From: Actinomyces capricornis
GTDB taxonomy: Bacteria; Actinomycetota; Actinomycetes; Actinomycetales; Actinomycetaceae
Direction of reading: 5' to 3'
Length of the DNA stretch: 64,000 bases
Assembly: GCF_019974135.1 (NCBI RefSeq)
Contig: NZ_AP025017.1
Span: forward strand, 2,418,001-2,482,000
Positions 1 to 64,000 of this stretch are shown here, in pieces. A program made the translations under genes and the position numbers. How positions within the stretch are numbered: position 1 is the first letter of the stretch; each line of letters begins with the position of its first letter. The notes beneath the pieces were generated by a model. That model ran no database searches and was not told the origin of the DNA. It saw only the letters and a list, made by a program, of their open reading frames with translations.

Positions 1-936
1 TGGATGGTGGGGGTCTTCCTCGTGATGCTCACCGGGCCGGTGGTCCTGGGAGGGCTGAAGTCGGTGGCCCGCGTCACCGAGTGGCTGGCGCCGATCATGG
101 CCCTCATCTACATCATGGCCACCGCCGTGGTCATCGTGCTCAACATCGGTGAGCTCGACGACGTGCTCGGCTCGGTCTTCCGGGGCGCCTTCGGCGCCGA
201 CCAGGCCCTGTTCGGCGTTGCCGGCGGCGTCCTGGCGGCTGTCCTCAACGGTGTGCGCCGCGGCCTGTTCTCCAACGAGGCGGGCCTGGGCACCGTGCCC
301 AACGCCGCGGGCACCGCCACGGTGGCCCACCCGGTGCGCCAGGGCCTCATCCAGTCCTTCGGCGTCTTCATCGACACGATCCTGGTGTGCACCGCCACCG
401 GCATGCTCATCCTGCTGGCCACCGACACCTACCAGCCCGGGAACCCCTCCCTGGAGGGCGCGGTCCTGACCCAGCAGGCGGTGGTGGAGCACCTGGGGGC
501 CTGGACCACCTGGCCGATGGTGGTGCTCATCTTCGTCCTGGTCTTCTCCACGGTGCTGGGCTGCTACTCCTACGCCCAGGTCAACGTCAACTTCCTGGGC
601 GGGGAGCACCGCGCCGAGCAGCTCTTCGGCCTGGTGCTCACCGGTGCGGCCTTCGCCGGATGCGTGCTGAGCCTGCCGATCGTGTGGGCCCTGACCGATA
701 TCGCCCTGGGCCTGCTGGGCCTGCTCAACCTCGTGGTCATCGTGCGCCTGATGCCCTGGGCGGTCGGGGCGCTGCGGGACTTCGAGGCCCAGCGCGCCCG
801 CGGGGTCGAGCCGGTCTTCGTCGGCCACGCCAACCCCCTGCTGCCCGGCGACGTCGTCCCCGGCATCTGGGAGGCGGATGGACGGCAGCCCGGTGCGCGG
901 CAGCCGGCGGACCGGGGCGGCGCTGACCGCGGCTGA
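1..936 (+). CDS. Sodium:alanine/glycine symporter, AGCS family (5' partial)
   Basis: C-terminal 311 residues of an inner-membrane amino acid carrier; the reading frame is open to the first base, so the true start lies upstream of the window. The family couples alanine or glycine uptake to sodium or proton entry. The AGCS signature region is intact: FSNEAGLG followed by TVPNAA and then HPVRQG, around residues 90-115 of the fragment. Several long hydrophobic helices follow. The tail ends in a NPLLPGDV(x)PGIW motif shared with the third paralogue downstream. Two further AGCS genes follow in the same direction, so this is a tandem paralogue cluster. Substrate choice between alanine, glycine and D-alanine cannot be told from sequence. 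Confidence 0.93.
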   Translation, partial: WMVGVFLVMLTGPVVLGGLKSVARVTEWLAPIMALIYIMATAVVIVLNIGELDDVLGSVFRGAFGADQALFGVAGGVLAAVLNGVRRGLFSNEAGLGTVPNAAGTATVAHPVRQGLIQSFGVFIDTILVCTATGMLILLATDTYQPGNPSLEGAVLTQQAVVEHLGAWTTWPMVVLIFVLVFSTVLGCYSYAQVNVNFLGGEHRAEQLFGLVLTGAAFAGCVLSLPIVWALTDIALGLLGLLNLVVIVRLMPWAVGALRDFEAQRARGVEPVFVGHANPLLPGDVVPGIWEADGRQPGARQPADRGGADRG

Positions 937-990
937 GGCCCCGGCACCCCGCGCCCACGACCACTGACCGCTACCCCTGCAGGAGCAGCC

Positions 991-2493
991 ATGCCGTCTA
1001 TCAACGAGATCCTCACCACCGCCTCGGACCTGCTGTTCTCCTGGGTGCTCGTGGTCCTCCTCGTCGCCGGGGGCCTGTTCCTCACGGTGCGCACCCGCGC
1101 CGTCCAGGTGCGCCACGCGGCCGGCATCCTCAGTGCCGTGCGCGGCTCTCGCTCGGGCGCGTACGGGGGCATCACCTCCTTCCAGGCCTTCGCCGTCGGG
1201 CTGGCCAGCCGGGTGGGGACGGGCAATATCGTGGGGGTGGCCCTGGCCCTCATCATGGGCGGCCCCGGTGCGGTGCTGTGGATGTGGGTGGTGGCCGTCC
1301 TGGGCACGGCCACGGCCTTCAGCGAGTCCACCCTCGCCCAGATCTTCAAGGTCCGGCGCCCCGACGGCACCTACCGGGGAGGGCCGGCCCACTACATCGC
1401 CCGGGGCATGGGACTGCCGGCCCTGGGGGTGGTCTTCGCTGTGGTCTTCATGATCGCCAACGGTCTGGCCATGCCCATGCTCCAGGCCAATGCCATCGTC
1501 TCCTCCCTGGCCTCGGCCACGCCGATCACCCCGCAGGTGGGTGCGCTCATCATCGTGGCCCTGACCGCGCCGGTGCTCCTGGGCGGCCTGCGCTCCATCG
1601 CGCGCACGGCCGAGCTCCTGGCGCCGGTGATGGCACTGGCCTACCTGGTCCTGGTCGTGGTCATCCTCCTGACCCACCCGGTCCAGGCCTGGCAGGCACT
1701 GGAGTCGATCTGGGGCAGCGCCCTGGGCCTGCGCCAGGGCCTGGCCGGAGTGGCCGGGGGCGCCTTCGCCGCGCTGCTCAACGGTGTGCGCCGCGGCCTG
1801 TTCTCCAATGAGGCCGGCCTGGGAGGGGCCGCCTGCGCCGCCGGCTCGGCCACGGTGGCCCACCCCGTCCAGCAGGGCTTCATCCAGGCCTTCGGGGTAC
1901 TGGTCGACACCCTGCTCATCTGCACCGCCACCGCCCTGGCCATCCTCGTGGCCGGCCCCGAGGTCTACGCCCCGGGAGTCACCACCGCCGAGGCGGCGAA
2001 CACCCTGACCCAGGACGCCATCGCCCACCTGGTGGGCCAGTGGAGCCGCGGGCCCATGGTGATCCTCATCGTCGTCCTGGCCTACACCACGATCATCGGG
2101 GCCTTCTCCTATGCCCAGATCTGCCTGGACTACCTCACCGACCGCCCCGGGGCCGCCCGGCTGCTCCAGGTCTCGGCGGTGGCCTGCGCCGCCGTCGGCA
2201 GCCTCCAGGCGCTGACGACGGTGTGGGCCCTGGCCGACGTCATGCTGGGCCTGGGGGCGATCCTCAACCTGGTGGCCATCCTGGTGCTCAGCAGGTGGGT
2301 GGTCGGGGCCCTGCGGGACTGGGAGGCCCAGACGCGGCATCTGCGAGCGGGGGAGGACGGCAGTGCTCAGGGCGCGGGCGTCCGGGGCGCCGGTGACTGG
2401 GCGGGCACTGGCGGCCCCGCCTTCCACGCCGACTCCCCCCACCTGCCCGCCGAGCTGAGCACCGCGGCCTGGCCGCGGCGGCCCCGGCCCTGA
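991..2493 (+). CDS. Sodium:alanine/glycine symporter, AGCS family (second paralogue)
   Basis: Complete 500-residue AGCS carrier, the usual family length. The ATG is preceded by AGGAG at a good spacing, 54 nt after the first carrier, so co-transcription is likely. N-terminal helix, the GTGNIVG motif near residue 75 and FSNEAGLG near residue 272 are present. The segment after FSNEAGLG reads GGAACAA, whereas both neighbours have a Val-Pro-Asn triplet (VPNAA or VPNVA), so this copy has lost the Pro-Asn pair of a normally conserved loop. The C-terminal 40 residues are low-complexity and lack the NPYLPG-type tail of the other copies. Inference: a diverged copy whose transport specificity may differ. 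Confidence 0.93.
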   Translation: MPSINEILTTASDLLFSWVLVVLLVAGGLFLTVRTRAVQVRHAAGILSAVRGSRSGAYGGITSFQAFAVGLASRVGTGNIVGVALALIMGGPGAVLWMWVVAVLGTATAFSESTLAQIFKVRRPDGTYRGGPAHYIARGMGLPALGVVFAVVFMIANGLAMPMLQANAIVSSLASATPITPQVGALIIVALTAPVLLGGLRSIARTAELLAPVMALAYLVLVVVILLTHPVQAWQALESIWGSALGLRQGLAGVAGGAFAALLNGVRRGLFSNEAGLGGAACAAGSATVAHPVQQGFIQAFGVLVDTLLICTATALAILVAGPEVYAPGVTTAEAANTLTQDAIAHLVGQWSRGPMVILIVVLAYTTIIGAFSYAQICLDYLTDRPGAARLLQVSAVACAAVGSLQALTTVWALADVMLGLGAILNLVAILVLSRWVVGALRDWEAQTRHLRAGEDGSAQGAGVRGAGDWAGTGGPAFHADSPHLPAELSTAAWPRRPRP

Positions 2494-2697
2494 GGGCGGG
2501 GCCGGCAGGCTGCGATACGCGACGGCGCGACGACCAACCGCCGGCGCACCCGCGACCTCCGGCGTCACCTTATCGAAACACGGCGGCCCGTAGCCTGCTC
2601 GGGTTCTCGCGCTCGTGGTGTGATCCCTGAGCATGTGCTGCTCCCCGTGCCCCTCGCAGGCACGATGCTCCTGCCCCTCGCAGAGGAGGACGGAGGC

Positions 2698-4371
2698 ATG
2701 GAGGATCGCGACGTGCGCCTGCTTGTCCGACCCGGAGGCACGATGCCCATGATCCCCTTGAGCGCCCCTCAGACCCGTACCGGCGTCCTCGATCAGCTGA
2801 CCGATGCGGTCGACTCGGTTCTCGCCCCTGCGACCGAAGCGCTGGGCAATGTCAGCGACAAGCTCTACGGGGGGCTGCTGATCTGGCTGCTGGTGGGCAT
2901 CGGCCTCTACTTCACGGTCCGCACGGATGGGGTCCAGCTGCGCCACTTCCCCAATATGGTCAGGACCATCCTGGTCTCCCGCTCCGCCGCCCATGAGGGG
3001 ATCTCCCCCTTCCAGGCCTTCGCCGTGGGCATCGCCAGCCGGGTAGGCACGGGCAACATCATCGGGGTCGCGATCGCCATCACCATGGGCGGGCCCAGTG
3101 CCGTGTTCTGGATGTGGATGGTGGCCCTGGTGGGCATGGCCACCGGCTTCGTAGAGTCCACGCTGGCCCAGATGTACAAGATCCCCAACCCCGATGGCAG
3201 CTTCCGCGGTGGGCCGGCCTACTACATCCAGCGGGGACTGGGCTCCAAGGCGTGGGCGAGCATCTTCGCCGTCGTCATCACCTTCGTCTTCGGCTTCGCC
3301 TATGAGGCCACCCAGGCCAACGCCATCTCCACGACGCTGAAGTCCACCTTCAACATCTCCCCCTGGATCACCGCCGTCCTCCTGGTCCTGATCACCGGGC
3401 CCATCATCTTCAACGGGATCCGGCTGGTGGCGCGGGTCGCCGAGTGGCTGGCGCCGATCATGGCCATGGCCTATGTCATCCTGGCAGCGGTGGTGCTGCT
3501 GCTCAACCTGGATGCCATTCCCGGAATCATGATGTCTTTCGTCAAGGACGCCTTCAGCGGGGATGTGGCCTTCTACGGGATCTCCGGGGGCCTGTACGCC
3601 GCGGCCATCAACGGGGTCAAGCGCGGCCTGTTCTCCAATGAGGCCGGTCAGGGCTCGGTGCCCAACGTGGCGGCGACGGCGACCACCTCCCACCCCGTGC
3701 ACCAGGGCTTCATCCAGTCCCTGGGGGTGTTCGTCGACACGATCATCGTGTGCACCGCCACCGCGCTCATCGTCCTGCTCTCCGGCGTCTACGACCCGGC
3801 ACGCGCCGCCCTGGACCCCGACGCGGCCCGGGTCGCGGCCGGTTCCCTGACCTCGACCTCGGTGGCCGAGGTCCTGGGGCCCTGGTCGGCCAACCTCATG
3901 GCGGCGATCATCTTCGTCTTCGCCTACTCCTCGCTGCTGGGCAACTTCACCTATGCCGAGATCAATATCGACTTCCTGCGCGGGGGAGCGGCGAGCCGGG
4001 CCTGGCACACCGGCCTGCGGGTGATGATCCTGGTGGCGGCCTTCGTCGGTTCCGTGGCCGAGCTGACCTTCGTGTGGAACCTGTCGGATGTGGCCATGGG
4101 GCTCATGGCGATCATCAACATCGTGGCCATCGCCCTACTGGGCAAGTGGGCCTTCGGGGCCCTGCGCGACTGGGAGGCCCAGCACCGGGCCGTGCGCGAG
4201 GGCCGCCAGAGCGAGATCCGCTTCATCGCCACCGACAACCCCTACCTGCCCGGAGCCCTGCCCGGCGATATCTGGGCCGCCGACGGCGCCGCCCACCGCG
4301 GGGCCTCCGCGGCGGGCACCGCCGGGGCGGGCTCCACCGAGGACGCCGGGGGAGAGACCGCCCGGGCCTGA
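2698..4371 (+). CDS. Sodium:alanine/glycine symporter, AGCS family (third paralogue)
   Basis: 557-residue carrier of the same family. The frame is open from 2620, but ATG 2698 has AGAGGAGGA 7 nt upstream and is preferred. ATG 2743, with GGAGG 4 nt before it, is a second possibility and would remove 15 residues before the first membrane helix. It has GTGNIIG, FSNEAGQGSVPN and HPVHQG signatures and a C-terminal NPYLPGALPGDIW tail resembling that of the first copy. The N-terminus carries a soluble stretch of about 60 residues before the first helix, longer than in the second copy. A 204-nt gap separates it from the second copy, so it may have its own promoter. Confidence 0.93.
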   Translation: MEDRDVRLLVRPGGTMPMIPLSAPQTRTGVLDQLTDAVDSVLAPATEALGNVSDKLYGGLLIWLLVGIGLYFTVRTDGVQLRHFPNMVRTILVSRSAAHEGISPFQAFAVGIASRVGTGNIIGVAIAITMGGPSAVFWMWMVALVGMATGFVESTLAQMYKIPNPDGSFRGGPAYYIQRGLGSKAWASIFAVVITFVFGFAYEATQANAISTTLKSTFNISPWITAVLLVLITGPIIFNGIRLVARVAEWLAPIMAMAYVILAAVVLLLNLDAIPGIMMSFVKDAFSGDVAFYGISGGLYAAAINGVKRGLFSNEAGQGSVPNVAATATTSHPVHQGFIQSLGVFVDTIIVCTATALIVLLSGVYDPARAALDPDAARVAAGSLTSTSVAEVLGPWSANLMAAIIFVFAYSSLLGNFTYAEINIDFLRGGAASRAWHTGLRVMILVAAFVGSVAELTFVWNLSDVAMGLMAIINIVAIALLGKWAFGALRDWEAQHRAVREGRQSEIRFIATDNPYLPGALPGDIWAADGAAHRGASAAGTAGAGSTEDAGGETARA

Positions 4372-4441
4372 GCCCGCCGCCCGGCCCGGCTCCGAGCGCG
4401 GCAGGGCTCGCTGGGCTCCGACGGCGGGCCGCATGGCGGCG

Positions 4442-4471
4442 GGCGTCTGCTCGGAGGGCCGAGCAGACGCC
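4442..4471. terminator. Bidirectional hairpin terminator
   Basis: A perfect 13-bp inverted repeat (GGCGTCTGCTCGG and its complement) with a 4-nt AGGG loop lies between the convergent AGCS gene and lipoprotein gene. There is no U-run on either side, as is common for GC-rich actinobacterial terminators. Confidence 0.75.
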
Positions 4472-4482
4472 GGGCTCAACAG

Positions 4483-5472
4483 CTAGAGCTGACCGCCATG
4501 ATCGCGGATGACGGTGCGGACCTTCTCGGTCTGGGCCGCGTTGTGCGCCATGCGCGCATCGACCTCGGCCTTGTGCTCCTCCACGAAGGCGGCCTGCTGG
4601 TCCCAGGTCGTCTCATAGAGCAAGGACGTCCAGCCCGAGGACTCGCGGCACTGGGCGTCGGCGGTGGCGACCTCGATCTCCTCGGCGCTGGGGGGCCCGA
4701 CGGGATCCCCGTAGAACGCGGTCGTCAGTGATTCCGGCATGTCCTGTGAGAAGTACATGGGTGTCCAGGGCTGCTCCGGCAGATCGGCGATCCCCTGAGG
4801 CTCCATGCAGGAGTGCCACTGGGCAGCGGCATCCTGGAGCTCGGGGCCCGAGGTATCGACCGTGAAGCCGCTGAGCCGAGCGTCCCAGTCGGCGTCGGAC
4901 TCGCCACTGGAGAGCTCGGCATCCAGCTGGATCTGGCTGGTGGTCGTGCAGTCGTTCCACTGCGCGTGGAAGGCCTCGGGCTTATTGTCGTAGATGCTGG
5001 GGTCACCACTGCCCGAGTCCTGCCGGAACTGCTTCCGGTACCCGTGCTCCTGAGCGATGGGGACGGTGAACAGGTGCTCCTTGCCCGCGCTCTGGGCTCC
5101 GGGGGGAGGCGAGGACGGGGTGAGCACCTCGTAGTCCTCGAAGCCGGCATCGGACATGCACTGGTCGACCAGAAGGTCCAGGGCATAGCTCTTCAGATAC
5201 GCCAGGGAGGCGTCCTCGATGGCATCGAAGGGAAGCGACCACGTCGCCGGATCCTTGCTCACCCCCAGGACTGTCTCGGCTGTCGTGCTCGCCGAGGCAG
5301 CGGCCGAGGGCTGGGTGGACGTGCTGGCCGGTGCGGGGGAGGCGCCCGAGGCCGTTGCTCCGCTCTGAGTGGAGGGAGCCGTCTGGCTGCAGGCGCAGGT
5401 CAGGGCAGCGGCCACGGCGATCGCGACGATCCCGCACCTCCGTGGTCCATGGTGCTGATCGGGTGCTGTCAT
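4483..5472 (-). CDS. Putative secreted lipoprotein, Cys-containing, unknown function
   Basis: 329 residues. The start is set by GGAAGGA six bases before the ATG at 5472; the frame is open upstream to 5520. A basic N-terminus and a hydrophobic stretch end in a lipobox-like LTCAC, followed by a Ser/Thr/Ala-rich linker, which suggests a surface lipoprotein. The folded part has four Cys contexts (QCMSDAGF, NDCTTT, HSCMEP, QCRESSGW), in a layout seen in many uncharacterised actinobacterial lipoproteins. No enzyme motif is recognisable. It lies downstream of the secreted helical protein on the same strand with a 200-nt gap, so a link between the two is possible but not shown. Confidence 0.8.
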   Translation of the reverse strand: MTAPDQHHGPRRCGIVAIAVAAALTCACSQTAPSTQSGATASGASPAPASTSTQPSAAASASTTAETVLGVSKDPATWSLPFDAIEDASLAYLKSYALDLLVDQCMSDAGFEDYEVLTPSSPPPGAQSAGKEHLFTVPIAQEHGYRKQFRQDSGSGDPSIYDNKPEAFHAQWNDCTTTSQIQLDAELSSGESDADWDARLSGFTVDTSGPELQDAAAQWHSCMEPQGIADLPEQPWTPMYFSQDMPESLTTAFYGDPVGPPSAEEIEVATADAQCRESSGWTSLLYETTWDQQAAFVEEHKAEVDARMAHNAAQTEKVRTVIRDHGGQL

Positions 5473-5672
5473 GGCGGGTCCTTCCAGGAGGTGGGGATGC
5501 TGCTGGCGCTGAGCACGCAACTATGGTCTGGCCTCCACAACAGGAGAGTGCGGATGCGGCCTGAGCGCCCCAGGATGAGGGCGGGGCAGATGGGGAGCCG
5601 GCCCCATGGCCCGACCGCAGGCGCGCCTCGCGATGGGCCGCCCTCTGGGGCGGTGGAGCCACGCGGCAGCGG

Positions 5673-7535
5673 TCAGGGCGCGCCGGCCCCGGGGACCCGG
5701 CACTCCGACCACATGGCCTGCGGCGTCGAGGTCGCCAGGAGGTACCAGGCAGTGGAGGCCACCGAGCCGGCCGAGGTGACCTCCTCGACCGGGTCATCCC
5801 TCAGCGTGTAGGGCCAGGAGCCGTCCGCCGCCTGGGCGGGGGAGGCGCCCTCGGCGCTGATGCGCGCCTCGTCCCACAGGCCCGCGGTGACCTGGGCGTG
5901 CGTCACCCCGAAAGTGCCCTCGAACCAGATGTTGCGGTCCAGACCCGGCTCGATGCGCGCGGTATAGCCCCGAACGGGTCCCTCCTCGTGGAGGAACCGC
6001 CGGGTGTGCCCCAGGGCCACCCGGGCCTTCTCATGCTCGCCGATGGCGTGGAGGAACACCGACCCCCAACTGGCAGAGTCGAGAGGATCGGCGGTGTCGG
6101 GGCCGCTGGCATTCCAGCCCCGGTTGAAGCGCTGCTCCCCAGCGTTCCAGAGCCTGTCCATGATCGCCCGCGCCAGGGCATCGGCCTGGTCGCGATACCC
6201 CTTCTCGCCCAGGACTCGGGAGGCGAGCTCGAAGACGTGCCACAGATCGGTGTTGTGCTCCGTGGAGTGCCAGGTGATCTGGTCAGGGGCCCTGCCTCCC
6301 CTGTACAGCCCCGCCTCGGCTCCCGTGGTGCTCCTCTGGGTCGCAACCCAGCCGAGCCCTCTGCGGACCATCCCACTGACACCGTTGATATCGCCGTAAC
6401 GCTCCTGGTAGCGCAGCAGTGCATACAGGATGAAGGCCTGGCGCCCGGTGAAGTACGTCCGGGTCACCTCCAGGGGAGCGCCGGTCTCAGGATTCAGCAG
6501 TTGACTGGCATCCCGGGGGAAAGCCCCGGCATCCTGCCCCGAGGTGGTCTGGAGGGAGCGCAGCCCGTTGACCAGCCGATCGGCCATGCCGCGATCATCA
6601 GCGCCCACCGCCACGATGAGTGCCAGTGCCTGATCGTAGGTATCACTGGTGTACCTGCGGTCGCCGTAGCCGACCTGCCCGGGGGCGTGGCTGTTGGACC
6701 GGATGAGATCAGCCGTCGCTGCCTCGTGGTGCTCGGCGAGGATCGTGCCGTCTCGGGCATCGACCAGGCGGGCCAGTTTCAGGCCCTCGTGGCGGGTCGA
6801 CAGGGTGAAGGACGGCCCACTCGGAGCGGGCATCCCCACCAGTGCCCTGCCCGACTCGGTGAGCGAGTACAGCTCGATCCGAAGGTTCTCCCGGTGCTCC
6901 GGCCAGCTGCCGCCGATCTGCTCACCGGTCGCGGCATCATGCAGTTGGAACTGCCACTCGCCCGCCCGGCCGGGGTCGACGGGCGAGAGGTCGAGCTCCC
7001 ACCTGCCATCGGGCTGGACGACCGCCGGGATCACCGCGGCCTGCTCATAGGCCCGGTCGGTGTGCAGGTAGGCCTTGACGACTCCCTTGACACCCGCCGG
7101 AGCAGTGCCCGAGACCTGTCCCCGGTAGTCGCTGGGGATCGAGGAGCGACCATCGAGGCTCAGCTCGGTGCTCACGACGGGGTACTGCTCGGGATCGTCG
7201 AGGGTGAAGGAGCCCGAGACCTCACCGCTGTCCCGGTAGCCGTGGCCACCAGAGAGCCTGATGTCGGCCCCGCCGCCGAGGTCCTGCGGCGGATCCATCA
7301 TCGACCTCAGCCACTGCATGGCCTTGCGTGCCCGCTGGGGGTCTTGGGGCGCACCGGTATCGGACGAGGTCGTGGTGAAGCGCTGGGTGACCGGATCGCA
7401 CAGGGGTGGATCGCCTGCGGCGGCTGACAGCGGCGTCATCGGTGCCAGGAGGAGGGCGGCGAGGGCCAGAAGCACGGCGATGGGGGAGGTTCGGTGTCGT
7501 CTTATCGTGGGAATCATGGACAGCATTGACATCAT
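5673..7535 (-). CDS. Secreted six-hairpin (alpha/alpha) barrel-like protein, putative glycan-active
   Basis: 620 residues with a classic signal peptide (basic start, Leu/Ala-rich core, Ala-X-Ala type cleavage near residue 40). Residues about 90-230 look beta-rich, and 270-600 contain repeated amphipathic helices with motifs such as FILYALLRY, HNTDLWHVFELA, GWNASG and WFEGTFG, resembling (alpha/alpha)6 barrels of glycosidases or epimerases. I cannot assign a family or catalytic acid. The N-terminal ATGs are clustered; GAAGGAG fits either of the first two (7535 or 7532). Probable role, by inference: processing of an extracellular polysaccharide. Note that the adjacent 4483-5472 gene encodes a lipoprotein on the same strand. 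Confidence 0.75.
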   Translation of the reverse strand: MMSMLSMIPTIRRHRTSPIAVLLALAALLLAPMTPLSAAAGDPPLCDPVTQRFTTTSSDTGAPQDPQRARKAMQWLRSMMDPPQDLGGGADIRLSGGHGYRDSGEVSGSFTLDDPEQYPVVSTELSLDGRSSIPSDYRGQVSGTAPAGVKGVVKAYLHTDRAYEQAAVIPAVVQPDGRWELDLSPVDPGRAGEWQFQLHDAATGEQIGGSWPEHRENLRIELYSLTESGRALVGMPAPSGPSFTLSTRHEGLKLARLVDARDGTILAEHHEAATADLIRSNSHAPGQVGYGDRRYTSDTYDQALALIVAVGADDRGMADRLVNGLRSLQTTSGQDAGAFPRDASQLLNPETGAPLEVTRTYFTGRQAFILYALLRYQERYGDINGVSGMVRRGLGWVATQRSTTGAEAGLYRGGRAPDQITWHSTEHNTDLWHVFELASRVLGEKGYRDQADALARAIMDRLWNAGEQRFNRGWNASGPDTADPLDSASWGSVFLHAIGEHEKARVALGHTRRFLHEEGPVRGYTARIEPGLDRNIWFEGTFGVTHAQVTAGLWDEARISAEGASPAQAADGSWPYTLRDDPVEEVTSAGSVASTAWYLLATSTPQAMWSECRVPGAGAP

Positions 7536-7609
7536 GGACTCCTTCGATAGGGAGGCCCTTCATTGTCCCCCAACCGCGAGCCGGAGTGAACCGGCTGCGC
7601 CCCGTTCTG

Positions 7610-7640
7610 CCCCCGGATCAGGGGCTCTCAGCTCCGGGGG
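7610..7640. repeat. Inverted repeat between divergent genes
   Basis: CCCCCGGA and TCCGGGGG form an 8-bp inverted repeat with a 15-nt spacer, between the start of the secreted barrel protein and the FAH-family gene. It could be an operator or a hairpin; nothing else in the 182-nt gap is recognisable apart from the promoter at 7706. Confidence 0.35.
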
Positions 7641-7705
7641 TGCTGCCTTCACCCATCTGCTCGGGGCGCGCGGTGCCGCAGCCCCACGCATCGGCTCCGA
7701 TCTCC

Positions 7706-7711
7706 TAGCCT
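7706..7711 (+). promoter_or_regulatory. -10 hexamer TAGCCT, leaderless start of FAH-family gene
   Basis: TAGCCT ends 6 nt before the ATG and no Shine-Dalgarno sequence is visible, so the mRNA probably begins at or next to the start codon. Confidence 0.5.
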
Positions 7712-7717
7712 TGCCCC

Positions 7718-8638
7718 ATGAAGATCGCGCGCTTCTCCACCGGCGATGAGCCCCGCTACGGCATCGTCGAGCTCTCCGGGGCCAGCTCCACCCACCCCTC
7801 CGCCGTCCAGGCCGCGAGCCCCGGCTCCATGCCGCCGGCCACCGGCACCGCCGTCGCCGCCGCCGTCGCGGAGCCGCCCCTGCCCGGCCCGGCCGGCCCG
7901 CCGCAGGGCCACATCCTCGTGCTCAAGGGCGACCCGCTCTTCACCCCGCCCCAAGCCACCGGCGAGGTCGTCGACCTGGCCGAGGCCCGCCTGCTCTCCC
8001 CGGTCATCCCCCGCTCCAAGGTGGTGGGCTTCGCCGGCACCTACCCCGACCCCGCAGGCGGGGACCGCCGCGAGGGGGCACCGGATGAGCCCGTGGTCTT
8101 CCTCAAGCCCAACACCGCCGTCATCGGCCCCGACGCCCCCATCGTCCTGCCCCGCTGGAGCACCGAGGTCCACTACGAGGCCGAGCTCGCCGTGGTCATC
8201 AAGTCCCTGGCCAAGGACGTCACTCCCGAGCGGGTCGACGACGTCGTCCTGGGCTACACCGTCGCCAACGACGTCTCGGCCCGCGACCGCCAGCGCGCCG
8301 AGCCCCAATGGGTGCGGGGCAAGGCCTTCGACACCTCCTGCCCTCTGGGCCCCTGGCTGGAGATCCCCGAGCCCGGTGGCGCCGTCGCCTTCAACCCCGA
8401 CGATGCCGTCGTGCGCGCCTACCTCGACGGCCACCTGGTCCAGGAGGCCAGCACCCGGGAGATGACCCGCCCCGTGGCCGAGCTCGTGGCCTACGCCTCC
8501 ACCATCTTCACCCTGCTGCCCGGGGACGTCATCCTCACCGGCACCCCCGCAGGCGTGGGCGAGCTGCGTCCCGGTCAGCGCATCGAGGTCGGCGTCGAGG
8601 GCATCGGGGCCTTCTCCAACCCCGTCGTGCGCCGCTGA
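7718..8638 (+). CDS. Fumarylacetoacetate hydrolase family protein
   Basis: 306-residue soluble enzyme of the FAH/HpcE superfamily, which hydrolyses or isomerises 2-oxo-acid carbon-carbon bonds using a divalent metal. Metal-ligand motifs are visible: HYEAEL around residue 152 and NDVSARDRQ near 187. GDVILTGTPAGVG near the C-terminus is characteristic. The region of residues 20-65 is Ala/Pro-rich and unusually long. In other actinobacteria an FAH-family gene sits next to gltX, and here it is two genes away, so the linkage is conserved. The substrate is unknown; oxaloacetate decarboxylase or acylpyruvase activity is typical of the small FAHD members. Confidence 0.88.
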   Translation: MKIARFSTGDEPRYGIVELSGASSTHPSAVQAASPGSMPPATGTAVAAAVAEPPLPGPAGPPQGHILVLKGDPLFTPPQATGEVVDLAEARLLSPVIPRSKVVGFAGTYPDPAGGDRREGAPDEPVVFLKPNTAVIGPDAPIVLPRWSTEVHYEAELAVVIKSLAKDVTPERVDDVVLGYTVANDVSARDRQRAEPQWVRGKAFDTSCPLGPWLEIPEPGGAVAFNPDDAVVRAYLDGHLVQEASTREMTRPVAELVAYASTIFTLLPGDVILTGTPAGVGELRPGQRIEVGVEGIGAFSNPVVRR

Positions 8639-8644
8639 GCCCGG

Positions 8645-8672
8645 GACGGGCCGGAGTCGGCCGCTGCCCGTC
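8645..8672. terminator. Convergent hairpin between FAH gene and patB-like gene
   Basis: GACGGGC and GCCCGTC form a 7-bp stem extended by an inner CGG/CCG with a 2-nt bulge. It spans almost the whole gap between the two convergent genes. Confidence 0.5.
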
Positions 8673-9946
8673 TACTGCCGACCGGCGCCCCGGGAGCGGG
8701 CGGCCTGCACGATCCGCCGCACCGTCTCGGCCTCGATGGTTCGGCCCGTGGCCAGGTTGAGGCGGCAGAAGCCCGACCAGTCCCGCCCGAAGGCCGCGCC
8801 CTCGTTCATCGCCACCCCGTGGCGCAGGAAGTACTCGCCCGGCTCCTCAAGCCCCAGGCCCCGGAAGTCCAGCCAGGCCAGGTAGGTGCCCTCGGGCACG
8901 GTCACCTCCAGGCCCTCGACGCCGGCCAGAGCCTCGCGCACCAGGTCGCGGTTGGCGCGCAGGTAGGAGCGCACCTCCTCCAGCCAGCCCTGGCCCTCGC
9001 GCAGCGCGGCCACGGCGGCCATCGCCCCCAGCGCCGCCGCCTGCTCCGACAGGGCGGCGCTGAGGGGCTCGGCCTCCCAGGCCCGGCGCGCCCCGCCCGA
9101 GGCGATGAGCTGGGCGCACTTGAGCCCGGGGATGTTCCAGCCCTTGGAGACCGCCGTGGCCGTGAAGGTCAGGTCCGCATCGGCCGTCGGGCGCGAGGCG
9201 TAGGGGATATGCGCCAGCCCCGGCTCCAGCACCAGGGGGCCGTGGATCTCATCGGCGAAGACCGGCACCCCGTAGCGCTGCGAGAGCGCCGCCACGGCGT
9301 CGAGCTCGCCGGCCGAGAGCACCCGGCCCACCGGGTTCCACGGGTTGCACAGCACCAGCAGTCCCGCGCCGGCCGCCATCGCCGCCTCGATGGCCTCCAG
9401 GTCCAGCTCCCAGCGCGGCGAGCCGCCCCCGCGGCCCACCCGGGCCGGGACCTGGAGGCACTCGCGCCCATAGCGCCCCGGGATCGACAGGAAGGGCATA
9501 TAGGCCGGGGTGGGCACGATGATCGCCGAGCCGGCGCGGGTGTGGTGGGCGATGACGGCGCCCAGGGCGGATAGGACGTCGGGCAGGAGGCTGACCTCCT
9601 CGACCCCCACCTGCCAGCCGAAGGCCCGCCCCTGGTAGTGGGCGGTCTCCTCACGGGCCTGCCGGGCCAGGCCGGAGGGCATGTAGCCCAGGGTGCCCTC
9701 GGCCACGGCGCGCTGGAGCACCTCGGCGACGGCGGGCGCCGTCCCCAGGTCCATCTCCGCCACCCACGCCCCGATGACATCGCCGGGGTAGTGGCTCCAC
9801 TTCAGCGAGCCGCGCTCGCGCATGATCTGCGGGGTCAGGGCGTCGAAGGCGCGCGTGAGGCCGGTGGGGGGCAGGGGCGCCGTCGCACCGCGTGCGCCGG
9901 GGGCGGATGAGGTTGCCGAATCAGGGCCGGCGGAGAGATCTGGCAT
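8672..9946 (-). CDS. PLP-dependent aminotransferase, MalY/PatB C-S lyase type
   Basis: 424 residues, fold-type I PLP enzyme. The PLP lysine lies in ATAVSKGWNIPG (Lys about 268), the pyridine-binding Asp in FADEIHG (about 232) and the phosphate/substrate Asn in CNPWNPVGR (about 200). LKWSHYPGDVIGAWVAEMD near residue 50 is the family signature of cystathionine beta-lyases of the PatB/MalY group, which cleave C-S bonds of cystathionine or cysteine. In oral actinomycetes such an enzyme would release sulfide. About 30 disordered residues precede the domain. It has no SD; a TAGACT hexamer sits 6 nt before the ATG. Confidence 0.87.
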   Translation of the reverse strand: MPDLSAGPDSATSSAPGARGATAPLPPTGLTRAFDALTPQIMRERGSLKWSHYPGDVIGAWVAEMDLGTAPAVAEVLQRAVAEGTLGYMPSGLARQAREETAHYQGRAFGWQVGVEEVSLLPDVLSALGAVIAHHTRAGSAIIVPTPAYMPFLSIPGRYGRECLQVPARVGRGGGSPRWELDLEAIEAAMAAGAGLLVLCNPWNPVGRVLSAGELDAVAALSQRYGVPVFADEIHGPLVLEPGLAHIPYASRPTADADLTFTATAVSKGWNIPGLKCAQLIASGGARRAWEAEPLSAALSEQAAALGAMAAVAALREGQGWLEEVRSYLRANRDLVREALAGVEGLEVTVPEGTYLAWLDFRGLGLEEPGEYFLRHGVAMNEGAAFGRDWSGFCRLNLATGRTIEAETVRRIVQAARSRGAGRQ

Positions 9947-9952
9947 ACGGGG

Positions 9953-9958
9953 AGTCTA
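9953..9958 (-). promoter_or_regulatory. -10 hexamer TAGACT, leaderless start of patB-like gene
   Basis: Read on the minus strand, TAGACT is followed by six bases (CCCCGT) and then the ATG; no SD is present. Confidence 0.5.
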
Positions 9959-10028
9959 TGAGTGCGGGGCCGCCGGCACCATGAGCACCGCCGCCCCGCA
10001 CCGCGAGTCCCGCGGTATCCGCGCTGCC

Positions 10029-10844
10029 CTAGCCCCGGCCGCTGGGCGAGGCGCCCTGGCGATCGGCACCCGCTGAGGGCCCGGCCGCGGGATCGTCCAT
10101 ATCCAGTGGCCAGGCGCCCATCAAGGCGGTGTCCTCCAGCAGGCGGTCCAGCTCGGCCTGGGAGTAGGCGCCCACGGGGCAGGCGTACATCACCCGCATA
10201 TCCGTGGGCGTCTCACTGGCGGTGAAGGCGCGCACCCACTGGGTCCCCCGGTAGTCCTGCCCGTCGGCCGTGTATGTCCAGTCCTTGCGGATCGTCTCCA
10301 CCGGCTCCCCTCCCAGGGTCTTGATGGTGGTGGCGTCATCCTCGGAGGTGAAGGAGATGCTCGTGGCCCCGGAGTGCTTCTCGAAGGAGGACTCGATCCG
10401 AGCCGAGATGTCCTCCGTATCCGCGCGATCCCCGGCCGTGGGGCCCTCGAGGAGGTTCTGGCCGACCGTGAAGAGGCACCCCGCATCATTGGTGAACTGG
10501 TTGACGCCGTCCTGGTCCCTGATGGTCTGACGCCACCCGGGGGCATCGACCGGGAAGGTCCAGGAGGCCGGGCCGCCGGCCGAGGGGTCCGTCGAGGATC
10601 CCGAGGATGGGGCCGACGACGGGGATGTCGGCGACGAGGCCGCCGTGGCCTCCTGGGCCTGGGTGGGGCTCGGCGTGGCCACGGCGACCTCGCGGTCCTG
10701 GCAGGCGGCCAGCACCGGCAGGGCCAGTGCCAGGCTCAGGCCCAGGGCGGCGCGCAGTCCCCGTGACGCCGTCGGGCGGGCCGGGGCGCAGGGCGCGGGG
10801 GCGGTGCGGTGGGGGCGGGGCAGGGATAGGGGCAGGGACAGCAT
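10029..10844 (-). CDS. Lipoprotein of unknown function, paralogue of 12658-13506
   Basis: 271 residues. GGAGG lies 5 nt before the ATG. The export signal ends in a good lipobox VLAAC near residue 47, followed by a Ser/Thr/Pro linker. The mature domain (about 95-260) has two Cys in the contexts NDAGCLFTVG and MYACPVGAYSQ. The lipoprotein on the other side of gltX has the same plan (NNGVCMGYVS and LMCRAGHNIT, each followed by a helix). I read them as distant paralogues with one conserved disulfide. No catalytic motif. Location: outer face of the cytoplasmic membrane. Confidence 0.8.
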   Translation of the reverse strand: MLSLPLSLPRPHRTAPAPCAPARPTASRGLRAALGLSLALALPVLAACQDREVAVATPSPTQAQEATAASSPTSPSSAPSSGSSTDPSAGGPASWTFPVDAPGWRQTIRDQDGVNQFTNDAGCLFTVGQNLLEGPTAGDRADTEDISARIESSFEKHSGATSISFTSEDDATTIKTLGGEPVETIRKDWTYTADGQDYRGTQWVRAFTASETPTDMRVMYACPVGAYSQAELDRLLEDTALMGAWPLDMDDPAAGPSAGADRQGASPSGRG

Positions 10845-10971
10845 GGGGGCCTCCGGTCATTGGCAGGGCGCCATGGGTAGCGCCACAGGTGGGTTGAGGA
10901 TGGGATGACCGTAGTGCCATCACGTGCATACCGCTCGGGATGGCGATGGGCACTCCTCCCCGGCCCGCCGC

Positions 10972-10977
10972 TAGGCT
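10972..10977 (+). promoter_or_regulatory. -10 hexamer TAGGCT, leaderless start of gltX
   Basis: TAGGCT ends 9 nt before the gltX ATG; no purine-rich SD lies in between. Confidence 0.5.
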
Positions 10978-10986
10978 AAGCGCATC

Positions 10987-12582
10987 ATGAACGACCTCGC
11001 CCCTGCCGCCGCAGCCCCCCAGACCATTCCCGCCCCCGGCACCAGCCCCATCCGGGTCCGCTTCTGCCCCTCGCCGACCGGGACCCCCCATGTGGGGCTG
11101 GTGCGCACCTGCCTGTTCAACTGGGCCTGGGCGCGCCACACCGGTGGCACCTTCGTCTTCCGCATCGAGGACACCGATGCCGCCCGCGACTCCGAGGAGT
11201 CCCTCCAGGCCATCATCGACTCCCTGACCTGGCTGGGCCTGGACTGGGACGAGGGCGTGGGCCGCGGGGGCCCGCACGAGCCCTACCGCCAGTCCCAGCG
11301 CATGGACCTCTACCGGCAGGTGGCCGCCGAGCTGGTCGAGGCCGGCTACCTGTACGAGTCCTTCTCCACGCCCGAGGAGATCGAGGCCCGCCACCGCGCC
11401 GCCGGCCGCGACCCCAAGCTCGGCTACGACGGCTACGACCGCGACCTGACCCAGGAGCAGAAGGAGGCCTACCTGGCCCAGGGCCGCCGGCCCGTGCTGC
11501 GCATGCGCATGCCCGATGAGGACATCACCTTCGATGACCTCGTGCGCGGCCCCATCACCTTCAAGGCCGGCTCGGTGCCCGACTACGTCGTCGTGCGTGC
11601 TGGCGGGGAGCCCCTCTACACCCTGGTCAACCCCGTCGACGACGCCGCCATGGGCATCACCCACGTCCTGCGCGGCGAGGACCTGCTGTCCTCCACCCCG
11701 CGCCAGATCGCCCTGTACCGCGCCCTGGTGGACATCGGCCGGGCGCAGGCCATCCCCGCCTTCGGGCACCTGCCCTACGTCATGGGGGAGGGCAACAAGA
11801 AGCTGTCCAAGCGCGACCCCGAGTCCAACCTGCTCATCCACCGCTACCGCGGCATGATCCCCGAGGGCCTGCTCAACTACCTGGCCCTGCTGGGGTGGTC
11901 GCTCAGCGCCGACCGCGACGTCTTCTCCGGGGAGGAGATGATCGCCGCCTTCGACGTCCACGAGGTCAACCCCAACCCGGCGCGCTTCGACGCCAAGAAG
12001 TGCGAGGCCATCAACGCCGAGCAGGTCCGCCTCCTGGACCCCCAGGACTTCCGCGACCGCCTCGTGCCCTACCTGGCCGACGCCTTCCCCGACCCCAGCG
12101 GCCAGGCCGAGGCCGCACCCCTGGTCTCGGCCCCCGCCTACGCCGGCCTGACCGCCCGCGAGCAGGAGATCCTCCAGGCCGCCGCCCCCCTCATCCAGAC
12201 CCGCATCCAACTGCTGCGCGAGGCCCGCGACATGCTCGGCTTCCTCTTCGTCGACGACGCCGACCTCGTCCTGGACGAGCGCGCGGTGAGCAGGCTCAAG
12301 GACTCCGCGGCCGACGTCCTGGATGCGGGCATCGCCGCTCTGGAGGCCCTGGGCCCCCAGCAGTGGATCACCGCCGACCTGGAGGAGGCGCTGCGCCGGG
12401 CCATCGTCGAGGGCGAGGGCATGCCCGGGGGGCAGGGCATCAAGCCGCGCCTGGCCTTCGGGCCCCTGCGCGTGGCCGTCACCGGCAGGCAGGTCTCCCC
12501 GCCCCTGTTCGAGTCCATGGAGATCCTGGGCGCCTCCTCCAGCCTGGCCCGCCTGCGGGCCCTGCGCGAGCACCTGGGCTGA
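10987..12582 (+). CDS. gltX: Glutamyl-tRNA synthetase
   Basis: 531 residues, class I aminoacyl-tRNA synthetase that attaches glutamate to tRNA-Glu. The HIGH-type motif appears as [10 protein letters not shown] (about residues 27-36) and the KMSKS-type loop as KKLSKRD near residue 272; [15 protein letters not shown] follows the first motif as expected. The anticodon-binding domain fills the C-terminal third. Most actinobacteria lack GlnRS and rely on a non-discriminating GluRS plus GatCAB, so this enzyme probably also charges tRNA-Gln; the tRNA genes for both lie 1.1 kb downstream. ATG chosen because it sits just after a -10 hexamer and begins the conserved domain. Confidence 0.97.
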
Positions 12583-12585
12583 GTA

Positions 12586-12627
12586 CGGGCCAAGGCCGGC
12601 CGGGGCAGCCTGGCCGGCCTTGGCCCG
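12586..12627. terminator. Bidirectional hairpin terminator after gltX
   Basis: A perfect 16-bp inverted repeat starting CGGGCCAAGGCCGGCC with a 10-nt loop, in the gap between convergent gltX and the lipoprotein gene. Confidence 0.8.
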
Positions 12628-12657
12628 GGCGGCCCCGGCTCGGTCTGTGCCGCCGGC

Positions 12658-13506
12658 CTACATCTCCTTGGCGTCGATGCCCTCCAGGCGCAGCCCGCTG
12701 AGCACGGTGTGCCACTGGTCCACCGTGATGTTGTGACCGGCCCGGCACATGAGCATGACCTCGAACTGGAAGCCCGAGTCGCCCACGGTGCGGGCGAAGC
12801 GGTAGCCCTCCACCGGCTCGGAGGAGCCGTCGTCGAAGTTCATCGTGGCGGTGAAGGCCAGCTCGTAGCCCGGCATGGTGCCGTCGTCATCGCGCACGTA
12901 GTCGGCTCCGACCACGCCCTGGGCGCTGTAATCGGTGAAGACGTTCTGCTTGCGGTCGATGAGCACCGAGGACAGCAGGGCGTCGTCGCCCCGCAGGCTC
13001 CACACCCGCTGGCTGGCCTCGCGGCTGACATAGCCCATGCACACGCCGTTGTTGGTGCGGTAGCCCTCGAGGTTGCCCGAGGAGCCGACGGCGTCGAGGT
13101 TGACCACGCGGTCGTCCTGGTACCAGATCGAGGTGTCCTCGTTGTAGAACTTGATGGTGGGGTTGGGCCAGGTCGGTGACGGCGTGGGGCTGGGGCTCGG
13201 GCTGGCGGCCTGGGTCTCCTTGGGAGCCTTGGGGTCCTTCGTCTTGACCCCGGTGCCCTTGTGCGCCGGGGCACTCGACGCCGGGGCGGGGGAGCCCTTG
13301 TCGGTGCGCTTGGCCACGGCATGGCTTCCCGGGGAGGGGGTGGAGGAGCCCGAGGCGCCCGAGGAGCCGCCCAGGGCGCCGCAGGCGCTCAGGGCCAGGG
13401 CGGTGCTCAGGCACATGGCGGCCGCCATCAGGCGCAGGGCGCCGGGGCGGCGGTGGCGGGACGAGGCGGGGGAAGGCGTCGATGGCTTCGATGGGGTCAT
13501 GGTCAC
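12658..13506 (-). CDS. Lipoprotein of unknown function, paralogue of 10029-10844
   Basis: 282 residues if translation starts at GTG 13506, which has GGAGG 5 nt upstream; ATG 13500 lies 11 nt from the same SD and is the alternative. The signal peptide ends in lipobox ALSAC, then a Ser/Pro/Lys-rich linker of about 85 residues leads to a C-terminal domain with two Cys (NNGVCMGY and LMCRAGH). It resembles the lipoprotein upstream of gltX in size, linker and Cys positions. Function unknown. Its 3' end converges on gltX; upstream lies a 199-nt gap leading to the tRNA cluster. Confidence 0.78.
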   Translation of the reverse strand: MTMTPSKPSTPSPASSRHRRPGALRLMAAAMCLSTALALSACGALGGSSGASGSSTPSPGSHAVAKRTDKGSPAPASSAPAHKGTGVKTKDPKAPKETQAASPSPSPTPSPTWPNPTIKFYNEDTSIWYQDDRVVNLDAVGSSGNLEGYRTNNGVCMGYVSREASQRVWSLRGDDALLSSVLIDRKQNVFTDYSAQGVVGADYVRDDDGTMPGYELAFTATMNFDDGSSEPVEGYRFARTVGDSGFQFEVMLMCRAGHNITVDQWHTVLSGLRLEGIDAKEM

Positions 13507-13705
13507 GCGGACCTCCGGGAGGGATCGGGTTGAGACGGGTGTCATCAAGGATTCTATGGCGCGGCGCGGGTGGAGGCCATCCGCCCGCATCCGGGCCGCC
13601 CGGGGCTGTGTCAGCACTCACGCCCTGAGGATTTGGCGGGGCGGGGAGCCGCGTGTAGATTATCTCCCGCTGCTTCCGGAGGTCGTCCTCCGGATCGCAT
13701 ACCAG

Positions 13706-13777
13706 TGGGGTATGGTGTAATTGGCAACACGACTGATTCTGGTTCAGTTATTCTAGGTTCGAGTCCTGGTACCCCAG
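13706..13777 (+). tRNA. tRNA-Gln (anticodon CUG)
   Basis: The acceptor stem TGGGGTA pairs with TACCCCA, discriminator G. The anticodon stem ACTGA/TCAGT encloses TTCTGGT, giving CUG (13739-13741). The T arm carries GGTTCGAGTCC. No CCA is encoded. Confidence 0.95.
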
Positions 13778-13801
13778 CGGAGAACAACTCCATCACATCT
13801 G

Positions 13802-13874
13802 GCCCCCATCGTTTAGCGGCCTAGGACACCGCCCTCTCACGGCGGCGGCGCCGGTTCGAATCCGGCTGGGGGTA
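13802..13874 (+). tRNA. tRNA-Glu (anticodon CUC), copy 1
   Basis: Acceptor GCCCCCA pairs with TGGGGGT (G1-U72 wobble), discriminator A. The anticodon stem CCGCC/GGCGG encloses CTCTCAC, anticodon CUC. GGTTCGAATCC marks the T arm. Confidence 0.95.
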
Positions 13875-13915
13875 CGCAGGAGCAGGCAGGCCGTCAGGCA
13901 GCCGGCTCATGTCAG

Positions 13916-13988
13916 GCCCCCATCGTTTAGTGGCCTAGGACACCGCCCTCTCACGGCGGCGGCGCCGGTTCGAATCCGGCTGGGGGTA
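13916..13988 (+). tRNA. tRNA-Glu (anticodon CUC), copy 2
   Basis: Identical to copies 1 and 3 except for one D-loop base (TAGTGG instead of TAGCGG). Spacer from copy 1 is 41 nt and unrelated in sequence. Confidence 0.95.
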
Positions 13989-14052
13989 CGGATGGGAGGC
14001 AGACCCGCCAGGGCTGCTCTCCCCATCGGCGGAGCGATCGCTCCCACATACT

Positions 14053-14125
14053 GCCCCCATCGTTTAGCGGCCTAGGACACCGCCCTCTCACGGCGGCGGC
14101 GCCGGTTCGAATCCGGCTGGGGGTA
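14053..14125 (+). tRNA. tRNA-Glu (anticodon CUC), copy 3
   Basis: Same sequence as copy 1. Followed within 6 nt by a strong hairpin, so it is probably the last gene of a tRNA-Gln/tRNA-Glu transcript. Confidence 0.95.
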
Positions 14126-14130
14126 CGGCC

Positions 14131-14163
14131 TCGGGGCCCGAGTCATCACGGCTCGGGCCCCGA
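14131..14163 (+). terminator. Terminator of the tRNA cluster
   Basis: A 12-bp stem (TCGGGGCCCGAG and complement) with a 9-nt loop, followed by TTCGTC, directly after the third tRNA-Glu. Confidence 0.75.
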
Positions 14164-14235
14164 TTCGTCATCCCGGTGCGCCAAGGGCGGCACCCGGTGC
14201 TGCGCGGGCGCGGCGGCCCGGCCCCCACCACTGGT

Positions 14236-14241
14236 TAGACT
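14236..14241 (+). promoter_or_regulatory. -10 hexamer TAGACT, leaderless start of rnj
   Basis: TAGACT ends 6 nt before the GTG start codon of the RNase J gene; no SD. Confidence 0.5.
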
Positions 14242-14247
14242 GCCCGG

Positions 14248-15933
14248 GTGACGTACTTTCCCGCACTCAAGGCACCCGGGCCCCTCGCCGAGGGCACCAT
14301 GCGCATCACGCCCCTGGGAGGGCTCGGCGAGGTCGGGCGCAACATGACCGTCTTCGAGCTGGACTCCCAGCTCCTCATCGTCGACTGCGGCGTCCTGTTC
14401 CCCGAGGAGCACCAGCCCGGCGTCGACCTCATCCTGCCCGATTTCTCCTCCATCGAGGACCGCATCGATGACGTCGTCGCCCTGGTCCTGACCCACGGGC
14501 ACGAGGACCACATCGGCGCGGTCCCCTACCTGCTGCGCCTGCGCGAGGACATTCCCCTGGTGGGAAGCGGCCTGACCCTGGCCTTCGTGGAGGCCAAGCT
14601 CAAGGAGCACCGCCTCACCCCCGTCCTGCGCCAGGTCACCGAGCACGAGAGGGTCGACTACGGGCCCTTCGACCTGGAGTTCGTGGCGGTCAACCACTCG
14701 ATCCCCGACGCCATGGCCGTCATGATCCGCACCAGCGCCGGCAACGTCCTGGCCACCGGCGACTTCAAGATGGACTCCCTGCCCATCGACGGGCGCATCA
14801 CCGACCTGCGCTCCTTCGCCCGCTTCGGAGAGGAGGGCGTGGACCTGTTCTGCGTGGACTCCACCAACGCCGAGGTCCCCGGCATGATCGGGCATGAGAG
14901 CAAGATCGGCCCGGTCCTGGACCAGGTCTTCGCCGAGTCCGACGGTCAGATCGTCGTCGCCTCCTTCGCCAGCCACGTCCACCGCGTCCAGCAGGTGCTC
15001 GACGCCGCCGCCCTCCACGGCCGCCGCGTGGCCCTGGTGGGGCGCTCCATGGTGCGCAACATGGGCATCGCCGCCGAGCGCGGCCACCTCAAGGTGCCCG
15101 ACGGCGTCCTCATCGACCCCCGTGACGTCACCTCCCTGCCGCCCCAGGAACGCGTCCTCATGGTCACCGGCAGTCAGGGCGAGCCCATGGCCGCCCTCAG
15201 CCGCATGGCCCACTCCGAGCACCGCACGGTCACCATCGAGCCGGGCGACACCGTCATCTTCGCCTCCTCCCTCATCCCGGGCAACGAGAACTCCGTCTTC
15301 CGGGTCATCAACCAGCTCATGCGACTGGGGGCGCGCGTGGTCCACCAGGGCAACGCCACCGTGCACGTCTCGGGGCATGCCTCCTCCGAGGAGCTCCTCC
15401 ACGTCTACAACATCGTCCAGCCCCGCAATGTCATGCCCATCCACGGCGAGATCCGCCACCTGGTGGCCAACGGGGCGCTGGCGGTCAAGACCGGGATCGA
15501 CCCCGATCGCGTCGTGCTGTGCGAGGACGGGGTGGCCGTGGACCTCAAGGACGGGGTGGCCCGCATCGCCGGGCAGATCCCCTGCGGCTACATCTACGTC
15601 GACGGCGCCTCGGTGGGGGAGATCGACGAGAGCGAGCTCAAGGACCGGCGCATCCTGGCCGAGGAGGGCTTCGTCTCGGTCTACGCGGTGGTGGAGACCA
15701 AGACCGGCACCATCCTGGCCGGCCCCCACATCCAGGCCCGGGGCATGGCCGAGGACGACTCGGTCTTCGACGAGATCCTCCCCGAGGTCACCGAGGCGCT
15801 GGCCGCCGCCCTGGCCTCGGGCAACGCCGACTCCCACTCCCTGGCCCAGGTGATGCGCCGCACCCTGGGGCGCTACGTGGGCCGCAGGCTCAAGCGCCGC
15901 CCCATGATCGTGCCCGTCGTCATCGAGGCCTGA
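14248..15933 (+). CDS. rnj: Ribonuclease J
   Basis: 561 residues, metallo-beta-lactamase/beta-CASP RNase with 5'-3' exo- and endonuclease activity in mRNA decay and rRNA maturation. The zinc motif HGHEDH lies near residues 83-88, and SGHASSEEL in the beta-CASP region is intact. The start is GTG 14248, just after a -10 hexamer. The gene sits upstream of ftsK as in other actinobacteria, with a PfkB kinase gene inserted between. Length and motifs are typical for bacterial RNase J. Confidence 0.95.
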   Translation: MTYFPALKAPGPLAEGTMRITPLGGLGEVGRNMTVFELDSQLLIVDCGVLFPEEHQPGVDLILPDFSSIEDRIDDVVALVLTHGHEDHIGAVPYLLRLREDIPLVGSGLTLAFVEAKLKEHRLTPVLRQVTEHERVDYGPFDLEFVAVNHSIPDAMAVMIRTSAGNVLATGDFKMDSLPIDGRITDLRSFARFGEEGVDLFCVDSTNAEVPGMIGHESKIGPVLDQVFAESDGQIVVASFASHVHRVQQVLDAAALHGRRVALVGRSMVRNMGIAAERGHLKVPDGVLIDPRDVTSLPPQERVLMVTGSQGEPMAALSRMAHSEHRTVTIEPGDTVIFASSLIPGNENSVFRVINQLMRLGARVVHQGNATVHVSGHASSEELLHVYNIVQPRNVMPIHGEIRHLVANGALAVKTGIDPDRVVLCEDGVAVDLKDGVARIAGQIPCGYIYVDGASVGEIDESELKDRRILAEEGFVSVYAVVETKTGTILAGPHIQARGMAEDDSVFDEILPEVTEALAAALASGNADSHSLAQVMRRTLGRYVGRRLKRRPMIVPVVIEA

Positions 15934-15947
15934 GGGGCGGGCGCGCG

Positions 15948-16874
15948 ATGACGCTCTACAGGCCCCCCTGCTTCATCTCCACCGGCTCGGTCCTCATCGA
16001 CCTGCCGCTGCATGTGGGGCGGGTGCCCGCGCCGGGGGGCGCCATCACCGGGGTCTCCTCGGGCCCCGTCGTCGGCGGGGGCTACACGGTGGTCTCGGCG
16101 GTGGCCCGTCAGGGCCTGCCCGCCGCGCTGGCCGCCACGCTGGGCACCGGGCCCAACTCGGCCCGCGTGCGCGAGGCCATGCGCCAGGACGGCGTCGAGC
16201 TGCTCGTCGAGGAGCTCGTGGGTGACATCGGCACCTGCACCACCCTCATCGAGCCCACCGGCCGGCGCACCTTCATCACCACCGAGGGCGTGGAGGCCGA
16301 GCCCCAGCGCGAGGACCTGGAGCGCATCGACCTCATGGCGGGGGACTGGGTCTACGCCACCGGCTACGACCTGGCCCACCCCACCAGCTGCCCGGTCCTG
16401 GTCGAGTGGCTGCTGTCCATGCCCTCCGGCGTCGGGCTGGCCATCGATTTGGGCCCGGTCCAGCCCGACATCCCCGATGCCATCCTCGCACCCCTGCTGC
16501 ACCGCAGCTCCCTGCTGACCGGCAACGACCTGGAGATGACCCGGCTCATCGCCCGCATCGGCGGCTCCCAGGCACTGCGCGAGGCCTGCCCCCAGGCCCT
16601 GCTGGTGCGCCGCACCGGCATCCACGGCTGCGTCCTGGGGCCCGTGGGCGCCGAGACCGTCGAGGTGCCGGGCTTCGCCCGCGGGGTCGTGGACACCACG
16701 GGCGCGGGGGACACCCACACCGGCGTCCTGGTCGTCGGGCTCATGGACGGCCTGGACCCGGTGGCCGCCGCCCGCCGCGCCAACGCCGCCGCCTCGGAGG
16801 CCGTGGCCCGCATCGGCCCTGCCCGCGCCCCCAGCCGTGCCGAGATCGACGCGCTCCTGGCGAGCCAGTCCTGA
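15948..16874 (+). CDS. PfkB-family carbohydrate kinase
   Basis: 308 residues; ATG 15948 begins 14 nt after the rnj stop, so the two are probably co-transcribed. The ribokinase-fold signature DTTGAGDTHTG near residue 249 contains the catalytic Asp and the anion hole. The N-terminal GSVLIDLPL and a Gly-rich GGGYTVVSA motif bind sugar. The usual second signature DAF(x)GG is replaced by DTHTG, which suggests a diverged substrate pocket. It phosphorylates a sugar or nucleoside with ATP; the substrate cannot be named. Its position between rnj and ftsK is not part of the common actinobacterial order. Confidence 0.88.
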   Translation: MTLYRPPCFISTGSVLIDLPLHVGRVPAPGGAITGVSSGPVVGGGYTVVSAVARQGLPAALAATLGTGPNSARVREAMRQDGVELLVEELVGDIGTCTTLIEPTGRRTFITTEGVEAEPQREDLERIDLMAGDWVYATGYDLAHPTSCPVLVEWLLSMPSGVGLAIDLGPVQPDIPDAILAPLLHRSSLLTGNDLEMTRLIARIGGSQALREACPQALLVRRTGIHGCVLGPVGAETVEVPGFARGVVDTTGAGDTHTGVLVVGLMDGLDPVAAARRANAAASEAVARIGPARAPSRAEIDALLASQS

Positions 16875-16960
16875 GTCGGGCCCGCGCCCACGGTCCACGA
16901 CGTGACCTGTTCCTGGCCCGCCCCGGCGGCGTGGCAGGCCCCGGGCGGGGCAGAATCCGA

Positions 16961-16966
16961 TAGTTT
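16961..16966 (+). promoter_or_regulatory. -10 hexamer TAGTTT, leaderless start of ftsK
   Basis: TAGTTT ends 9 nt before the ATG, with no SD between. It sits in the 101-nt gap after the PfkB gene. Confidence 0.4.
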
Positions 16967-16975
16967 CAGGGCATC

Positions 16976-19864
16976 ATGGCCAATCGTCGTCACACCCGCA
17001 GTCAGTCCCCCTCCGCGGGGCCATCCCGGGGCCGGGCGCAGGGCGCCTCCGGGTCTCGGGGTGCGCCCACCGCCACCCAGAACCTGCCCGGCTCCCGCTA
17101 CCGCCGCACCGCCTGGGCCTTCGCCCTCATCGGCCTGGCCGGAATGCTGGGCCTGCGCGAGTGGTTCGGGGTCTCCGGCGCCGCCGGGGGCTTCCTGCAC
17201 CACATCGCCGCCGGCCCGGTGGGGGTCCTGGGCATCGTGGTGCCCCTGCTCCTGGGGGCGCTGGGCGTGGCCATGCTGCGCGTGCACAGCCTGGGGGCGG
17301 TGCACGCGCGCGTCGCCGTGGGCTGCCTGGGCATCCTGACGGCCGTGACCGGCATGATCCAGGTCGGCTCGGGCAACCCCCGCCTCACCGACGGCATCGA
17401 GGGCCTGGAGGACGCCGGGGGCCTGCTGGGCTGGCTCGTGGGCTACCCCCTGGCCTCCCTGTTCTCCGCCGTGGGGGCCTTCATCCTCTTCCTGCTCCTC
17501 CTGGCCTTCTCCGCCCTGGTCCTGTCCGGGCTGACCATCGCCGAGCTGCGCGAGCGGGTCTCCCAGCGGCGCGCCGAGATGACGGGGGAGGGCGGTCAGG
17601 ACTCCCTGGCCCAGCGCGCCCTGGGGCGCATGCGCCGCAGCCGCGGGGCCGAGCCCGAGGCCCAGCACACCACCGTGCTGGACTCCTACGACGGGGACGA
17701 GGCCTTCCGCTCCGCCCTGGAGACCGAGGACAAGCCCGCCCGGCCCCGGGGCAGTGGGCGGCGCAAGCGCTCGGCCCAGCGCGACCGGCTCCCGCTGGAT
17801 CCCGCACTCGACCTGGCCGACGACGAGACCACCTCCCTGCTGCCCGACGCCGATGCCTCGCAGTGGGCGGAGGACCCCCTGCCCGATCTGGGGCAGGAGG
17901 CGGCCGGCCCCGCCGTCGGCGCCGCGCCGCGCTCGCGCCAGCCGCGGCGCACCGGGCCCCGCAGCGCCCGCACCCCCGAGGCCCCCGCGCCCGCCGGGGC
18001 TCCCGGGCCCATCGAGCCGGCCGGCATCAGCGACTTCGACGCCATCACGGCCGAGACCCCGCAGGTCGACCAGGACGCTCCGGAGGAGACGGACTTCGCC
18101 GATCAGATCGCCCTGAGCGACATGTCCCTGCCCGACGGCTCGACCTACACCCTGCCCGAGGACGAGCTGCTGGGCCCCGGGCCCGCGCACTCCACGCGCA
18201 CGCCCGCCAATGACGCCGTCGTCGAGGCCCTCCAGAACGTCTTCGCCGAGTTCAACGTCGATGCCACCGTCACCGGCTACACCCGCGGGCCCCAGGTGAC
18301 CCGCTACGAGGTGGCGCGCGGCCGCGGCGTCAACGTCTCGCGCATCACCGGATTGGAGAAGAACATCGCCTACGCGGTGGCCTCCGATGAGATCCGCCTG
18401 CTGACCCCCATCCCCGGCAAGAGCGCCATCGGCATCGAGATCCCCAACTCCGACCGCGAGATGGTCAAGCTCGGGGACGTCCTGCGCTCCCAGGCGGCCA
18501 AGAAGCAGGCCCACCCCCTGGTGGTGGGCCTGGGCAAGAACGTCGAGGGCGACTACGTGGTCACCAACCTGGCCAAGACCCCCCACCTGCTGGTGGCCGG
18601 CCAGACCGGGTCGGGAAAGTCCTCCTTCGTCAACTCCATGATCACCTCCATCATGATGCGCGCCACCCCCGAGGAGGTGCGCATGGTACTGGTGGACCCC
18701 AAGCGCGTGGAGCTGACCATCTACGAGGGCATCCCCCATCTCATCACCCCCATCATCACCTCCCCGAAGAAGGCCGCCGAGGCCCTGGAGTGGGTGGTGC
18801 GGGAGATGGATGCCCGCTACGACGACCTGGCCTCCTTCGGCTACAAGCACATCGACGACTTCAACAAGGCGGTGCGCGCCGGGGAGGTCCAGCCACTTCC
18901 CGGCTCCCAGCGGGAGATCAGCACCTACCCCTACCTGCTGGTGGTCGTCGACGAGCTCGCCGACCTCATGATGACCGCGCCCAAGGATGTCGAGGCCTCC
19001 ATCCAGCGCATCACCCAGCTGGCGCGCGCCGCCGGCATCCACCTGGTCCTGGCCACTCAGCGGCCCGTGGCCCAGGTGGTCACCGGGCTCATCAAGTCCA
19101 ATGTGCCCTCGCGCCTGGCCTTCGCCACCGCCTCCCAGCTGGACTCGCGCGTCATCCTGGACCAGAACGGGGCCGAGACCCTCACCGGGCAGGGCGACGC
19201 CCTCTACCTGGGGCCGGGCGCCTCGACGCCGGTGCGCATCCAGGGATCGTGGGTGACCGAGACCGAGATCCGCTCCGTGGTCGAGCACGTCAAGGCCCAG
19301 CTGACCCCCGAGTACCGCGAGGACGTGGTGGTCCCGGAGGTCAAGAAGCAGATCGATGAGGAGATCGGCGACGACATGGACCTGCTGCTGCAGGCCGCCG
19401 AGCTCATCATCTCCAGCCAGTTCGGCTCGACCTCGATGCTCCAGCGCAAGCTGCGGGTGGGCTTCGCCAAGGCGGGCCGGCTCATGGACCTCCTGGAGTC
19501 CCGGGAGGTGGTGGGTCCCTCGGAGGGCTCCAAGGCCCGTGACGTGCTCGTCCAGCCCGAGCAGCTGGAGGAGACCCTGGCCTGGATCAAGGGCGAGGGC
19601 GCCGCGCCCTCGGGTGCTCAGGACCCGGCTGAGGACGAGGCCGCGATGGTCGAGGGGCTCGCAGGGCAGGAGGGCCCGGCCGCCGCCGGGGCCGACGGCG
19701 CCGCGGGAGTGCCGCGCACCGTGTCCCTGCCCTCCAACAGGTACGACACCGACCCCCTGGCCCAGGACCCCGGCCTGCCGGAGTCCGAGCCCTGGGAGGA
19801 TGAATCGGCCGAGGAGGACTCCCAGGACGCCTGGTCCCTCACCGGCCGCGGCCCCTCCTGGTGA
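16976..19864 (+). CDS. ftsK: DNA translocase FtsK/SpoIIIE
   Basis: 962 residues. Four hydrophobic helices in residues about 40-190 anchor it at the septum. A Pro/Ala/Glu-rich linker (about 200-390) leads to the RecA-like motor with Walker A GQTGSGKS (about 542-549) and Walker [12 protein letters not shown]. The C-terminal winged-helix gamma domain, which reads chromosome polarity sequences, is recognisable around [17 protein letters not shown]. It pumps terminus DNA through the division septum and activates dimer resolution. The start codon follows a -10 hexamer directly. Confidence 0.96.
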
Positions 19865-19922
19865 AGGGACCGGCCCCGCATCTCAACGCCGTGGGGGCGG
19901 CTCCCGGCGGGCGCCCCGGGCC

Positions 19923-21365
19923 TCAGCCGGAGGACGGCGTGGGGGACGCGGATGCCTCAGCGACCCTGGAGCGGATCTGCTCCTCGGTGAGGGCCACGGG
20001 CACCGGGCCCGACGGGATCGCCGGGGCATGGGCCATCGTGGCCGGGTCCATGAACCCCATGAGGGCCGTCCATCGGCGCTCGATCTCCTCCTCGCTGATC
20101 TGCAGCCCCTCGGGCCGCTCGCCCTCATGGAGGGAGGCCAGGTCGCGCACCATATGGCCGGCCGCGGTATCCATGGTGAAGGGCCGCCAGTTCAGGCCAT
20201 CGACCGTCACCGACCCATCGGCATGAGCCGTGACATCGATCCACACGAAGAGCCCGACATCGCTGAGCAGCCCCGCGGCCTCCTCATCCTGGTTGGAGAT
20301 GTAGTTGCCCGCGGAGTAGGACACCCACATGCCCCGGCCCTCCACACCGCCCTCCAGCTTGGCCGCAGGCTGGGGGACATGCGGGTGGGCGCCGAAGACC
20401 ACATCGATCTGCGCAGTGTTGGCCAGCGCCTGGGCGTAGTGGACCTGGTCGGGATGCGGGGTCGAGTCGTACTCCGGCCCCACCTGGGCGTGGGCGATGA
20501 CCAGGTCCGCCCCCGCCGCTCGCGCCTTGATCGCCGCCTGCTTGACCACCTCGGCGTCGTTGATCCCCACCGAGGAGCCCGTGGGATCCTCATAGCCGTT
20601 GAGATCATGGGTGGTGGCGATCTGCGCGATCGTGATCGTCCTGCCCTCGCGCTCGATGTCGTAGAGCTGGAAGAGGGTCTCGGCGTCCTCAGCGGAGCGG
20701 AAGGTGCCCGCATGCCCCATGCCGTTGGCCTCCAGGGCATCCAGCGTCGCCTCCACACCCTCCTGGCCCCGATCCACGCTGTGGTTCGACGCCGTCGCGC
20801 AGCCGTCCCAGCCACCGCCGGCCAAGGAGGCGACCACCTGCTCGGGCATCCCGAAGGAGGGGTAGCCCGAGTACACGCCGTCGGGCGCCACGGGGACCTC
20901 CAGCCCGCACAGCGCCAGATCCACGCCCTCGACCCAGGGGGTCTGGGCGGCCACGAGGGAGGAGATATCCCCCGAGCCCTGGGGCGTGGACTCCAGCACC
21001 GGCATATGCATGAGCACATCCCCGGCATAGCCGATCGAGAAGGACACCTCCGGCAGCGCCGGCGTCGTGGCTCCCTGGGCCCGGGCCGAGTCCCGGGCGA
21101 CTCCCGGCCCGCCGGGGCGGATCTCGTGCAGGTGATCGGTGACGACCCAGGCCGCCAGCGCGATCACCGCCATGACCGCGATGGCCACCGCCGCCCGGCG
21201 CCAGCGCCTGCGGTGCGGTACCTCGGTCGCCGAGGACAGGCGCCGGCCCCGACTCGACTGGCCCGCGAGCACCGGCGCAGCGGTGAGCGCTGCGCCGTCG
21301 GCTGTGTCATCGGCCTTGCGAGGATCGTCGGAACTGGACTGGCCAGAAGATGTGGAGGAGGACAC
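19923..21365 (-). CDS. CapA-like (poly-gamma-glutamate capsule type) metallophosphatase-fold protein
   Basis: 480 residues. A basic cytoplasmic tail of about 50 residues, one membrane helix (about 57-78) and an extracytoplasmic domain. The domain has CapA/PGA_cap features: GYAGDVLMH near residue 115, ATASNHSVDRGQEG, and GAHPHVPQP, equivalent to the metallophosphoesterase motifs with Asp, Asn-His and His. Family members act in poly-gamma-glutamate capsule assembly or on other surface polymers; no capB or capC is near, so the role here is open. It lies convergent to ftsK and divergent from pgsA. Its GTG start follows TAGTCT by 6 nt without an SD. Confidence 0.85.
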   Translation of the reverse strand: MSSSTSSGQSSSDDPRKADDTADGAALTAAPVLAGQSSRGRRLSSATEVPHRRRWRRAAVAIAVMAVIALAAWVVTDHLHEIRPGGPGVARDSARAQGATTPALPEVSFSIGYAGDVLMHMPVLESTPQGSGDISSLVAAQTPWVEGVDLALCGLEVPVAPDGVYSGYPSFGMPEQVVASLAGGGWDGCATASNHSVDRGQEGVEATLDALEANGMGHAGTFRSAEDAETLFQLYDIEREGRTITIAQIATTHDLNGYEDPTGSSVGINDAEVVKQAAIKARAAGADLVIAHAQVGPEYDSTPHPDQVHYAQALANTAQIDVVFGAHPHVPQPAAKLEGGVEGRGMWVSYSAGNYISNQDEEAAGLLSDVGLFVWIDVTAHADGSVTVDGLNWRPFTMDTAAGHMVRDLASLHEGERPEGLQISEEEIERRWTALMGFMDPATMAHAPAIPSGPVPVALTEEQIRSRVAEASASPTPSSG

Positions 21366-21371
21366 ACACTC

Positions 21372-21377
21372 AGACTA
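21372..21377 (-). promoter_or_regulatory. -10 hexamer TAGTCT, leaderless start of capA-like gene
   Basis: Read on the minus strand, TAGTCT ends 6 nt before GTG 21365. The divergent pgsA promoter is about 100 bp away. Confidence 0.45.
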
Positions 21378-21480
21378 GGGCTGTGACCTGAGTGACCGGT
21401 GAAGGCAGGCCCCCGCCAGCGGCGTCCCAGCGGCGTCCCGGCTCGTCCGGCTCCTACGCCCCAAGTGGGACGGGAACGAC

Positions 21481-21486
21481 TACCAT
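21481..21486 (+). promoter_or_regulatory. -10 hexamer TACCAT, leaderless start of pgsA
   Basis: TACCAT ends 8 nt before the pgsA ATG. The same TACCATCGTG string occurs before nhaA at 43549. Confidence 0.45.
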
Positions 21487-21494
21487 CGTGACTG

Positions 21495-22106
21495 ATGAAT
21501 GCCACCACCGTCCCTGGCGGGCCCAAGGAGACGCAGCATGCGCCAGTGCTGAACATCGCCAACGCGCTGACCGTGCTGCGACTCGTCCTCGTGCCCGTCT
21601 TCGTGTGGCTCATGCTCCAGCCGGGCGCCCTCATGCGCCTGGCGGCCGTCGTGGTCTTCGCCGGCGCCGCTCTGACCGACCGGCTCGACGGGCAGCTGGC
21701 GCGCTCACGCAACCTGGTGACCGACTTCGGCAAGATCACCGACCCGATCGCCGATAAGGCCCTGACCCTCTCCGCCTTCCTCCTGCTCAGTGTCAATGGG
21801 CTCCTGTGGTGGTGGGTGACGATCCTCATCATCGTCCGCGAGCTGGGGATCACGGTGCTGCGCTTCTTCATGCTGCGCCGCGCCGTCATGGCGGCCTCGC
21901 GCGGGGGCAAGCTCAAGACCGTCCTGCAGATGGCGGGCCTGGTGGGCCTGCTCACCCCCTGGGGCCTCATCCTGCCCGCAGGCCTGGCGCAGCTGCTCGT
22001 GTGGGGCGCCTACCTCATCATCGCCGCCGCCCTGGTGGTCACCGTGGTCACGGGTCTGGACTATGTCCGCCAGGCGCTGCGCTTAGCGCGCGGCAACGGC
22101 GGCTGA
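21495..22106 (+). CDS. pgsA: CDP-diacylglycerol-glycerol-3-phosphate 3-phosphatidyltransferase
   Basis: 203-residue membrane enzyme that makes phosphatidylglycerol phosphate, the committed step to phosphatidylglycerol and cardiolipin. The CDP-alcohol phosphotransferase motif DG(x2)AR(x8)G(x3)D(x3)D is exact at about residues 64-86 (DGQLAR, then G...D...D). Four to six hydrophobic helices surround it. Its neighbour cinA follows after 38 nt, so the pair is likely an operon. The position between ftsK and cinA matches other actinobacteria. Confidence 0.94.
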   Translation: MNATTVPGGPKETQHAPVLNIANALTVLRLVLVPVFVWLMLQPGALMRLAAVVVFAGAALTDRLDGQLARSRNLVTDFGKITDPIADKALTLSAFLLLSVNGLLWWWVTILIIVRELGITVLRFFMLRRAVMAASRGGKLKTVLQMAGLVGLLTPWGLILPAGLAQLLVWGAYLIIAAALVVTVVTGLDYVRQALRLARGNGG

Positions 22107-22144
22107 GCGGCCCGAACGGCCCTGCCCCGCCACCGAGGATCGCC

Positions 22145-22651
22145 GTGAACCGACCGCAGGCCATCCCCTCGCCACTGCGCGCACCGGCCGAGCGCGTCCT
22201 GGGCCTGGCCCGCCGCCGGGGCACGACCCTGGCCGTGGCCGAGTCCCTCACCGGCGGGATGGTGGCCTCCAGCCTGGTGGAGGTGCCCGGCTCCTCGGCC
22301 GTCCTCGTGGGCGCCGTCGTCGCCTACGCCACCCGCATCAAAGCCGAGGTTCTCGGCGTTGACGCCGCTCACCTGGAGCGCACCGGACCCGTCGATGCGC
22401 TCGTGGCCGAGCAGATGGCTGCCGGGGCCGCCCGCCTCATGGGTGCTGAGGCGGCCGTGTCCACCACCGGCGTCGCGGGCCCCGGCCCCGCCGACGGGCA
22501 CCGGGCGGGCACCGTCCATATCGCCGCCTGCGCCCCCTGGGCGCGGGAGCACCGCGAGCTCGTCCTGCCCGGCGGGCGCGACGAGGTCCGCACGGCCGCC
22601 GCGGCGGCCGCACTGAGCCTGTTGGCTGAGATTCTTGACACATCGGACTGA
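22145..22651 (+). CDS. CinA C-terminal-domain protein (nicotinamide-nucleotide amidohydrolase)
   Basis: 168 residues starting at GTG 22145, with a weak GAGG upstream. Only the C-terminal CinA/PncC domain is present: AESLTGGMVASSL near residue 37, then STTGVAGPGPADGH near residue 113. The domain deamidates NMN to nicotinate mononucleotide in pyridine-nucleotide salvage. The separate N-terminal MoCF-like domain of long CinA proteins is absent, as usual in the actinobacterial pgsA-cinA-recA block. The gene ends 302 nt before the HTH gene. Confidence 0.9.
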   Translation: MNRPQAIPSPLRAPAERVLGLARRRGTTLAVAESLTGGMVASSLVEVPGSSAVLVGAVVAYATRIKAEVLGVDAAHLERTGPVDALVAEQMAAGAARLMGAEAAVSTTGVAGPGPADGHRAGTVHIAACAPWAREHRELVLPGGRDEVRTAAAAAALSLLAEILDTSD

Positions 22652-22953
22652 GCCGCCGGTGCCCGGTCGGCCGGTGTGGGATCGGCATGAGACGGCTGCA
22701 GGCGGGCGAGGAGGCGGGCTGGGTCGGAGGCTCAACCAGGACTGGGCGCGAACCTAGGAGGCTTCAAGGTTCCTTTCAGGATTGTCGTTGAGGATCGCTT
22801 CAGCGCCGTTGGGGGCGATCTCCAATGGCGGGAATGAATCCACGACGTGAATGGTTGTGCCAGACGATGAACAACGCGACTCACCCCCGCACCACCCGTC
22901 CGATTAACAGGATGCCAGTGCGTCAGGCACCTGCCGCAGGGTATGGTGCCACC
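22652..22953. other. Intergenic region between cinA and the ClgR-like gene
   Basis: 302 nt without a supportable gene. It holds the -10 hexamer of the HTH gene at 22942 and a short inverted repeat GATCGC...GGGCGATC around 22793-22820. I see no clear ClgR operator (CGC-N5-GCG) and no riboswitch. Confidence 0.5.
22942..22947 (+). promoter_or_regulatory. -10 hexamer TATGGT, leaderless start of ClgR-like gene
   Basis: TATGGT ends 6 nt before GTG 22954. No SD precedes the conserved start of the protein. Confidence 0.5.
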
Positions 22954-23274
22954 GTGGACACCACCAAGCACGAGAATGTTCTCCTGCGTCGAGAGATCGG
23001 CGAAGTCCTGCGCAGCGTCCGCCAGCACCAGGGGCGCACGCTCCGAGAGGTCTCCTCCCAGGCGCGCGTCTCCCTCGGGTACCTCTCCGAGGTCGAGCGC
23101 GGGCAGAAGGAGGCCTCCTCCGAGCTGCTCGCCTCCATCTGCCAGGCCCTCGATGCGCCGCTGTCGATGGTCCTGCGCGAGGTCTCGGACCGGATCGCCC
23201 TCAACGAGGGCGTGGCTATCCCGGACACGGTCCCCGACGAGCTCATCCGTCAGCAGGGCATCGCCCTGCGCTGA
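22954..23274 (+). CDS. XRE/Cro-type HTH regulator, ClgR-like
   Basis: 106 residues from GTG 22954. The frame is open back to 22825, but homology begins at [15 protein letters not shown]. An XRE helix-turn-helix covers residues about 15-70 ([20 protein letters not shown], then VERGQKEAS). The short C-terminal tail ends in Ala-Leu-Arg. Its place between cinA and recA and the motif spacing match ClgR, the actinobacterial activator of clp protease and stress genes; ClgR itself is degraded by ClpP through its C-terminus. I infer that role from synteny. An odd point is the probable leaderless GTG start. Confidence 0.87.
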
Positions 23275-23459
23275 GGCCTGGCGGACCGCCGCCACGTCAT
23301 CATGCATCCCCGGCCGTCCCCGACGCGCCGGGGATGCTGTCATTGCAGGTACGTTGGGGTGGCGTGCCCGCTGCGCCCCGGCACGGGCGGTGCCGGCGGC
23401 GCGGACGGCATGACGGACGGCATCAAGGGCACTCACGGCGTGAGGGGGAGGCGGGCGCG

Positions 23460-23690
23460 GTGAAGCACTCGGAGTTCTGGCAGGCCGTGGACGAGGTCTT
23501 CGGCCCGGCCTACGGCAGGTCCCTGGTGCAGGACCTCGTCCTGGGGGTGCTGGGATCCACTGGGGCCCAGGCCCTGGAGGCGGGTGTCGAGCCCCGGCGG
23601 GTGTGGAGCGCCCTGTGCGAGGAGACCGAGCGCTCCGAGGCCGAGCGCTGGGTCATCCGCCGCGACGGCGAGCGCCGTGCCAGGGGCTAG
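23460..23690 (+). CDS. DUF3046 family small protein
   Basis: 76 residues starting at GTG 23460 with AGGGGGAGG 8 nt upstream. It begins KHSEFWQAVDEVFGPAYGRS and continues with a GVEPRRVWSALCEE motif, both typical of DUF3046 proteins found only in actinobacteria between clgR and recA. Small, soluble and helical; function unknown. The longer frame upstream to 23334 is Arg-rich and not conserved in type. Inference: the conserved position suggests a link to DNA repair or to RecA expression, with no direct evidence. Confidence 0.85.
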   Translation: MKHSEFWQAVDEVFGPAYGRSLVQDLVLGVLGSTGAQALEAGVEPRRVWSALCEETERSEAERWVIRRDGERRARG

Positions 23691-23790
23691 CGCGGCTGGG
23701 GCGGGCCGATGGGCCGGTGGCGTCACCTTCTGCTCCTCCGCGGGGCGTGACCGGGCTCATCTGACGCGCCGGGCGGCGATGATGCTGTGA

Positions 23791-23806
23791 TCGAACAGGT
23801 GTTCGG
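23791..23806 (+). promoter_or_regulatory. LexA-binding SOS box of recA
   Basis: TCGAACAGGTGTTCGG contains GAAC-N4-GTTC, the gram-positive LexA operator. It lies just before a TACTGT -10 hexamer at 23808-23813, so LexA would block the promoter spacer. The recA leader downstream is about 160 nt. Confidence 0.9.
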
Positions 23807-23807
23807 G

Positions 23808-23813
23808 TACTGT
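23808..23813 (+). promoter_or_regulatory. -10 hexamer of recA promoter
   Basis: TACTGT directly abuts the SOS box; transcription would start near 23820, leaving a long 5' leader with an SD (GAAGG) before ATG 23981. Confidence 0.5.
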
Positions 23814-23980
23814 TCCTCCCGGACGACGGCGCTGCACCCCTCCTCCACAGGGTGGTCCAGGTGCACGCGAATGTGTCAGTGGTCGGGCCTACCGTCGTCC
23901 CAGAGCCCCGGAGAGGGGGTCTGCTCCACGACCAGCCATGCCCACCGCGGCTGAGAGCCGCCCGAACCGAAGGTAGAGCA

Positions 23981-25209
<1,229 letters not shown>

Positions 25210-25210
<1 letters not shown>

Positions 25211-25704
25211 TGCCCTGGCTCGTCCCTGACGCCCATGCCCGGGCGGTCGAGGAGGCGCGGGAGATCGTCCTGCGCCGCCTCGACCGCTCCGCGGCCCCCC
25301 GAGCCGCCCTGGCCCAGCTCCTGGAGCGCAAGGAGGTGGACCCCGCCATCGCCGCGGAGGTCCTCGACCGCCTGGAGGCCGCCGGCCTCATCGACGACGC
25401 CGCCTACGCCGCCCGGCTGGCCCGCACCCGCTTCGCCGAGAAGGGCGCCGCGCGGCGCGCCATCGCCGAGGAGCTGCGCCGCAAGGGCCTGGGGGAGGGG
25501 GCCATCGCCTCGGCTCTGGGGCAGATCGGGACCCAGGATGAGTCTGCAGCCGCCCTGGCCCTGGCCCGCAAGAGGCTCGCCTCCATGGGCGGCCTGCCTC
25601 TTCAGGTCCGGCGTCGGCGCCTCCTGGCCATGCTGGGCCGCAAGGGCTACGGGCAGGAGGCCTCCGTGTGCGCCGTCGAGCAGGCCCTGGCCGGGCAGGA
25701 CTGA
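25210..25704 (+). CDS. recX: RecA regulator RecX
   Basis: 164 residues, starting within the ATGA overlap with recA, so translation is coupled. RecX binds the RecA filament and inhibits its ATPase and strand exchange. The three tandem three-helix repeats are visible: DRSAAPRAALAQLLERK, YAARLARTRFAEKGAARRAIAEELRRKG and RRRLLAMLGRKGYG. Length is typical. Confidence 0.94.
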
Positions 25705-25771
25705 GCCGCCTGAGGGGACAAGCGGCCCCAGCGGCCTGAGCCGGGCCGGCCTCGAGGAGGGTGGCGATCCT

Positions 25772-25795
25772 CACCGGGAGGCGACCGCCTGTGGC
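25772..25795 (+). promoter_or_regulatory. Weak ZTP (pfl) riboswitch look-alike upstream of fhs
   Basis: CACCGGGAGGCGACCGCCTG resembles the 3' half of the ZTP/pfl aptamer, whose members often control fhs. The 5' GACTGGCG element is not clear, and a leaderless -10 lies downstream, so this is a candidate only. Confidence 0.15.
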
Positions 25796-25891
25796 CCGCA
25801 CCGGCACGCAGCGACAAGCCGTGCGGTGACCGCCGACTCGCGCCAGGCATGCTGCATCGCCAAGAACCGCACCGAGACCGTCATGCGCCCC

Positions 25892-25897
25892 TAGGCT
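25892..25897 (+). promoter_or_regulatory. -10 hexamer TAGGCT, leaderless start of fhs
   Basis: TAGGCT ends 7 nt before the fhs ATG. A GAGG at 25899-25902 is too close to the ATG to serve as an SD. Confidence 0.5.
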
Positions 25898-25904
25898 TGA
25901 GGAC

Positions 25905-27626
25905 ATGAGCGACTCCGCCCCCGACCGCAGCCAGGCACTCAACCGCGGCGACCTCCTCCAGGACCTCGCCTCCCGGGCCGGCATCGCCGCCGAGCATGTC
26001 GTCCCCTACGGGCGCGAGGTCGCCAAGATCGACCTGGGAGCCCTGCCGGGCGCCGGTGAGGACCAGGCGGGGGCGAACTACGTCGTGATCACCGCCATCA
26101 CCCCCACCCCCTTCGGCGAGGGCAAGACCACCACGGCCATCGGGCTGGCCCAGGGCCTGGTCAGCATCGGCGAGCAGGCCGTGCTCACCCTGCGCCAGGG
26201 CGCCATGGGCCCCACCTTCGGCATCAAGGGCGGGGCCGGTGGGGCCGGTCGGGCCCAGCTCCTGCCCGTGGACCGGGTGGGGCTCCACCTGACTGGGGAC
26301 TTCCACGCCGTCACTGCCGCCCACAACCTCCTGTCGGCCATCATCGACAACCACCTCCACCACGGCAACGCCCTGGACATCGAGGAGCGCTCCGTCACCT
26401 GGCCGCGCGTCCTGGACGTCAACGACCGCGCCCTGCGGCACATCGTCACCGGCCTGGGCGCCAAGGCCGACGGCGTCACCCGCCAGGCCTCCTTCGACAT
26501 CACCCCCGCCAGCGAGGTGATGGTCATCCTCTCCCTGGCCACGGACCTGGCCGACCTGCGCCAGCGCCTGGGGCGCATCGTGGTGGGCCGCACCCGCCAG
26601 GGAGGCTGGGTCACCGCCGAGGACCTGGGAGCGGCCGGCGCCATGTGCGCGCTGCTGCGCCAGGCCCTGGAGCCCAACCTCGTGCGCACCGGGGAGGGCG
26701 TCCCCGTCCTGCTCCACACCGGGCCCTTCGGCAATATCGCCACCGGCTGCTCCTCGGTCATCGCCGACCGCCTGGCCGCCCGCGGGATGCGCCAGGGCGG
26801 CTACGTGCTCACCGAGGCGGGCTTCGGGGCCGACATGGGCCTGGAGCGCTTCGTCGACCTCAAGTGCGCCGTCTCGCAGATGCACCCCCGCGCCGCCGTC
26901 CTGGTGGTCAGCGTCCGGGCCCTCAAGGCCCACAGCGGCCGCTACCGCCTGGTCTCGGGCAAGGACCTGCCCGAGGGGATGCTCGCCGAGAGCCCCCAGG
27001 AGGTGCGCGAGGGGGCGGACAACCTGCTCAAGCACCTCCAGATCGTGCGCGGCCTGGGCCTGAGCCCCGTGGTGGCCATCAATGTCTTCCCCACCGACCA
27101 CCCCAGCGAGATCGCCGAGATCGAGGCCATCGCCCGCCAGGCCGGGGCGCGTGCGGCCGCCTGCCACCCGGTGGCCCAGGGCGGGGCCGGCTGCCAGGAT
27201 CTGGCCCGCGCCGTCGTCGAGGCCTGCCAGGAGGCCTCCGGCGCCCCTGCGGCGCTCCAGCCCCTGTACCGGCCGCAGGACGATCTGCGTACCAAGATCG
27301 GGTCCATCGCCGCCATGTACGGGGCCGACGGCGTGGACTACACCCCGGCCGCCACCCGCCTCCTGGAGGACTACGAGGCCGCGGGCTACGGGGACCTGCC
27401 GGTGCTCGTGGCCAAGACGCCCCTGTCCCTGTCGGCCGAGCCCGGCCTCAAGGGTGCGCCCACCGGCTGGCGCCTGCCCGTGCGCGAGGTGCGCCTGGCC
27501 GCCGGGGCCGGCTACGTCTACGCCATCTGCGGGAGCCTGTCGACCATGCCCGGCCTGCCCAGTCGTCCCGCGGCCGAGCGCATCGACGTCGATATCGAGA
27601 CCGGCGAGATCCTGGGCCTGCGCTGA
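25905..27626 (+). CDS. fhs: Formate-tetrahydrofolate ligase
   Basis: 573 residues. Catalyses ATP-dependent formation of 10-formyl-THF from formate. The P-loop-like TPFGEGKTTTAIGL lies near residues 67-80, followed by LRQGAMGPTFGIKGGAGG and FHAVTAAHNLLSA, all family signatures. TEAGFGADMGLERFVDLKC is also typical. It is a single-gene unit. Together with gcvPTH 10 kb away it could feed the folate one-carbon pool from both formate and glycine. It ends convergent to the alpha-galactoside locus. Confidence 0.97.
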   Translation: MSDSAPDRSQALNRGDLLQDLASRAGIAAEHVVPYGREVAKIDLGALPGAGEDQAGANYVVITAITPTPFGEGKTTTAIGLAQGLVSIGEQAVLTLRQGAMGPTFGIKGGAGGAGRAQLLPVDRVGLHLTGDFHAVTAAHNLLSAIIDNHLHHGNALDIEERSVTWPRVLDVNDRALRHIVTGLGAKADGVTRQASFDITPASEVMVILSLATDLADLRQRLGRIVVGRTRQGGWVTAEDLGAAGAMCALLRQALEPNLVRTGEGVPVLLHTGPFGNIATGCSSVIADRLAARGMRQGGYVLTEAGFGADMGLERFVDLKCAVSQMHPRAAVLVVSVRALKAHSGRYRLVSGKDLPEGMLAESPQEVREGADNLLKHLQIVRGLGLSPVVAINVFPTDHPSEIAEIEAIARQAGARAAACHPVAQGGAGCQDLARAVVEACQEASGAPAALQPLYRPQDDLRTKIGSIAAMYGADGVDYTPAATRLLEDYEAAGYGDLPVLVAKTPLSLSAEPGLKGAPTGWRLPVREVRLAAGAGYVYAICGSLSTMPGLPSRPAAERIDVDIETGEILGLR

Positions 27627-27722
27627 GGCCTGCCGCAGAGCCGGAGGTCAAGCCGGTGAAACCGGATCTCACCGCGGTGCATGCGCCTGATCCGCCAGTC
27701 CGTCACCGGTGACCGTCTCCCA

Positions 27723-27791
27723 GGCGAGCGCCTCGCCCGAGGATCTCCCCTCCGGGAGGCGGATCCGTCCTGCTACGAGTGGCGGATCCGC
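27723..27791. terminator. Hairpins between fhs and the sugar-transport operon
   Basis: GGCGAG-CGC-CTCGCC (27723-27737) and a 9-bp inverted repeat GCGGATCCG/CGGATCCGC (27759-27767 and 27783-27791, 15-nt loop) lie in the 198-nt convergent gap. Either may end transcription. Confidence 0.4.
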
Positions 27792-27824
27792 GTCCCGGAA
27801 GGGGGTCATCGCGAAGATGCGGGC

Positions 27825-29252
27825 CTAATCGTGGGTGGAGGTCTCGAAGAGCAGATTGACCTGCTCGTTGTACTGCGTGAGTGTTGAGGCCGGCACCCGG
27901 TCCGCCCACAGCGCCTCGACGGCGGGCGTCATGATCGCCGTGACATCCGCGCCGAAGTAGGTCAGGGGGAAGAAGAAGGTCGTCCCGTCCTCCACATGCT
28001 GGGTGAAGGGCTCGGTGGGCAGTCCCGTCTCGGCGAAGACCTCGATGGCCTTGGCCGAGGAGGAGGAGATCGCCGGGAAGACGATCCCGTGGGAGGCCAC
28101 GATGTCCTGGGCCTTGGCCGTGCCCAGGAAGGCCACCCACTTCGAGGCCGCCTCGATCTTCGTGGACTGCTTGACGATGGAGTCGCCCAGCCCATTGAAC
28201 AAGGACTGGCTCGTGCCGTTGGGCCCCTTGGGGTTGGCCGCAACACCAACATTGATCTCCAGGCCCGCGAAGGTGTTGAACATCCACGAGCCGTTGATGG
28301 CCATGGCCACGGCCCCCGAGCCGAGCTGGACGTCGGTGCTCGTGGCGTCGGAGAAGGCGCCATTGGGGCACAGGAAGCCCTTGTCCACCAGGCCGAAGTA
28401 CCAGTCCAGGGTGCGCTGGAAGTCGGGGTCGTCGTAGCGGTAGCGGGTGCCCCAGGTCTCCTGATCCGTGTAGTGCCACTCGCCCATCGAGCCAGTGAAG
28501 GGGCTCCACTGGGTCTGGCCGTCCCCGGCGCCCGCGCTCTGGATGCCCAGCCCGTAGGTGGCCACGTGCTTGGCATCGAAGCCCGGCTCATCGCCGCGCA
28601 CGCCGTTGCGGTCCACGCTCAGGCGCGCCAGGATCCGCTCGAAGGTGCCGCCGTCCTGGGGGTTCCACTCCCAGGTGGCCAGGTCCTGCTCGCTCAGCCC
28701 CGCCTGGGCCACCATGTCCTTGTTGTAGAACACCGCCTCGGTGTCCCAGTCCTTGGGGCAGCCGTACTGGTGCCCGTCCTCGCCCTTCCACAGGTCGATC
28801 AGGCCCGGCTGGAAGGCGGAGGCATCCACACCGGACCAGGCGGCCTGCTCATCGAGGGGCACCAGGACCTCCAGGTCCACGAACTGGGCGAACTTGGCGA
28901 TGTGGTTGGTGAAGACATCCGGCCCGGTCCCGGCCACGAAGCCGGCGGTCAGCTTGGTCCAGTAGTCGTCCCAGCCGATCTGGGTGATGCGCACGGTGAT
29001 GCCGCTCTCCTCCAGGAAGGCGTCCGCGCAGGCCTGGTAGGCGGGGAGCTGGCTGGCATCCCACAGCCAGTAGTCGATGGTGTCGGCCCGGCCCTCGGAG
29101 GAGCGCGGTGCGCAGGCGCCCAGGGTCAGCGCCGTCGCCGAGGCCGCCAGGGCGCCCAGGGCGCCCCGCCGGGTCATCAGCGGGCCGCGCAGGCCGGCGG
29201 AGCCCGACGGCGCAGGGGCGGGGCGGGAGCGGTTGAACAGTGCGGGGGTCAT
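27825..29252 (-). CDS. Sugar ABC transporter solute-binding lipoprotein
   Basis: 475 residues from ATG 29252, with GAGGAG 7 nt upstream. The signal contains a twin Arg (MTRRGALGALAAS) and lipobox LTLGAC, suggesting a Tat- or Sec-exported lipoprotein. The mature domain is a type 1 extracellular carbohydrate-binding fold (IDYWLWDASQLPAY, then FTNHIAKFAQFVDLEVLVPLD, GSWMFNTFAGLEINVG). It delivers sugar to the two permeases encoded directly upstream on the strand. Because the next genes are the permeases and a GH36 alpha-galactosidase, the likely ligands are melibiose, raffinose or related alpha-galactosides. Confidence 0.92.
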   Translation of the reverse strand: MTPALFNRSRPAPAPSGSAGLRGPLMTRRGALGALAASATALTLGACAPRSSEGRADTIDYWLWDASQLPAYQACADAFLEESGITVRITQIGWDDYWTKLTAGFVAGTGPDVFTNHIAKFAQFVDLEVLVPLDEQAAWSGVDASAFQPGLIDLWKGEDGHQYGCPKDWDTEAVFYNKDMVAQAGLSEQDLATWEWNPQDGGTFERILARLSVDRNGVRGDEPGFDAKHVATYGLGIQSAGAGDGQTQWSPFTGSMGEWHYTDQETWGTRYRYDDPDFQRTLDWYFGLVDKGFLCPNGAFSDATSTDVQLGSGAVAMAINGSWMFNTFAGLEINVGVAANPKGPNGTSQSLFNGLGDSIVKQSTKIEAASKWVAFLGTAKAQDIVASHGIVFPAISSSSAKAIEVFAETGLPTEPFTQHVEDGTTFFFPLTYFGADVTAIMTPAVEALWADRVPASTLTQYNEQVNLLFETSTHD

Positions 29253-29263
29253 GGGGCTGCTCC

Positions 29264-30202
29264 TCACTTGATCCCGGTGAAGCCGATGGAGTTGACGATG
29301 CGCCTGGCAGCGGCCATGAAAAGCAGCAGCATGGGCAGCGCGGCCACCAGTGTGGCGGCCATGAGGCCCGACCAGTCGGGGCCGGTCTGGGGCGCCTGGG
29401 ACTTGAAGACCGCCAGGGCCACCGTCAGCACCCGCGAGGAGTCGGTGTAGGAGACCAGCAGGGGCCAGAAGTAGTCGTTCCAGGCGGTGATGTAGGTCAG
29501 GATCGCCAGGGTGGTGATCGGGGCCTTGGCCATGGGCAGGATGAGCTGGAAGAAGACCCGGACCTTCGAGGCGCCGTCGAGCAGCGCCGCCTCCTCCAGC
29601 TCGCGGGGGATGTTCATGAAGAACTGGCGCAGGAAGAAGACCGCGAAGGGCGTCATGAACATGGTGGGCAGGGCCACCCCCAGCATGGAGTCCACCAGGC
29701 CCAGCTCCTTGACCAGCACGAAGTTGGGCAGCAGGGTGAAGATCGAGGGCACCATGAGGGCCGCCAGGAAGACGCCGAAGACGGCATCGCGCCCCGGCCA
29801 GCGCAGGCGCGCGAAGGAGTAGGCGGCCATCGCCGAGAAGAAGACCTGGCCGACCGTCACCAGCGTGGAGACCACGACGGAGTTGCGCAGGTAGATCCAG
29901 AAGTTCAAGGAGGCCCCCGAGCCGCCGTCGGCGATCGCCTCCTCGGGGCTCTGCATGCCGAAGACCCGCTGGAAGCCGCGCAGGTTCGCATCGACCGGCA
30001 GCAGGGAGGTGGGGTCGGAGGCCAGGCCCGCATTGGACGACAGCGCCGTGCGCAGCACCCAGTAGAAGGGCAGGACGGTGACCACGATGATGAGGACCAT
30101 CGCCGCCCAGGCGGCGATGCGGCCCGCGTTGAGCCTGCGGCCCTCGGGCGCGGCGGAGGAGGGGGCGGGAGTGGTGGGGGCGGTGCTCGCCGTGGAGGTC
30201 AT
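29264..30202 (-). CDS. Sugar ABC transporter permease (MsmG/MalG type)
   Basis: 312 residues, six membrane helices. The EAA loop EEAALLDGASKVRVFFQLILP near residue 200 docks to the ATPase. It follows the partner permease by 12 nt and precedes the binding-protein gene by 11 nt, so all belong to one operon. No ATPase gene is present in the locus; as in Streptomyces, a shared MsiK-type ATPase elsewhere probably energises it. Confidence 0.93.
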   Translation of the reverse strand: MTSTASTAPTTPAPSSAAPEGRRLNAGRIAAWAAMVLIIVVTVLPFYWVLRTALSSNAGLASDPTSLLPVDANLRGFQRVFGMQSPEEAIADGGSGASLNFWIYLRNSVVVSTLVTVGQVFFSAMAAYSFARLRWPGRDAVFGVFLAALMVPSIFTLLPNFVLVKELGLVDSMLGVALPTMFMTPFAVFFLRQFFMNIPRELEEAALLDGASKVRVFFQLILPMAKAPITTLAILTYITAWNDYFWPLLVSYTDSSRVLTVALAVFKSQAPQTGPDWSGLMAATLVAALPMLLLFMAAARRIVNSIGFTGIK

Positions 30203-30214
30203 GGCGGTCTCCTT

Positions 30215-31123
30215 TCAGTCCAGGTCCGTCTGACCGGCGCGGGTCAGGCGGTACTGCAGCGCGGTGATGAGGGCCAGGACCACCAGCAGGCCCACCGCCA
30301 TGGCCGAGGCGTAGCCGAACTGGAAGCGCCCGAAGGCCATGTCGTAGATGTAGAACTGCAGGACCCGGGTGGCGTTGACCGGCCCGCCCTGGGTGGTCAC
30401 CGAGACCGTGTCGAAGACCTGGAAGGAGCCGATCATCGTCATGATGAGCACCAGGGCCAGGATCGGGCGCAGTAGCGGCACCGTGATGCGCCAGAACATC
30501 GTCCACTCGCTGGCCCCATCGACCTTGCCCGCCTCGTAGACGGTGCCCGGGATCGCCTGGAGCCCGGCGAAGATCAGCAGGGCCGTGTAGCCCACGTGCC
30601 GCCACACGTTGATCAGGGCGATGGTGGGGATGGCCAGGGAGGAGGAGAAGAAGTTGACGCTCTCACCGGTGAGGGCCTCGATGAGCTCGTTGGTGATGCC
30701 CAGGGTGTTGTCCAGGATCCACAGCCACAGCATCGCCACCACCACATTGGAGACCAGGTAGGGGGTCAGCACGATCGAGCGCACCAGCGTGGACTGGGTC
30801 AGGCGCTGCATGAGCACCGCGATGGCCAGGGCCAGGATCGTCTGGACCCCGATGTTGATGACCACGTACTGCACGGTCACCTTCACCGCGTTCCAGAAGA
30901 TCGCGTCCCGGAGCATGCGCTCATAGTTGGCGGTCCCGGTGAAGACCTCGGGGGTCAGCAGGTTGTACTCGGTGACGGACAGGTACAGGCCGCGCAGCAG
31001 CGGCCAGATGTAGAAGGCGACCAGGCCGATCGCCGCGGGCAGGATGAAGGCCAGGCCCAGCGCCGTATCGGTGCGGGGCCGCCGACCGGCGCTGGGCGCC
31101 GTCAAGGATGAGGACGTTGACAT
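30215..31123 (-). CDS. Sugar ABC transporter permease (MsmF/MalF type)
   Basis: 302 residues from ATG 31123, with TTGGAG a few bases upstream; the open frame extends to 31426 but the extension is Pro/Gly-rich and overlaps the upstream gene. Six membrane helices, EAA loop YEAGKVDGASEWTMFWRITVP near residue 205. Forms the heterodimeric channel with the product of 29264-30202. Confidence 0.93.
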   Translation of the reverse strand: MSTSSSLTAPSAGRRPRTDTALGLAFILPAAIGLVAFYIWPLLRGLYLSVTEYNLLTPEVFTGTANYERMLRDAIFWNAVKVTVQYVVINIGVQTILALAIAVLMQRLTQSTLVRSIVLTPYLVSNVVVAMLWLWILDNTLGITNELIEALTGESVNFFSSSLAIPTIALINVWRHVGYTALLIFAGLQAIPGTVYEAGKVDGASEWTMFWRITVPLLRPILALVLIMTMIGSFQVFDTVSVTTQGGPVNATRVLQFYIYDMAFGRFQFGYASAMAVGLLVVLALITALQYRLTRAGQTDLD

Positions 31124-31206
31124 CGGATCTCCAAATCGACAGTGATCAGGCGGAGGCGGGATGAGGAGGCGGGCATCTCGGACGCGGGTGGGCAGGACGG
31201 CACGGC

Positions 31207-33405
31207 TCAGTTCACGGCGCTCAGGTGCAGCAGAATGAGGTGATCGGGGTGCAGGACGGGCAGGGCCAGCCCGGTGCTCGACAGGTAGGAGCCCGGCAGG
31301 ACCACCCCCTCGCCCTCCATCCACGGTGCCCGCAGCGTCAGCTCGGGGTAGGCGGGGGCCGCCAGGCGCACCCGGTAGCGGCGGCTCGGATCCAGCCCCG
31401 GCAGAGGCCGTGGGGTGGAGGGCCATGCGGGCAGTTGGCCCAGGCAGGCGATCTGGAACAGGGCCTGGGAGCCGTCGGGGGCCACGACCCCCTCGATCCG
31501 CAGCACCTCATCCTCGGCCAGGTCCGCGTGGACGCCCAGCCCTGCGTGGAGCAGCGGGCGCAGCTCCTTGTGCAGGGCGATGATGGCGGCCAGGCGTTCG
31601 CGGGAGGCGGCGTCGGCCTGGGTCAGGTCCCACTCCACGCCCATGTGCCCCCAGATCGCCGTGCCGGCGCGGAAGTCCAGGTCCAGCTCGCGCAGCGTGG
31701 TGTGGGCGCGCCCGGCCCCCACATGGGTGCCGACCAGCTCGGGGGGCAGCAGCAGGCAGGTGCCGCGCTGGATGTCCTGGCGGTCGTGGGCGTCGATGCA
31801 GTCCGAGGCCCATACGCGCTGGGTGTGCTCCAGGATGCCCAGGTCGATGCGCCCCCCGCCGCCGGCGCAGGACTCGATCTCCAGCTCCGGGAAGCGCTCA
31901 TGCAGGGCATCCAGGAGCCGGTAGAGCGCCAGGGTCTGGTCGTGGACGGCGCCCGCACCCTGACGCCCGCAGGTCGGCTCGGCGGTGGCGTGGCCGGTGG
32001 CCAGCAGGGGGGAGTTGTGGTCCCACTTGATGTAGTCGATGCCCAGCCGCTCGACCAGGGAGGAGATCGACTCATAGAGGTAGTCCCAGGCGCCGGGGGC
32101 GCACAGGTCCAGAACCCGCTGGTTGCGGTGCTCGGGGGCGCCGCCCGAGGCGTCGGACAGCACCCAGTCGGGGTGGGTGCGCGCCAGGTCGGAGTCGAGG
32201 TTGATCATCTCCGGCTCGAACCACAGGCCGAACTCCATGCCCAGGGAGTGCACGTGCTCCACCAGGGGCTCCAGGCCCTGGGGCCAGGCCTCGGGGGAGA
32301 CCTGCCAGTCGCCCAGGCCGGAGGTGTCATCGCGCCGGGAGCCGAACCAGCCGTCGTCGAGCACATAGCGCTCGATGCCCACCTGGGCGGCGGCCTCGGC
32401 CAGGGCCTTGAGCTTGTCCAGGTCGTGGTCGAAGTAGACCGCCTCCCAGGTGTTGAGCAGCACCGGGCGCGGGCGGGAGGGGTAGGAGGGCAGGGACCGC
32501 AGCCAGGCGTGGCTGCGGTGGGCCAGGGCGTCGAGCCCCTCGCCCCAGGAGAAGACCGTCCACGGCGTGGTGTAGGTCTGGCCGGGGCCCAGGCGGACCT
32601 CTCCGGGCAGGAGCAGCTCGCCGGCGCCCAGGAGCTTGCGTCCCGCGGCGGTGTGGAGGGCCAGGTACCGGCCATTGCCCGACCAGGCCAGGTGGACGCC
32701 GTGGACGCGCCCGCTGCGCCACCCGAATCCGGTGGTGCCCGCGGCCATCCAGGTGGCCGCGTCGTGCCCGGGCCGGCCCTCCCAGGACTCGCGCAGCCTG
32801 GTGCCCAGGGTCAGCTCCGTGCGCTGGAGGGTGCGCTCCAGGCAGTGGTGGCCGCTCATGTCCACCACCTCCTGGGCCTCCTGGGGCAGGGGCATGACCG
32901 GTGTGATCTCGCCGATGAGAAGATCCGCGTCCGCGCCGGTGCCCGCTCCGTCCGGGCCATCCTGGGGGCGGTCGTCGCGCACCCAGGCGCGCAGGCGCAC
33001 CAGGCCGCTGGGCTCTAGCCGCAGCTCGGTGCCCAGGGTCAGGAGGTTGCCGGTGTCCCGCCCGCTGGAGCGCAGGACGGCAGTGGTGCCCGCCGGGCCG
33101 TCCTCGGTGGTGCTCTCGTGCTCGACGACGTCGAGGTGGGGGGAGAAGGCCGAGGAGTCGGCGCGCGAGAGCAGGACCGCCGGCCGGGCGCTCCACCCCA
33201 GGTGGGCCAGGGGGAGGACCGGCAGGTCGTTGGTCAGCCAGTGGGCGTTGCGGCCGGCCGAGGTGGCGCTGGCCCGCTGGAGGTCGGCGAGGTCCTCCTC
33301 GCGAACGGGTCCCAGGTCCGGGCCCCAGTGGCGCACCACGGGGAGGCGGTCGGGCAGCAGGTCGAGCACCAGGGAGGTGCCTGCATGGCGCAGATGGATG
33401 GTCAT
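31207..33405 (-). CDS. Alpha-galactosidase, GH36
   Basis: 732 residues from ATG 33405, which has GGAAGGA 5 nt before it. Cytoplasmic enzyme releasing terminal alpha-galactose from melibiose, raffinose or stachyose. Order: N-terminal beta-sandwich (1-330), (beta/alpha)8 barrel with VLDDGWFGSRRDD, the nucleophile in YIKWDHNS (about residue 460) and acid/base Asp in WASDCIDAHDRQD, then a C-terminal beta domain. SCAGGGGRIDLGIL is the GH36 pattern. No signal peptide, so the sugar is imported first by the adjacent ABC system. First gene of the operon; its promoter faces the divergent ROK gene. Confidence 0.95.
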   Translation of the reverse strand: MTIHLRHAGTSLVLDLLPDRLPVVRHWGPDLGPVREEDLADLQRASATSAGRNAHWLTNDLPVLPLAHLGWSARPAVLLSRADSSAFSPHLDVVEHESTTEDGPAGTTAVLRSSGRDTGNLLTLGTELRLEPSGLVRLRAWVRDDRPQDGPDGAGTGADADLLIGEITPVMPLPQEAQEVVDMSGHHCLERTLQRTELTLGTRLRESWEGRPGHDAATWMAAGTTGFGWRSGRVHGVHLAWSGNGRYLALHTAAGRKLLGAGELLLPGEVRLGPGQTYTTPWTVFSWGEGLDALAHRSHAWLRSLPSYPSRPRPVLLNTWEAVYFDHDLDKLKALAEAAAQVGIERYVLDDGWFGSRRDDTSGLGDWQVSPEAWPQGLEPLVEHVHSLGMEFGLWFEPEMINLDSDLARTHPDWVLSDASGGAPEHRNQRVLDLCAPGAWDYLYESISSLVERLGIDYIKWDHNSPLLATGHATAEPTCGRQGAGAVHDQTLALYRLLDALHERFPELEIESCAGGGGRIDLGILEHTQRVWASDCIDAHDRQDIQRGTCLLLPPELVGTHVGAGRAHTTLRELDLDFRAGTAIWGHMGVEWDLTQADAASRERLAAIIALHKELRPLLHAGLGVHADLAEDEVLRIEGVVAPDGSQALFQIACLGQLPAWPSTPRPLPGLDPSRRYRVRLAAPAYPELTLRAPWMEGEGVVLPGSYLSSTGLALPVLHPDHLILLHLSAVN

Positions 33406-33442
33406 CGTTGTCCTTCCAGGGGACGGCCGGGGCGGACCGTCA

Positions 33443-33460
33443 TTTCTTGTCAAGTGAAAA
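33443..33460. promoter_or_regulatory. Candidate operator between alpha-galactosidase and ROK regulator
   Basis: AT-rich TTTCTTGTCAAGTGAAA is an imperfect inverted repeat around the core CTTG-T-CAAG. It stands out from GC-rich surroundings in the divergent promoter region. Binding by the ROK repressor is inference. Confidence 0.35.
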
Positions 33461-33602
33461 TAACTGATGGGCCTCTGCTGCGCAAGGCCCGTATTATTCG
33501 GGGGATCGCAGGGCGCGGCTACGCGGCCGCGCCGCGCTCCCCATGGGCGGCGGTCGCCGGCGCGGGGGAGTGGGATCGCCAGTGCGCAAGGAGGGAGGGG
33601 CG

Positions 33603-34811
33603 GTGCCCGCAGACTCGTCGGAGGACTGGCAGGAGGCGGCACCGGCTCCGGCCGGGGCGCGGGGGTCCTGGGGCGAGCCCGGGCGCGCCCGAGGCCTGGG
33701 CGCCCAGGCCCTGCTGGCCCTGGTGGCCCACGGTCCGATGAGCCGGACCGACCTGGGCGAGCGCCTGGGCCTGTCGCCGCCGACGACGACCCGCACGGTG
33801 CGCCCCCTGCTTGAGGCGGGTCTGGTCGAGGAGCATCCCGCCCAGGGGCGCAACGGGCCCGGGCGGCCCACCAGACTGCTGGCCCTGGCCCCCGCATGCG
33901 CCACCTTCCTGGGTGTCAAGCTCACCGCCGACCGGCTCTACGCGGTCCTGACCGATCCCCTGGGGGCGGTCCTGGCCCAGGACAGCCTGCCCCTGGGGGC
34001 CGCCGACGCCACCAGTGTCGTGGGGCTCATCGCCTCGGCCCTGGTCCGTCTGGCCTCCTCGCGCCCCCGGCCCCCCGAGGCCATCGGCATCTCCCTGGGC
34101 GGCTCGGTGGTGGCCCACCGCATCGTCGCGCGCGCCGCCTTCCTGGGGTGGCGGGAGGTCCCCCTGGCCGCCAGGGTCGAGGCCGCCACGGGCATCCCCT
34201 GCACCGTGGCCAATGATGTGCGCGCCTTCGCCCACGCCGAGGCCTGGTTCGGGGCGGGGCGGGGCAAGGACCCCTTCGCCCTGCTCACCCTGGGGGCGGG
34301 CATCGGCTGCGGCATCGTCGTGGGCGGCCAGGTGGTCTCCGGGGCCCGGGGGGCGGCGGGCTCGGTCGGGCACCTGCCGGTGGCCGCCGAGGGGCCGCGC
34401 TGCGAGTTGGGGCATGCCGGATGCGCCCGGGCGCTGGCCTCCACCCCCGGGATCGCGGCGGCCCTGGCCTCGGTTCTGGGCCGGGAGGTGGGCCTGGAGC
34501 AGGCCCTGGGCCCCGAGCTGGGGCAGGACCCGCAGGTGCGCGGCGTCCTGGAGCGGGCCGCTCGCGCCGCAGGAGTCCTGGTGGGCACCCTCATCGCCTT
34601 CATCGAGCCCGAGCTGACCGTGGTCTCGGGGGAGGCCGTCGGCGTGATCGAGGCCCACCGCGCGGCCTTCGATGAGGAGATCTCGCGGCTGAGGCACTGG
34701 CAGGCCCACCCGGCCCCGGTGAGGCTGCGCCCCTTCGAGTTCGATGAGTGGGCCCGGGGCGCCGCAGCCCTGGCGGTGGAGAGCTGGGCGGAGTCGGTGG
34801 GCGGGCGCTGA
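33603..34811 (+). CDS. ROK-family transcriptional regulator
   Basis: 402 residues from GTG 33603, chosen because AAGGAGGG lies 6 nt upstream; an in-frame ATG at 33543 is unsupported. The N-terminal winged helix (about 30-95: GPMSRTDLGERLGLSPPTTTRTV) binds DNA. The ROK sugar-kinase-like domain has the GAGIGCGIV glycine loop and a Cys cluster GPRCELGHAGCARA corresponding to the zinc site of ROK repressors, although the first Cys pair is altered. Divergent from the alpha-galactoside operon, so the most likely role is sugar-responsive repression of it. Confidence 0.9.
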   Translation: MPADSSEDWQEAAPAPAGARGSWGEPGRARGLGAQALLALVAHGPMSRTDLGERLGLSPPTTTRTVRPLLEAGLVEEHPAQGRNGPGRPTRLLALAPACATFLGVKLTADRLYAVLTDPLGAVLAQDSLPLGAADATSVVGLIASALVRLASSRPRPPEAIGISLGGSVVAHRIVARAAFLGWREVPLAARVEAATGIPCTVANDVRAFAHAEAWFGAGRGKDPFALLTLGAGIGCGIVVGGQVVSGARGAAGSVGHLPVAAEGPRCELGHAGCARALASTPGIAAALASVLGREVGLEQALGPELGQDPQVRGVLERAARAAGVLVGTLIAFIEPELTVVSGEAVGVIEAHRAAFDEEISRLRHWQAHPAPVRLRPFEFDEWARGAAALAVESWAESVGGR

Positions 34812-34934
34812 GCCCCGGGGCGGTGCGCCCGGCCGGGGAGACGGCGGCTGCTGGGCGCACTTGGGCACTGCCGGGCGGCGCTGCGACCGCAGTGTGACGC
34901 GAACCATGACTGGGGACCTAGGGCCCGGCTGTGG

Positions 34935-34960
34935 CAATCACTAAGGCTGCCCTTAGATTG
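34935..34960. promoter_or_regulatory. Extended dyad overlapping the -10 of ndh
   Basis: CTAAGG-CTGC-CCTTAG (34941-34956) is flanked by CAAT on the left and ATTG on the right, with a 2-nt bulge. The right arm overlaps the -10 hexamer TAGATT (34954-34959), so a bound protein would occlude the promoter. Confidence 0.45.
34954..34959 (+). promoter_or_regulatory. -10 hexamer TAGATT, leaderless start of ndh
   Basis: TAGATT ends 6 nt before ATG 34966; no SD. Confidence 0.5.
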
Positions 34961-34965
34961 TGCGC

Positions 34966-36474
34966 ATGAGTCGTCGTACCGCCCTCGCGCTGTCGGCCGC
35001 CGGACTGCTGGCCGCCGGCGCCGCCCTCGCCCTGGCCAACCGCCCCGCCCGCCCCCGTGTTCAGGACCTGCCCACCGGCGACGGCGGCCACCGCCCCCCG
35101 CGCGTCGTCATCGCCGGTGGCGGCTACGTGGGCTTCTGCACCGCCCGCGCCCTGCGGGCGCGCCTGGGCACCGAGCATCTCGAGATCGCCGTCATCGACC
35201 CGCGCCCCTACATGACCTACCAGCCCTTCCTGCCCGAGGTCGCCGCCGGCTCCATCCAGCCCCGCCACATCATCGCCGCCCACCGCCGCTCCCTGGACGG
35301 GTGCACGATCCTCACCGGATCGGTCACGGCCATCGACCACGCCAGCCGGACCATCACCATCACCCCGCCCGTGCCCGAGTCCACCCATGAGGCCCCCGAG
35401 CCCTACAGCATCGGCTACGACCACCTGGTGGTGGCCCTGGGCGCCGAGGCCCGCACCCTGCCCATCCCGGGGCTGGCCGAGCAGGCCCTGGGCTTCAAGC
35501 AGGTCGAGGAGGCCCTGGCCCTGCGCAACCGCGTGCTCTCGCGCATCGAGGACGCCGCCTCGACCTGGGATGAGGAGCGTCGTCGGCGCCTGCTCACCTT
35601 CGTCTTCGTCGGCGGGGGCTTCGCGGGCGTGGAGGCCATCGCCGAGCTGGAGGACATGGCCCGGGCCTTCGTGCGCTCCATCGACTCGGTGGAGCAGGAG
35701 GATGTCCGCTTCATCCTGGTGGAGGGCTCGCGCCGCATCCTGCCCGAGCTGACCGAGGAGCTCTCCGGCTACGGCCTGGAGCAGCTGCGCGAGCGCGACA
35801 TCGACGTGCGCCTCAACACCTTCCTCAACTCCTGCGAGAACGGCCACGTGGTGCTGTCCGACGGCAGCGAGTTCGAGGCCGACACCATCGTGTGGACCGC
35901 CGGGGTCAAGGCCGCCCCGGTCCTGGCCGACTCCGACCTGCCCATCGAGGCCCGTGGTCGCGTGACCACCCTGCCCACCCTCCAGATCGCGCGCGACGGC
36001 GTCGTCGTTCCCGGTGCCTGGGCGGCCGGCGACTGCGCGGCCGTCCCGGACATCACCAGCGATCAGGAGGGCGCCACCTGCGCCCCCACCGCCCAGCATG
36101 CGGTGCGCCAGGCCAGGCTCCTGGCCGACAATCTCGCGGCCACCCTGGCGGCCCCCCAGGGCGAGGAGCCCGAGCTGACCGCCTACGCCCACGAGAACCT
36201 GGGGACGGTGGCCTCCCTGGGCATCGGCAAGGGCGTGGCCCGGATCATGGGCCGCAACCTGCGCGGATTCACCGCCTGGACTGCTCACCGCGGCTATCAC
36301 GTCTATGCCATGCCCACGGTCAACCGCAAGGTGCGGATCATGATGGACTGGTTGGCCGCCGTCGTCTTCCGCCGCGACCTGGCGTCCTTCGGGTCGGTGG
36401 CCCGGCCGGGGGCGGCCTTCGCCCAGGCCGCGCAGAACGATGCCAGGATCGCCGAGCGCCGCAAGGGCGCCTGA
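34966..36474 (+). CDS. ndh: Type II NADH dehydrogenase (NDH-2)
   Basis: 502 residues from ATG 34966; an in-frame GTG at 34960 is less likely. Oxidises NADH and reduces menaquinone without pumping protons. An N-terminal hydrophobic helix (about 4-25) is followed by the FAD-binding VVIAGGGYVGF, an NADH-binding VFVGGGFAGVEA near residue 220, and a C-terminal FAD motif WAAGDCAAVPD. The C-terminal amphipathic region anchors it to the membrane. The N-terminal helix is unusual, since most NDH-2 enzymes are monotopic. A dyad over its -10 suggests repression, possibly redox-linked. Confidence 0.92.
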   Translation: MSRRTALALSAAGLLAAGAALALANRPARPRVQDLPTGDGGHRPPRVVIAGGGYVGFCTARALRARLGTEHLEIAVIDPRPYMTYQPFLPEVAAGSIQPRHIIAAHRRSLDGCTILTGSVTAIDHASRTITITPPVPESTHEAPEPYSIGYDHLVVALGAEARTLPIPGLAEQALGFKQVEEALALRNRVLSRIEDAASTWDEERRRRLLTFVFVGGGFAGVEAIAELEDMARAFVRSIDSVEQEDVRFILVEGSRRILPELTEELSGYGLEQLRERDIDVRLNTFLNSCENGHVVLSDGSEFEADTIVWTAGVKAAPVLADSDLPIEARGRVTTLPTLQIARDGVVVPGAWAAGDCAAVPDITSDQEGATCAPTAQHAVRQARLLADNLAATLAAPQGEEPELTAYAHENLGTVASLGIGKGVARIMGRNLRGFTAWTAHRGYHVYAMPTVNRKVRIMMDWLAAVVFRRDLASFGSVARPGAAFAQAAQNDARIAERRKGA

Positions 36475-36617
36475 ACGGCCGGGGGGCCTGCGCAGGGCAC
36501 GGGGGTGTCCGCGGATTGCGGGAGATGTCTGCACAATGACGGTCTCCCAGGGCTCCGAACCACTGACAACCCCGGCGAATCGCAGGCAGCCCCGGCGATC
36601 TGCGCGGGCGCGCCGCC

Positions 36618-37010
36618 TCAGTCGGACAGCACCTCGGCGTCGAAGCGCTCGGCGTAGTCCTCGGCGCTGAGCAGCTCGCCCTCGCCGCTGACCTCGACGG
36701 TGAACAGCCAGCCGGCCCCGTAGGGGTCGGTGTTGATGACGGAGGGGTCCTCCTCCAGGGCCCCATTGACCGCCACGACGGTCCCGCTCACCGGGGAGTA
36801 GAGGTCGGAGACCGCCTTGGTGGACTCCAGCTCGCCGCAGACCTGCCCGGCGCTGACCTGGCCGCCCACCTCGGGCAGCTCGGCGAAGACCACCTCGCCC
36901 AGGGCATCGGCGGCCACGGCGCTGATCCCCACGCGGGCCGGGGAGGAGGAGTCGACCCACTCGTGCTCCTCGGAGTAGCGCAGTTCGGGTCGAACGGTCT
37001 GACGTGCCAT
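36618..37010 (-). CDS. gcvH: Glycine cleavage system H protein
   Basis: 130 residues. The lipoyl-lysine lies in GELESTKAVSDLYSP (Lys about 65), the exact family motif. The H protein carries the aminomethyl group between P, T and L proteins. GGAAGGA upstream of the ATG. It is the last gene of gcvP-gcvT-gcvH; the 126-nt gap after gcvT is larger than usual. The L protein gene (lpd) is not in the window. Confidence 0.97.
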   Translation of the reverse strand: MARQTVRPELRYSEEHEWVDSSSPARVGISAVAADALGEVVFAELPEVGGQVSAGQVCGELESTKAVSDLYSPVSGTVVAVNGALEEDPSVINTDPYGAGWLFTVEVSGEGELLSAEDYAERFDAEVLSD

Positions 37011-37136
37011 GGCGGATGTCCTTCCAGTGGGTTGAGTCGAGGTGACGGGGTGCAGTCGGTCGGAGTGTCAGGGGCGTGAGGAGTGCTGCGCGGCAGGGTC
37101 GGGCCACAGCCGGGGCCCGCCCGCGGCGGGCGCGGG

Positions 37137-38411
37137 TCAGCGCGGGCGCTTGTAGAAGGGCGCGGCGACGACGCTCATGGGCATGAGGCGCCCGCGCACA
37201 TCCACGCTCAGCTCCGTGCCCACCGGCCAGGCGGGCTCCTGCGGGGAGTGCGGCGCCAGGCGGGCCAGGGCGATGGGATGGCCCAGGGTGGGGGAGAGCA
37301 GGCCCGAGGTGACCGTGCCCAACTGCCTGCCGGCCTCATCCAGAACCGGGCAGCCCGCCCGGGCGGCGCGCCGGCCCTGACCGGCCAGGGCCACGAGCAC
37401 CTCGGTGCCCTCCTGCCCCTCCCGCTCCTTGCGCTCCTCCAGGGCCGCGCGGCCCACGAAGTCGGGCCGGTCCAGGGCCACCACGGCGCCCAGGCAGGCG
37501 TCGTAGGGCGTGATCGTGCGGGTCAGCTCATGGCCGTACAGGGGCATGCCCGCCTCCAGGCGCAGGGAGTCGCGCGAGGCCAGCCCGCAGGGCGTGAGCA
37601 CCGGCAGCGGCACCTCCTGCCCATCCTCGACAGGCCCCAGCGCCAGCCCCTGGGCGCTGGCGGTGATGACGCGCCACAGGTCCTCGGCGTCCTCCGCCCC
37701 GCAGAACAGCTCGAAGCCGTCCTCCCCGGTGTACCCGGTGCGGGCCAGCAGGACGGAGTGCCCGGCGGCCGTCGCACGTACGGCCGCGTAGTAGCGCAGA
37801 CGAGCCAGGATCCCCGGCCCGCACAGCACATCGGCCCCGCAGTCCTCATCCTGGGACTGTCCGGGCTCGGGCCTCAGGGCGGCCGGGATCCCGGCCCCCG
37901 ACTCCACCACGCCCCGCAGGATCTCCTCGGCGCGCGGGCCCTGAACCGCCAGGAGCGCCGTGCTCAGGGAGATGTCGCAGACCGTGGCCTCGAAGCCGGC
38001 GCAGCGCGCCACCAGCTCGGCTGCCACCTGCTCCCGGTTGGAGGCATTGGGCACCACGAGGAACTCCTCATCGCCCACGTGGTAGACGATGAGGTCATCG
38101 ATGATACCGCCCTCTTCAGTGACCATCATCGAGTAGCGGGCCCGCCCCACCGCCACCGCGGAGATCCGGCCCACCAGGGCGTGGTCCAGGGCCTGGCCGG
38201 CACCGGGGCCCTCGACCTTGACCTCGCCCATGTGGGACAGGTCGAACAGGCCCGCACTGGTGCGCACCGCCCGGTGCTCGGTTAGGTCGGAGCCGTAGCG
38301 CAGGGGCATCTCCCAGCCGCCGAAGTCGGTGAAGACCGCCTCCAGCTCGCAGTGGATGGCATGCAGGGGCGTGCGGCGGGGCTCGGGGGCCATCGGGACT
38401 GAATCGCTCAT
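37137..38411 (-). CDS. gcvT: Glycine cleavage system T protein (aminomethyltransferase)
   Basis: 424 residues, longer than the usual 360-375 because of insertions near residues 155-165 and 260-270. Transfers the one-carbon unit from the H protein to THF, releasing ammonia. Recognised by FGGWEMPLRYGS, the conserved Asp in RYSMMVTEEGGIIDDLIVYHVG, and GEDGFELFC. The ATG is 11 nt after gcvP, with AGGAGAGATGAG before it, so the two are co-translated or co-transcribed. Confidence 0.96.
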   Translation of the reverse strand: MSDSVPMAPEPRRTPLHAIHCELEAVFTDFGGWEMPLRYGSDLTEHRAVRTSAGLFDLSHMGEVKVEGPGAGQALDHALVGRISAVAVGRARYSMMVTEEGGIIDDLIVYHVGDEEFLVVPNASNREQVAAELVARCAGFEATVCDISLSTALLAVQGPRAEEILRGVVESGAGIPAALRPEPGQSQDEDCGADVLCGPGILARLRYYAAVRATAAGHSVLLARTGYTGEDGFELFCGAEDAEDLWRVITASAQGLALGPVEDGQEVPLPVLTPCGLASRDSLRLEAGMPLYGHELTRTITPYDACLGAVVALDRPDFVGRAALEERKEREGQEGTEVLVALAGQGRRAARAGCPVLDEAGRQLGTVTSGLLSPTLGHPIALARLAPHSPQEPAWPVGTELSVDVRGRLMPMSVVAAPFYKRPR

Positions 38412-38422
38412 CTCATCTCTCC

Positions 38423-41400
38423 TCAGGTGTGGGCGCCGTCGTCGGTGCGGGCCCCGTCATCGAAGGCCTCGGGCGGCGGGCAGGTGCAGGCCAGGTTGCG
38501 GTCCCCATAGGCGTTGTCGATGCGGGCCACCGGGGCGAAGTACTTGTCGCGCTCCATGCCCGCCAGGGGGAAGGCCGCCTGGCTGCGGGGGTAGGGGCGC
38601 TCCCACTCATCGGCGGCCACCTGGGCCAGGGTGTGGGGGCTGCGGCGCAGCACCGAGTCCTCCAGGGCCACCCGGCCCGAGCCCACCTGGTCGATCTCGG
38701 CCCGGATGGCCCTCATGGCGGCGATGAAGCGGTCGATCTCCGCCTTGGGCTCGGACTCGGTGGGCTCGACCATGAGCGTGCCCGCCACCGGGAAGGCCAG
38801 GGTGGGGGCGTGGAAGCCGTAGTCGATGAGCCGCTTGGCCACATCCTCGGCGCTCACCCCCGTGGCGGCGGTCAGCTCGCGCAGGTCCAGGATGCACTCG
38901 TGGGCCACCCAGCCCCCGGGACCGGTGTACAGGGTGGGGAAGCAGTCCTCCAGCTCGCGGGAGATGTAGTTGGCGTGCGCGATCGCGCTCAGGGAGGCCC
39001 GGCGCAGGTCGGCGTCGTCCATGAGGGCCAGGTAGGACCAGGCCAGCGGCATCACCCCGGCCGATCCGAAGCGGGCCCCGGCCGCGGGCGCCCCCTGGAA
39101 CCCGGCATCGGGGTCGCCCGGCTCGGCCGGCGCGCTGCCCCGGGGCCCGGCGGGCAGGAAGGGTGCCAGGTGCTCCTTGACCGCCACCGGACCCACCCCG
39201 GGACCGCCGCCTCCGTGGGGGATGGCGAAGGTCTTGTGCAGGTTGAGGTGGGAGACGTCCCCGCCCAGGTCGCCGGGGCGCAGGAGCCCGCACATGGCGT
39301 TGAGGTTCGCCCCGTCGATGTAGACCTGCCCCCCGGCGTCGTGGACCATCTGGGCCACCTGGGAGACCTGGGGCTCGAAGACCCCGTGCGTGGAGGGGTA
39401 GGTGAGCATGATGGCCGCCACCCGCCCCTCGTTGGCCTCCAGCGTGGCGCGCAGGTCGTCGACGTCGATGGAGCCGTCGGCGGCCGTGGCCACCACGACG
39501 ACGCGCATCCCGGCCCCCGCCGCGGAGGCCGCGTTGGTGCCGTGGGCCGAGGCCGGCACCAGGCAGGTGTCGCGCTGGCCCTGTCCGATGGACTCCAGGT
39601 AGCCGGCGATGGCCAGCAGGCCGGTGAGCTCGCCCTGCGCCCCGGAGGCCGGCTGGAGGCTGATCCGGTCGTAGCCCACCAGGCCCACCAGGCGCTCGGA
39701 GAGCTGGGCCAGCAGGAGCCTCCACCCCCGGGTCTGGTCGGCCGGGGCGCAGGGGTGGATGCCCGCCAGCGCCGGCTCCAGCCACAGTGCGGACTCCACG
39801 GCCGCATTGAGCTTGAGGGTGCATGAGCCCAGGGGGATCATCGTGCGGTCCAGGGCCAGGTCGCGGTCGGCCAGGCGCCGCAGGTAGCGCACCAGGGCCG
39901 CCTCGGAGCGGTAGAGGTGGAAGGAGGGGTGGGTCAGGTAGTCCCCCGAGCGCCTCAGGCCCGCGGGCAGGGGCAGGGCCTCGGCCGCCCCATCCTCATC
40001 GGAAGCGGCACCCGCCGCGCGGCCCTGAGCCTGCCCCGCCTCCGCGCGATCCCGGCCGGTGAGCAGGGCGATGAGCTCCTCGACGTGCCGCCCGGTGGTG
40101 GTCTCGTTGGTGGACAGGCCCAGGTGGTCGGCGTCCAGCAGCCGCAGGTTGTACCCGCCCGCCGCGGCCCGCTCCAGGACCTGGGCGGCCCTGCCCGGCA
40201 GGCGGATGCTCAGGGTGTCGAAGAAGTCCTCGTGCTCCAGCTCCAGACCGGCGCGGCGCAGGCCCAGGGCGATCTGGGCGGCCCGGGCGTGGATCCGCTC
40301 GGCGATGGCCCGCAGGCCCTCGGGGCCGTGGTGGACGGCGTACATGGCCGCCACCACCGCCAGCAGGGCCTGGGCGGTGCAGATATTGGAGGTGGCCCTC
40401 TCCCGGCGGATGTGCTGCTCGCGGGTCTGCAGGGCCAGGCGGTAGGCGGGGGCGCCCTCGGCGTCGCGCGAGACCCCGACGATGCGCCCGGGCAGCTGGC
40501 GCTGGAGGCGCTGGCTGACGGCCATGTACCCGGGGTGGGGGCCGCCGAAGAGCAGGGGCACCCCCAGGCGCTGGGCCGAGCCGACGGCGATATCGGCGCC
40601 GATCTGCCCGGGTGCGCTCAGCAGGGTCAGGGCCAGGGGGTCGGCGTCGATGGCCACCAGTCCGCCGCGGTCGTGGACGGCCTCCACGGCGGTGGCCAGG
40701 TCCTGGATGGAGCCCCGTGTCGTGGTGTGGGCCAGGACGGCCCCCAGCAGGGGCGGGGCGTCCAGGCGGTCCAGCAGGCCGGCCTCGACGATCTGCTCGA
40801 CGTCTGTCACTGCACAGTCCAGCCCCAGGGCGCGGCAGCGGGCCTGGGCCACCTGGAGGCACTGGGGGTGCAGGCCGGCGTCCAGCACCACGGTGCCCTC
40901 CGTGCGCCGCGAGGCCCGGGCCATGAGCATGGCCGCCTCGGCCACGGCCGTGGCCTCATCGAGCAGGGAGGTGCAGGCCACAGGCAGGGCGGTCAGGTCG
41001 CTGATGGTGGTCTGGAAGAGCAGCTGGGCCTCCAGGCGGCCCTGGGAGATCTCCGCCTGGTAGGGCGTGTAGGCGGTGGTCCAGGCAGGGTTGCCCAGGA
41101 TGTCGCGGGCGATGACGGCGGGGGTGCGCGTGGGGTGGTACCCCTGGCCGATCATCTCGGTGTGGGGGTCGTTGAGGGCGGCCAGCCCGCGCAGGGCCTC
41201 CACGGCCTCGGCCTCACTCAGGCCACCACTGCCCACGTCGGCCGGGTGGGTATGCGCGGGGCGCTCCAGTGCCGCCAGGCCCGCGGGCAGGACCGCCGCG
41301 GCCAGTTGCTCCAGGCCCTCCTCCTCAGCGCCGCCCGCATCGGCGGGCTCAGGGGGGTCCTGGATGCCGAGGCGGTGGAGGACCGCCGCCATGTCCGGGC

Positions 41401-41473
41401 CCGCGGTGCCCAGGTGGCGGGAGACGAAGGGGGCCAGGTCGGTGGCATGTCGGGTGGCACATCGGTGGGCCAT
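38423..41473 (-). CDS. gcvP: Glycine dehydrogenase (decarboxylating), P protein
   Basis: 1016 residues, the fused homodimeric form. PLP enzyme that decarboxylates glycine and passes the aminomethyl group to lipoylated H protein. The PLP-lysine region [17 protein letters not shown] is in the C-terminal half (about residue 750); the second Gly-rich PGYMAVSQR region lies in the N-terminal half. SD GGAGG is 5 nt before the ATG, and a TATGAT -10-like hexamer sits on the minus strand at 41505-41510. I find no glycine riboswitch in the 217-nt gap to miaB. Confidence 0.97.
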
Positions 41474-41676
41474 GAGAACCTCCGGGGGTCATGAGACGCC
41501 TGTCATCATAAACGCAGATCCGCCGGCCCGGGGGCCGGACGGGGCGGGGCGGTCCCGACGGCGAGTGCGCCTCGTCAGGCCCCTGAGCTCATCGCCTGCG
41601 GGCTGGCGCCCGCGCACCGGCTCGTGCATCCGGTCACGAGTGGGGCGGCTCGCTGGGCGTGTCCCGCCCACGGCCC

Positions 41677-41682
41677 TAGAAT
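41677..41682 (+). promoter_or_regulatory. -10 hexamer TAGAAT, leaderless start of miaB
   Basis: TAGAAT matches TATAAT at 5 of 6 bases and ends 8 nt before the ATG; no SD. Confidence 0.55.
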
Positions 41683-41690
41683 CACGCGCG

Positions 41691-43406
41691 ATGACGATCA
41701 CTCCCTCCACAGCCTCGCCGGCCTCACAGGCCCCCGGCGCCGCCAGTGCCCCTCTCATCGACGCGCGTGCCGCTGCCGGCCAGGGCGGGCCCGCTCGCAC
41801 CTACCACGTGCGCACCCTGGGCTGCCAGATGAACGTCCACGACTCCGAGCGGATGGCGGGCCTGCTGGAGGCCGCCGGCTACCGGCGCGTCGAGGAGGTG
41901 CCCGAGGCCGCCGCCCGGGCCACCCGCGCCGGTGACGGCGGAGCCGACGTCGTCATCCTCAACACCTGCTCGGTGCGCGAGAACGCTGCCAACCGCCTGT
42001 TCGGCAACTTGGGCCAGCTCGCCGCGGTCAAGCGCGAGCGCCCCGGCATGCAGATCGCGGTGGCCGGCTGCCTGGCCCAGCAGATGGGGCAGGGGATCGT
42101 CGAGCGCGCCCCCTGGGTGGATGTGGTCTTCGGCACCCACAACCTCGATGTGCTCCCGGCCCTGCTGGAGCGGGCCCGCCACAACTCCGAGGCCGCTGTC
42201 GAGCTGGAGGAGTCCCTCAAGGTCTTCCCCTCCACGCTGCCCACGCGCCGCGAGTCCGCCTACGCCGCCTGGGTGTCGGTGGCCGTGGGCTGCAACAACA
42301 CCTGCACCTTCTGCATCGTCCCCTCCTTGAGGGGCCGCCAGCGCGACCGGCGCCCCGGTGAGGTCCTGGCCGAGATCGAGGCCGTGGCCGCCCAGGGGGC
42401 CATCGAGGTCACCCTCCTGGGGCAGAACGTCAACTCCTACGGCGTGGGCTTCGGGGATCGCGGCGCCTTCGCCAAGCTCCTGCGGGCCGCCGGCGCCGTG
42501 GAGGGCATCGAGCGGGTGCGCTTCACCAGCCCCCACCCGGCGGCTTTCACCGACGACGTCATCGAGGCCATGGCCACCACTCCCGCGGTCATGCCCAGCC
42601 TCCACATGCCCCTGCAGTCCGGCTCCGACGCCGTGCTGCGCGCCATGCGCCGCTCCTACCGCTCCGAGCGCTTCCTGGGGATCTTGGAGCGGGTGCGCGC
42701 CCGCATCCCCCAGGCCGCCATCACTACCGACATCATCGTGGGCTTCCCCGGGGAGACCGAGGATGACTTCGAGGACACCCTGCGGGTGGTCGAGCAGGCG
42801 CGCTTCGCCTCGGCCTTCACCTTCGAGTACTCCCCGCGCCCCGGCACCCCTGCGGCCGACCGCCAGGACCAGGTCCCGCTGGAGGTCGTCAAGGACCGTT
42901 ACCGCCGCCTGGACGAGCTCGTGCGCCGTATCACCCACGAGGAGAACGTGGCTCAGGAGGGGCGCGTCGTCGAGGTGCTCGTGGCCGAGGGGGAGGGGCG
43001 CCGCGACGCCGCGACCTGCCGGATCTCGGGGCGCGCCGAGGACAACCGCCTGGTGCACCTGGCCCTGCCCGAGGGCATGGACCCCCAGGACTATGAGGGG
43101 GGCGCCCCGCGGCCGGGCGACATGGTCAGCGTGCGCGTCACTCACGGCGCCCCCCACAACCTCATCGCCGACTCGGCCCACTGCGGGCCGGCCGGTGCGA
43201 GCAGCCCCGCCGGCGGAGCGCCCGGAGATCACCTGTGGCTCGACGACGGCCCGGCCCTGTTCGAGGTGCGTCGCACCCGGGCGGGCGAGGCATGGCAGCG
43301 CCGCCGGGCCGAGGCATGCTCCACCCCCGAGCCCGAGACCGCGCCGGTGAGCCTGGGCCTGCCCACCATCCGCGTGGGCGCCCCGGGCGCGGGCGAGCGC
43401 CCCTGA
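41691..43406 (+). CDS. miaB: tRNA-2-methylthio-N6-dimethylallyladenosine synthase
   Basis: 571 residues. Radical-SAM enzyme adding a methylthio group to i6A37 in tRNA. Order: UPF0004 domain with Cys in [18 protein letters not shown] and AGCLAQQ; the SAM-cluster motif CNNTCTFC near residues 201-208; a TRAM domain around 410-480. An extra C-terminal extension of about 80 residues has Trp-rich and charged stretches and no known domain. ATG 41691 follows a -10 hexamer; the longer frame back to 41076 is an artefact overlapping gcvP. MiaA, the preceding enzyme in the pathway, is encoded 6 kb downstream. Confidence 0.96.
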
Positions 43407-43548
43407 GCGGCCCGTCGGGCTGGAGCCGCGCGCCGGATCGCCTCGCCGGCCCACCGCTGGTGAGCACGGCCACTGTCGCGTGCTGCGAGGCACGCGCATC
43501 GGGGCTGCTCAGGTACTGGAGCGGTCACATGAGGGGCGTTGGAGCGCC

Positions 43549-43554
43549 TACCAT
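43549..43554 (+). promoter_or_regulatory. -10 hexamer TACCAT of nhaA
   Basis: TACCATCGTG repeats the pgsA promoter string. A transcript from here would carry a leader of about 75 nt and the small ORF at 43564. Confidence 0.4.
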
Positions 43555-43563
43555 CGTGGCTAC

Positions 43564-43641
43564 GTGTCCCGGGCTGCGGCTGTCCGTGGGCGCGCTGCCT
43601 CAGGCCGCCGCAGGCCATCCGCCAGGAAGGAGTGCCGGTGA
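43564..43641 (+). CDS. Possible small leader ORF overlapping nhaA start
   Basis: 25 codons beginning with GTG, 9 nt after a TACCAT -10. It is strongly basic (about nine Arg/Lys). Its TGA overlaps the nhaA GTG by two bases, which would couple translation. High Arg content is common in shadow frames of GC-rich DNA, so it could be chance. Confidence 0.25.
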   Translation: MSRAAAVRGRAASGRRRPSARKECR

Positions 43642-45503
43642 ACGCTGCTGCACGGTCCGGCTCAGCAAGTCTTGCCGAGTCCGTTGACGCCTATCTGCGT
43701 CGTCGTCGGCGTTGGCGAGACATCCTCACCAATGAGACCTATGCCGCCGTCGCGCTGTGCCTGGCCACACTCGCGGCCCTGGTGTGGGCCAATCTCGGTG
43801 AGAGCTACCACGCCTTCTGGGCCACGCGCCTGTCCCTGAGCGTCGGCCCCCTGGGCGTGGACCTCACCGCCCACGAGTGGGTCAATGAGGGGCTGATGAC
43901 CGTCTTCTTCTTCCTCGTGGGCCTGGACGTGCGCCGGGATCTGACCCTGGGGGAGCTGCGGCTGCCGGGCCGCGCCCTGCTGCCCGCCGCCGCCGCGGTG
44001 GGCGGCCTGGTGGTGCCGGCCTTCCTCTACCTCATCATCGCCATGGGTACCCCCGGGCTGGGCGCCTGGGGGTCGGTGATCTCCACCGACACCGCCTTCG
44101 CCCTGGGCATGCTGGCCGTCATCGGCCCCAAACGGGCCCCGCGCCTGCGCCTGTTCCTGCTGGCCTTCGCCGTCATCGACGACATCGGCGCCCTGGTGGT
44201 CATCGCCCTGTTCTATACCGCCTCCCTCAACCTCATCGCCCTGGGGGTGGCGGTCCTGGGACTGGTGGGCGTATGGGCCCTGGCCCGCTGGGGCGCCTGG
44301 CGCGCACCCCTCTACCTCCTGCTGGCCGGGGTCATCTGGTACGCCTTCTACCGCTCAGGGGTGCACGCCACCCTGGCGGGCGTCCTCATCGCCCTGCTCC
44401 TGCCCGTCTACTCCGTGCGCAGCCAGGACGTCAACGGCGCCGGCGAGCTCGCCCGGCTCTACCGGCAGTCCCCGGCCCCGGGCACCGCTGCGCTGCTGCG
44501 CGAGGCGCTGGCCTACTCCATGCCCATGAACCAGCGCCTGTCCTTCCTGCTGCTGCCCTATGTCAACTACGTGGTCGTCCCGCTCTTCGCCCTGGCCAAT
44601 GCTGGGGTCCAGCTGGGCTCGCAGTCCCTGGACGCCGCCTTCGCCTCGCGCGTGACCTGGGCGGTCATCATCGGCCTGGTGGTGGGCAAGCTCGTGGGGG
44701 TCACCCTCGGCGCGGCCGTCGTCCTGCACATGGTGCCCTCCTCGCGCCTGCCCGGTCTGGACCTGCCCCGCATCATGGGCATCGGCGCCCTGTCGGGGAT
44801 GGGTTTCACCATCTCCCTCCTGGTGGCCGGGATCGCCCTGGAGGACGAGGCGGTGAGCGACCAGGCGCGCATCGGCGTGCTGTGCGCCTCGGTGAGCGCC
44901 CTGGTCCTGGCCACGCTCATCTTCCGGATCTCGGACTACCTCAGCCCCCTGCCCCCGCCGCCGGGCCAGCGGCTGCGCCGCGGCGTCGACGAGGGCGTGG
45001 ACCTGACCACGGGCGACCCCCGTGCCCCCCACACGCTCATCAACTACGCGGACATGAGCGATGAGGGGCGCTGGCGCCTCATGGAGGCACTCCACGGGAT
45101 CGCCCACCTGCGCGACGCCGGCCAGGTGCGCCTGGTCCTGCGCCACAAGCTCTCCGGTCCCGAGAGCCTGCTGGCCGCGCTGGCCCTGGAGGCCGCCAGG
45201 CACCAGGACAAGTCCCGGCTGTGGCCCTTCCACGACGCCCTGGCCCGGCTGTGCGGGCAGGTCACCCCGGGCACCATCTCCCAGGCGGCCCAGGACGTCG
45301 GCCTGGACGCCGACGCCCTGTGGGAGCGCATTGACTCGGGGATCGATGAGCCCAAGGTGCTCAAGGACGCCCTGGAGGTCGAGGGGCTCACCGAGGACGG
45401 CAGCCCCGTGGTCTACATCGACGGGGAGCGCTTCGAGCACCTGCTCAACCGCTGGACCTTCTCCGAGGCGCTCAACGGGATGTGGGAGAAGGAGCCCGGC
45501 TGA
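43638..45503 (+). CDS. nhaA: Na+/H+ antiporter NhaA fused to a DsbA-like domain lacking cysteines
   Basis: 621 residues from GTG 43638, with AGGAAGGAG about 5 nt upstream. Residues about 20-440 are NhaA: the two ion-binding Asp are in FAVIDDIGALVV (about 180-181), an earlier Asp in ISTDTAFALGML, and the helix X Lys in GKLVGVTLGA. Residues about 455-621 are a thioredoxin-4/DsbA-like domain. NhaA-thioredoxin fusions occur in actinobacteria, but the usual CxxC stretch here reads NYADMSDEGRWR with no Cys, so redox activity is unlikely. The carrier part expels Na+ in exchange for H+ at alkaline pH. Confidence 0.93.
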   Translation: MNAAARSGSASLAESVDAYLRRRRRWRDILTNETYAAVALCLATLAALVWANLGESYHAFWATRLSLSVGPLGVDLTAHEWVNEGLMTVFFFLVGLDVRRDLTLGELRLPGRALLPAAAAVGGLVVPAFLYLIIAMGTPGLGAWGSVISTDTAFALGMLAVIGPKRAPRLRLFLLAFAVIDDIGALVVIALFYTASLNLIALGVAVLGLVGVWALARWGAWRAPLYLLLAGVIWYAFYRSGVHATLAGVLIALLLPVYSVRSQDVNGAGELARLYRQSPAPGTAALLREALAYSMPMNQRLSFLLLPYVNYVVVPLFALANAGVQLGSQSLDAAFASRVTWAVIIGLVVGKLVGVTLGAAVVLHMVPSSRLPGLDLPRIMGIGALSGMGFTISLLVAGIALEDEAVSDQARIGVLCASVSALVLATLIFRISDYLSPLPPPPGQRLRRGVDEGVDLTTGDPRAPHTLINYADMSDEGRWRLMEALHGIAHLRDAGQVRLVLRHKLSGPESLLAALALEAARHQDKSRLWPFHDALARLCGQVTPGTISQAAQDVGLDADALWERIDSGIDEPKVLKDALEVEGLTEDGSPVVYIDGERFEHLLNRWTFSEALNGMWEKEPG

Positions 45504-45548
45504 GGAGGCACTGGGATCGAGGCTGGGAGGTCACGGGAGACGAGAAGC

Positions 45549-45583
45549 GCCGCGGCCCCCGGCGATGGCACGGGGACCGCGGC
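45549..45583. terminator. Bidirectional hairpin between nhaA and DM13 gene
   Basis: GCCGCGG plus CCCC pairs with CGGGG-A-CCGCGGC, a stem of about 11 bp with one bulged A, between convergent genes. Confidence 0.6.
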
Positions 45584-45616
45584 ACGGTCGGGACTGGCGG
45601 CCTCCAGGGGGCCGGA

Positions 45617-46204
45617 TCAGGGCTGCTCCAGGGCGGCGGCGCCGAAGGAGACGGAGAAGTCCTCGCACCACAGGTCCACGGTCGGCCACACCGAGGGGTC
45701 GAAGCCCTCGGGCAGGTCGTAGACCTGGTTGCCGCGGTTGCCCTTGATGGGGGCGACATCGAGGTGCTCGTGCTCGCCCGCGGTGAACCATCCGTCCCTG
45801 CCCTCGACCACTGGGCCGGCGCTGAGCCACACGCGCACATCGGGGCCGTTGGAGGTCTCCAGGTTCTCCAGGACCAGCTGGTGGGAGCCGTCGGGGTGGC
45901 GCACGATGCTGGCCGTGCCGCTGGTCTCGTGCTCGTGGGAGATGAACGTCCCGCTGGAGACCACCACGGCGGCCCCAGAGTCCCCCTGGGCGGTGGGGTC
46001 GGCGGCGGCATCGGTGCCGCCCGCCTCCGCGCCCCCCGCCTCCGGGGCGGCGGGCGCTGCGGCGACCACGGGCACCTCGTCGTCGACCTTGACGTCGACC
46101 AGCAGCAGCCACGGCTTGAACACCGCCAGGCCGGCGGCCAGGACGAGGAGGCCCGCAGCGCCCAGGATCAGCAGGGGGCGGCGGCGTTGACGCGCAAACT
46201 TCAT
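45617..46204 (-). CDS. Membrane-anchored DM13-domain protein
   Basis: 195 residues from ATG 46204, with AGGTGA 5 nt upstream; the open frame runs to 46237. One membrane helix (about 12-32), an Ala/Gly/Glu-rich spacer and a C-terminal DM13 domain: SGTFISHEHETSGTASIVRHP, LENLETSNGPDVRVWLS, then GNQVYDLPEGFDP and VDLWCEDFSVSFG. DM13 domains are proposed to take part in electron transfer or extracellular redox reactions and carry a conserved Cys, here in LWCEDFSV. The gene stands alone, divergent from the YbjN operon. Confidence 0.85.
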   Translation of the reverse strand: MKFARQRRRPLLILGAAGLLVLAAGLAVFKPWLLLVDVKVDDEVPVVAAAPAAPEAGGAEAGGTDAAADPTAQGDSGAAVVVSSGTFISHEHETSGTASIVRHPDGSHQLVLENLETSNGPDVRVWLSAGPVVEGRDGWFTAGEHEHLDVAPIKGNRGNQVYDLPEGFDPSVWPTVDLWCEDFSVSFGAAALEQP

Positions 46205-46437
46205 GATGTCACCTATGATTCTTGGGATTCGCCGCACATATTCTTATGAGCGGGCTGTCCATTCCAACCAGGCTCCCGTCCCGGCTATTCCCGTCGCCCC
46301 CACGGCGGCGTACCGACGCCGAGGCCCGCCCCCGAGTGCTGGCGGGTGCGGTCGGGTGCTCCCGGCCGCAGGCGGGAGGGTATTGCGCTCATGGTGGAGC
46401 CGCCGGGATGTGCCGTCGGGCCGATGCCCCCACCGCT

Positions 46438-46443
46438 TACCCT
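46438..46443 (+). promoter_or_regulatory. -10 hexamer TACCCT, leaderless start of YbjN-miaA operon
   Basis: TACCCT ends 7 nt before ATG 46451; no SD. Confidence 0.4.
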
Positions 46444-46450
46444 GGGCGCC

Positions 46451-46912
46451 ATGTCCAGATCCGATGCCCCTGTGCCCGCGGCGCCCACGCCGGTCGACGC
46501 TGAGCGCGTGCGGGCCTGCGTCCAGGATCTGGGGCTGAGGTACTTCGTCGACGACGAGGGGGACGTGGGCATCCCCTGGAGGCTGGTGACCGTCCACGTC
46601 GTCTTCCAGGACACGCGCGCCGTCCAGCTGCGCGGCGTGTGGCACCGTATCGCCGAGACCGAGTCCCTCGGGCCACTGCGCGACCTGGTGGAGGACTGGA
46701 ACATTACGCGCATCGGCCCCAAGGCCTACCTGACCATCTCCGACAACGGCGTCGTGCGCCTCCACGGAGAGGTCACCTACCCCCTGGGCGCGGGCATGAC
46801 CGACCAGCAGCTCTCCGAGTTCATCTTCACCGGGTGCCGGCTCATCATCGCCCTCATGAGGGAGGCCGAGGACCAGTTCCCCGATCCGCTGCGCGGTAGC
46901 CTGGAGCCCTGA
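46451..46912 (+). CDS. YbjN-domain protein (first of a pair)
   Basis: 153 residues from ATG 46451; the open frame begins at 46346. The single YbjN domain resembles type III secretion chaperone folds: LGLRYFVDDEGDVGIPW, then VWHRIAETESL, LVEDWN and PKAYLTISDNGVVRLHGEV. Function in actinobacteria is unknown. It overlaps the second YbjN gene by one base (TGATG), and a YbjN pair before miaA is a common actinobacterial arrangement. Confidence 0.88.
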   Translation: MSRSDAPVPAAPTPVDAERVRACVQDLGLRYFVDDEGDVGIPWRLVTVHVVFQDTRAVQLRGVWHRIAETESLGPLRDLVEDWNITRIGPKAYLTISDNGVVRLHGEVTYPLGAGMTDQQLSEFIFTGCRLIIALMREAEDQFPDPLRGSLEP

Positions 46913-47829
46913 TGGCACGACGCAAGCACCGCCTCACCGACTTCATCCTCAGGCTGCTGGGCAAGGGCTGGGACCAGCGCGCCCTGCCCCCGCAGGACCC
47001 CACCTCCTGCCCGCCGGCGGATACTGCGGGGCCCCAGGAGGACCGGCGGGGCCGAGGGGCCTCAGGACCCGCGGGGCCCGGCTCCGACCCCCGACGACGC
47101 AGCGCCCCGCAGGCCCCGGCCCAGCCCACCGGGCCCGGTGCCGGCTCCGCCTCAGCGCCGGCCTCCCTCCCGCCGGAGCCGCAGGCGGCTGGGAGCGGCG
47201 GTGCAGGCCCCGCGGGCGCTAAGACGGCTGGCCAGGACAGCGCCGGTCCGGGTGTCTCGGGCGCAGGCGAGACGGGTACGGGCACCACTGGTGCGGGTGG
47301 GGCCGGTATCGACCCGGCCGAGGGCGTGGAGCCCCCGGCCTCCGCCAGGGGCACCGGCATCCCGGGTGCGCAGGGGGCCGGGCGGCTCCTCGGCGGGCCC
47401 GAGGCGATCGACGCCCTCGACCTCGACCGTGTCGAGCACACCATCACCGGCCCGATGGGCTACGCCGTGCGCCGCCACGACGAGGACGGGCACGCCTGCC
47501 TGCTGGGCACCTGGGACGACTTCCCCTTCGTCATCGAGATCCCCCAGGGCCACGACGGCTGGCTCCTGGTCTCCGGCGACTGGCAGGACCCGGCGCCGGT
47601 CTCCCAGCGCGACGAGATCGCCGCCAGCGCCAATGACTGGAACCGCGACAAGTTCTTCCCCACCGTCGGCATCCTGGACAGCCCCGTGGGGCCCCGGGTG
47701 CGGGCCACCTACATGATGGATATGAGCTCGGGCATCACCGACGCCCAGCTGCGCCTCCACCTCAACACCGCCCTGTCGGCCTGCACCCAGGCCCTCAGCG
47801 CTGTCGGCCCCCTGCTGCCGGAGATCTGA
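46912..47829 (+). CDS. YbjN-domain protein with long disordered linker (second of a pair)
   Basis: 305 residues. A short basic N-terminus (HRLTDFILRLLGKGW) is followed by about 130 residues of Pro/Gly/Ala/Thr-rich low complexity and then a C-terminal YbjN domain (GYAVRRHDEDGHACLLGTWDDFPF, then ASANDWNRDKFFPTVG). The linker has GATG-type short repeats and is probably disordered. The stop codon abuts the GTG of miaA, so the three genes form one translational unit. The role is unknown. Confidence 0.87.
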   Translation: MARRKHRLTDFILRLLGKGWDQRALPPQDPTSCPPADTAGPQEDRRGRGASGPAGPGSDPRRRSAPQAPAQPTGPGAGSASAPASLPPEPQAAGSGGAGPAGAKTAGQDSAGPGVSGAGETGTGTTGAGGAGIDPAEGVEPPASARGTGIPGAQGAGRLLGGPEAIDALDLDRVEHTITGPMGYAVRRHDEDGHACLLGTWDDFPFVIEIPQGHDGWLLVSGDWQDPAPVSQRDEIAASANDWNRDKFFPTVGILDSPVGPRVRATYMMDMSSGITDAQLRLHLNTALSACTQALSAVGPLLPEI

Positions 47830-48843
<1,014 letters not shown>

Positions 48844-49010
48844 GGCGCACCGGCCCGGCCCAGGTGCCCCCTCCCAGGGGCGGGTCCTGAGGCTGTGGAC
48901 ACGGCGCCCGCCCACCGCAGGGCCCCGGTGAGAGGGGCGAGAGCGGAGCAGTGGGGTCCGGGAAGGCCCTGGGAATCCCCGCACGCAGCAGCCCATGGCC
49001 GGCCGTCCCT

Positions 49011-49016
49011 TAGGCT
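49011..49016 (+). promoter_or_regulatory. -10 hexamer TAGGCT, leaderless start of dapF
   Basis: TAGGCT ends 7 nt before ATG 49024 in a 180-nt gap after miaA; no SD. Confidence 0.55.
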
Positions 49017-49023
49017 GGGGCCC

Positions 49024-50007
49024 ATGCCGGACACCTCAGGCCCCCACCAGGGCGGCGCCACAGGCCTTCAGGGGCGCGAGCTCCTCAAGGGCCACGCCAC
49101 CCTCAACGACTTCCTCCTGCTCATCGACCCCGACTGCCAGGTGGCGCTCAGCGCCGGCGATATCGCCGCGCTGAGCGACCGGCGCGCAGGCGTGGGCGCC
49201 GACGGCCTCGTGCGCGTCGTGCGCACCGCAGCCCTTCCCGGGGCCCAGGACTTCGCGGCCGCGGTCCCGGAGGCGAGGTGGTTCATGGACTACTACAACG
49301 CCGACGGCTCCGTGGCCGAGATGTGCGGCAATGCCGCCCGCCTCTTCGCCCACGTCCTGGACGCCGAGGGCGTTGCCCCCACCGCCGACGGGCAGAGCCT
49401 GACCATCGGCACGCGCGGAGGCGCCCGCACCATCACCCGCCTGGGCGACCTGTGGACGGTGGACATGGGGCCCGCCCGCCTGGCGCACCCCCGGCGGGCC
49501 CAGGAGGAGGGGTGGGACACCGCCGTCGAGGTCCCCGGGCTCGACGGGCCCCGGGCGGCACTGAGCGTGCGCATGCCCAACCCGCACACCGTCGTCGCCC
49601 TGGCCGATGAGGAGGAGCTGGAGGCCGCCGAGTTCGCGGGCCTGCGCGACTCCGGTGCGCCGGTGCGCTACGACCCCGAGCCCGAGGCCGGCACCAACCT
49701 GGAGCTCGTCGTCCCCCTGGGCGAGGAGACCGACCCGCACACGGGGCGCAGCGTCGGCGTGGCGCGCCTGCGCATCCTGGAGCGGGGCGTGGGGGAGACC
49801 AGCTCCTGCGGAACGGGATGCTGCGCCGCCGCCGTGGCCCTGAGCCTGTGGAGCGGGCAGGACGCCGATCACGCCACCCAGGACTACCGGCTGCTCGTGC
49901 CGGGCGGGGAGCTGGGCGTGCACGTGGGGACCGATCCGCTCGCCCCCGGCGCCTCCATCCTGCTCACCGGGCCGGCGCAGCTGACCGCCCGCGTGCGCCT
50001 GCCCTGA
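49024..50007 (+). CDS. dapF: Diaminopimelate epimerase
   Basis: 327 residues from ATG 49024; the open frame extends to 48895 without support. Interconverts LL- and meso-diaminopimelate for lysine and cell-wall synthesis. Both active-site Cys are present: AEMCGNAARLF (about residue 101) and SSCGTGCCAAAVA (about 262). The remaining NADGS and GVGADGL motifs are typical. A 40-residue insertion near 190 makes it slightly longer than usual. Confidence 0.96.
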   Translation: MPDTSGPHQGGATGLQGRELLKGHATLNDFLLLIDPDCQVALSAGDIAALSDRRAGVGADGLVRVVRTAALPGAQDFAAAVPEARWFMDYYNADGSVAEMCGNAARLFAHVLDAEGVAPTADGQSLTIGTRGGARTITRLGDLWTVDMGPARLAHPRRAQEEGWDTAVEVPGLDGPRAALSVRMPNPHTVVALADEEELEAAEFAGLRDSGAPVRYDPEPEAGTNLELVVPLGEETDPHTGRSVGVARLRILERGVGETSSCGTGCCAAAVALSLWSGQDADHATQDYRLLVPGGELGVHVGTDPLAPGASILLTGPAQLTARVRLP

Positions 50008-50035
50008 GCCCCGAGACCTCGCCCCCTGACCCGTC

Positions 50036-50059
50036 TGCCGGGACCCGAGCATCCCGGCA
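50036..50059 (+). terminator. Hairpin between dapF and brnQ
   Basis: TGCCGGGA and TCCCGGCA form an 8-bp stem with an 8-nt loop, 20 nt before the brnQ start. It may terminate dapF or attenuate brnQ. Confidence 0.5.
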
Positions 50060-50078
50060 CGAGCCAAGAAAAGACACC

Positions 50079-51527
50079 GTGACCCACCCAACCATCCACA
50101 GGACAGCGCCGTCCTCCCGGCCCGCTGCGGGCGCCCTGAGCGCCGTGACCACCGGCCTCATGCTCTTCGCCCTGTTCTTCGGGGCCGGCAACCTCATCTT
50201 CCCCCCAGTCCTGGGGGCCTCGGCGGGCAGCGGGCTGCCCGCCGTGATGGCAGGCTTCCTGACCACCGGCGTGATCATGCCCCTGGTGGCCATCATGGCC
50301 GTATCCACCTCCGGGGAGGGCATCCTGGGACTGGCCCGCCGGGTGGGCCCGCGCTTCGGGGTGCTCATGCCCCTGGCCGTCTACCTGTCGATCGGGCCGC
50401 TCTACGCCGTGCCCCGGGTGGCCACCGTCGCCTACGAGCTGGCCACCCGCCCCGTCCTGGAGCTGATGGGCCTCAGGCCCGGGGGCTGGGTCCTGGCCCT
50501 CCACATCGTGGTGTTCTTCAGCCTGGCCCTCCTCATCGCCATGCGCCCCGGGCGGATGGCCGACTCCATCGGCCGCTGGCTGACACCCGCGCTCCTGGCC
50601 CTGCTGGCCGTCCTGTGCGGGGCGGTCCTGCTGACCGCCACCGGGGTCCCGCGCCCCGCCGAGGGCCCCTACGCCCGGGCCCCGCTGGGCACCGGCCTGA
50701 CCCAGGGCTACCTGACCATGGATGTACTGGCGGCCACCGTCTTCGGCATCGTCGTCATCACCTCCCTGCGGCAGCGGGGCATCGCGCAGCCCCGCCAGAT
50801 CCTGCGCGCCACCTGCCTGGCCGGCATCATCGCCGCCACCCTCCTGGCCTGCGTCTACATCGGCCTGGCCCTCGTGGGCGCCCGCACCCCCGGGCCCGCC
50901 GACGACGGCGCCGCGCTCCTGCGTGCGGCAGCCGCCCAGTCCCTGGGCGCCCTCGGTGTCATCATCTTCGCCGCCATCGTCATCCTGGCCTGCCTGACCA
51001 CGGTGGTGGGGCTCCTGGCCGCCTGGGCGGGCTACGCCTACGCCGCCTGGCCGGCGGTGCCCTTCAACCGCCAGCTCCTGGGAGGCACCGCCCTGTCGAT
51101 GCTCCTGGCCAATCTGGGGCTCGGTGCGATCCTGACCATCGTCTCACCCCTGACCCTCCTGCTCTACCCGATGACGATCAGCCTGGTGGTGGTCACGCTC
51201 CTGGACGCCCTGGCCCCTGGGCACCTGCGGGCGGCCTACACCTGGCCGGTGGCCGTGGCCGGAGTGCTGGGTGCCGTCTCGGCCCTGGAGGAGGTCGGCT
51301 GGTCGGCCCCCGGGCAGGCCCTGGCGCGCACCGGGGTGTGGAGCGCCTCGACCGGATGGATCCTGCCGGCCCTCATCGCCCTGGGGATCGGCCTGGCCAT
51401 CGACCTGCGCCGCGGGCGCTGGTCCGCCCCCGGGGATCCCGCACCGGCCCCCGACAGGGCACAGGCGGCGTCGTCGGCCCAGACCGGTCCGACCGAGCAT
51501 CCCGCCCCGCCCCGCAGCGGGGCATGA
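50079..51527 (+). CDS. brnQ: Branched-chain amino acid:cation symporter (BrnQ/LIVCS)
   Basis: 482 residues from GTG 50079; only a weak AAGAAAAG precedes it, and the frame is open upstream inside dapF. Twelve hydrophobic helices. FALFFGAGNLIFPPVLG near residue 30 is the LIVCS signature; YLSIGPLYAVPRVATVAYE follows. Takes up leucine, isoleucine and valine with Na+. The C-terminal tail is Pro/Ala-rich. Confidence 0.93.
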   Translation: MTHPTIHRTAPSSRPAAGALSAVTTGLMLFALFFGAGNLIFPPVLGASAGSGLPAVMAGFLTTGVIMPLVAIMAVSTSGEGILGLARRVGPRFGVLMPLAVYLSIGPLYAVPRVATVAYELATRPVLELMGLRPGGWVLALHIVVFFSLALLIAMRPGRMADSIGRWLTPALLALLAVLCGAVLLTATGVPRPAEGPYARAPLGTGLTQGYLTMDVLAATVFGIVVITSLRQRGIAQPRQILRATCLAGIIAATLLACVYIGLALVGARTPGPADDGAALLRAAAAQSLGALGVIIFAAIVILACLTTVVGLLAAWAGYAYAAWPAVPFNRQLLGGTALSMLLANLGLGAILTIVSPLTLLLYPMTISLVVVTLLDALAPGHLRAAYTWPVAVAGVLGAVSALEEVGWSAPGQALARTGVWSASTGWILPALIALGIGLAIDLRRGRWSAPGDPAPAPDRAQAASSAQTGPTEHPAPPRSGA

Positions 51528-51583
51528 GCCGGATACCGGCGTGGATGGAGGTCCCGCACTGTACGACTGAGGGCCTGGAGGAA

Positions 51584-51589
51584 TAGCCT
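51584..51589 (+). promoter_or_regulatory. -10 hexamer TAGCCT, leaderless start of MFS gene
   Basis: TAGCCT ends 6 nt before GTG 51596; the spacer is C-rich with no SD. Confidence 0.5.
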
Positions 51590-51595
51590 CCCCCG

Positions 51596-53167
51596 GTGCC
51601 TGCTCCGCCCGAACCCGACCCCGCCGCTCCAGCCACCCCCGCAAGCAGTTCAGCCGGCCGCCCCACGATGAGTCCCGGGCAGCGCCGCCTCCTGGCCATC
51701 CTGCTCATCCCGGCCTTCGTCTCGCTGCTGGCGGTCTCCAGCATCAACGTCGTCCTGCCCGCCATCGGCAGCGACCTGGGGACCGGCAGCGGCGGACTGC
51801 AGCTGCTGGTCTCCGGCTACGCCCTGGTCTTCGGCGTGCTCCTGGTGCCCGCGGGACGGGCCGGCGACGTGCTGGGGCGGGGCCGGATCTTCATCGTCGG
51901 ACTGCTGGTCTTCGGGCTGGGCTCACTGGCCTCCGGACTGGCCCCCAACACCGTCGGCCTCAACCTGGCGCGCCTGCTCACCGGTGTTGGTGCCGGCCTG
52001 TTCAACCCGCAGGTCACCGGCATGATCCAGCAGTACTTCGCCGGTGAGTTGCGCGGGCGGGCCTATGGGCTTCTGGGAGGCATCATCGGGATCTCGGTGG
52101 CGCTCGGCCCGATCCTGGCCGGGGGACTCATCGGCTGGCTCGGCCCGGAGTGGGGCTGGCGCTCCTCCTTCCTCATCAACGTCCCCTTCGCCCTGGCGGG
52201 CGCCGGGGCCGCCTGGCGCGCCCTTCCCTCCAGCGCCTGGGGCCGGAGGCAGCGGGGCGAGCCCGCCAGCGCCGGCCCCGCCGACGCCCCCGACACCGCC
52301 GCAGACGACGGCGGGCGGGGGAGTACGGCGGGCCGGCCCGTGCAGCGCCCGGTCCGAGGCCGCCTGCCCGACCTCGACCCCGTGGGCATGCTCCTGCTCA
52401 CCCTGGGCACCGTCCTCATCATGCTTCCCTTCACCGCCGCCGGCCACGGCGGGTGGATCTGGTCGCTCCTCCTCGTCGGCCTCCTGGTCATCCTGGCGTG
52501 GGCGGCCTGGGAGCGGCGCTACGCCGGGCGCGGCAGATCGCCGATGGTCAATCTCGAGCTGTTCCGCATCCCCTCCTTCGCCTTCGGCAGCCTGACCATC
52601 GCGATCTACTTCATGGGGTACACCGCGGTGTGGCTGATCGTCGTCCAGTACGTGCAGACCGGCCTGGGCCTGAGCGCCCTGGCCAGCGGGCTCATCTCCG
52701 TGCCCTCGGCGCTGGCCAGTGGGATCTCCTCCGCGGCCGCCGGCCGGAGGACCGCCCGGGTGGGCCGGGCGATGGTCCTGTGGGGCATGATCCTGGGGAT
52801 CATCGGGATGACCGCCTCGATCGGGGTGGTCCACCTCCAGGCCAGTGCCGGGTGGAGCCCCTGGTGGATGGCGGTGAGCCTGGGCATCCTGGGCATCGGC
52901 CAGGGAATGGTCGTCACTCCCAACCAGACACTGTCCCTGGCGGATGTGCCCGTGGAGCATGCGGGGGCCGCCGGAGGGGTCATGCAGACGGGGCAGAGGA
53001 TCGGCACCTCCATCGGCATCGCGATGATCACCGGCCTGGCCTTCGCCGTCGCCGCCCGCCGGGGCTGGGGGACGGCCACCCAGGTGGGCCTGGCGCTGGA
53101 GGTCCTTATCATCGCCCTGGCCGCCGTGGTGGCAGCGGTCGACCTGCGGGTCTCCCGGGCGCGGTGA
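51596..53167 (+). CDS. MFS transporter, DHA2 (14-helix) drug:proton antiporter type
   Basis: 523 residues from GTG 51596. The first half has VLPAIGSDLGTGSGGLQLLVSGYALVFG and GRAGDVLGRGRIF, the DHA2 motif A region; LLGGIIGISVALGPILAGGLI is motif C of antiporters. About 60 residues of Pro/Ala/Gly-rich sequence interrupt the middle (around 215-260). Fourteen hydrophobic helices are expected. A drug or metabolite exporter of unknown substrate; no regulator gene is adjacent. Confidence 0.88.
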   Translation: MPAPPEPDPAAPATPASSSAGRPTMSPGQRRLLAILLIPAFVSLLAVSSINVVLPAIGSDLGTGSGGLQLLVSGYALVFGVLLVPAGRAGDVLGRGRIFIVGLLVFGLGSLASGLAPNTVGLNLARLLTGVGAGLFNPQVTGMIQQYFAGELRGRAYGLLGGIIGISVALGPILAGGLIGWLGPEWGWRSSFLINVPFALAGAGAAWRALPSSAWGRRQRGEPASAGPADAPDTAADDGGRGSTAGRPVQRPVRGRLPDLDPVGMLLLTLGTVLIMLPFTAAGHGGWIWSLLLVGLLVILAWAAWERRYAGRGRSPMVNLELFRIPSFAFGSLTIAIYFMGYTAVWLIVVQYVQTGLGLSALASGLISVPSALASGISSAAAGRRTARVGRAMVLWGMILGIIGMTASIGVVHLQASAGWSPWWMAVSLGILGIGQGMVVTPNQTLSLADVPVEHAGAAGGVMQTGQRIGTSIGIAMITGLAFAVAARRGWGTATQVGLALEVLIIALAAVVAAVDLRVSRAR

Positions 53168-53180
53168 GCCGGCGGGGGGC

Positions 53181-53197
53181 GTGGGGTCGCGCCCCAC
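53181..53197 (+). terminator. Small hairpin after the MFS gene
   Basis: GTGGGG-TCGCG-CCCCAC, a 6-bp stem 14 nt after the stop codon. Short but GC-only apart from one A-T pair. Confidence 0.4.
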
Positions 53198-53383
53198 CCC
53201 GGGTCTTCGGGATGCTGATCTCCGGTGGCGCCTTTTCGGCAGCGATCTGGCCGTCTCGATCGAGGAGGGCGCCGCCGGGCTCGTCTCCCCGGGTGCACGG
53301 GGTGGTATGGGCATTGATGGGGATGAGTATCCATGGTCGCCGTCGTGAGTTCTCATGCGCTCCCCAGCAGGGTCGAATAGCGA

Positions 53384-53389
53384 TAGCAT
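53384..53389 (+). promoter_or_regulatory. -10 hexamer TAGCAT, leaderless start of LppM-like gene
   Basis: TAGCAT ends 7 nt before ATG 53397; no SD. Confidence 0.5.
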
Positions 53390-53396
53390 TCCACGT

Positions 53397-54443
53397 ATGA
53401 GCCCTTCCCTCCGTGCGCTGCGTTCTCGTCTCCTGCCTGCGCTGCTGGTGATGCTGCTGCCCGCATTTGTGGTGGTCTGCGCTCCGCCGGCTGCCGCCGC
53501 CTACGGCGACTCCCACCTGAAGTACACCTTGACCTTTCGTGAGGACGGCAAGGTGGATGTCGACGTTATCCTGGTGGAGGAGGGGGGATCGAGCAGTGAA
53601 TTGGATGACTTCTGCGATATCTCCAATTTCTCGGATACTGATGGTGATATCACGGTCGCCACGACTGAAATCCACGGTGATCCTGCCTGCCGGATCACGG
53701 TTAAGGGAATGAGAATGTCCTCGGCTGATGACTTCTTGGGAACCGACGTCTCGGTGAGGCACAAGGAGAAGACGTATGAGGTCGTCTTCGACAGTGGCAC
53801 CTTCGACTCCATGGACAAGGCCGAGGTCGCGGTCGTCTTCCCCGGTGACGTGGAGTCGGCCTCGAAGAGCGGGAAGATCGACGGCGATACCGTGCGCTGG
53901 GACAACGCCCAGCGCGAGGGCGAGATGCGCGCCGAGGGCGCCGACTCACCGGGAGTCGCGTCATGGGTGTGGGCGGTGCTCCTCCTGGTCGTTCTGGGTG
54001 GGACGGCGGGAGTCGTCACGGCGGTGGTGATGTCACGGCGCAAGAAGCAGAGCCAGGCGATGGCCGTTCCTGCGCAGATGGGGGTCGCCACCCCGGTCGG
54101 GCAGTACCTGCCACAGGCAGCGGGGCAGTCCTTCCCGGGCTATGCCGCCGGACCCTCCTCTCAGGTCCCCGGCCAGCAGCCATCGGCCTACGCCCCCGTC
54201 CCTGAGTTCCAGTACGCCCCGGGCCAACCGGTCCCGGGCCAGTACATGGCCGACCCTGCTGCATCGACGCAGCCGCTCCAGGGCCACTACGCCCCGGGTC
54301 AGTCGGTCCCTGGTCAGTACGCCTCGGGCCAGTCGGTCCCTGGTCAGTACGCCCCGGGCCAGCCGGTCCCTGGTCAGTACGCCCCGGAGCCGCCCCAGGA
54401 TCCGAACCAGGATTGGCGGCGCTTTCAGGCGCCGCAGCCCTAA
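53397..54443 (+). CDS. LppM-like surface protein with C-terminal decapeptide repeats
   Basis: 348 residues from ATG 53397. Signal peptide ending near AAAA (residue 37), an LppM-type domain (YGDSHLKYTLTFREDGKVDV, then DFCDISNF and CRITVKG, two conserved Cys), a membrane helix (about 185-208) followed by RRKK, and a cytoplasmic tail rich in Pro/Gln/Tyr. In Mycobacterium, LppM acts in envelope lipid metabolism. The tail contains four copies of YA(P/S)GQ(P/S)VPGQ, three in tandem. The 5' part (53570-53790) is less GC-rich than its neighbours. Function here is unproven. Confidence 0.85.
   Translation: MSPSLRALRSRLLPALLVMLLPAFVVVCAPPAAAAYGDSHLKYTLTFREDGKVDVDVILVEEGGSSSELDDFCDISNFSDTDGDITVATTEIHGDPACRITVKGMRMSSADDFLGTDVSVRHKEKTYEVVFDSGTFDSMDKAEVAVVFPGDVESASKSGKIDGDTVRWDNAQREGEMRAEGADSPGVASWVWAVLLLVVLGGTAGVVTAVVMSRRKKQSQAMAVPAQMGVATPVGQYLPQAAGQSFPGYAAGPSSQVPGQQPSAYAPVPEFQYAPGQPVPGQYMADPAASTQPLQGHYAPGQSVPGQYASGQSVPGQYAPGQPVPGQYAPEPPQDPNQDWRRFQAPQP
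54288..54377 (+). repeat. Three tandem 30-bp repeats in the LppM-like gene
   Basis: Three in-frame 30-nt units encode YAPGQSVPGQ, YASGQSVPGQ and YAPGQPVPGQ. A fourth, separate copy lies at 54213-54242, and a partial unit follows at 54378. Copy number could vary between strains. Confidence 0.85.
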
Positions 54444-54635
54444 GTGCCACGGACGCGCACGACGCCAACCGCCGGCATCAGCCTGTGCGGTACATGAGCG
54501 AGGACCATGCCACCGGGTCATGCCGGGCCGACCACAGGGATCACGGACGGGGGCGCAGAGGCGGACCGCACTCATAGAGCGCACCGGCACCGCTCCCACG
54601 CCCAGCCGCCTGTGTGCCAGGCGAGCGCCGGAGGC

Positions 54636-55250
54636 TCAGCCCCGGCGCACCCGCAGCACCCGGAATCCCTTGGAGGAGGCCTCGCGCGACGCCGCCCACC
54701 CCTGGTCGGTCAGCCACCGCGCCAGGGAGTCCGCGCCCAGGTTCTTGCCCACCACCAGCCAGGCCTCGCCGCCTGGCGACAGCAGGGCCAGCCAGGTGCA
54801 CAGCAGCTCGTGCAGGGCCTCCTTGCCGATGCGCACCGGCGGATTGGACCAGATGAGATCCACCCTTCGGCCAGAGGCCCGCAGCTCGCCAAGCAGGTGA
54901 TCGGCCCGGCAGGCCCTGATACTGCCCAGGCCCGCGTGGGCCGCATTGCGCGCGGTGAGCTCCACTGCGCGCTCGTTGATGTCGGTGGCCAGCACCTCGG
55001 CCCCGGGGGAGGCCTGCGCCAGAGCCAGTGCGATGGGGCCCCAGCCGCAGCCCAGGTCCAGCAGCGTCCCCTCCTGCGGGGGGCGTGGCACGTGGTCCAG
55101 CAGCACCTGGGTGCCCTTGTCCAGGCGATCGGTGCTGAAGACCCCCGAGGCGGTGACCACCTCGTAGTGGTGGCCGTCAATGAGGAAGCGGTGAGTGCGC
55201 TCCTGCGCGGGAGCCTGGGGGGAGGGGCTGAAGTAGTGCTGCTCGCTCAC
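54636..55250 (-). CDS. Class I SAM-dependent methyltransferase, RsmC/RlmG-like
   Basis: 204 residues from GTG 55250; the longer frame upstream has no homology. The SAM motif I is LLDLGCGWGPIALAL (about 64-78), and the NPP motif in LIWSNPPVRIGKEALHELL marks N-methyltransferases acting on guanine in rRNA (16S rRNA G1207 type). TASGVFSTDRLDKGTQVLLD near residue 35 is also shared with RsmC. Only the catalytic half of RsmC is present, as in other actinobacterial homologues. It lies convergent to the LppM-like gene. Confidence 0.9.
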   Translation of the reverse strand: MSEQHYFSPSPQAPAQERTHRFLIDGHHYEVVTASGVFSTDRLDKGTQVLLDHVPRPPQEGTLLDLGCGWGPIALALAQASPGAEVLATDINERAVELTARNAAHAGLGSIRACRADHLLGELRASGRRVDLIWSNPPVRIGKEALHELLCTWLALLSPGGEAWLVVGKNLGADSLARWLTDQGWAASREASSKGFRVLRVRRG

Positions 55251-55257
55251 GCCCGCC

Positions 55258-55263
55258 AGGCTA
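55258..55263 (-). promoter_or_regulatory. -10 hexamer TAGCCT, leaderless start of methyltransferase
   Basis: On the minus strand TAGCCT is followed by 7 nt and GTG 55250; no SD. Confidence 0.5.
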
Positions 55264-55282
55264 CCGCCACCACCCGCCCCGC

Positions 55283-55373
55283 CCCGCTGCACATCTTCAA
55301 CCGGGCCCCCGACGCGATCATGCGGAAAACCCGGGGCCCTGGGCCCGATCCGTGGCTGAAGATGTGCAGCGGG
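55283..55373. repeat. Long interrupted palindrome between two minus-strand genes
   Basis: CCCGCTGCACATCTTCA (55283-55299) is repeated exactly in inverse at 55357-55373. A second 7-bp stem CGGGCCC/GGGCCCG (55302-55308 and 55341-55347) sits inside. It fills most of the gap between the MFS stop and the methyltransferase promoter. Terminator, or a small palindromic repeat element. Confidence 0.7.
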
Positions 55374-55387
55374 CGGGGGCCGGCGGC

Positions 55388-56779
55388 TCAGGCCGCCCGC
55401 CGGGCCAGCAGCGGGGTGGCCGCCAGCAGGACCACCAGGACGATGACGATCCCCACCAGTCGGTCCTGCTCCACCCCCAGATCGGTGGGGGCCACGAAGG
55501 CGGCGGCCAGCGTGCCCAGGGTGGCGGCGCCCGCCGCCGAGGCGATGGTCACCGAGGTCGCGGCGCGCGCCTCGGAGATGCCGTCCCCGGGCCGGTCCTC
55601 CTGGGCCGGGGGCGGGCTCACGCAGCGGATGATCGTGTCCTGGTGGCTCAGGCCCATGCCCGCCCCCGCCAGGGTGAAGCCCACGTGCATGCACCACCAG
55701 GGCGCCTGCCCGTGGAAGGCCGCTGCCATGATCAGCCCGCCGACGACGAAGCACACCGCCCCCAGGCAGATCCGGCGCATGTAGCGGCCGGGGGCCCGGG
55801 CGGGCCTGGAGCCGTTCCACAGCGCCACGGCGGACCAGGCCACGCCCGCGGCCGTGAGCGCCCAGCCGATCATGCCCGCATCCAGGCCCAGGACATCGTG
55901 GGCCGCGGGGGCCACGAGGTAGTCCAGGGCCAGGTAGGCGGTGCTGACCCAGGCCAGGGTGGCGATCCCGGCCCGCCGCCCCGGGACCAGGCGCAGCGTG
56001 CCGGGCGGGAAGACCCGCGCGCAGGCCCACAGTGCCGCCGCCACCCCCATGGCGCAGCCCGGCCAGAACCAGGGGCCGGCCGCGGGCAGGGCGCCGATGA
56101 TCCCCACCCCGCCCGCCAGGGCCAGTGCCGCCGGCCAGGGGGCCCCGGCTCCCTCATCCTGGCCCACCCGCAGGCCGCGGATCTCACGGGACATCACCAG
56201 ACGCGCCCCGATGAGCAGGGGGATGTAGGCCACCAGCGCCCAGCGCCAGCTGTAGAGCTCGGAGATGGTGGCGGCGTAGGCGGGGCCCAGGAGTGAGGAG
56301 ATCACCCAGGTCGCCGACCCCACGGCCAGGAACAGTCGCCGCCAGGCATCGGGCAGGCCCGCCACGAGCACGCCCATCGACACAGTGGCCAGCGCCCCGG
56401 CCGCCAGGCCCCGCAGCACCTCCCCTGCCACGTATACCTCGATGCCCGGGGCCAGCGCGCCCAGGACGGCACCCACGACCAGGAGGGCCGTCAGCGCCGT
56501 CATGAGCCGATCCGCCCGCCAGCGGGCGAGCATCGCCCCGCCCAGAGGCATGGTCAGGAAGGTGGGCACCTGCGCGGCCGCCGTCACCAGACCATAGTGG
56601 CTGCGGGCGTGCAGGTCGGTGGCCAGCAGGGGCAGGACGGTCTGGTTGATATAGATCTGCATCCCGGCCAGCAGCTCGACCACGAGCATCGCCATCACCA
56701 GATGGCCCTGACGGGTGACCAGGGTGTTGCGCAGGGAGAGTGCGGGGGACGGCTCGTCAGCAGCAGGGGCATGGCTCAC
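55388..56779 (-). CDS. MFS transporter, unknown substrate
   Basis: 463 residues from GTG 56779; the open frame to 57580 overlaps hflX and is not coding. About twelve hydrophobic helices. VTAAAQVPTFLTMPLGGAMLARWRADRLM carries a motif A-like loop, and the N-terminal QIYINQTVLPLLATDL resembles DHA-type exporters. A Pro-rich cytoplasmic loop lies near residue 385. No substrate can be named. Divergent from hflX. Confidence 0.85.
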   Translation of the reverse strand: MSHAPAADEPSPALSLRNTLVTRQGHLVMAMLVVELLAGMQIYINQTVLPLLATDLHARSHYGLVTAAAQVPTFLTMPLGGAMLARWRADRLMTALTALLVVGAVLGALAPGIEVYVAGEVLRGLAAGALATVSMGVLVAGLPDAWRRLFLAVGSATWVISSLLGPAYAATISELYSWRWALVAYIPLLIGARLVMSREIRGLRVGQDEGAGAPWPAALALAGGVGIIGALPAAGPWFWPGCAMGVAAALWACARVFPPGTLRLVPGRRAGIATLAWVSTAYLALDYLVAPAAHDVLGLDAGMIGWALTAAGVAWSAVALWNGSRPARAPGRYMRRICLGAVCFVVGGLIMAAAFHGQAPWWCMHVGFTLAGAGMGLSHQDTIIRCVSPPPAQEDRPGDGISEARAATSVTIASAAGAATLGTLAAAFVAPTDLGVEQDRLVGIVIVLVVLLAATPLLARRAA

Positions 56780-56786
56780 AATGCTC

Positions 56787-56792
56787 AGGCTA
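56787..56792 (-). promoter_or_regulatory. -10 hexamer TAGCCT, leaderless start of second MFS gene
   Basis: On the minus strand TAGCCT is followed by 7 nt and GTG 56779; no SD. Confidence 0.5.
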
Positions 56793-56895
56793 CCGAGCCG
56801 CTCGCCGGGCGATGCCCGTGCCGGGGTTGGGCCTGCGGGCAGGGGCGGGCGCCTCCCGCCGTCGGGTCGCACTGGCCTCGCACGGGACCGGGCGC

Positions 56896-56901
56896 TATAG
56901 T
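56896..56901 (+). promoter_or_regulatory. -10 hexamer TATAGT of hflX leader
   Basis: TATAGT is the most canonical -10 in the window (5 of 6). It ends 8 nt before the ATG of a 7-codon ORF and about 150 nt before hflX. Confidence 0.6.
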
Positions 56902-56909
56902 CCTGCCTC

Positions 56910-56933
56910 ATGTGGATTCTTCGTATGCGCTGA
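56910..56933 (+). CDS. Candidate leader peptide MWILRMR of hflX
   Basis: Leaderless ATG, seven codons, TGA stop. The peptide ends in Arg-Met-Arg, matching the (Arg/Lys)-X-(Arg/Lys) motif at which macrolide-bound ribosomes stall in known leader peptides such as ErmDL. A 7-bp hairpin begins four bases after the stop. Too short for homology; support is the promoter spacing, the motif and the placement before hflX. Confidence 0.4.
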   Translation: MWILRMR

Positions 56934-56936
56934 GCC

Positions 56937-56998
56937 GCCTGTGACGCCACAGGCACTCGCCCCCCAGTCCCCTGCAGGCCCGATGGCCCCTGGGCTGC
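56937..56998 (+). promoter_or_regulatory. Two hairpins in the hflX leader, possible attenuator
   Basis: Hairpin 1: GCCTGTG-ACGC-CACAGGC (56937-56954), perfect. Hairpin 2: GCA(G)GCCC...GGGCTGC (56974-56998), 7 bp with one bulge. GCCTG of hairpin 1 could instead pair with CAGGC at 56975-56979. No U-run follows. Confidence 0.35.
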
Positions 56999-57050
56999 TT
57001 CCACCCACCCGGGAGCGGGCCGACGCGTATGCCGACGAGAAGGAATCCTT

Positions 57051-58703
57051 GTGACCCACCACCCCACCCCTGACTCCACTGACTCCGCCTGCTCCGCGGA
57101 CCCCGCGGGCCCGGCCGATTCTGCTGACGCTGCAGTCTCTGCGGGCGCGCCCCCCACGACGACGGCCGAGGACATCGTCGCCCGCGTCCTGTCGCGCACG
57201 GGCACCGCCCTGGCCTCCACCGCCGCCTCCACCGGCTCCCTGGCCGGCCCGCAGGAGGGCGGGGACCTCGACGACGGCGCCATCGAGCGCGAGGCCCGCG
57301 CCGGCCTGCGGCGGGTGGCAGGGCTGTCCACCGAGCTCGAGGACGTCTCCGAGGTCGAGTACCGCCAGGTCCGCCTGGAGCGGGTCGTCCTGGTCGGCCT
57401 GGACCTGTCCACCCGGCGCGCCGCCCCGGCGACGGGCCTGGGCTCCGCCACCGCCCGGGCCGAGCAGGACTCCCAGGACGCCGAGACCTCCCTGCGCGAG
57501 CTGGCCGCCCTGGCCGAGACCGCCGGCTCGGAGGTCCTCGACGCCCTCATCCAGCGGCGCGACCACCCCGACCCGGCCACCTACCTGGGCAGCGGCAAGG
57601 CCCGTGAGCTGGCGGACATGGTGGCGGCCAACGGCGCCGACACGGTCATCGTCGACGGCGAGCTCGCCCCCTCCCAGCGCCGCGCCCTGGAGGATGCCGT
57701 GGGCGTCAAGGTCGTCGACCGCACCGCCCTCATCCTGGACATCTTCGCCCAGCACGCCAAGTCCCGGGAGGGCAAGGCCCAGGTCGAGCTGGCCCAGCTG
57801 GAGTACCTCCTGCCGCGCCTGCGCGGCTGGGGCGAGTCGATGTCCCGGCAGGCCGGCGGGCGCGTGGCCGGGGGGCAGGGGATCGGCTCGCGCGGCCCCG
57901 GCGAGACCAAGATCGAGCTGGACCGCCGCCGCATCCGTGAGCGCATGGCCAAGCTGCGCAGGCAGATCAAGGCCATGGAGCCCTCCCGGCAGGCCAAGCG
58001 CGGGTCCCGCCGCCGCGGGCGGATCCCCTCGGTGGCCATCGCCGGCTACACCAACGCCGGCAAGTCCTCGCTGATGAACCGGCTCACCGACGCCGGGATC
58101 ATGGTCCAGGACGCCCTGTTCGCCACCCTGGATCCCACGGTGCGCCGGGCCGAGACCGCCGATGGGCGCGTCTACACCCTGACCGACACCGTCGGGTTCG
58201 TGCGCAACCTGCCCCACGAGCTCATCGAGGCCTTCCGCTCCACCCTGGAGGAGGTGGCCGGCGCGGACCTGCTGCTGCACGTCGTCGACGCCGCCCACCC
58301 CGACCCGGTCAGCCAGATCGCCGCCGTGCGCACGGTGCTCTCGGAGATCCCGGGCGCCCTGGAGGTCCCCGAGCTCATCGTGCTCAACAAGGCCGACCTG
58401 GCCGACGCCGTCACCCTGGCGGCCCTGCGCACGCGCCTGCCGGGGGCCATGGTGGTCTCGGCGCGCACCGGGGAGGGGATCGAGGCCCTGCGCGAGCGCA
58501 TCGACCAGATGCTCCCGCGCCCCGAGGTGACGGTGGACCTGGTGGTGCCCTACTCTCGCGGCGACCTGGTCTCCCGGGTGCATGCCGAGGGCGAGATCGA
58601 GACCATCGACTACGCCCCTGACGGCACCCGGATCGTGGCCCGGGTCAGCGCCGCCCTGGCGGCAGAGCTCGAGTCGGCCGCCCGCCCATCGGCCCAGTCC
58701 TGA
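57051..58703 (+). CDS. hflX: Ribosome-splitting GTPase HflX
   Basis: 550 residues from GTG 57051, with GAGAAGGA 6 nt upstream. A variable acidic N-terminal extension of about 60 residues precedes the HflX nucleotide-binding domain (YLGSGKARELADMV, RTALILDIFAQHAKSREGKAQVELAQLEYLLPRL, GGRVAGGQGIGSRGPGET) and the G domain (P-loop GYTNAGKSS near residue 332, DTVGFVRNLPHEL, LNKAD). HflX splits stalled 70S ribosomes during heat or antibiotic stress; homologues give macrolide and lincosamide tolerance in Listeria and mycobacteria. The leader upstream suggests inducible expression. Confidence 0.96.
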   Translation: MTHHPTPDSTDSACSADPAGPADSADAAVSAGAPPTTTAEDIVARVLSRTGTALASTAASTGSLAGPQEGGDLDDGAIEREARAGLRRVAGLSTELEDVSEVEYRQVRLERVVLVGLDLSTRRAAPATGLGSATARAEQDSQDAETSLRELAALAETAGSEVLDALIQRRDHPDPATYLGSGKARELADMVAANGADTVIVDGELAPSQRRALEDAVGVKVVDRTALILDIFAQHAKSREGKAQVELAQLEYLLPRLRGWGESMSRQAGGRVAGGQGIGSRGPGETKIELDRRRIRERMAKLRRQIKAMEPSRQAKRGSRRRGRIPSVAIAGYTNAGKSSLMNRLTDAGIMVQDALFATLDPTVRRAETADGRVYTLTDTVGFVRNLPHELIEAFRSTLEEVAGADLLLHVVDAAHPDPVSQIAAVRTVLSEIPGALEVPELIVLNKADLADAVTLAALRTRLPGAMVVSARTGEGIEALRERIDQMLPRPEVTVDLVVPYSRGDLVSRVHAEGEIETIDYAPDGTRIVARVSAALAAELESAARPSAQS

Positions 58704-60734
58704 GTGCCGGTGGCGAGTACGGCGCCCCCGCCCGGGGAGCATGAGCAGCAGGTGCGCGAGGCCCTGGAGGCCGCCGTCGAGCGCCTGGGCGGCAGCCCCC
58801 GCCAGGGGCAGGCGACTATGGCCGCCCGGGTGAGCCGAAGCATCGAGGACGGCGCCCATCTGCTGGTCCAGGCGGGCACCGGGACGGGCAAGTCCCTGGG
58901 CTACCTGGTTCCCGCCATGGTCCACGCGGTGTCCACCGGCCAGCGGGTGGTCGTGTCCACCGCGACCCTCGCCCTTCAGCGGCAGATCCTGGTCAAGGAC
59001 GCCCCACTGGCCGCCGAGGCGGTGGAGCATGTCAGCGGCACCCGACCGGTGACGGCCCTGCTCAAGGGGTGGCAGAACTACCTGTGCCTCCACCGGCTCC
59101 AGGGCGGCTACCCCGAGGACGACGGCGCCCTGTTCGACGCCGGGCAGGCGGTGGCCCGGCCCGCGGTCGGCGAGGGCGGCGAGGCCAGCGTGGGGGAGCA
59201 GGTGGTGCGGCTGCGCGAATGGGCCGCCCGCACCGGCACCGGTGACCGCGATGATCTGGTGCCCGGGGTCTCTGACCGGGCCTGGGCGCAGGTCTCGGTG
59301 GCCAGGAACGAGTGCCTGGGGGCCTCCTGCCCCCTGAGGCGCGACTGCTTCGCCGAGGCGGCCCGGGCCCAGGCCGCCCAGGCTGATGTGGTGGTCACCA
59401 ATCACTCGATGCTGGGGGTGGTGGCGGCGGGCAACCCGGGGCTGCTGCCCGAGCATGAGGTGCTGGTGGTCGATGAGGCCCACGAGCTGGCTGATCGGGT
59501 GCGCTCCCAGGGCACGGTGCTGCTCTCCGCGGCGGCGGTGGCCCGCACTGCGGCCACCGCGCGCAAGCACGCCTCCGTGCTGGTCTCAGAGCTGGAGGCC
59601 GCCGGCCAGCAGCTCCAGCTGGTGCTGGCCCAGATGCCGGAGGGCCGCCTGGAGGGAGGTCTGCCGGCGGCCCTGGGAGATGCCCTCGTGGTGCTGGAGG
59701 CCGCCGCCCGCCAGGTGGCCGTGGATGTGCGCGAGCGGGCCCGCGCCGCCGGCCAGCGCGGTGGTGCCGAAGCGGCAGGCGGTGCGGGTGGCCTGGCCCT
59801 GGCCCGCACCGCGGTGGGGGATCTGCTGGATGCCGTGGAGAGGATGGTCTCGGACTCGGTGGCGCGCGGCCGCGATGTGGCCTGGGTGGAGCGGCCCCGC
59901 ATGGGCAATGATCCGGCCCGGCTGCTCATCGCGCCCATCGATGTGGCGGGGCCGGTGGCCGATGCGCTCCTGGCGGACAGGGCCGTGGTCCTGACCTCGG
60001 CGAGCCTGGCCCTGGGCGGCAGCTTCGACCCGGTGGCCCGGTCCCTGGGACTGGTGCTGGCGGGTCATGCCTGGGAGGGCATCGATGTGGGCTCCCCCTT
60101 CGACTACCCGCGCCAGGGCATCCTCTATGTGGCCGCCCACCTGCCCCGGCCCGGCGCGGGGATCTCCGAGGCGGCTCTGGATGAGATGCTGGCCTTGGTC
60201 GAGGCCTCGCAGGGCGGCATGCTGGGGCTGTTCTCCTCCCGGCAGGCGGCCCAGGAGGCGGCGCAGGTGCTGCGCGGCAGTACCGATCTACCGGTCCATG
60301 CCCAGGGGGAGGACAGCCTGCCGGCACTGGTGGAGGCCTTCGCGGCCGACGAGCGGGCGTGTTTGGTGGGCACCCTCAGCCTGTGGCAGGGGGTGGATGT
60401 GCCCGGGCGTACCTGCCGCCTGGTGGTCATGGACCGCATTCCCTTCCCGCGCCCCAACGACCCGGTGGCCCAGGCGCGCACCGAGGCCGTGGCGGCCGCG
60501 GGAGGCAATGGGTTCATGAGCGTCTCGGCCACCCATGCCGCCCTGCTCCTGGCCCAGGGGGCCGGGCGCCTCATCCGCCGGGCAGACGATCGCGGTGTGG
60601 TCGCGGTGCTGGACTCCCGACTGCGCACCGCCCGCTACTCGGGATTCCTCACCCGTTCCATTCCCGCCTTGTGGCCGACGACGGATCCTGAGGTGGTCCG
60701 CGGCGCGCTGGAGCGCCTGGCCGCTCGGGACTGA
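58704..60734 (+). CDS. dinG: ATP-dependent helicase DinG family
   Basis: 676 residues from GTG 58704, directly after the hflX stop (TGAGTG), so translation is coupled. XPD-like 5'-3' helicase. Walker A QAGTGTGKSLGYLVP (about 55-69), four Cys for an iron-sulfur cluster around YLCLH and NECLGASCPLRRDC (about 128-220), DEAH box VVDEAHEL, and C-terminal motifs GRLIRRADDRGVVAVLDSR. It unwinds D-loops, R-loops and quadruplexes. SOS control is not seen here, since no LexA box precedes it. Confidence 0.94.
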   Translation: MPVASTAPPPGEHEQQVREALEAAVERLGGSPRQGQATMAARVSRSIEDGAHLLVQAGTGTGKSLGYLVPAMVHAVSTGQRVVVSTATLALQRQILVKDAPLAAEAVEHVSGTRPVTALLKGWQNYLCLHRLQGGYPEDDGALFDAGQAVARPAVGEGGEASVGEQVVRLREWAARTGTGDRDDLVPGVSDRAWAQVSVARNECLGASCPLRRDCFAEAARAQAAQADVVVTNHSMLGVVAAGNPGLLPEHEVLVVDEAHELADRVRSQGTVLLSAAAVARTAATARKHASVLVSELEAAGQQLQLVLAQMPEGRLEGGLPAALGDALVVLEAAARQVAVDVRERARAAGQRGGAEAAGGAGGLALARTAVGDLLDAVERMVSDSVARGRDVAWVERPRMGNDPARLLIAPIDVAGPVADALLADRAVVLTSASLALGGSFDPVARSLGLVLAGHAWEGIDVGSPFDYPRQGILYVAAHLPRPGAGISEAALDEMLALVEASQGGMLGLFSSRQAAQEAAQVLRGSTDLPVHAQGEDSLPALVEAFAADERACLVGTLSLWQGVDVPGRTCRLVVMDRIPFPRPNDPVAQARTEAVAAAGGNGFMSVSATHAALLLAQGAGRLIRRADDRGVVAVLDSRLRTARYSGFLTRSIPALWPTTDPEVVRGALERLAARD

Positions 60735-60791
60735 GCATCGGCCCCGGCCGCCCTCCGGTCTTGCGCCGCCTTGGTCTCAGTCGCCCCGGCG

Positions 60792-61829
60792 TCAGTGCAC
60801 CGGGATGGTGAGTGTCTCGCCGGCGTGGATGGTGGGGCTGTCCAGGCCGTTGAGCTCCACGATCGTGGCCACCGTCTGGGGCACATCCGAGGAGCCGGTG
60901 GCCGAGGCCACCTCCCACAGGGACTGCCCGGGCTGGACCACCGTCGTGGTGGTGCGCGTGGGCTGCGTGCTGGCCAGGCCGGAGACCACCAGGCCGGAGG
61001 AGATCAGCATGATGACCATCAGGCAGGCGCCCAGGGCGGCGATGAAGCGGCGCACCGGCAGGGGCAGGGCCTGGGAGGAGGCGGAGCGGCGCGGAGCCCG
61101 CTGCTCGGTGGCTGGCAGCGCCCGAGCGCTGCCGGCGCCGAGGGCGGCCTCCTGCGCGGAGCGGATCCTGGCCGAGCGCACCGCTGGGTGGTTGGGGGCC
61201 AGGAGCGCCGTCCTGCCTGATGCCCTGGTCGATGCCGCCCTGCCGGCCGGGGTCGTGCTGCCGGCCGCCGTGCGGGAGCCCTGCCGCCGGGCCGGGGTGG
61301 AGGTCCTGCGCGGCGGGTCGGGAAGCGCCGCGATCCCGGTCGTGATCCCGGCCGCGATCCTGGCACCGCGCCGCTCGGAGTGGGCCTGCGTGGCCCCCGG
61401 GCGGCTAGACGGGTGGACGGCGGGGTCGCGCAGGGCCAGGGGCTCGCCGGGGCGCCGGGGTGCCGGGGCGCGGAGGGACGGAGCCGTTGCCGGGGGTGTC
61501 AGCGGCACTGCTGCACTGGTGGGACCGGCGGTCTCGGGGGAGGCGCCGGCCGGGGAGGGCGGGAGGGGGAGCGGGATCCCATCGGGGCGGGAGGCGCCCG
61601 CCCCGATGCCCATGCCGGTGACGGCGTCGATCGCGGCGCTGGTGACCAGGCGCAGGTGGCGTGCGGGTCGGCTGCCGAGCTGCGGGCGCGGCGCCGGGTG
61701 GGGCTGCGCCGCTGGGGCGGCCGGATCCTGCACCCCGGTGCTCGGGACGAGTCGCAGCGTGGGCCTGCGGGAGGATGCCTGCCTGGGGTTTCCGGCACTG
61801 GGCCGGGGCGGGGCGATGGTGGCGCTCAT
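60792..61829 (-). CDS. LysM-domain membrane protein, SOS cell-division inhibitor candidate (YneA/ChiZ-like)
   Basis: 345 residues, with AGGAGGAAG about 5 nt before the ATG. Residues 1-255 are Pro/Arg/Ala/Thr-rich and probably disordered and cytoplasmic; one membrane helix (about 262-285: ALGACLMVIMLISSGLVVSG); a C-terminal LysM domain (about 297-345: VQPGQSLWEVASATG, then IHAGETLTIPV) outside. A LysM protein divergent from lexA is a fixed actinobacterial arrangement (Rv2719c/ChiZ in Mycobacterium) and in Bacillus (YneA), where it blocks division after DNA damage. Two LexA boxes overlap its promoter. Confidence 0.88.
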   Translation of the reverse strand: MSATIAPPRPSAGNPRQASSRRPTLRLVPSTGVQDPAAPAAQPHPAPRPQLGSRPARHLRLVTSAAIDAVTGMGIGAGASRPDGIPLPLPPSPAGASPETAGPTSAAVPLTPPATAPSLRAPAPRRPGEPLALRDPAVHPSSRPGATQAHSERRGARIAAGITTGIAALPDPPRRTSTPARRQGSRTAAGSTTPAGRAASTRASGRTALLAPNHPAVRSARIRSAQEAALGAGSARALPATEQRAPRRSASSQALPLPVRRFIAALGACLMVIMLISSGLVVSGLASTQPTRTTTTVVQPGQSLWEVASATGSSDVPQTVATIVELNGLDSPTIHAGETLTIPVH

Positions 61830-61840
61830 GTCTTCCTCCT

Positions 61841-61852
61841 GAACACGTGTTC
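61841..61852. promoter_or_regulatory. LexA box 1 in lexA/LysM intergenic region
   Basis: GAACACGTGTTC is a perfect 12-bp palindrome, GAAC-N4-GTTC. It lies in the 5' leader of the LysM gene. Confidence 0.88.
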
Positions 61853-61854
61853 GA

Positions 61855-61868
61855 CGAACAACTGTTCG
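61855..61868. promoter_or_regulatory. LexA box 2 in lexA/LysM intergenic region
   Basis: CGAACAACTGTTCG, 2 nt from box 1. It follows a minus-strand -10 TAGTCT (61871-61876), so bound LexA would cover the LysM transcription start. Confidence 0.88.
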
Positions 61869-61908
61869 ATAGACTACTGCCTGGAGGCGGGAGCGTCCAG
61901 CACCTCTT

Positions 61909-61922
61909 CGAACAGGTGTTTG
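61909..61922. promoter_or_regulatory. LexA box 3, upstream of lexA promoter
   Basis: CGAACAGGTGTTTG departs from GAAC-N4-GTTC at one base. It lies about 20 bp before the TAGGCT -10 at 61943, covering the -35 region of lexA. Confidence 0.8.
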
Positions 61923-61942
61923 AACTGTGCCCGTCCTGCCTC

Positions 61943-61948
61943 TAGGCT
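61943..61948 (+). promoter_or_regulatory. -10 hexamer TAGGCT of lexA
   Basis: TAGGCT gives a start near 61955 and a leader of about 110 nt to ATG 62067. A 6+6 bp inverted repeat CTTGAC-GT-GTCAAG (61947-61960) overlaps the predicted start. Confidence 0.45.
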
Positions 61949-62066
61949 TGACGTGTCAAGACCACCACGGGGCACCGACACGAAAACCGACACGAGGACG
62001 CGCCCTGGAGCGCCGTCGCCGCGCTCAGGGGCGCTATGACGGGTAATGACAGGGGAAGGCAGGGAG

Positions 62067-62861
62067 ATGAGCACCACAGTGGACCGGGAGGCGGGCGGGC
62101 GGGCGGCCGCGCCCACCGTCGCCGAGATCCTGGGCGACCTGGACGAGCGGGCGCTGGCCGTCTACGAGGCGGTGCGCGAGGCTGTCTCGGTGCGCGGGTA
62201 CCCGCCCTCGCTGCGGGAGATCGGTGCGCGAGTGGGCCTGACCAGCCCCTCCTCGGTCAAGCACCAGCTCGACAAGCTCGAGCGCCTGGGCCTGGTGCGC
62301 CGCGACCCCAAGCGCCCGCGGGCCATGGAGATCGTCTCCCCGCCCCCGGTGCCCCCGGGCCCGAGCGCGCAGGAGGAGGACCCCTCCTTGGCCCCACCGC
62401 AGGGCGCTGGCGATCCTGGGGCTCAGGGCCGGTGGTCGGGAGGACTGCAGGCCCTGCCCGGAGTCGAGGAGGGGGAGGCGGTGGCGGTGCCACTGGTCGG
62501 GCGCATCGCCGCGGGCAGCCCGATCCTGGCCGAGCAGGAGGTCGCCGACGTCATGGCGCTGCCGCGGCGCCTGACCGGCGGGGGAGAGCTGTTCATGCTC
62601 GAGGTCCACGGCGACTCCATGATCGAGGCCGCCATCTGCGACGGGGACTGGGTGGTGGTGCGCGCCCAGGCGGACGCCGCCAATGGCGAGATCGTCGCCG
62701 CGCTCATCGAGGACGTCGACGGCGCGAGCGCCACGGTCAAGGTGCTCTCCCGGCGCGACGGCCACCAGTGGCTCCTGCCGCGCAACCCCGACTATGCCCC
62801 CATCGACGGCGACCGCGCGACGATCATGGGCAAGGTCGTCACCGTTCTGCGCTCCCTGTAG
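62067..62861 (+). CDS. lexA: SOS repressor LexA
   Basis: 264 residues from ATG 62067, chosen for AGGGGAAGG 7 nt upstream; ATG 62046 is possible. The winged-helix DNA-binding domain is at the N-terminus ([20 protein letters not shown], then [11 protein letters not shown]). The self-cleavage site is Ala-Gly in GRIAAGSP, the nucleophile Ser in HGDSM and the Lys in ATVKVL. The linker between the domains is about 50 residues and Pro/Gly-rich, longer than in E. coli LexA. It represses recA, itself and the divergent LysM gene. Confidence 0.97.
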
Positions 62862-62872
62862 CGAGTGCCTAC

Positions 62873-62911
62873 CGGAGGGGCCCGGGCACGTCAGATGCCC
62901 GGGCCCCTCCG
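62873..62911. terminator. Bidirectional terminator between lexA and ldh
   Basis: A perfect 16-bp inverted repeat CGGAGGGGCCCGGGCA with a 7-nt loop between convergent genes. Confidence 0.85.
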
Positions 62912-62938
62912 ATCAGCCCTCGGGGGCCGGCGATGGGC

Positions 62939-63940
62939 TCAGTAGCCCAGGCCGCGGGCCACCTCGCGCAGGTGGTCGGCCGAGGCCTTGAGGGCGGTGT
63001 GCTCCCCATCGGTCAGGGGCAGCTCCAGGCGGCGCCCGGCGCCCTCACGGCCCACGATGGTGGGAACGGCCATGCACACATCGGAGATGCCGTGCCAGTC
63101 CTCCAGCAGCGGGGAGATGGTCAGCACGCGCTGCTCGTCGTTGAGGACGGCGCTGATGATCCGCTGGACCGCCAGGCCCACGGCGTAGTTCGTGGCGCCC
63201 TTGCCCTCGATGATGCGGTAGGCCGAGCGCACGACGTCGTGGGCGATGCGCTCGCGCTTGGCCTCATCGAAGACCCCGCCGTCCAGGGTGGCGCCCCACT
63301 GGGTGATCGGCACGCCGCCGATCTCGGTGGAGGACCACAGCGGCACCTCGGAGTCGCCGTGCTCACCGGCGATATAGCCGTGGATGTTCTGGGTGGCGGT
63401 CCCGGTCTCCAGGGAGACCAGGTAGCGCATGCGGGCCGTGTCCAGTACGGTGCCCGAGCCGAAGACCTGGTTCTCGGGCAGCCCGGTGATCTTCTTGGCG
63501 CAGTAGGTGACCACATCCACCGGGTTGGCCACGAGCAGGAAGATCGCGTTGGGGGCGACCTCGACGAGCTTGGGCAGGATCTTCTCCATGATGCCCACGG
63601 TCGCCCCGGCCAGCTCCAGGCGGGACTGGCCCGGCTTCTGCTTGGCGCCGGCGGTGATGGCGATGACGTCGGCGTCCCGGCAGATCTCGGGGTCGTCGGA
63701 GCCGGAGACCGCGCCGGCGGAGGTGAACTGGATGCCCTGGGCGATGTCCAGGGCCTCGGCCTCCACCTTCTCCTTGGCGATGTCCTGCAGCACGATCTCG
63801 CGGGCCACGCCCTTGGTGACGCAGGCGTAGGCGAGTGTGGAGCCAACGGCTCCTGCGCCGATGATGGCGACCTTGGAGGGGCGACCGGAGCGGGAAGTCG
63901 GGTAGGAGCCTTCAGCAGTGTTGGTGATGCGGTCGGACAC
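62939..63940 (-). CDS. ldh: L-lactate dehydrogenase
   Basis: 333 residues from GTG 63940, with GAGGAG about 6 nt before it. Reduces pyruvate to L-lactate with NADH, the main redox outlet in fermenting actinomycetes. The NAD-binding Gly motif is IIGAGAVGS (about 26-34), the substrate Arg is in DTARMRYLV and the catalytic His in GEHGDSEVP. NPVDVVTY and the allosteric-type ending are typical. An N-terminal extension of about 20 residues precedes the fold. Confidence 0.97.
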   Translation of the reverse strand: MSDRITNTAEGSYPTSRSGRPSKVAIIGAGAVGSTLAYACVTKGVAREIVLQDIAKEKVEAEALDIAQGIQFTSAGAVSGSDDPEICRDADVIAITAGAKQKPGQSRLELAGATVGIMEKILPKLVEVAPNAIFLLVANPVDVVTYCAKKITGLPENQVFGSGTVLDTARMRYLVSLETGTATQNIHGYIAGEHGDSEVPLWSSTEIGGVPITQWGATLDGGVFDEAKRERIAHDVVRSAYRIIEGKGATNYAVGLAVQRIISAVLNDEQRVLTISPLLEDWHGISDVCMAVPTIVGREGAGRRLELPLTDGEHTALKASADHLREVARGLGY

Positions 63941-64000
63941 GTTCTTCTCCTCGATGGGATCGACTGGCGGACCGTACTGTCGCCCGCCCGAGGCCAGCCT

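Follow-up and report, generated by a model that had tools for sequence, protein, structure and literature searches.

HflX homologues make bacteria tolerant of macrolides and lincosamides. In the actinobacteria studied, hflX is induced through WhiB7, as described for WblC/WhiB7 in Streptomyces and mycobacteria (PMC7157823, PMC10727445), and the whiB7 gene is itself switched by an upstream open reading frame (uORF) acting as a transcription attenuator (PMC10727445). A Streptomyces hflX mutant is reported to be fourfold more sensitive to erythromycin (PMC7157823). In Listeria, the hflXr gene is described as induced by lincomycin and erythromycin via an ORF bearing the motif RLR (PMC6310831). Arg-X-Arg is, in the account of PMC8298421, the main arrest motif for ketolides and one for macrolides too: once the nascent chain in the P site ends in Arg-X, no peptide bond forms with the incoming Arg. 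Stalling at this motif is most frequent with telithromycin and less so with erythromycin, and context counts, with some motifs being spared (PMC8298421).

The window analysed here is a stretch of 64,000 nucleotides from Actinomyces capricornis. It contains an hflX gene, identified by its TIGR03156 score (437 bits, cut-off 217) as the one HflX equivalog-level match seen in this genome, whose start codon (57051) lies 141 nt downstream of the start (56910) of a seven-codon uORF (Table 1). Read directly from the sequence, TATAGT (56896-56901) is followed by an 8-nt spacer and the ATG; the stop codon occupies 56931-56933, and 117 nt separate it from the GTG of hflX. This reading and the predicted fold bear out the layout proposed in the initial annotation, namely TATAGT, 8 nt, ATG, seven codons, TGA, two hairpins, SD, and GTG. 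The perfect 7-bp hairpin that it placed four bases after the stop exists, but begins three bases after it. A generic sigma-70 scan of 55500-58500 returned no promoter, and a terminator scan of the same interval returned no terminator-like site. At gathering thresholds, Rfam 15 found four tRNAs and nothing else in the whole window; these tRNA genes form a cluster on the + strand at 13706-14125. Taken as a whole, the window's leader has a predicted fold that is only moderately more stable than those of its shuffles (z -2.0, with 6/200 shuffles as good). Divergent from hflX, a gene resembling an MFS transporter extends from 55388 to about 56780 on the - strand. In three relatives (L004, L010, and L011), a protein end much like its C-terminus (LLTPLLAR) lies on the hflX strand directly upstream of the uORF, and the MFS-like neighbor thus seems, from sequence, to be inverted between the window and these genomes.

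Table 1. Features of the hflX leader region, with positions in the window.
Feature	Position	Strand	Basis
-35-like TGGCCT, 17 nt upstream of the -10 box	56873..56878	+	Sequence
-10 box TATAGT	56896..56901	+	TANNNT 6-8 nt upstream of the uORF start in 39/39 uORF species
Leaderless uORF MWILRMR-stop, candidate arrest peptide	56910..56933	+	Codons ATG TGG ATT CTT CGT ATG CGC TGA
uORF bases predicted to pair with the hflX RBS: 56914-56920/57042-57048, 56921-56923/57033-57035, 56924-56930/57025-57031	56914..56930	+	Predicted fold; consensus folds of relatives
Hairpin P1 (hairpin 1 of the initial annotation), GCCTGTG-ACGC-CACAGGC, seven pairs, variable among relatives	56937..56954	+	Sequence and predicted fold
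Second hairpin, upstream of the RBS element; P3 at the corresponding place in relatives	56991..57022	+	Predicted fold; covariation in 24 aligned relatives
RBS-side element predicted to pair with the Arg-Met-Arg codons: CGCGTATG in the window, CGCATACG in many relatives	57024..57035	+	Predicted fold and complement search
hflX Shine-Dalgarno (SD) AAGGA (57040-57044) and following bases; 57042-57048 predicted to pair with uORF codons 2-4	57040..57048	+	Predicted fold
hflX, 550 aa, start GTG	57051..58703	+	TIGR03156

All of the 49 Actinomyces genomes compared (37 of 37, and 12 of 12 further ones) have hflX. In one of them (G012, C77 9090-10636), the gene appears as two overlapping frame pieces, possibly through an assembly error, given a genome completeness of 82%. 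The region upstream of hflX was searched without reference to any residue, for TANNNT followed after 5-9 nt by one of four start codons and an ORF of 3-15 codons. A uORF encoding MWxxRM[R/P] was returned in 39 of the 49 genomes, 12 of which also list an overlapping, out-of-frame GTG reading; no ORF of this geometry precedes hflX in the other ten. Codon usage was then tabulated by means of a pattern in which TGG, CG-ATG, and TGA are fixed, the residue-free search having returned the same 39 genomes. The first codon is ATG in 38 and CTG in one; the second is Trp throughout; the third is Ile in 34, with others in five; and the fourth is variable (Leu 20, Phe 8, Thr 4, Ser 2, Val 2, Ile 2, Pro 1). 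All 39 have Arg at codon 5 (CGT 34, CGG 4, CGC 1), Met at codon 6, and TGA as the stop, and codon 7 is Arg in 36 (CGC 31, CGT 3, CGA 2) and Pro in three. Synonymous changes occur in codons 3, 4, 5, and 7. The TANNNT box 6-8 nt upstream of every one of these uORFs makes a transcript with its start codon at the 5' end a candidate prediction; the TGG of the -35-like box is frequent but not universal among 30 relatives.

Genome-wide, 38 of the 49 genomes contain a single copy of the peptide pattern, one contains two, the second of which has no ATG before its TGG, and ten contain none; across all 49, a reversed control pattern is found once. A stricter scan of GTDB contigs, in which the spacer was fixed at 7 so that some relatives cannot match, found 13 loci. 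Twelve belong to Actinomyces (the named carriers include A. oris, A. naeslundii, A. johnsonii, A. haliotis, A. bovis, and A. urogenitalis), and in all of these a same-strand hflX match begins 96-222 nt downstream. The last, in an unrelated Contendobacter MAG, has no hflX on the contig piece examined. By these comparisons, the uORF is a real, genus-wide element with a peptide-like pattern of conservation.

Beyond the genus, the uORF was found in none of 56 other Actinomycetaceae, that is, the 60 family genomes with hflX after removal of three from Actinomyces and of G608, where the gene is partial. Ten of the 56 have some short ORF of the same geometry. One of these, MVVFRGR (G600), ends in Arg-X-Arg, lies 403 nt away, and is taken for chance. 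At the level of the order, hflX was found in 147 of 149 genomes, and of the 27 loci outside the genus that were examined, one has short ORFs of this geometry, which are unlike MWxxRMR. A pattern search of 396 genomes across the phylum gave no matches, with a fixed spacer of 7 that would miss even the window's own copy. The initial annotation had asked whether a short leaderless ORF is conserved before hflX, and across Actinomyces it is, synonymous changes included; the R-X-R ending that it described is kept in 36 of 39 species and replaced by Pro7 in three. Its wording "actinomycete hflX" proves too broad, since among the family genomes examined the ORF was found in Actinomyces only.

Nine of the ten uORF-less genomes (L015, L016, L029, L112, L113, L118, L127, L132, and L133) have TANNNT 10 nt upstream of an ATG in frame with hflX, which suggests that hflX itself is nearly leaderless there; the tenth (G002) has neither the uORF nor a near-start TANNNT. 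On an HflX tree that was midpoint-rooted for drawing only, these nine fall in two places, as a group of seven and a pair, and the presence or absence of the uORF requires two changes. The pair (L015 and L016) is nested among uORF species at 99/92, and looks, on this tree, to have lost the element. In the group of seven, because the rooting is by midpoint only, the ORF may have been lost or may never have been present. One of the seven (L118) has a broken hflX gene and an exceptionally long branch on the tree. Spacers are alike between the two groups, so transfer of the promoter region is possible. These species offer natural comparisons for the role of the uORF.

The Arg-Met-Arg codons (CGTATGCG) are complementary to CGCATACG. 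Of the 39 uORF species, 26 have the string GCATACG within 28 nt upstream of the hflX start region; in the ten uORF-less ones, searched from 450 nt before hflX onward, it is absent. The window is one of 13 leaders in which this element is changed, and keeps eight pairs, two of them G-U (56922-56929 with 57024-57031). A consensus fold of 30 leaders together with RNAalifold gave zero pairs, after which two clades were folded apart; the long helix, including the AAGG of the SD, was found both with 12 relatives and with the nine-member oris/naeslundii set. With 24 diverse leaders, P3 was found and the long helix was not, the RBS element being engaged in a different short pairing.

When a named helix is counted, 89.8% of cells pair in 30 leaders vs. 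7-59% when it is slid; shuffles match this percentage in 18/500 cases, the covariation score in 2/500, and the count of both-sides-changed pairs in 331/500. For this helix plus P3 in 24 leaders, 96.0% of cells pair vs. 14-49% when slid, with shuffles matching the covariation score in 0/500 and the both-sides-changed pairs in 267/500. Seven of the 11 doubly changed cells lie in P3 and four in the uORF helix, the latter all in one clade (L024, L025, L026, and L126) that has CGG for Arg5 and, in three members, CCG at codon 7; in this clade, the RBS side has changed too. A test of each uORF against its cognate partner was positive with 27 related rows (28/20000) and not significant with one row per clade (1165/20000), where the own partner was better in 7/15. 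The energy of the uORF:RBS duplex is matched by 17/300 letter shuffles in the window and by 0 to 161/300 in other species. Taken together, the covariation evidence from these alignments for a uORF:RBS helix is suggestive, not decisive.

Since the conserved partner of the uORF sits at the hflX SD, the likely switch is the hiding and exposing of the RBS, which is translational, and not read-through. The initial annotation had cast hairpin 1 as the switch element and read-through into hflX as the step controlled. Hairpin 1 was dropped as a conserved core, as its sequence and extent vary among relatives and the conserved partner is the stretch before and over the SD, and read-through was revised toward translational control. 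Of the compensatory changes that it had called for, coordinated ones are seen in P3 and in the uORF helix of the CGG clade. As proof of the helix they were set aside, given the one-per-clade result and an effect of ribosome masking (below) that is weak in three of these four species.

The footprint of a ribosome stalled on the uORF would cover nt 1-33 of the predicted transcript. With these positions held single-stranded, opening the hflX region from -20 to +13 is predicted to cost 4.76 kcal/mol less, averaged across the 39 species, which are related and not independent cases, vs. 0.82 kcal/mol for control masks of equal length. The drop exceeds 2 kcal/mol in 28 of 39 and is below 1 in eight, among them three of the four CGG-clade species. 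The drop is larger than that of the mean control in 36 species and than that of the best control in 28, and the window itself gives 3.5 vs. 0.3 kcal/mol. For the SD alone, the average chance of being unpaired rises from 0.24 to 0.39 with the uORF mask, and is 0.31 with control masks where those fit; it increases in 29 of 39 species, but in the window it drops slightly, from 0.34 to 0.29.

What the sequences show is that the ORF is conserved, that its promoter has a leaderless geometry, and that the ORF is complementary to the hflX RBS. The interpretation that we favor, and that we consider somewhat better than an even chance, is that the uORF is a translational attenuator of hflX, in which the ORF would itself be the anti-RBS strand and would be opened by a drug-stalled ribosome; by analogy with the systems above, the drug sensed is probably a macrolide or lincosamide. 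The leaderless mRNA would start with the seven-codon ORF MWxxRMR. Without drug, ribosomes would finish the uORF quickly and codons 2-8 would pair before and over the hflX SD, closing the leader around its internal hairpins so that the hflX start is masked. In the presence of a drug that binds in the tunnel, which is most likely a macrolide, ketolide, or lincosamide, the ribosome would stall with Met6 in the P site; the chain would then end in Arg5-Met6, and Arg7, or Pro7 in three species, would fail as acceptor. The stalled footprint, spanning the whole ORF, would block the helix, and the HflX then made would split drug-stalled ribosomes. We infer the drug class, the stall site, and the direction of the switch; Pro7, we also infer, would be a poor acceptor.

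An unlikely alternative is that the position of the ribosome on the uORF sets premature termination, intrinsic or Rho-dependent, before hflX. The nearest functional relatives, Listeria hflXr and the whiB7 uORF, are described as acting in this way (PMC6310831, PMC10727445), the leaders of the uORF species are 96-174 nt long with stable hairpins, and in seven of 39, all from the oris/naeslundii set, a run of T4-T5 directly follows the helix next to the start codon, so termination is possible there. However, a terminator-like site is absent around hflX in the window, the other 32 leaders contain no T4 run between the uORF stop and the hflX start, and the conserved pairing partner sits at the SD. 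An intrinsic terminator with an antiterminator, of the rli80-hflXr type, was rejected on the first two of these observations. The same uORF:RBS switch could also respond to charged tRNA-Trp or tRNA-Arg, or to generally slow translation during cold or starvation, which we rate as improbable. Trp2 is invariant in 39/39 although it lies outside the Arg-X-Arg motif, and in mycobacteria, induction at the whiB7 uORF has been interpreted as a response to ribosome-stalling stress of any kind (PMC10727445). Against this, a starvation sensor would be expected to contain more than one Trp and two Arg codons, HflX is not known to take part in amino-acid supply, the Arg5 codon differs synonymously between species, and Pro7 replaces Arg in three species; starvation for Trp or Arg is unlikely to be the signal.

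It is about equally improbable that the uORF is a constitutive damper, an mRNA-stability element, or a device for reinitiation coupling, and not an inducible switch. Nine species lack the uORF and have a nearly leaderless hflX behind a similar box, which means that hflX can do without induction; yet the combination of a variable codon 4 with a fixed Arg5-Met6-Arg/Pro7 points to the peptide, and the distance from the uORF stop to hflX in the window is long for reinitiation. Seven codons are few, and a single genome could not exclude a chance ORF without function. The same place, frame, and promoter spacing in 39 of 49 genomes refute this reading, as do the single copy in 38 of 49 genomes and the position of 12 of the 13 GTDB loci before Actinomyces hflX, and we give it almost no weight.

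Translational attenuation by the uORF would act in cis, and the question arises of whether WhiB7 acts here in trans. The motif GAAAWY is absent within 80 nt upstream of all 39 uORFs, and GAAAWY-N3-TKK precedes hflX in six of the 27 order-level loci and in none of the 39 uORF leaders. A loose GAAAWY occurs in six of the ten uORF-less Actinomyces; in all six it is the ATGGAAAAC start of hflX, and one has a further copy. A WhiB7-like query with the RGRPRK hook, which we take to mark WhiB7, matched in none of the 49 Actinomyces, in a search for which the genus itself supplied no positive control. Three or four WhiB paralogues, none with this hook, are present in each of five Actinomyces, and four genomes of another family (L164-L167) have five each, one of the five with the hook; a protein of this kind served as the query. 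A WhiB7 regulon promoter before the uORF was rejected as a candidate, with the box in 0/39 and the protein in 0/49. The family search covered 61 genomes, three of them Actinomyces; the query matched in 14 of the 61 and was absent in 44 of the 58 outside the genus. Within the family, the box is present in 1/13 genomes with WhiB7 and 2/43 without; it thus tracks WhiB7 poorly, and replacement of WhiB7 by the uORF is kept as a side hypothesis.

In the openly licensed PMC literature searched, including searches for the peptide strings, no description of this hflX leader element was found. Among its nearest known counterparts is Listeria rli80-hflXr, which also has a short Arg-X-Arg ORF before hflX and in which stalled ribosomes induce the gene (PMC6310831). 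That system is described as having a 14-aa ORF, transcription attenuation by terminator and antiterminator, and a second hflX copy (PMC6310831), whereas in Actinomyces the ORF has seven codons and is predicted to be leaderless and to pair with the hflX RBS, no terminator was found in the interval scanned, and one HflX equivalog-level match was seen in the genome of the window. The Bacillales element uORFC-6-1 is likewise a predicted Arg-Leu-Arg uORF before hflX, with RNA structure downstream of the start codon and antibiotic stalling proposed; as described, it differs in its host group (51 representatives) and in its proposed transcriptional action (PMC8632094). The whiB7/wblC uORF is similar in being actinobacterial, in that stalled ribosomes switch the gene on, and in having hflX among the WhiB7 targets, but it is presented as transcription attenuation on a regulator gene, with hflX controlled in trans, and the Actinomyces sensor would sit on hflX itself (PMC10727445, PMC7157823). 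A broader proposal, which we hold tentatively and regard as possible but somewhat doubtful, is that Actinomyces, without WhiB7, carries the sensor on hflX itself: a minimal leaderless arrest ORF of seven codons would be both drug sensor and anti-RBS strand, one ribosome stalled on the first 24 nt would open the rescue-factor gene, and at least one lineage would since have discarded this device for a nearly leaderless hflX. If this is true, a cis switch in a genus without detected WhiB7 would mean that drugs can induce hflX by a second route, independent of the first and outside Firmicutes.

In its presumed mode of action, the element resembles the translational attenuators of erm and cat genes, in which a drug-stalled ribosome in a leader ORF is described as freeing the RBS of the resistance gene (PMC5418344, PMC13410324, PMC9226507). 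ermC rearranges separate leader hairpins (PMC13410324); in Actinomyces, the ORF's own codons are the predicted RBS-hiding strand. A conserved short leader ORF, a mark of attenuators of the erm and cat type, lies before hflX in 39 of the 49 genomes. The ORF of cat leaders shares bases with the stem that hides the RBS. Leaderless attenuator ORFs also exist in actinobacteria, namely the mycobacterial polycysteine ORFs, which sense cysteine supply and belong to other operons. If the proposed switch is real, it would show that seven leaderless codons suffice for an arrest ORF and can at the same time serve as the anti-RBS strand, which would make for a compact design.
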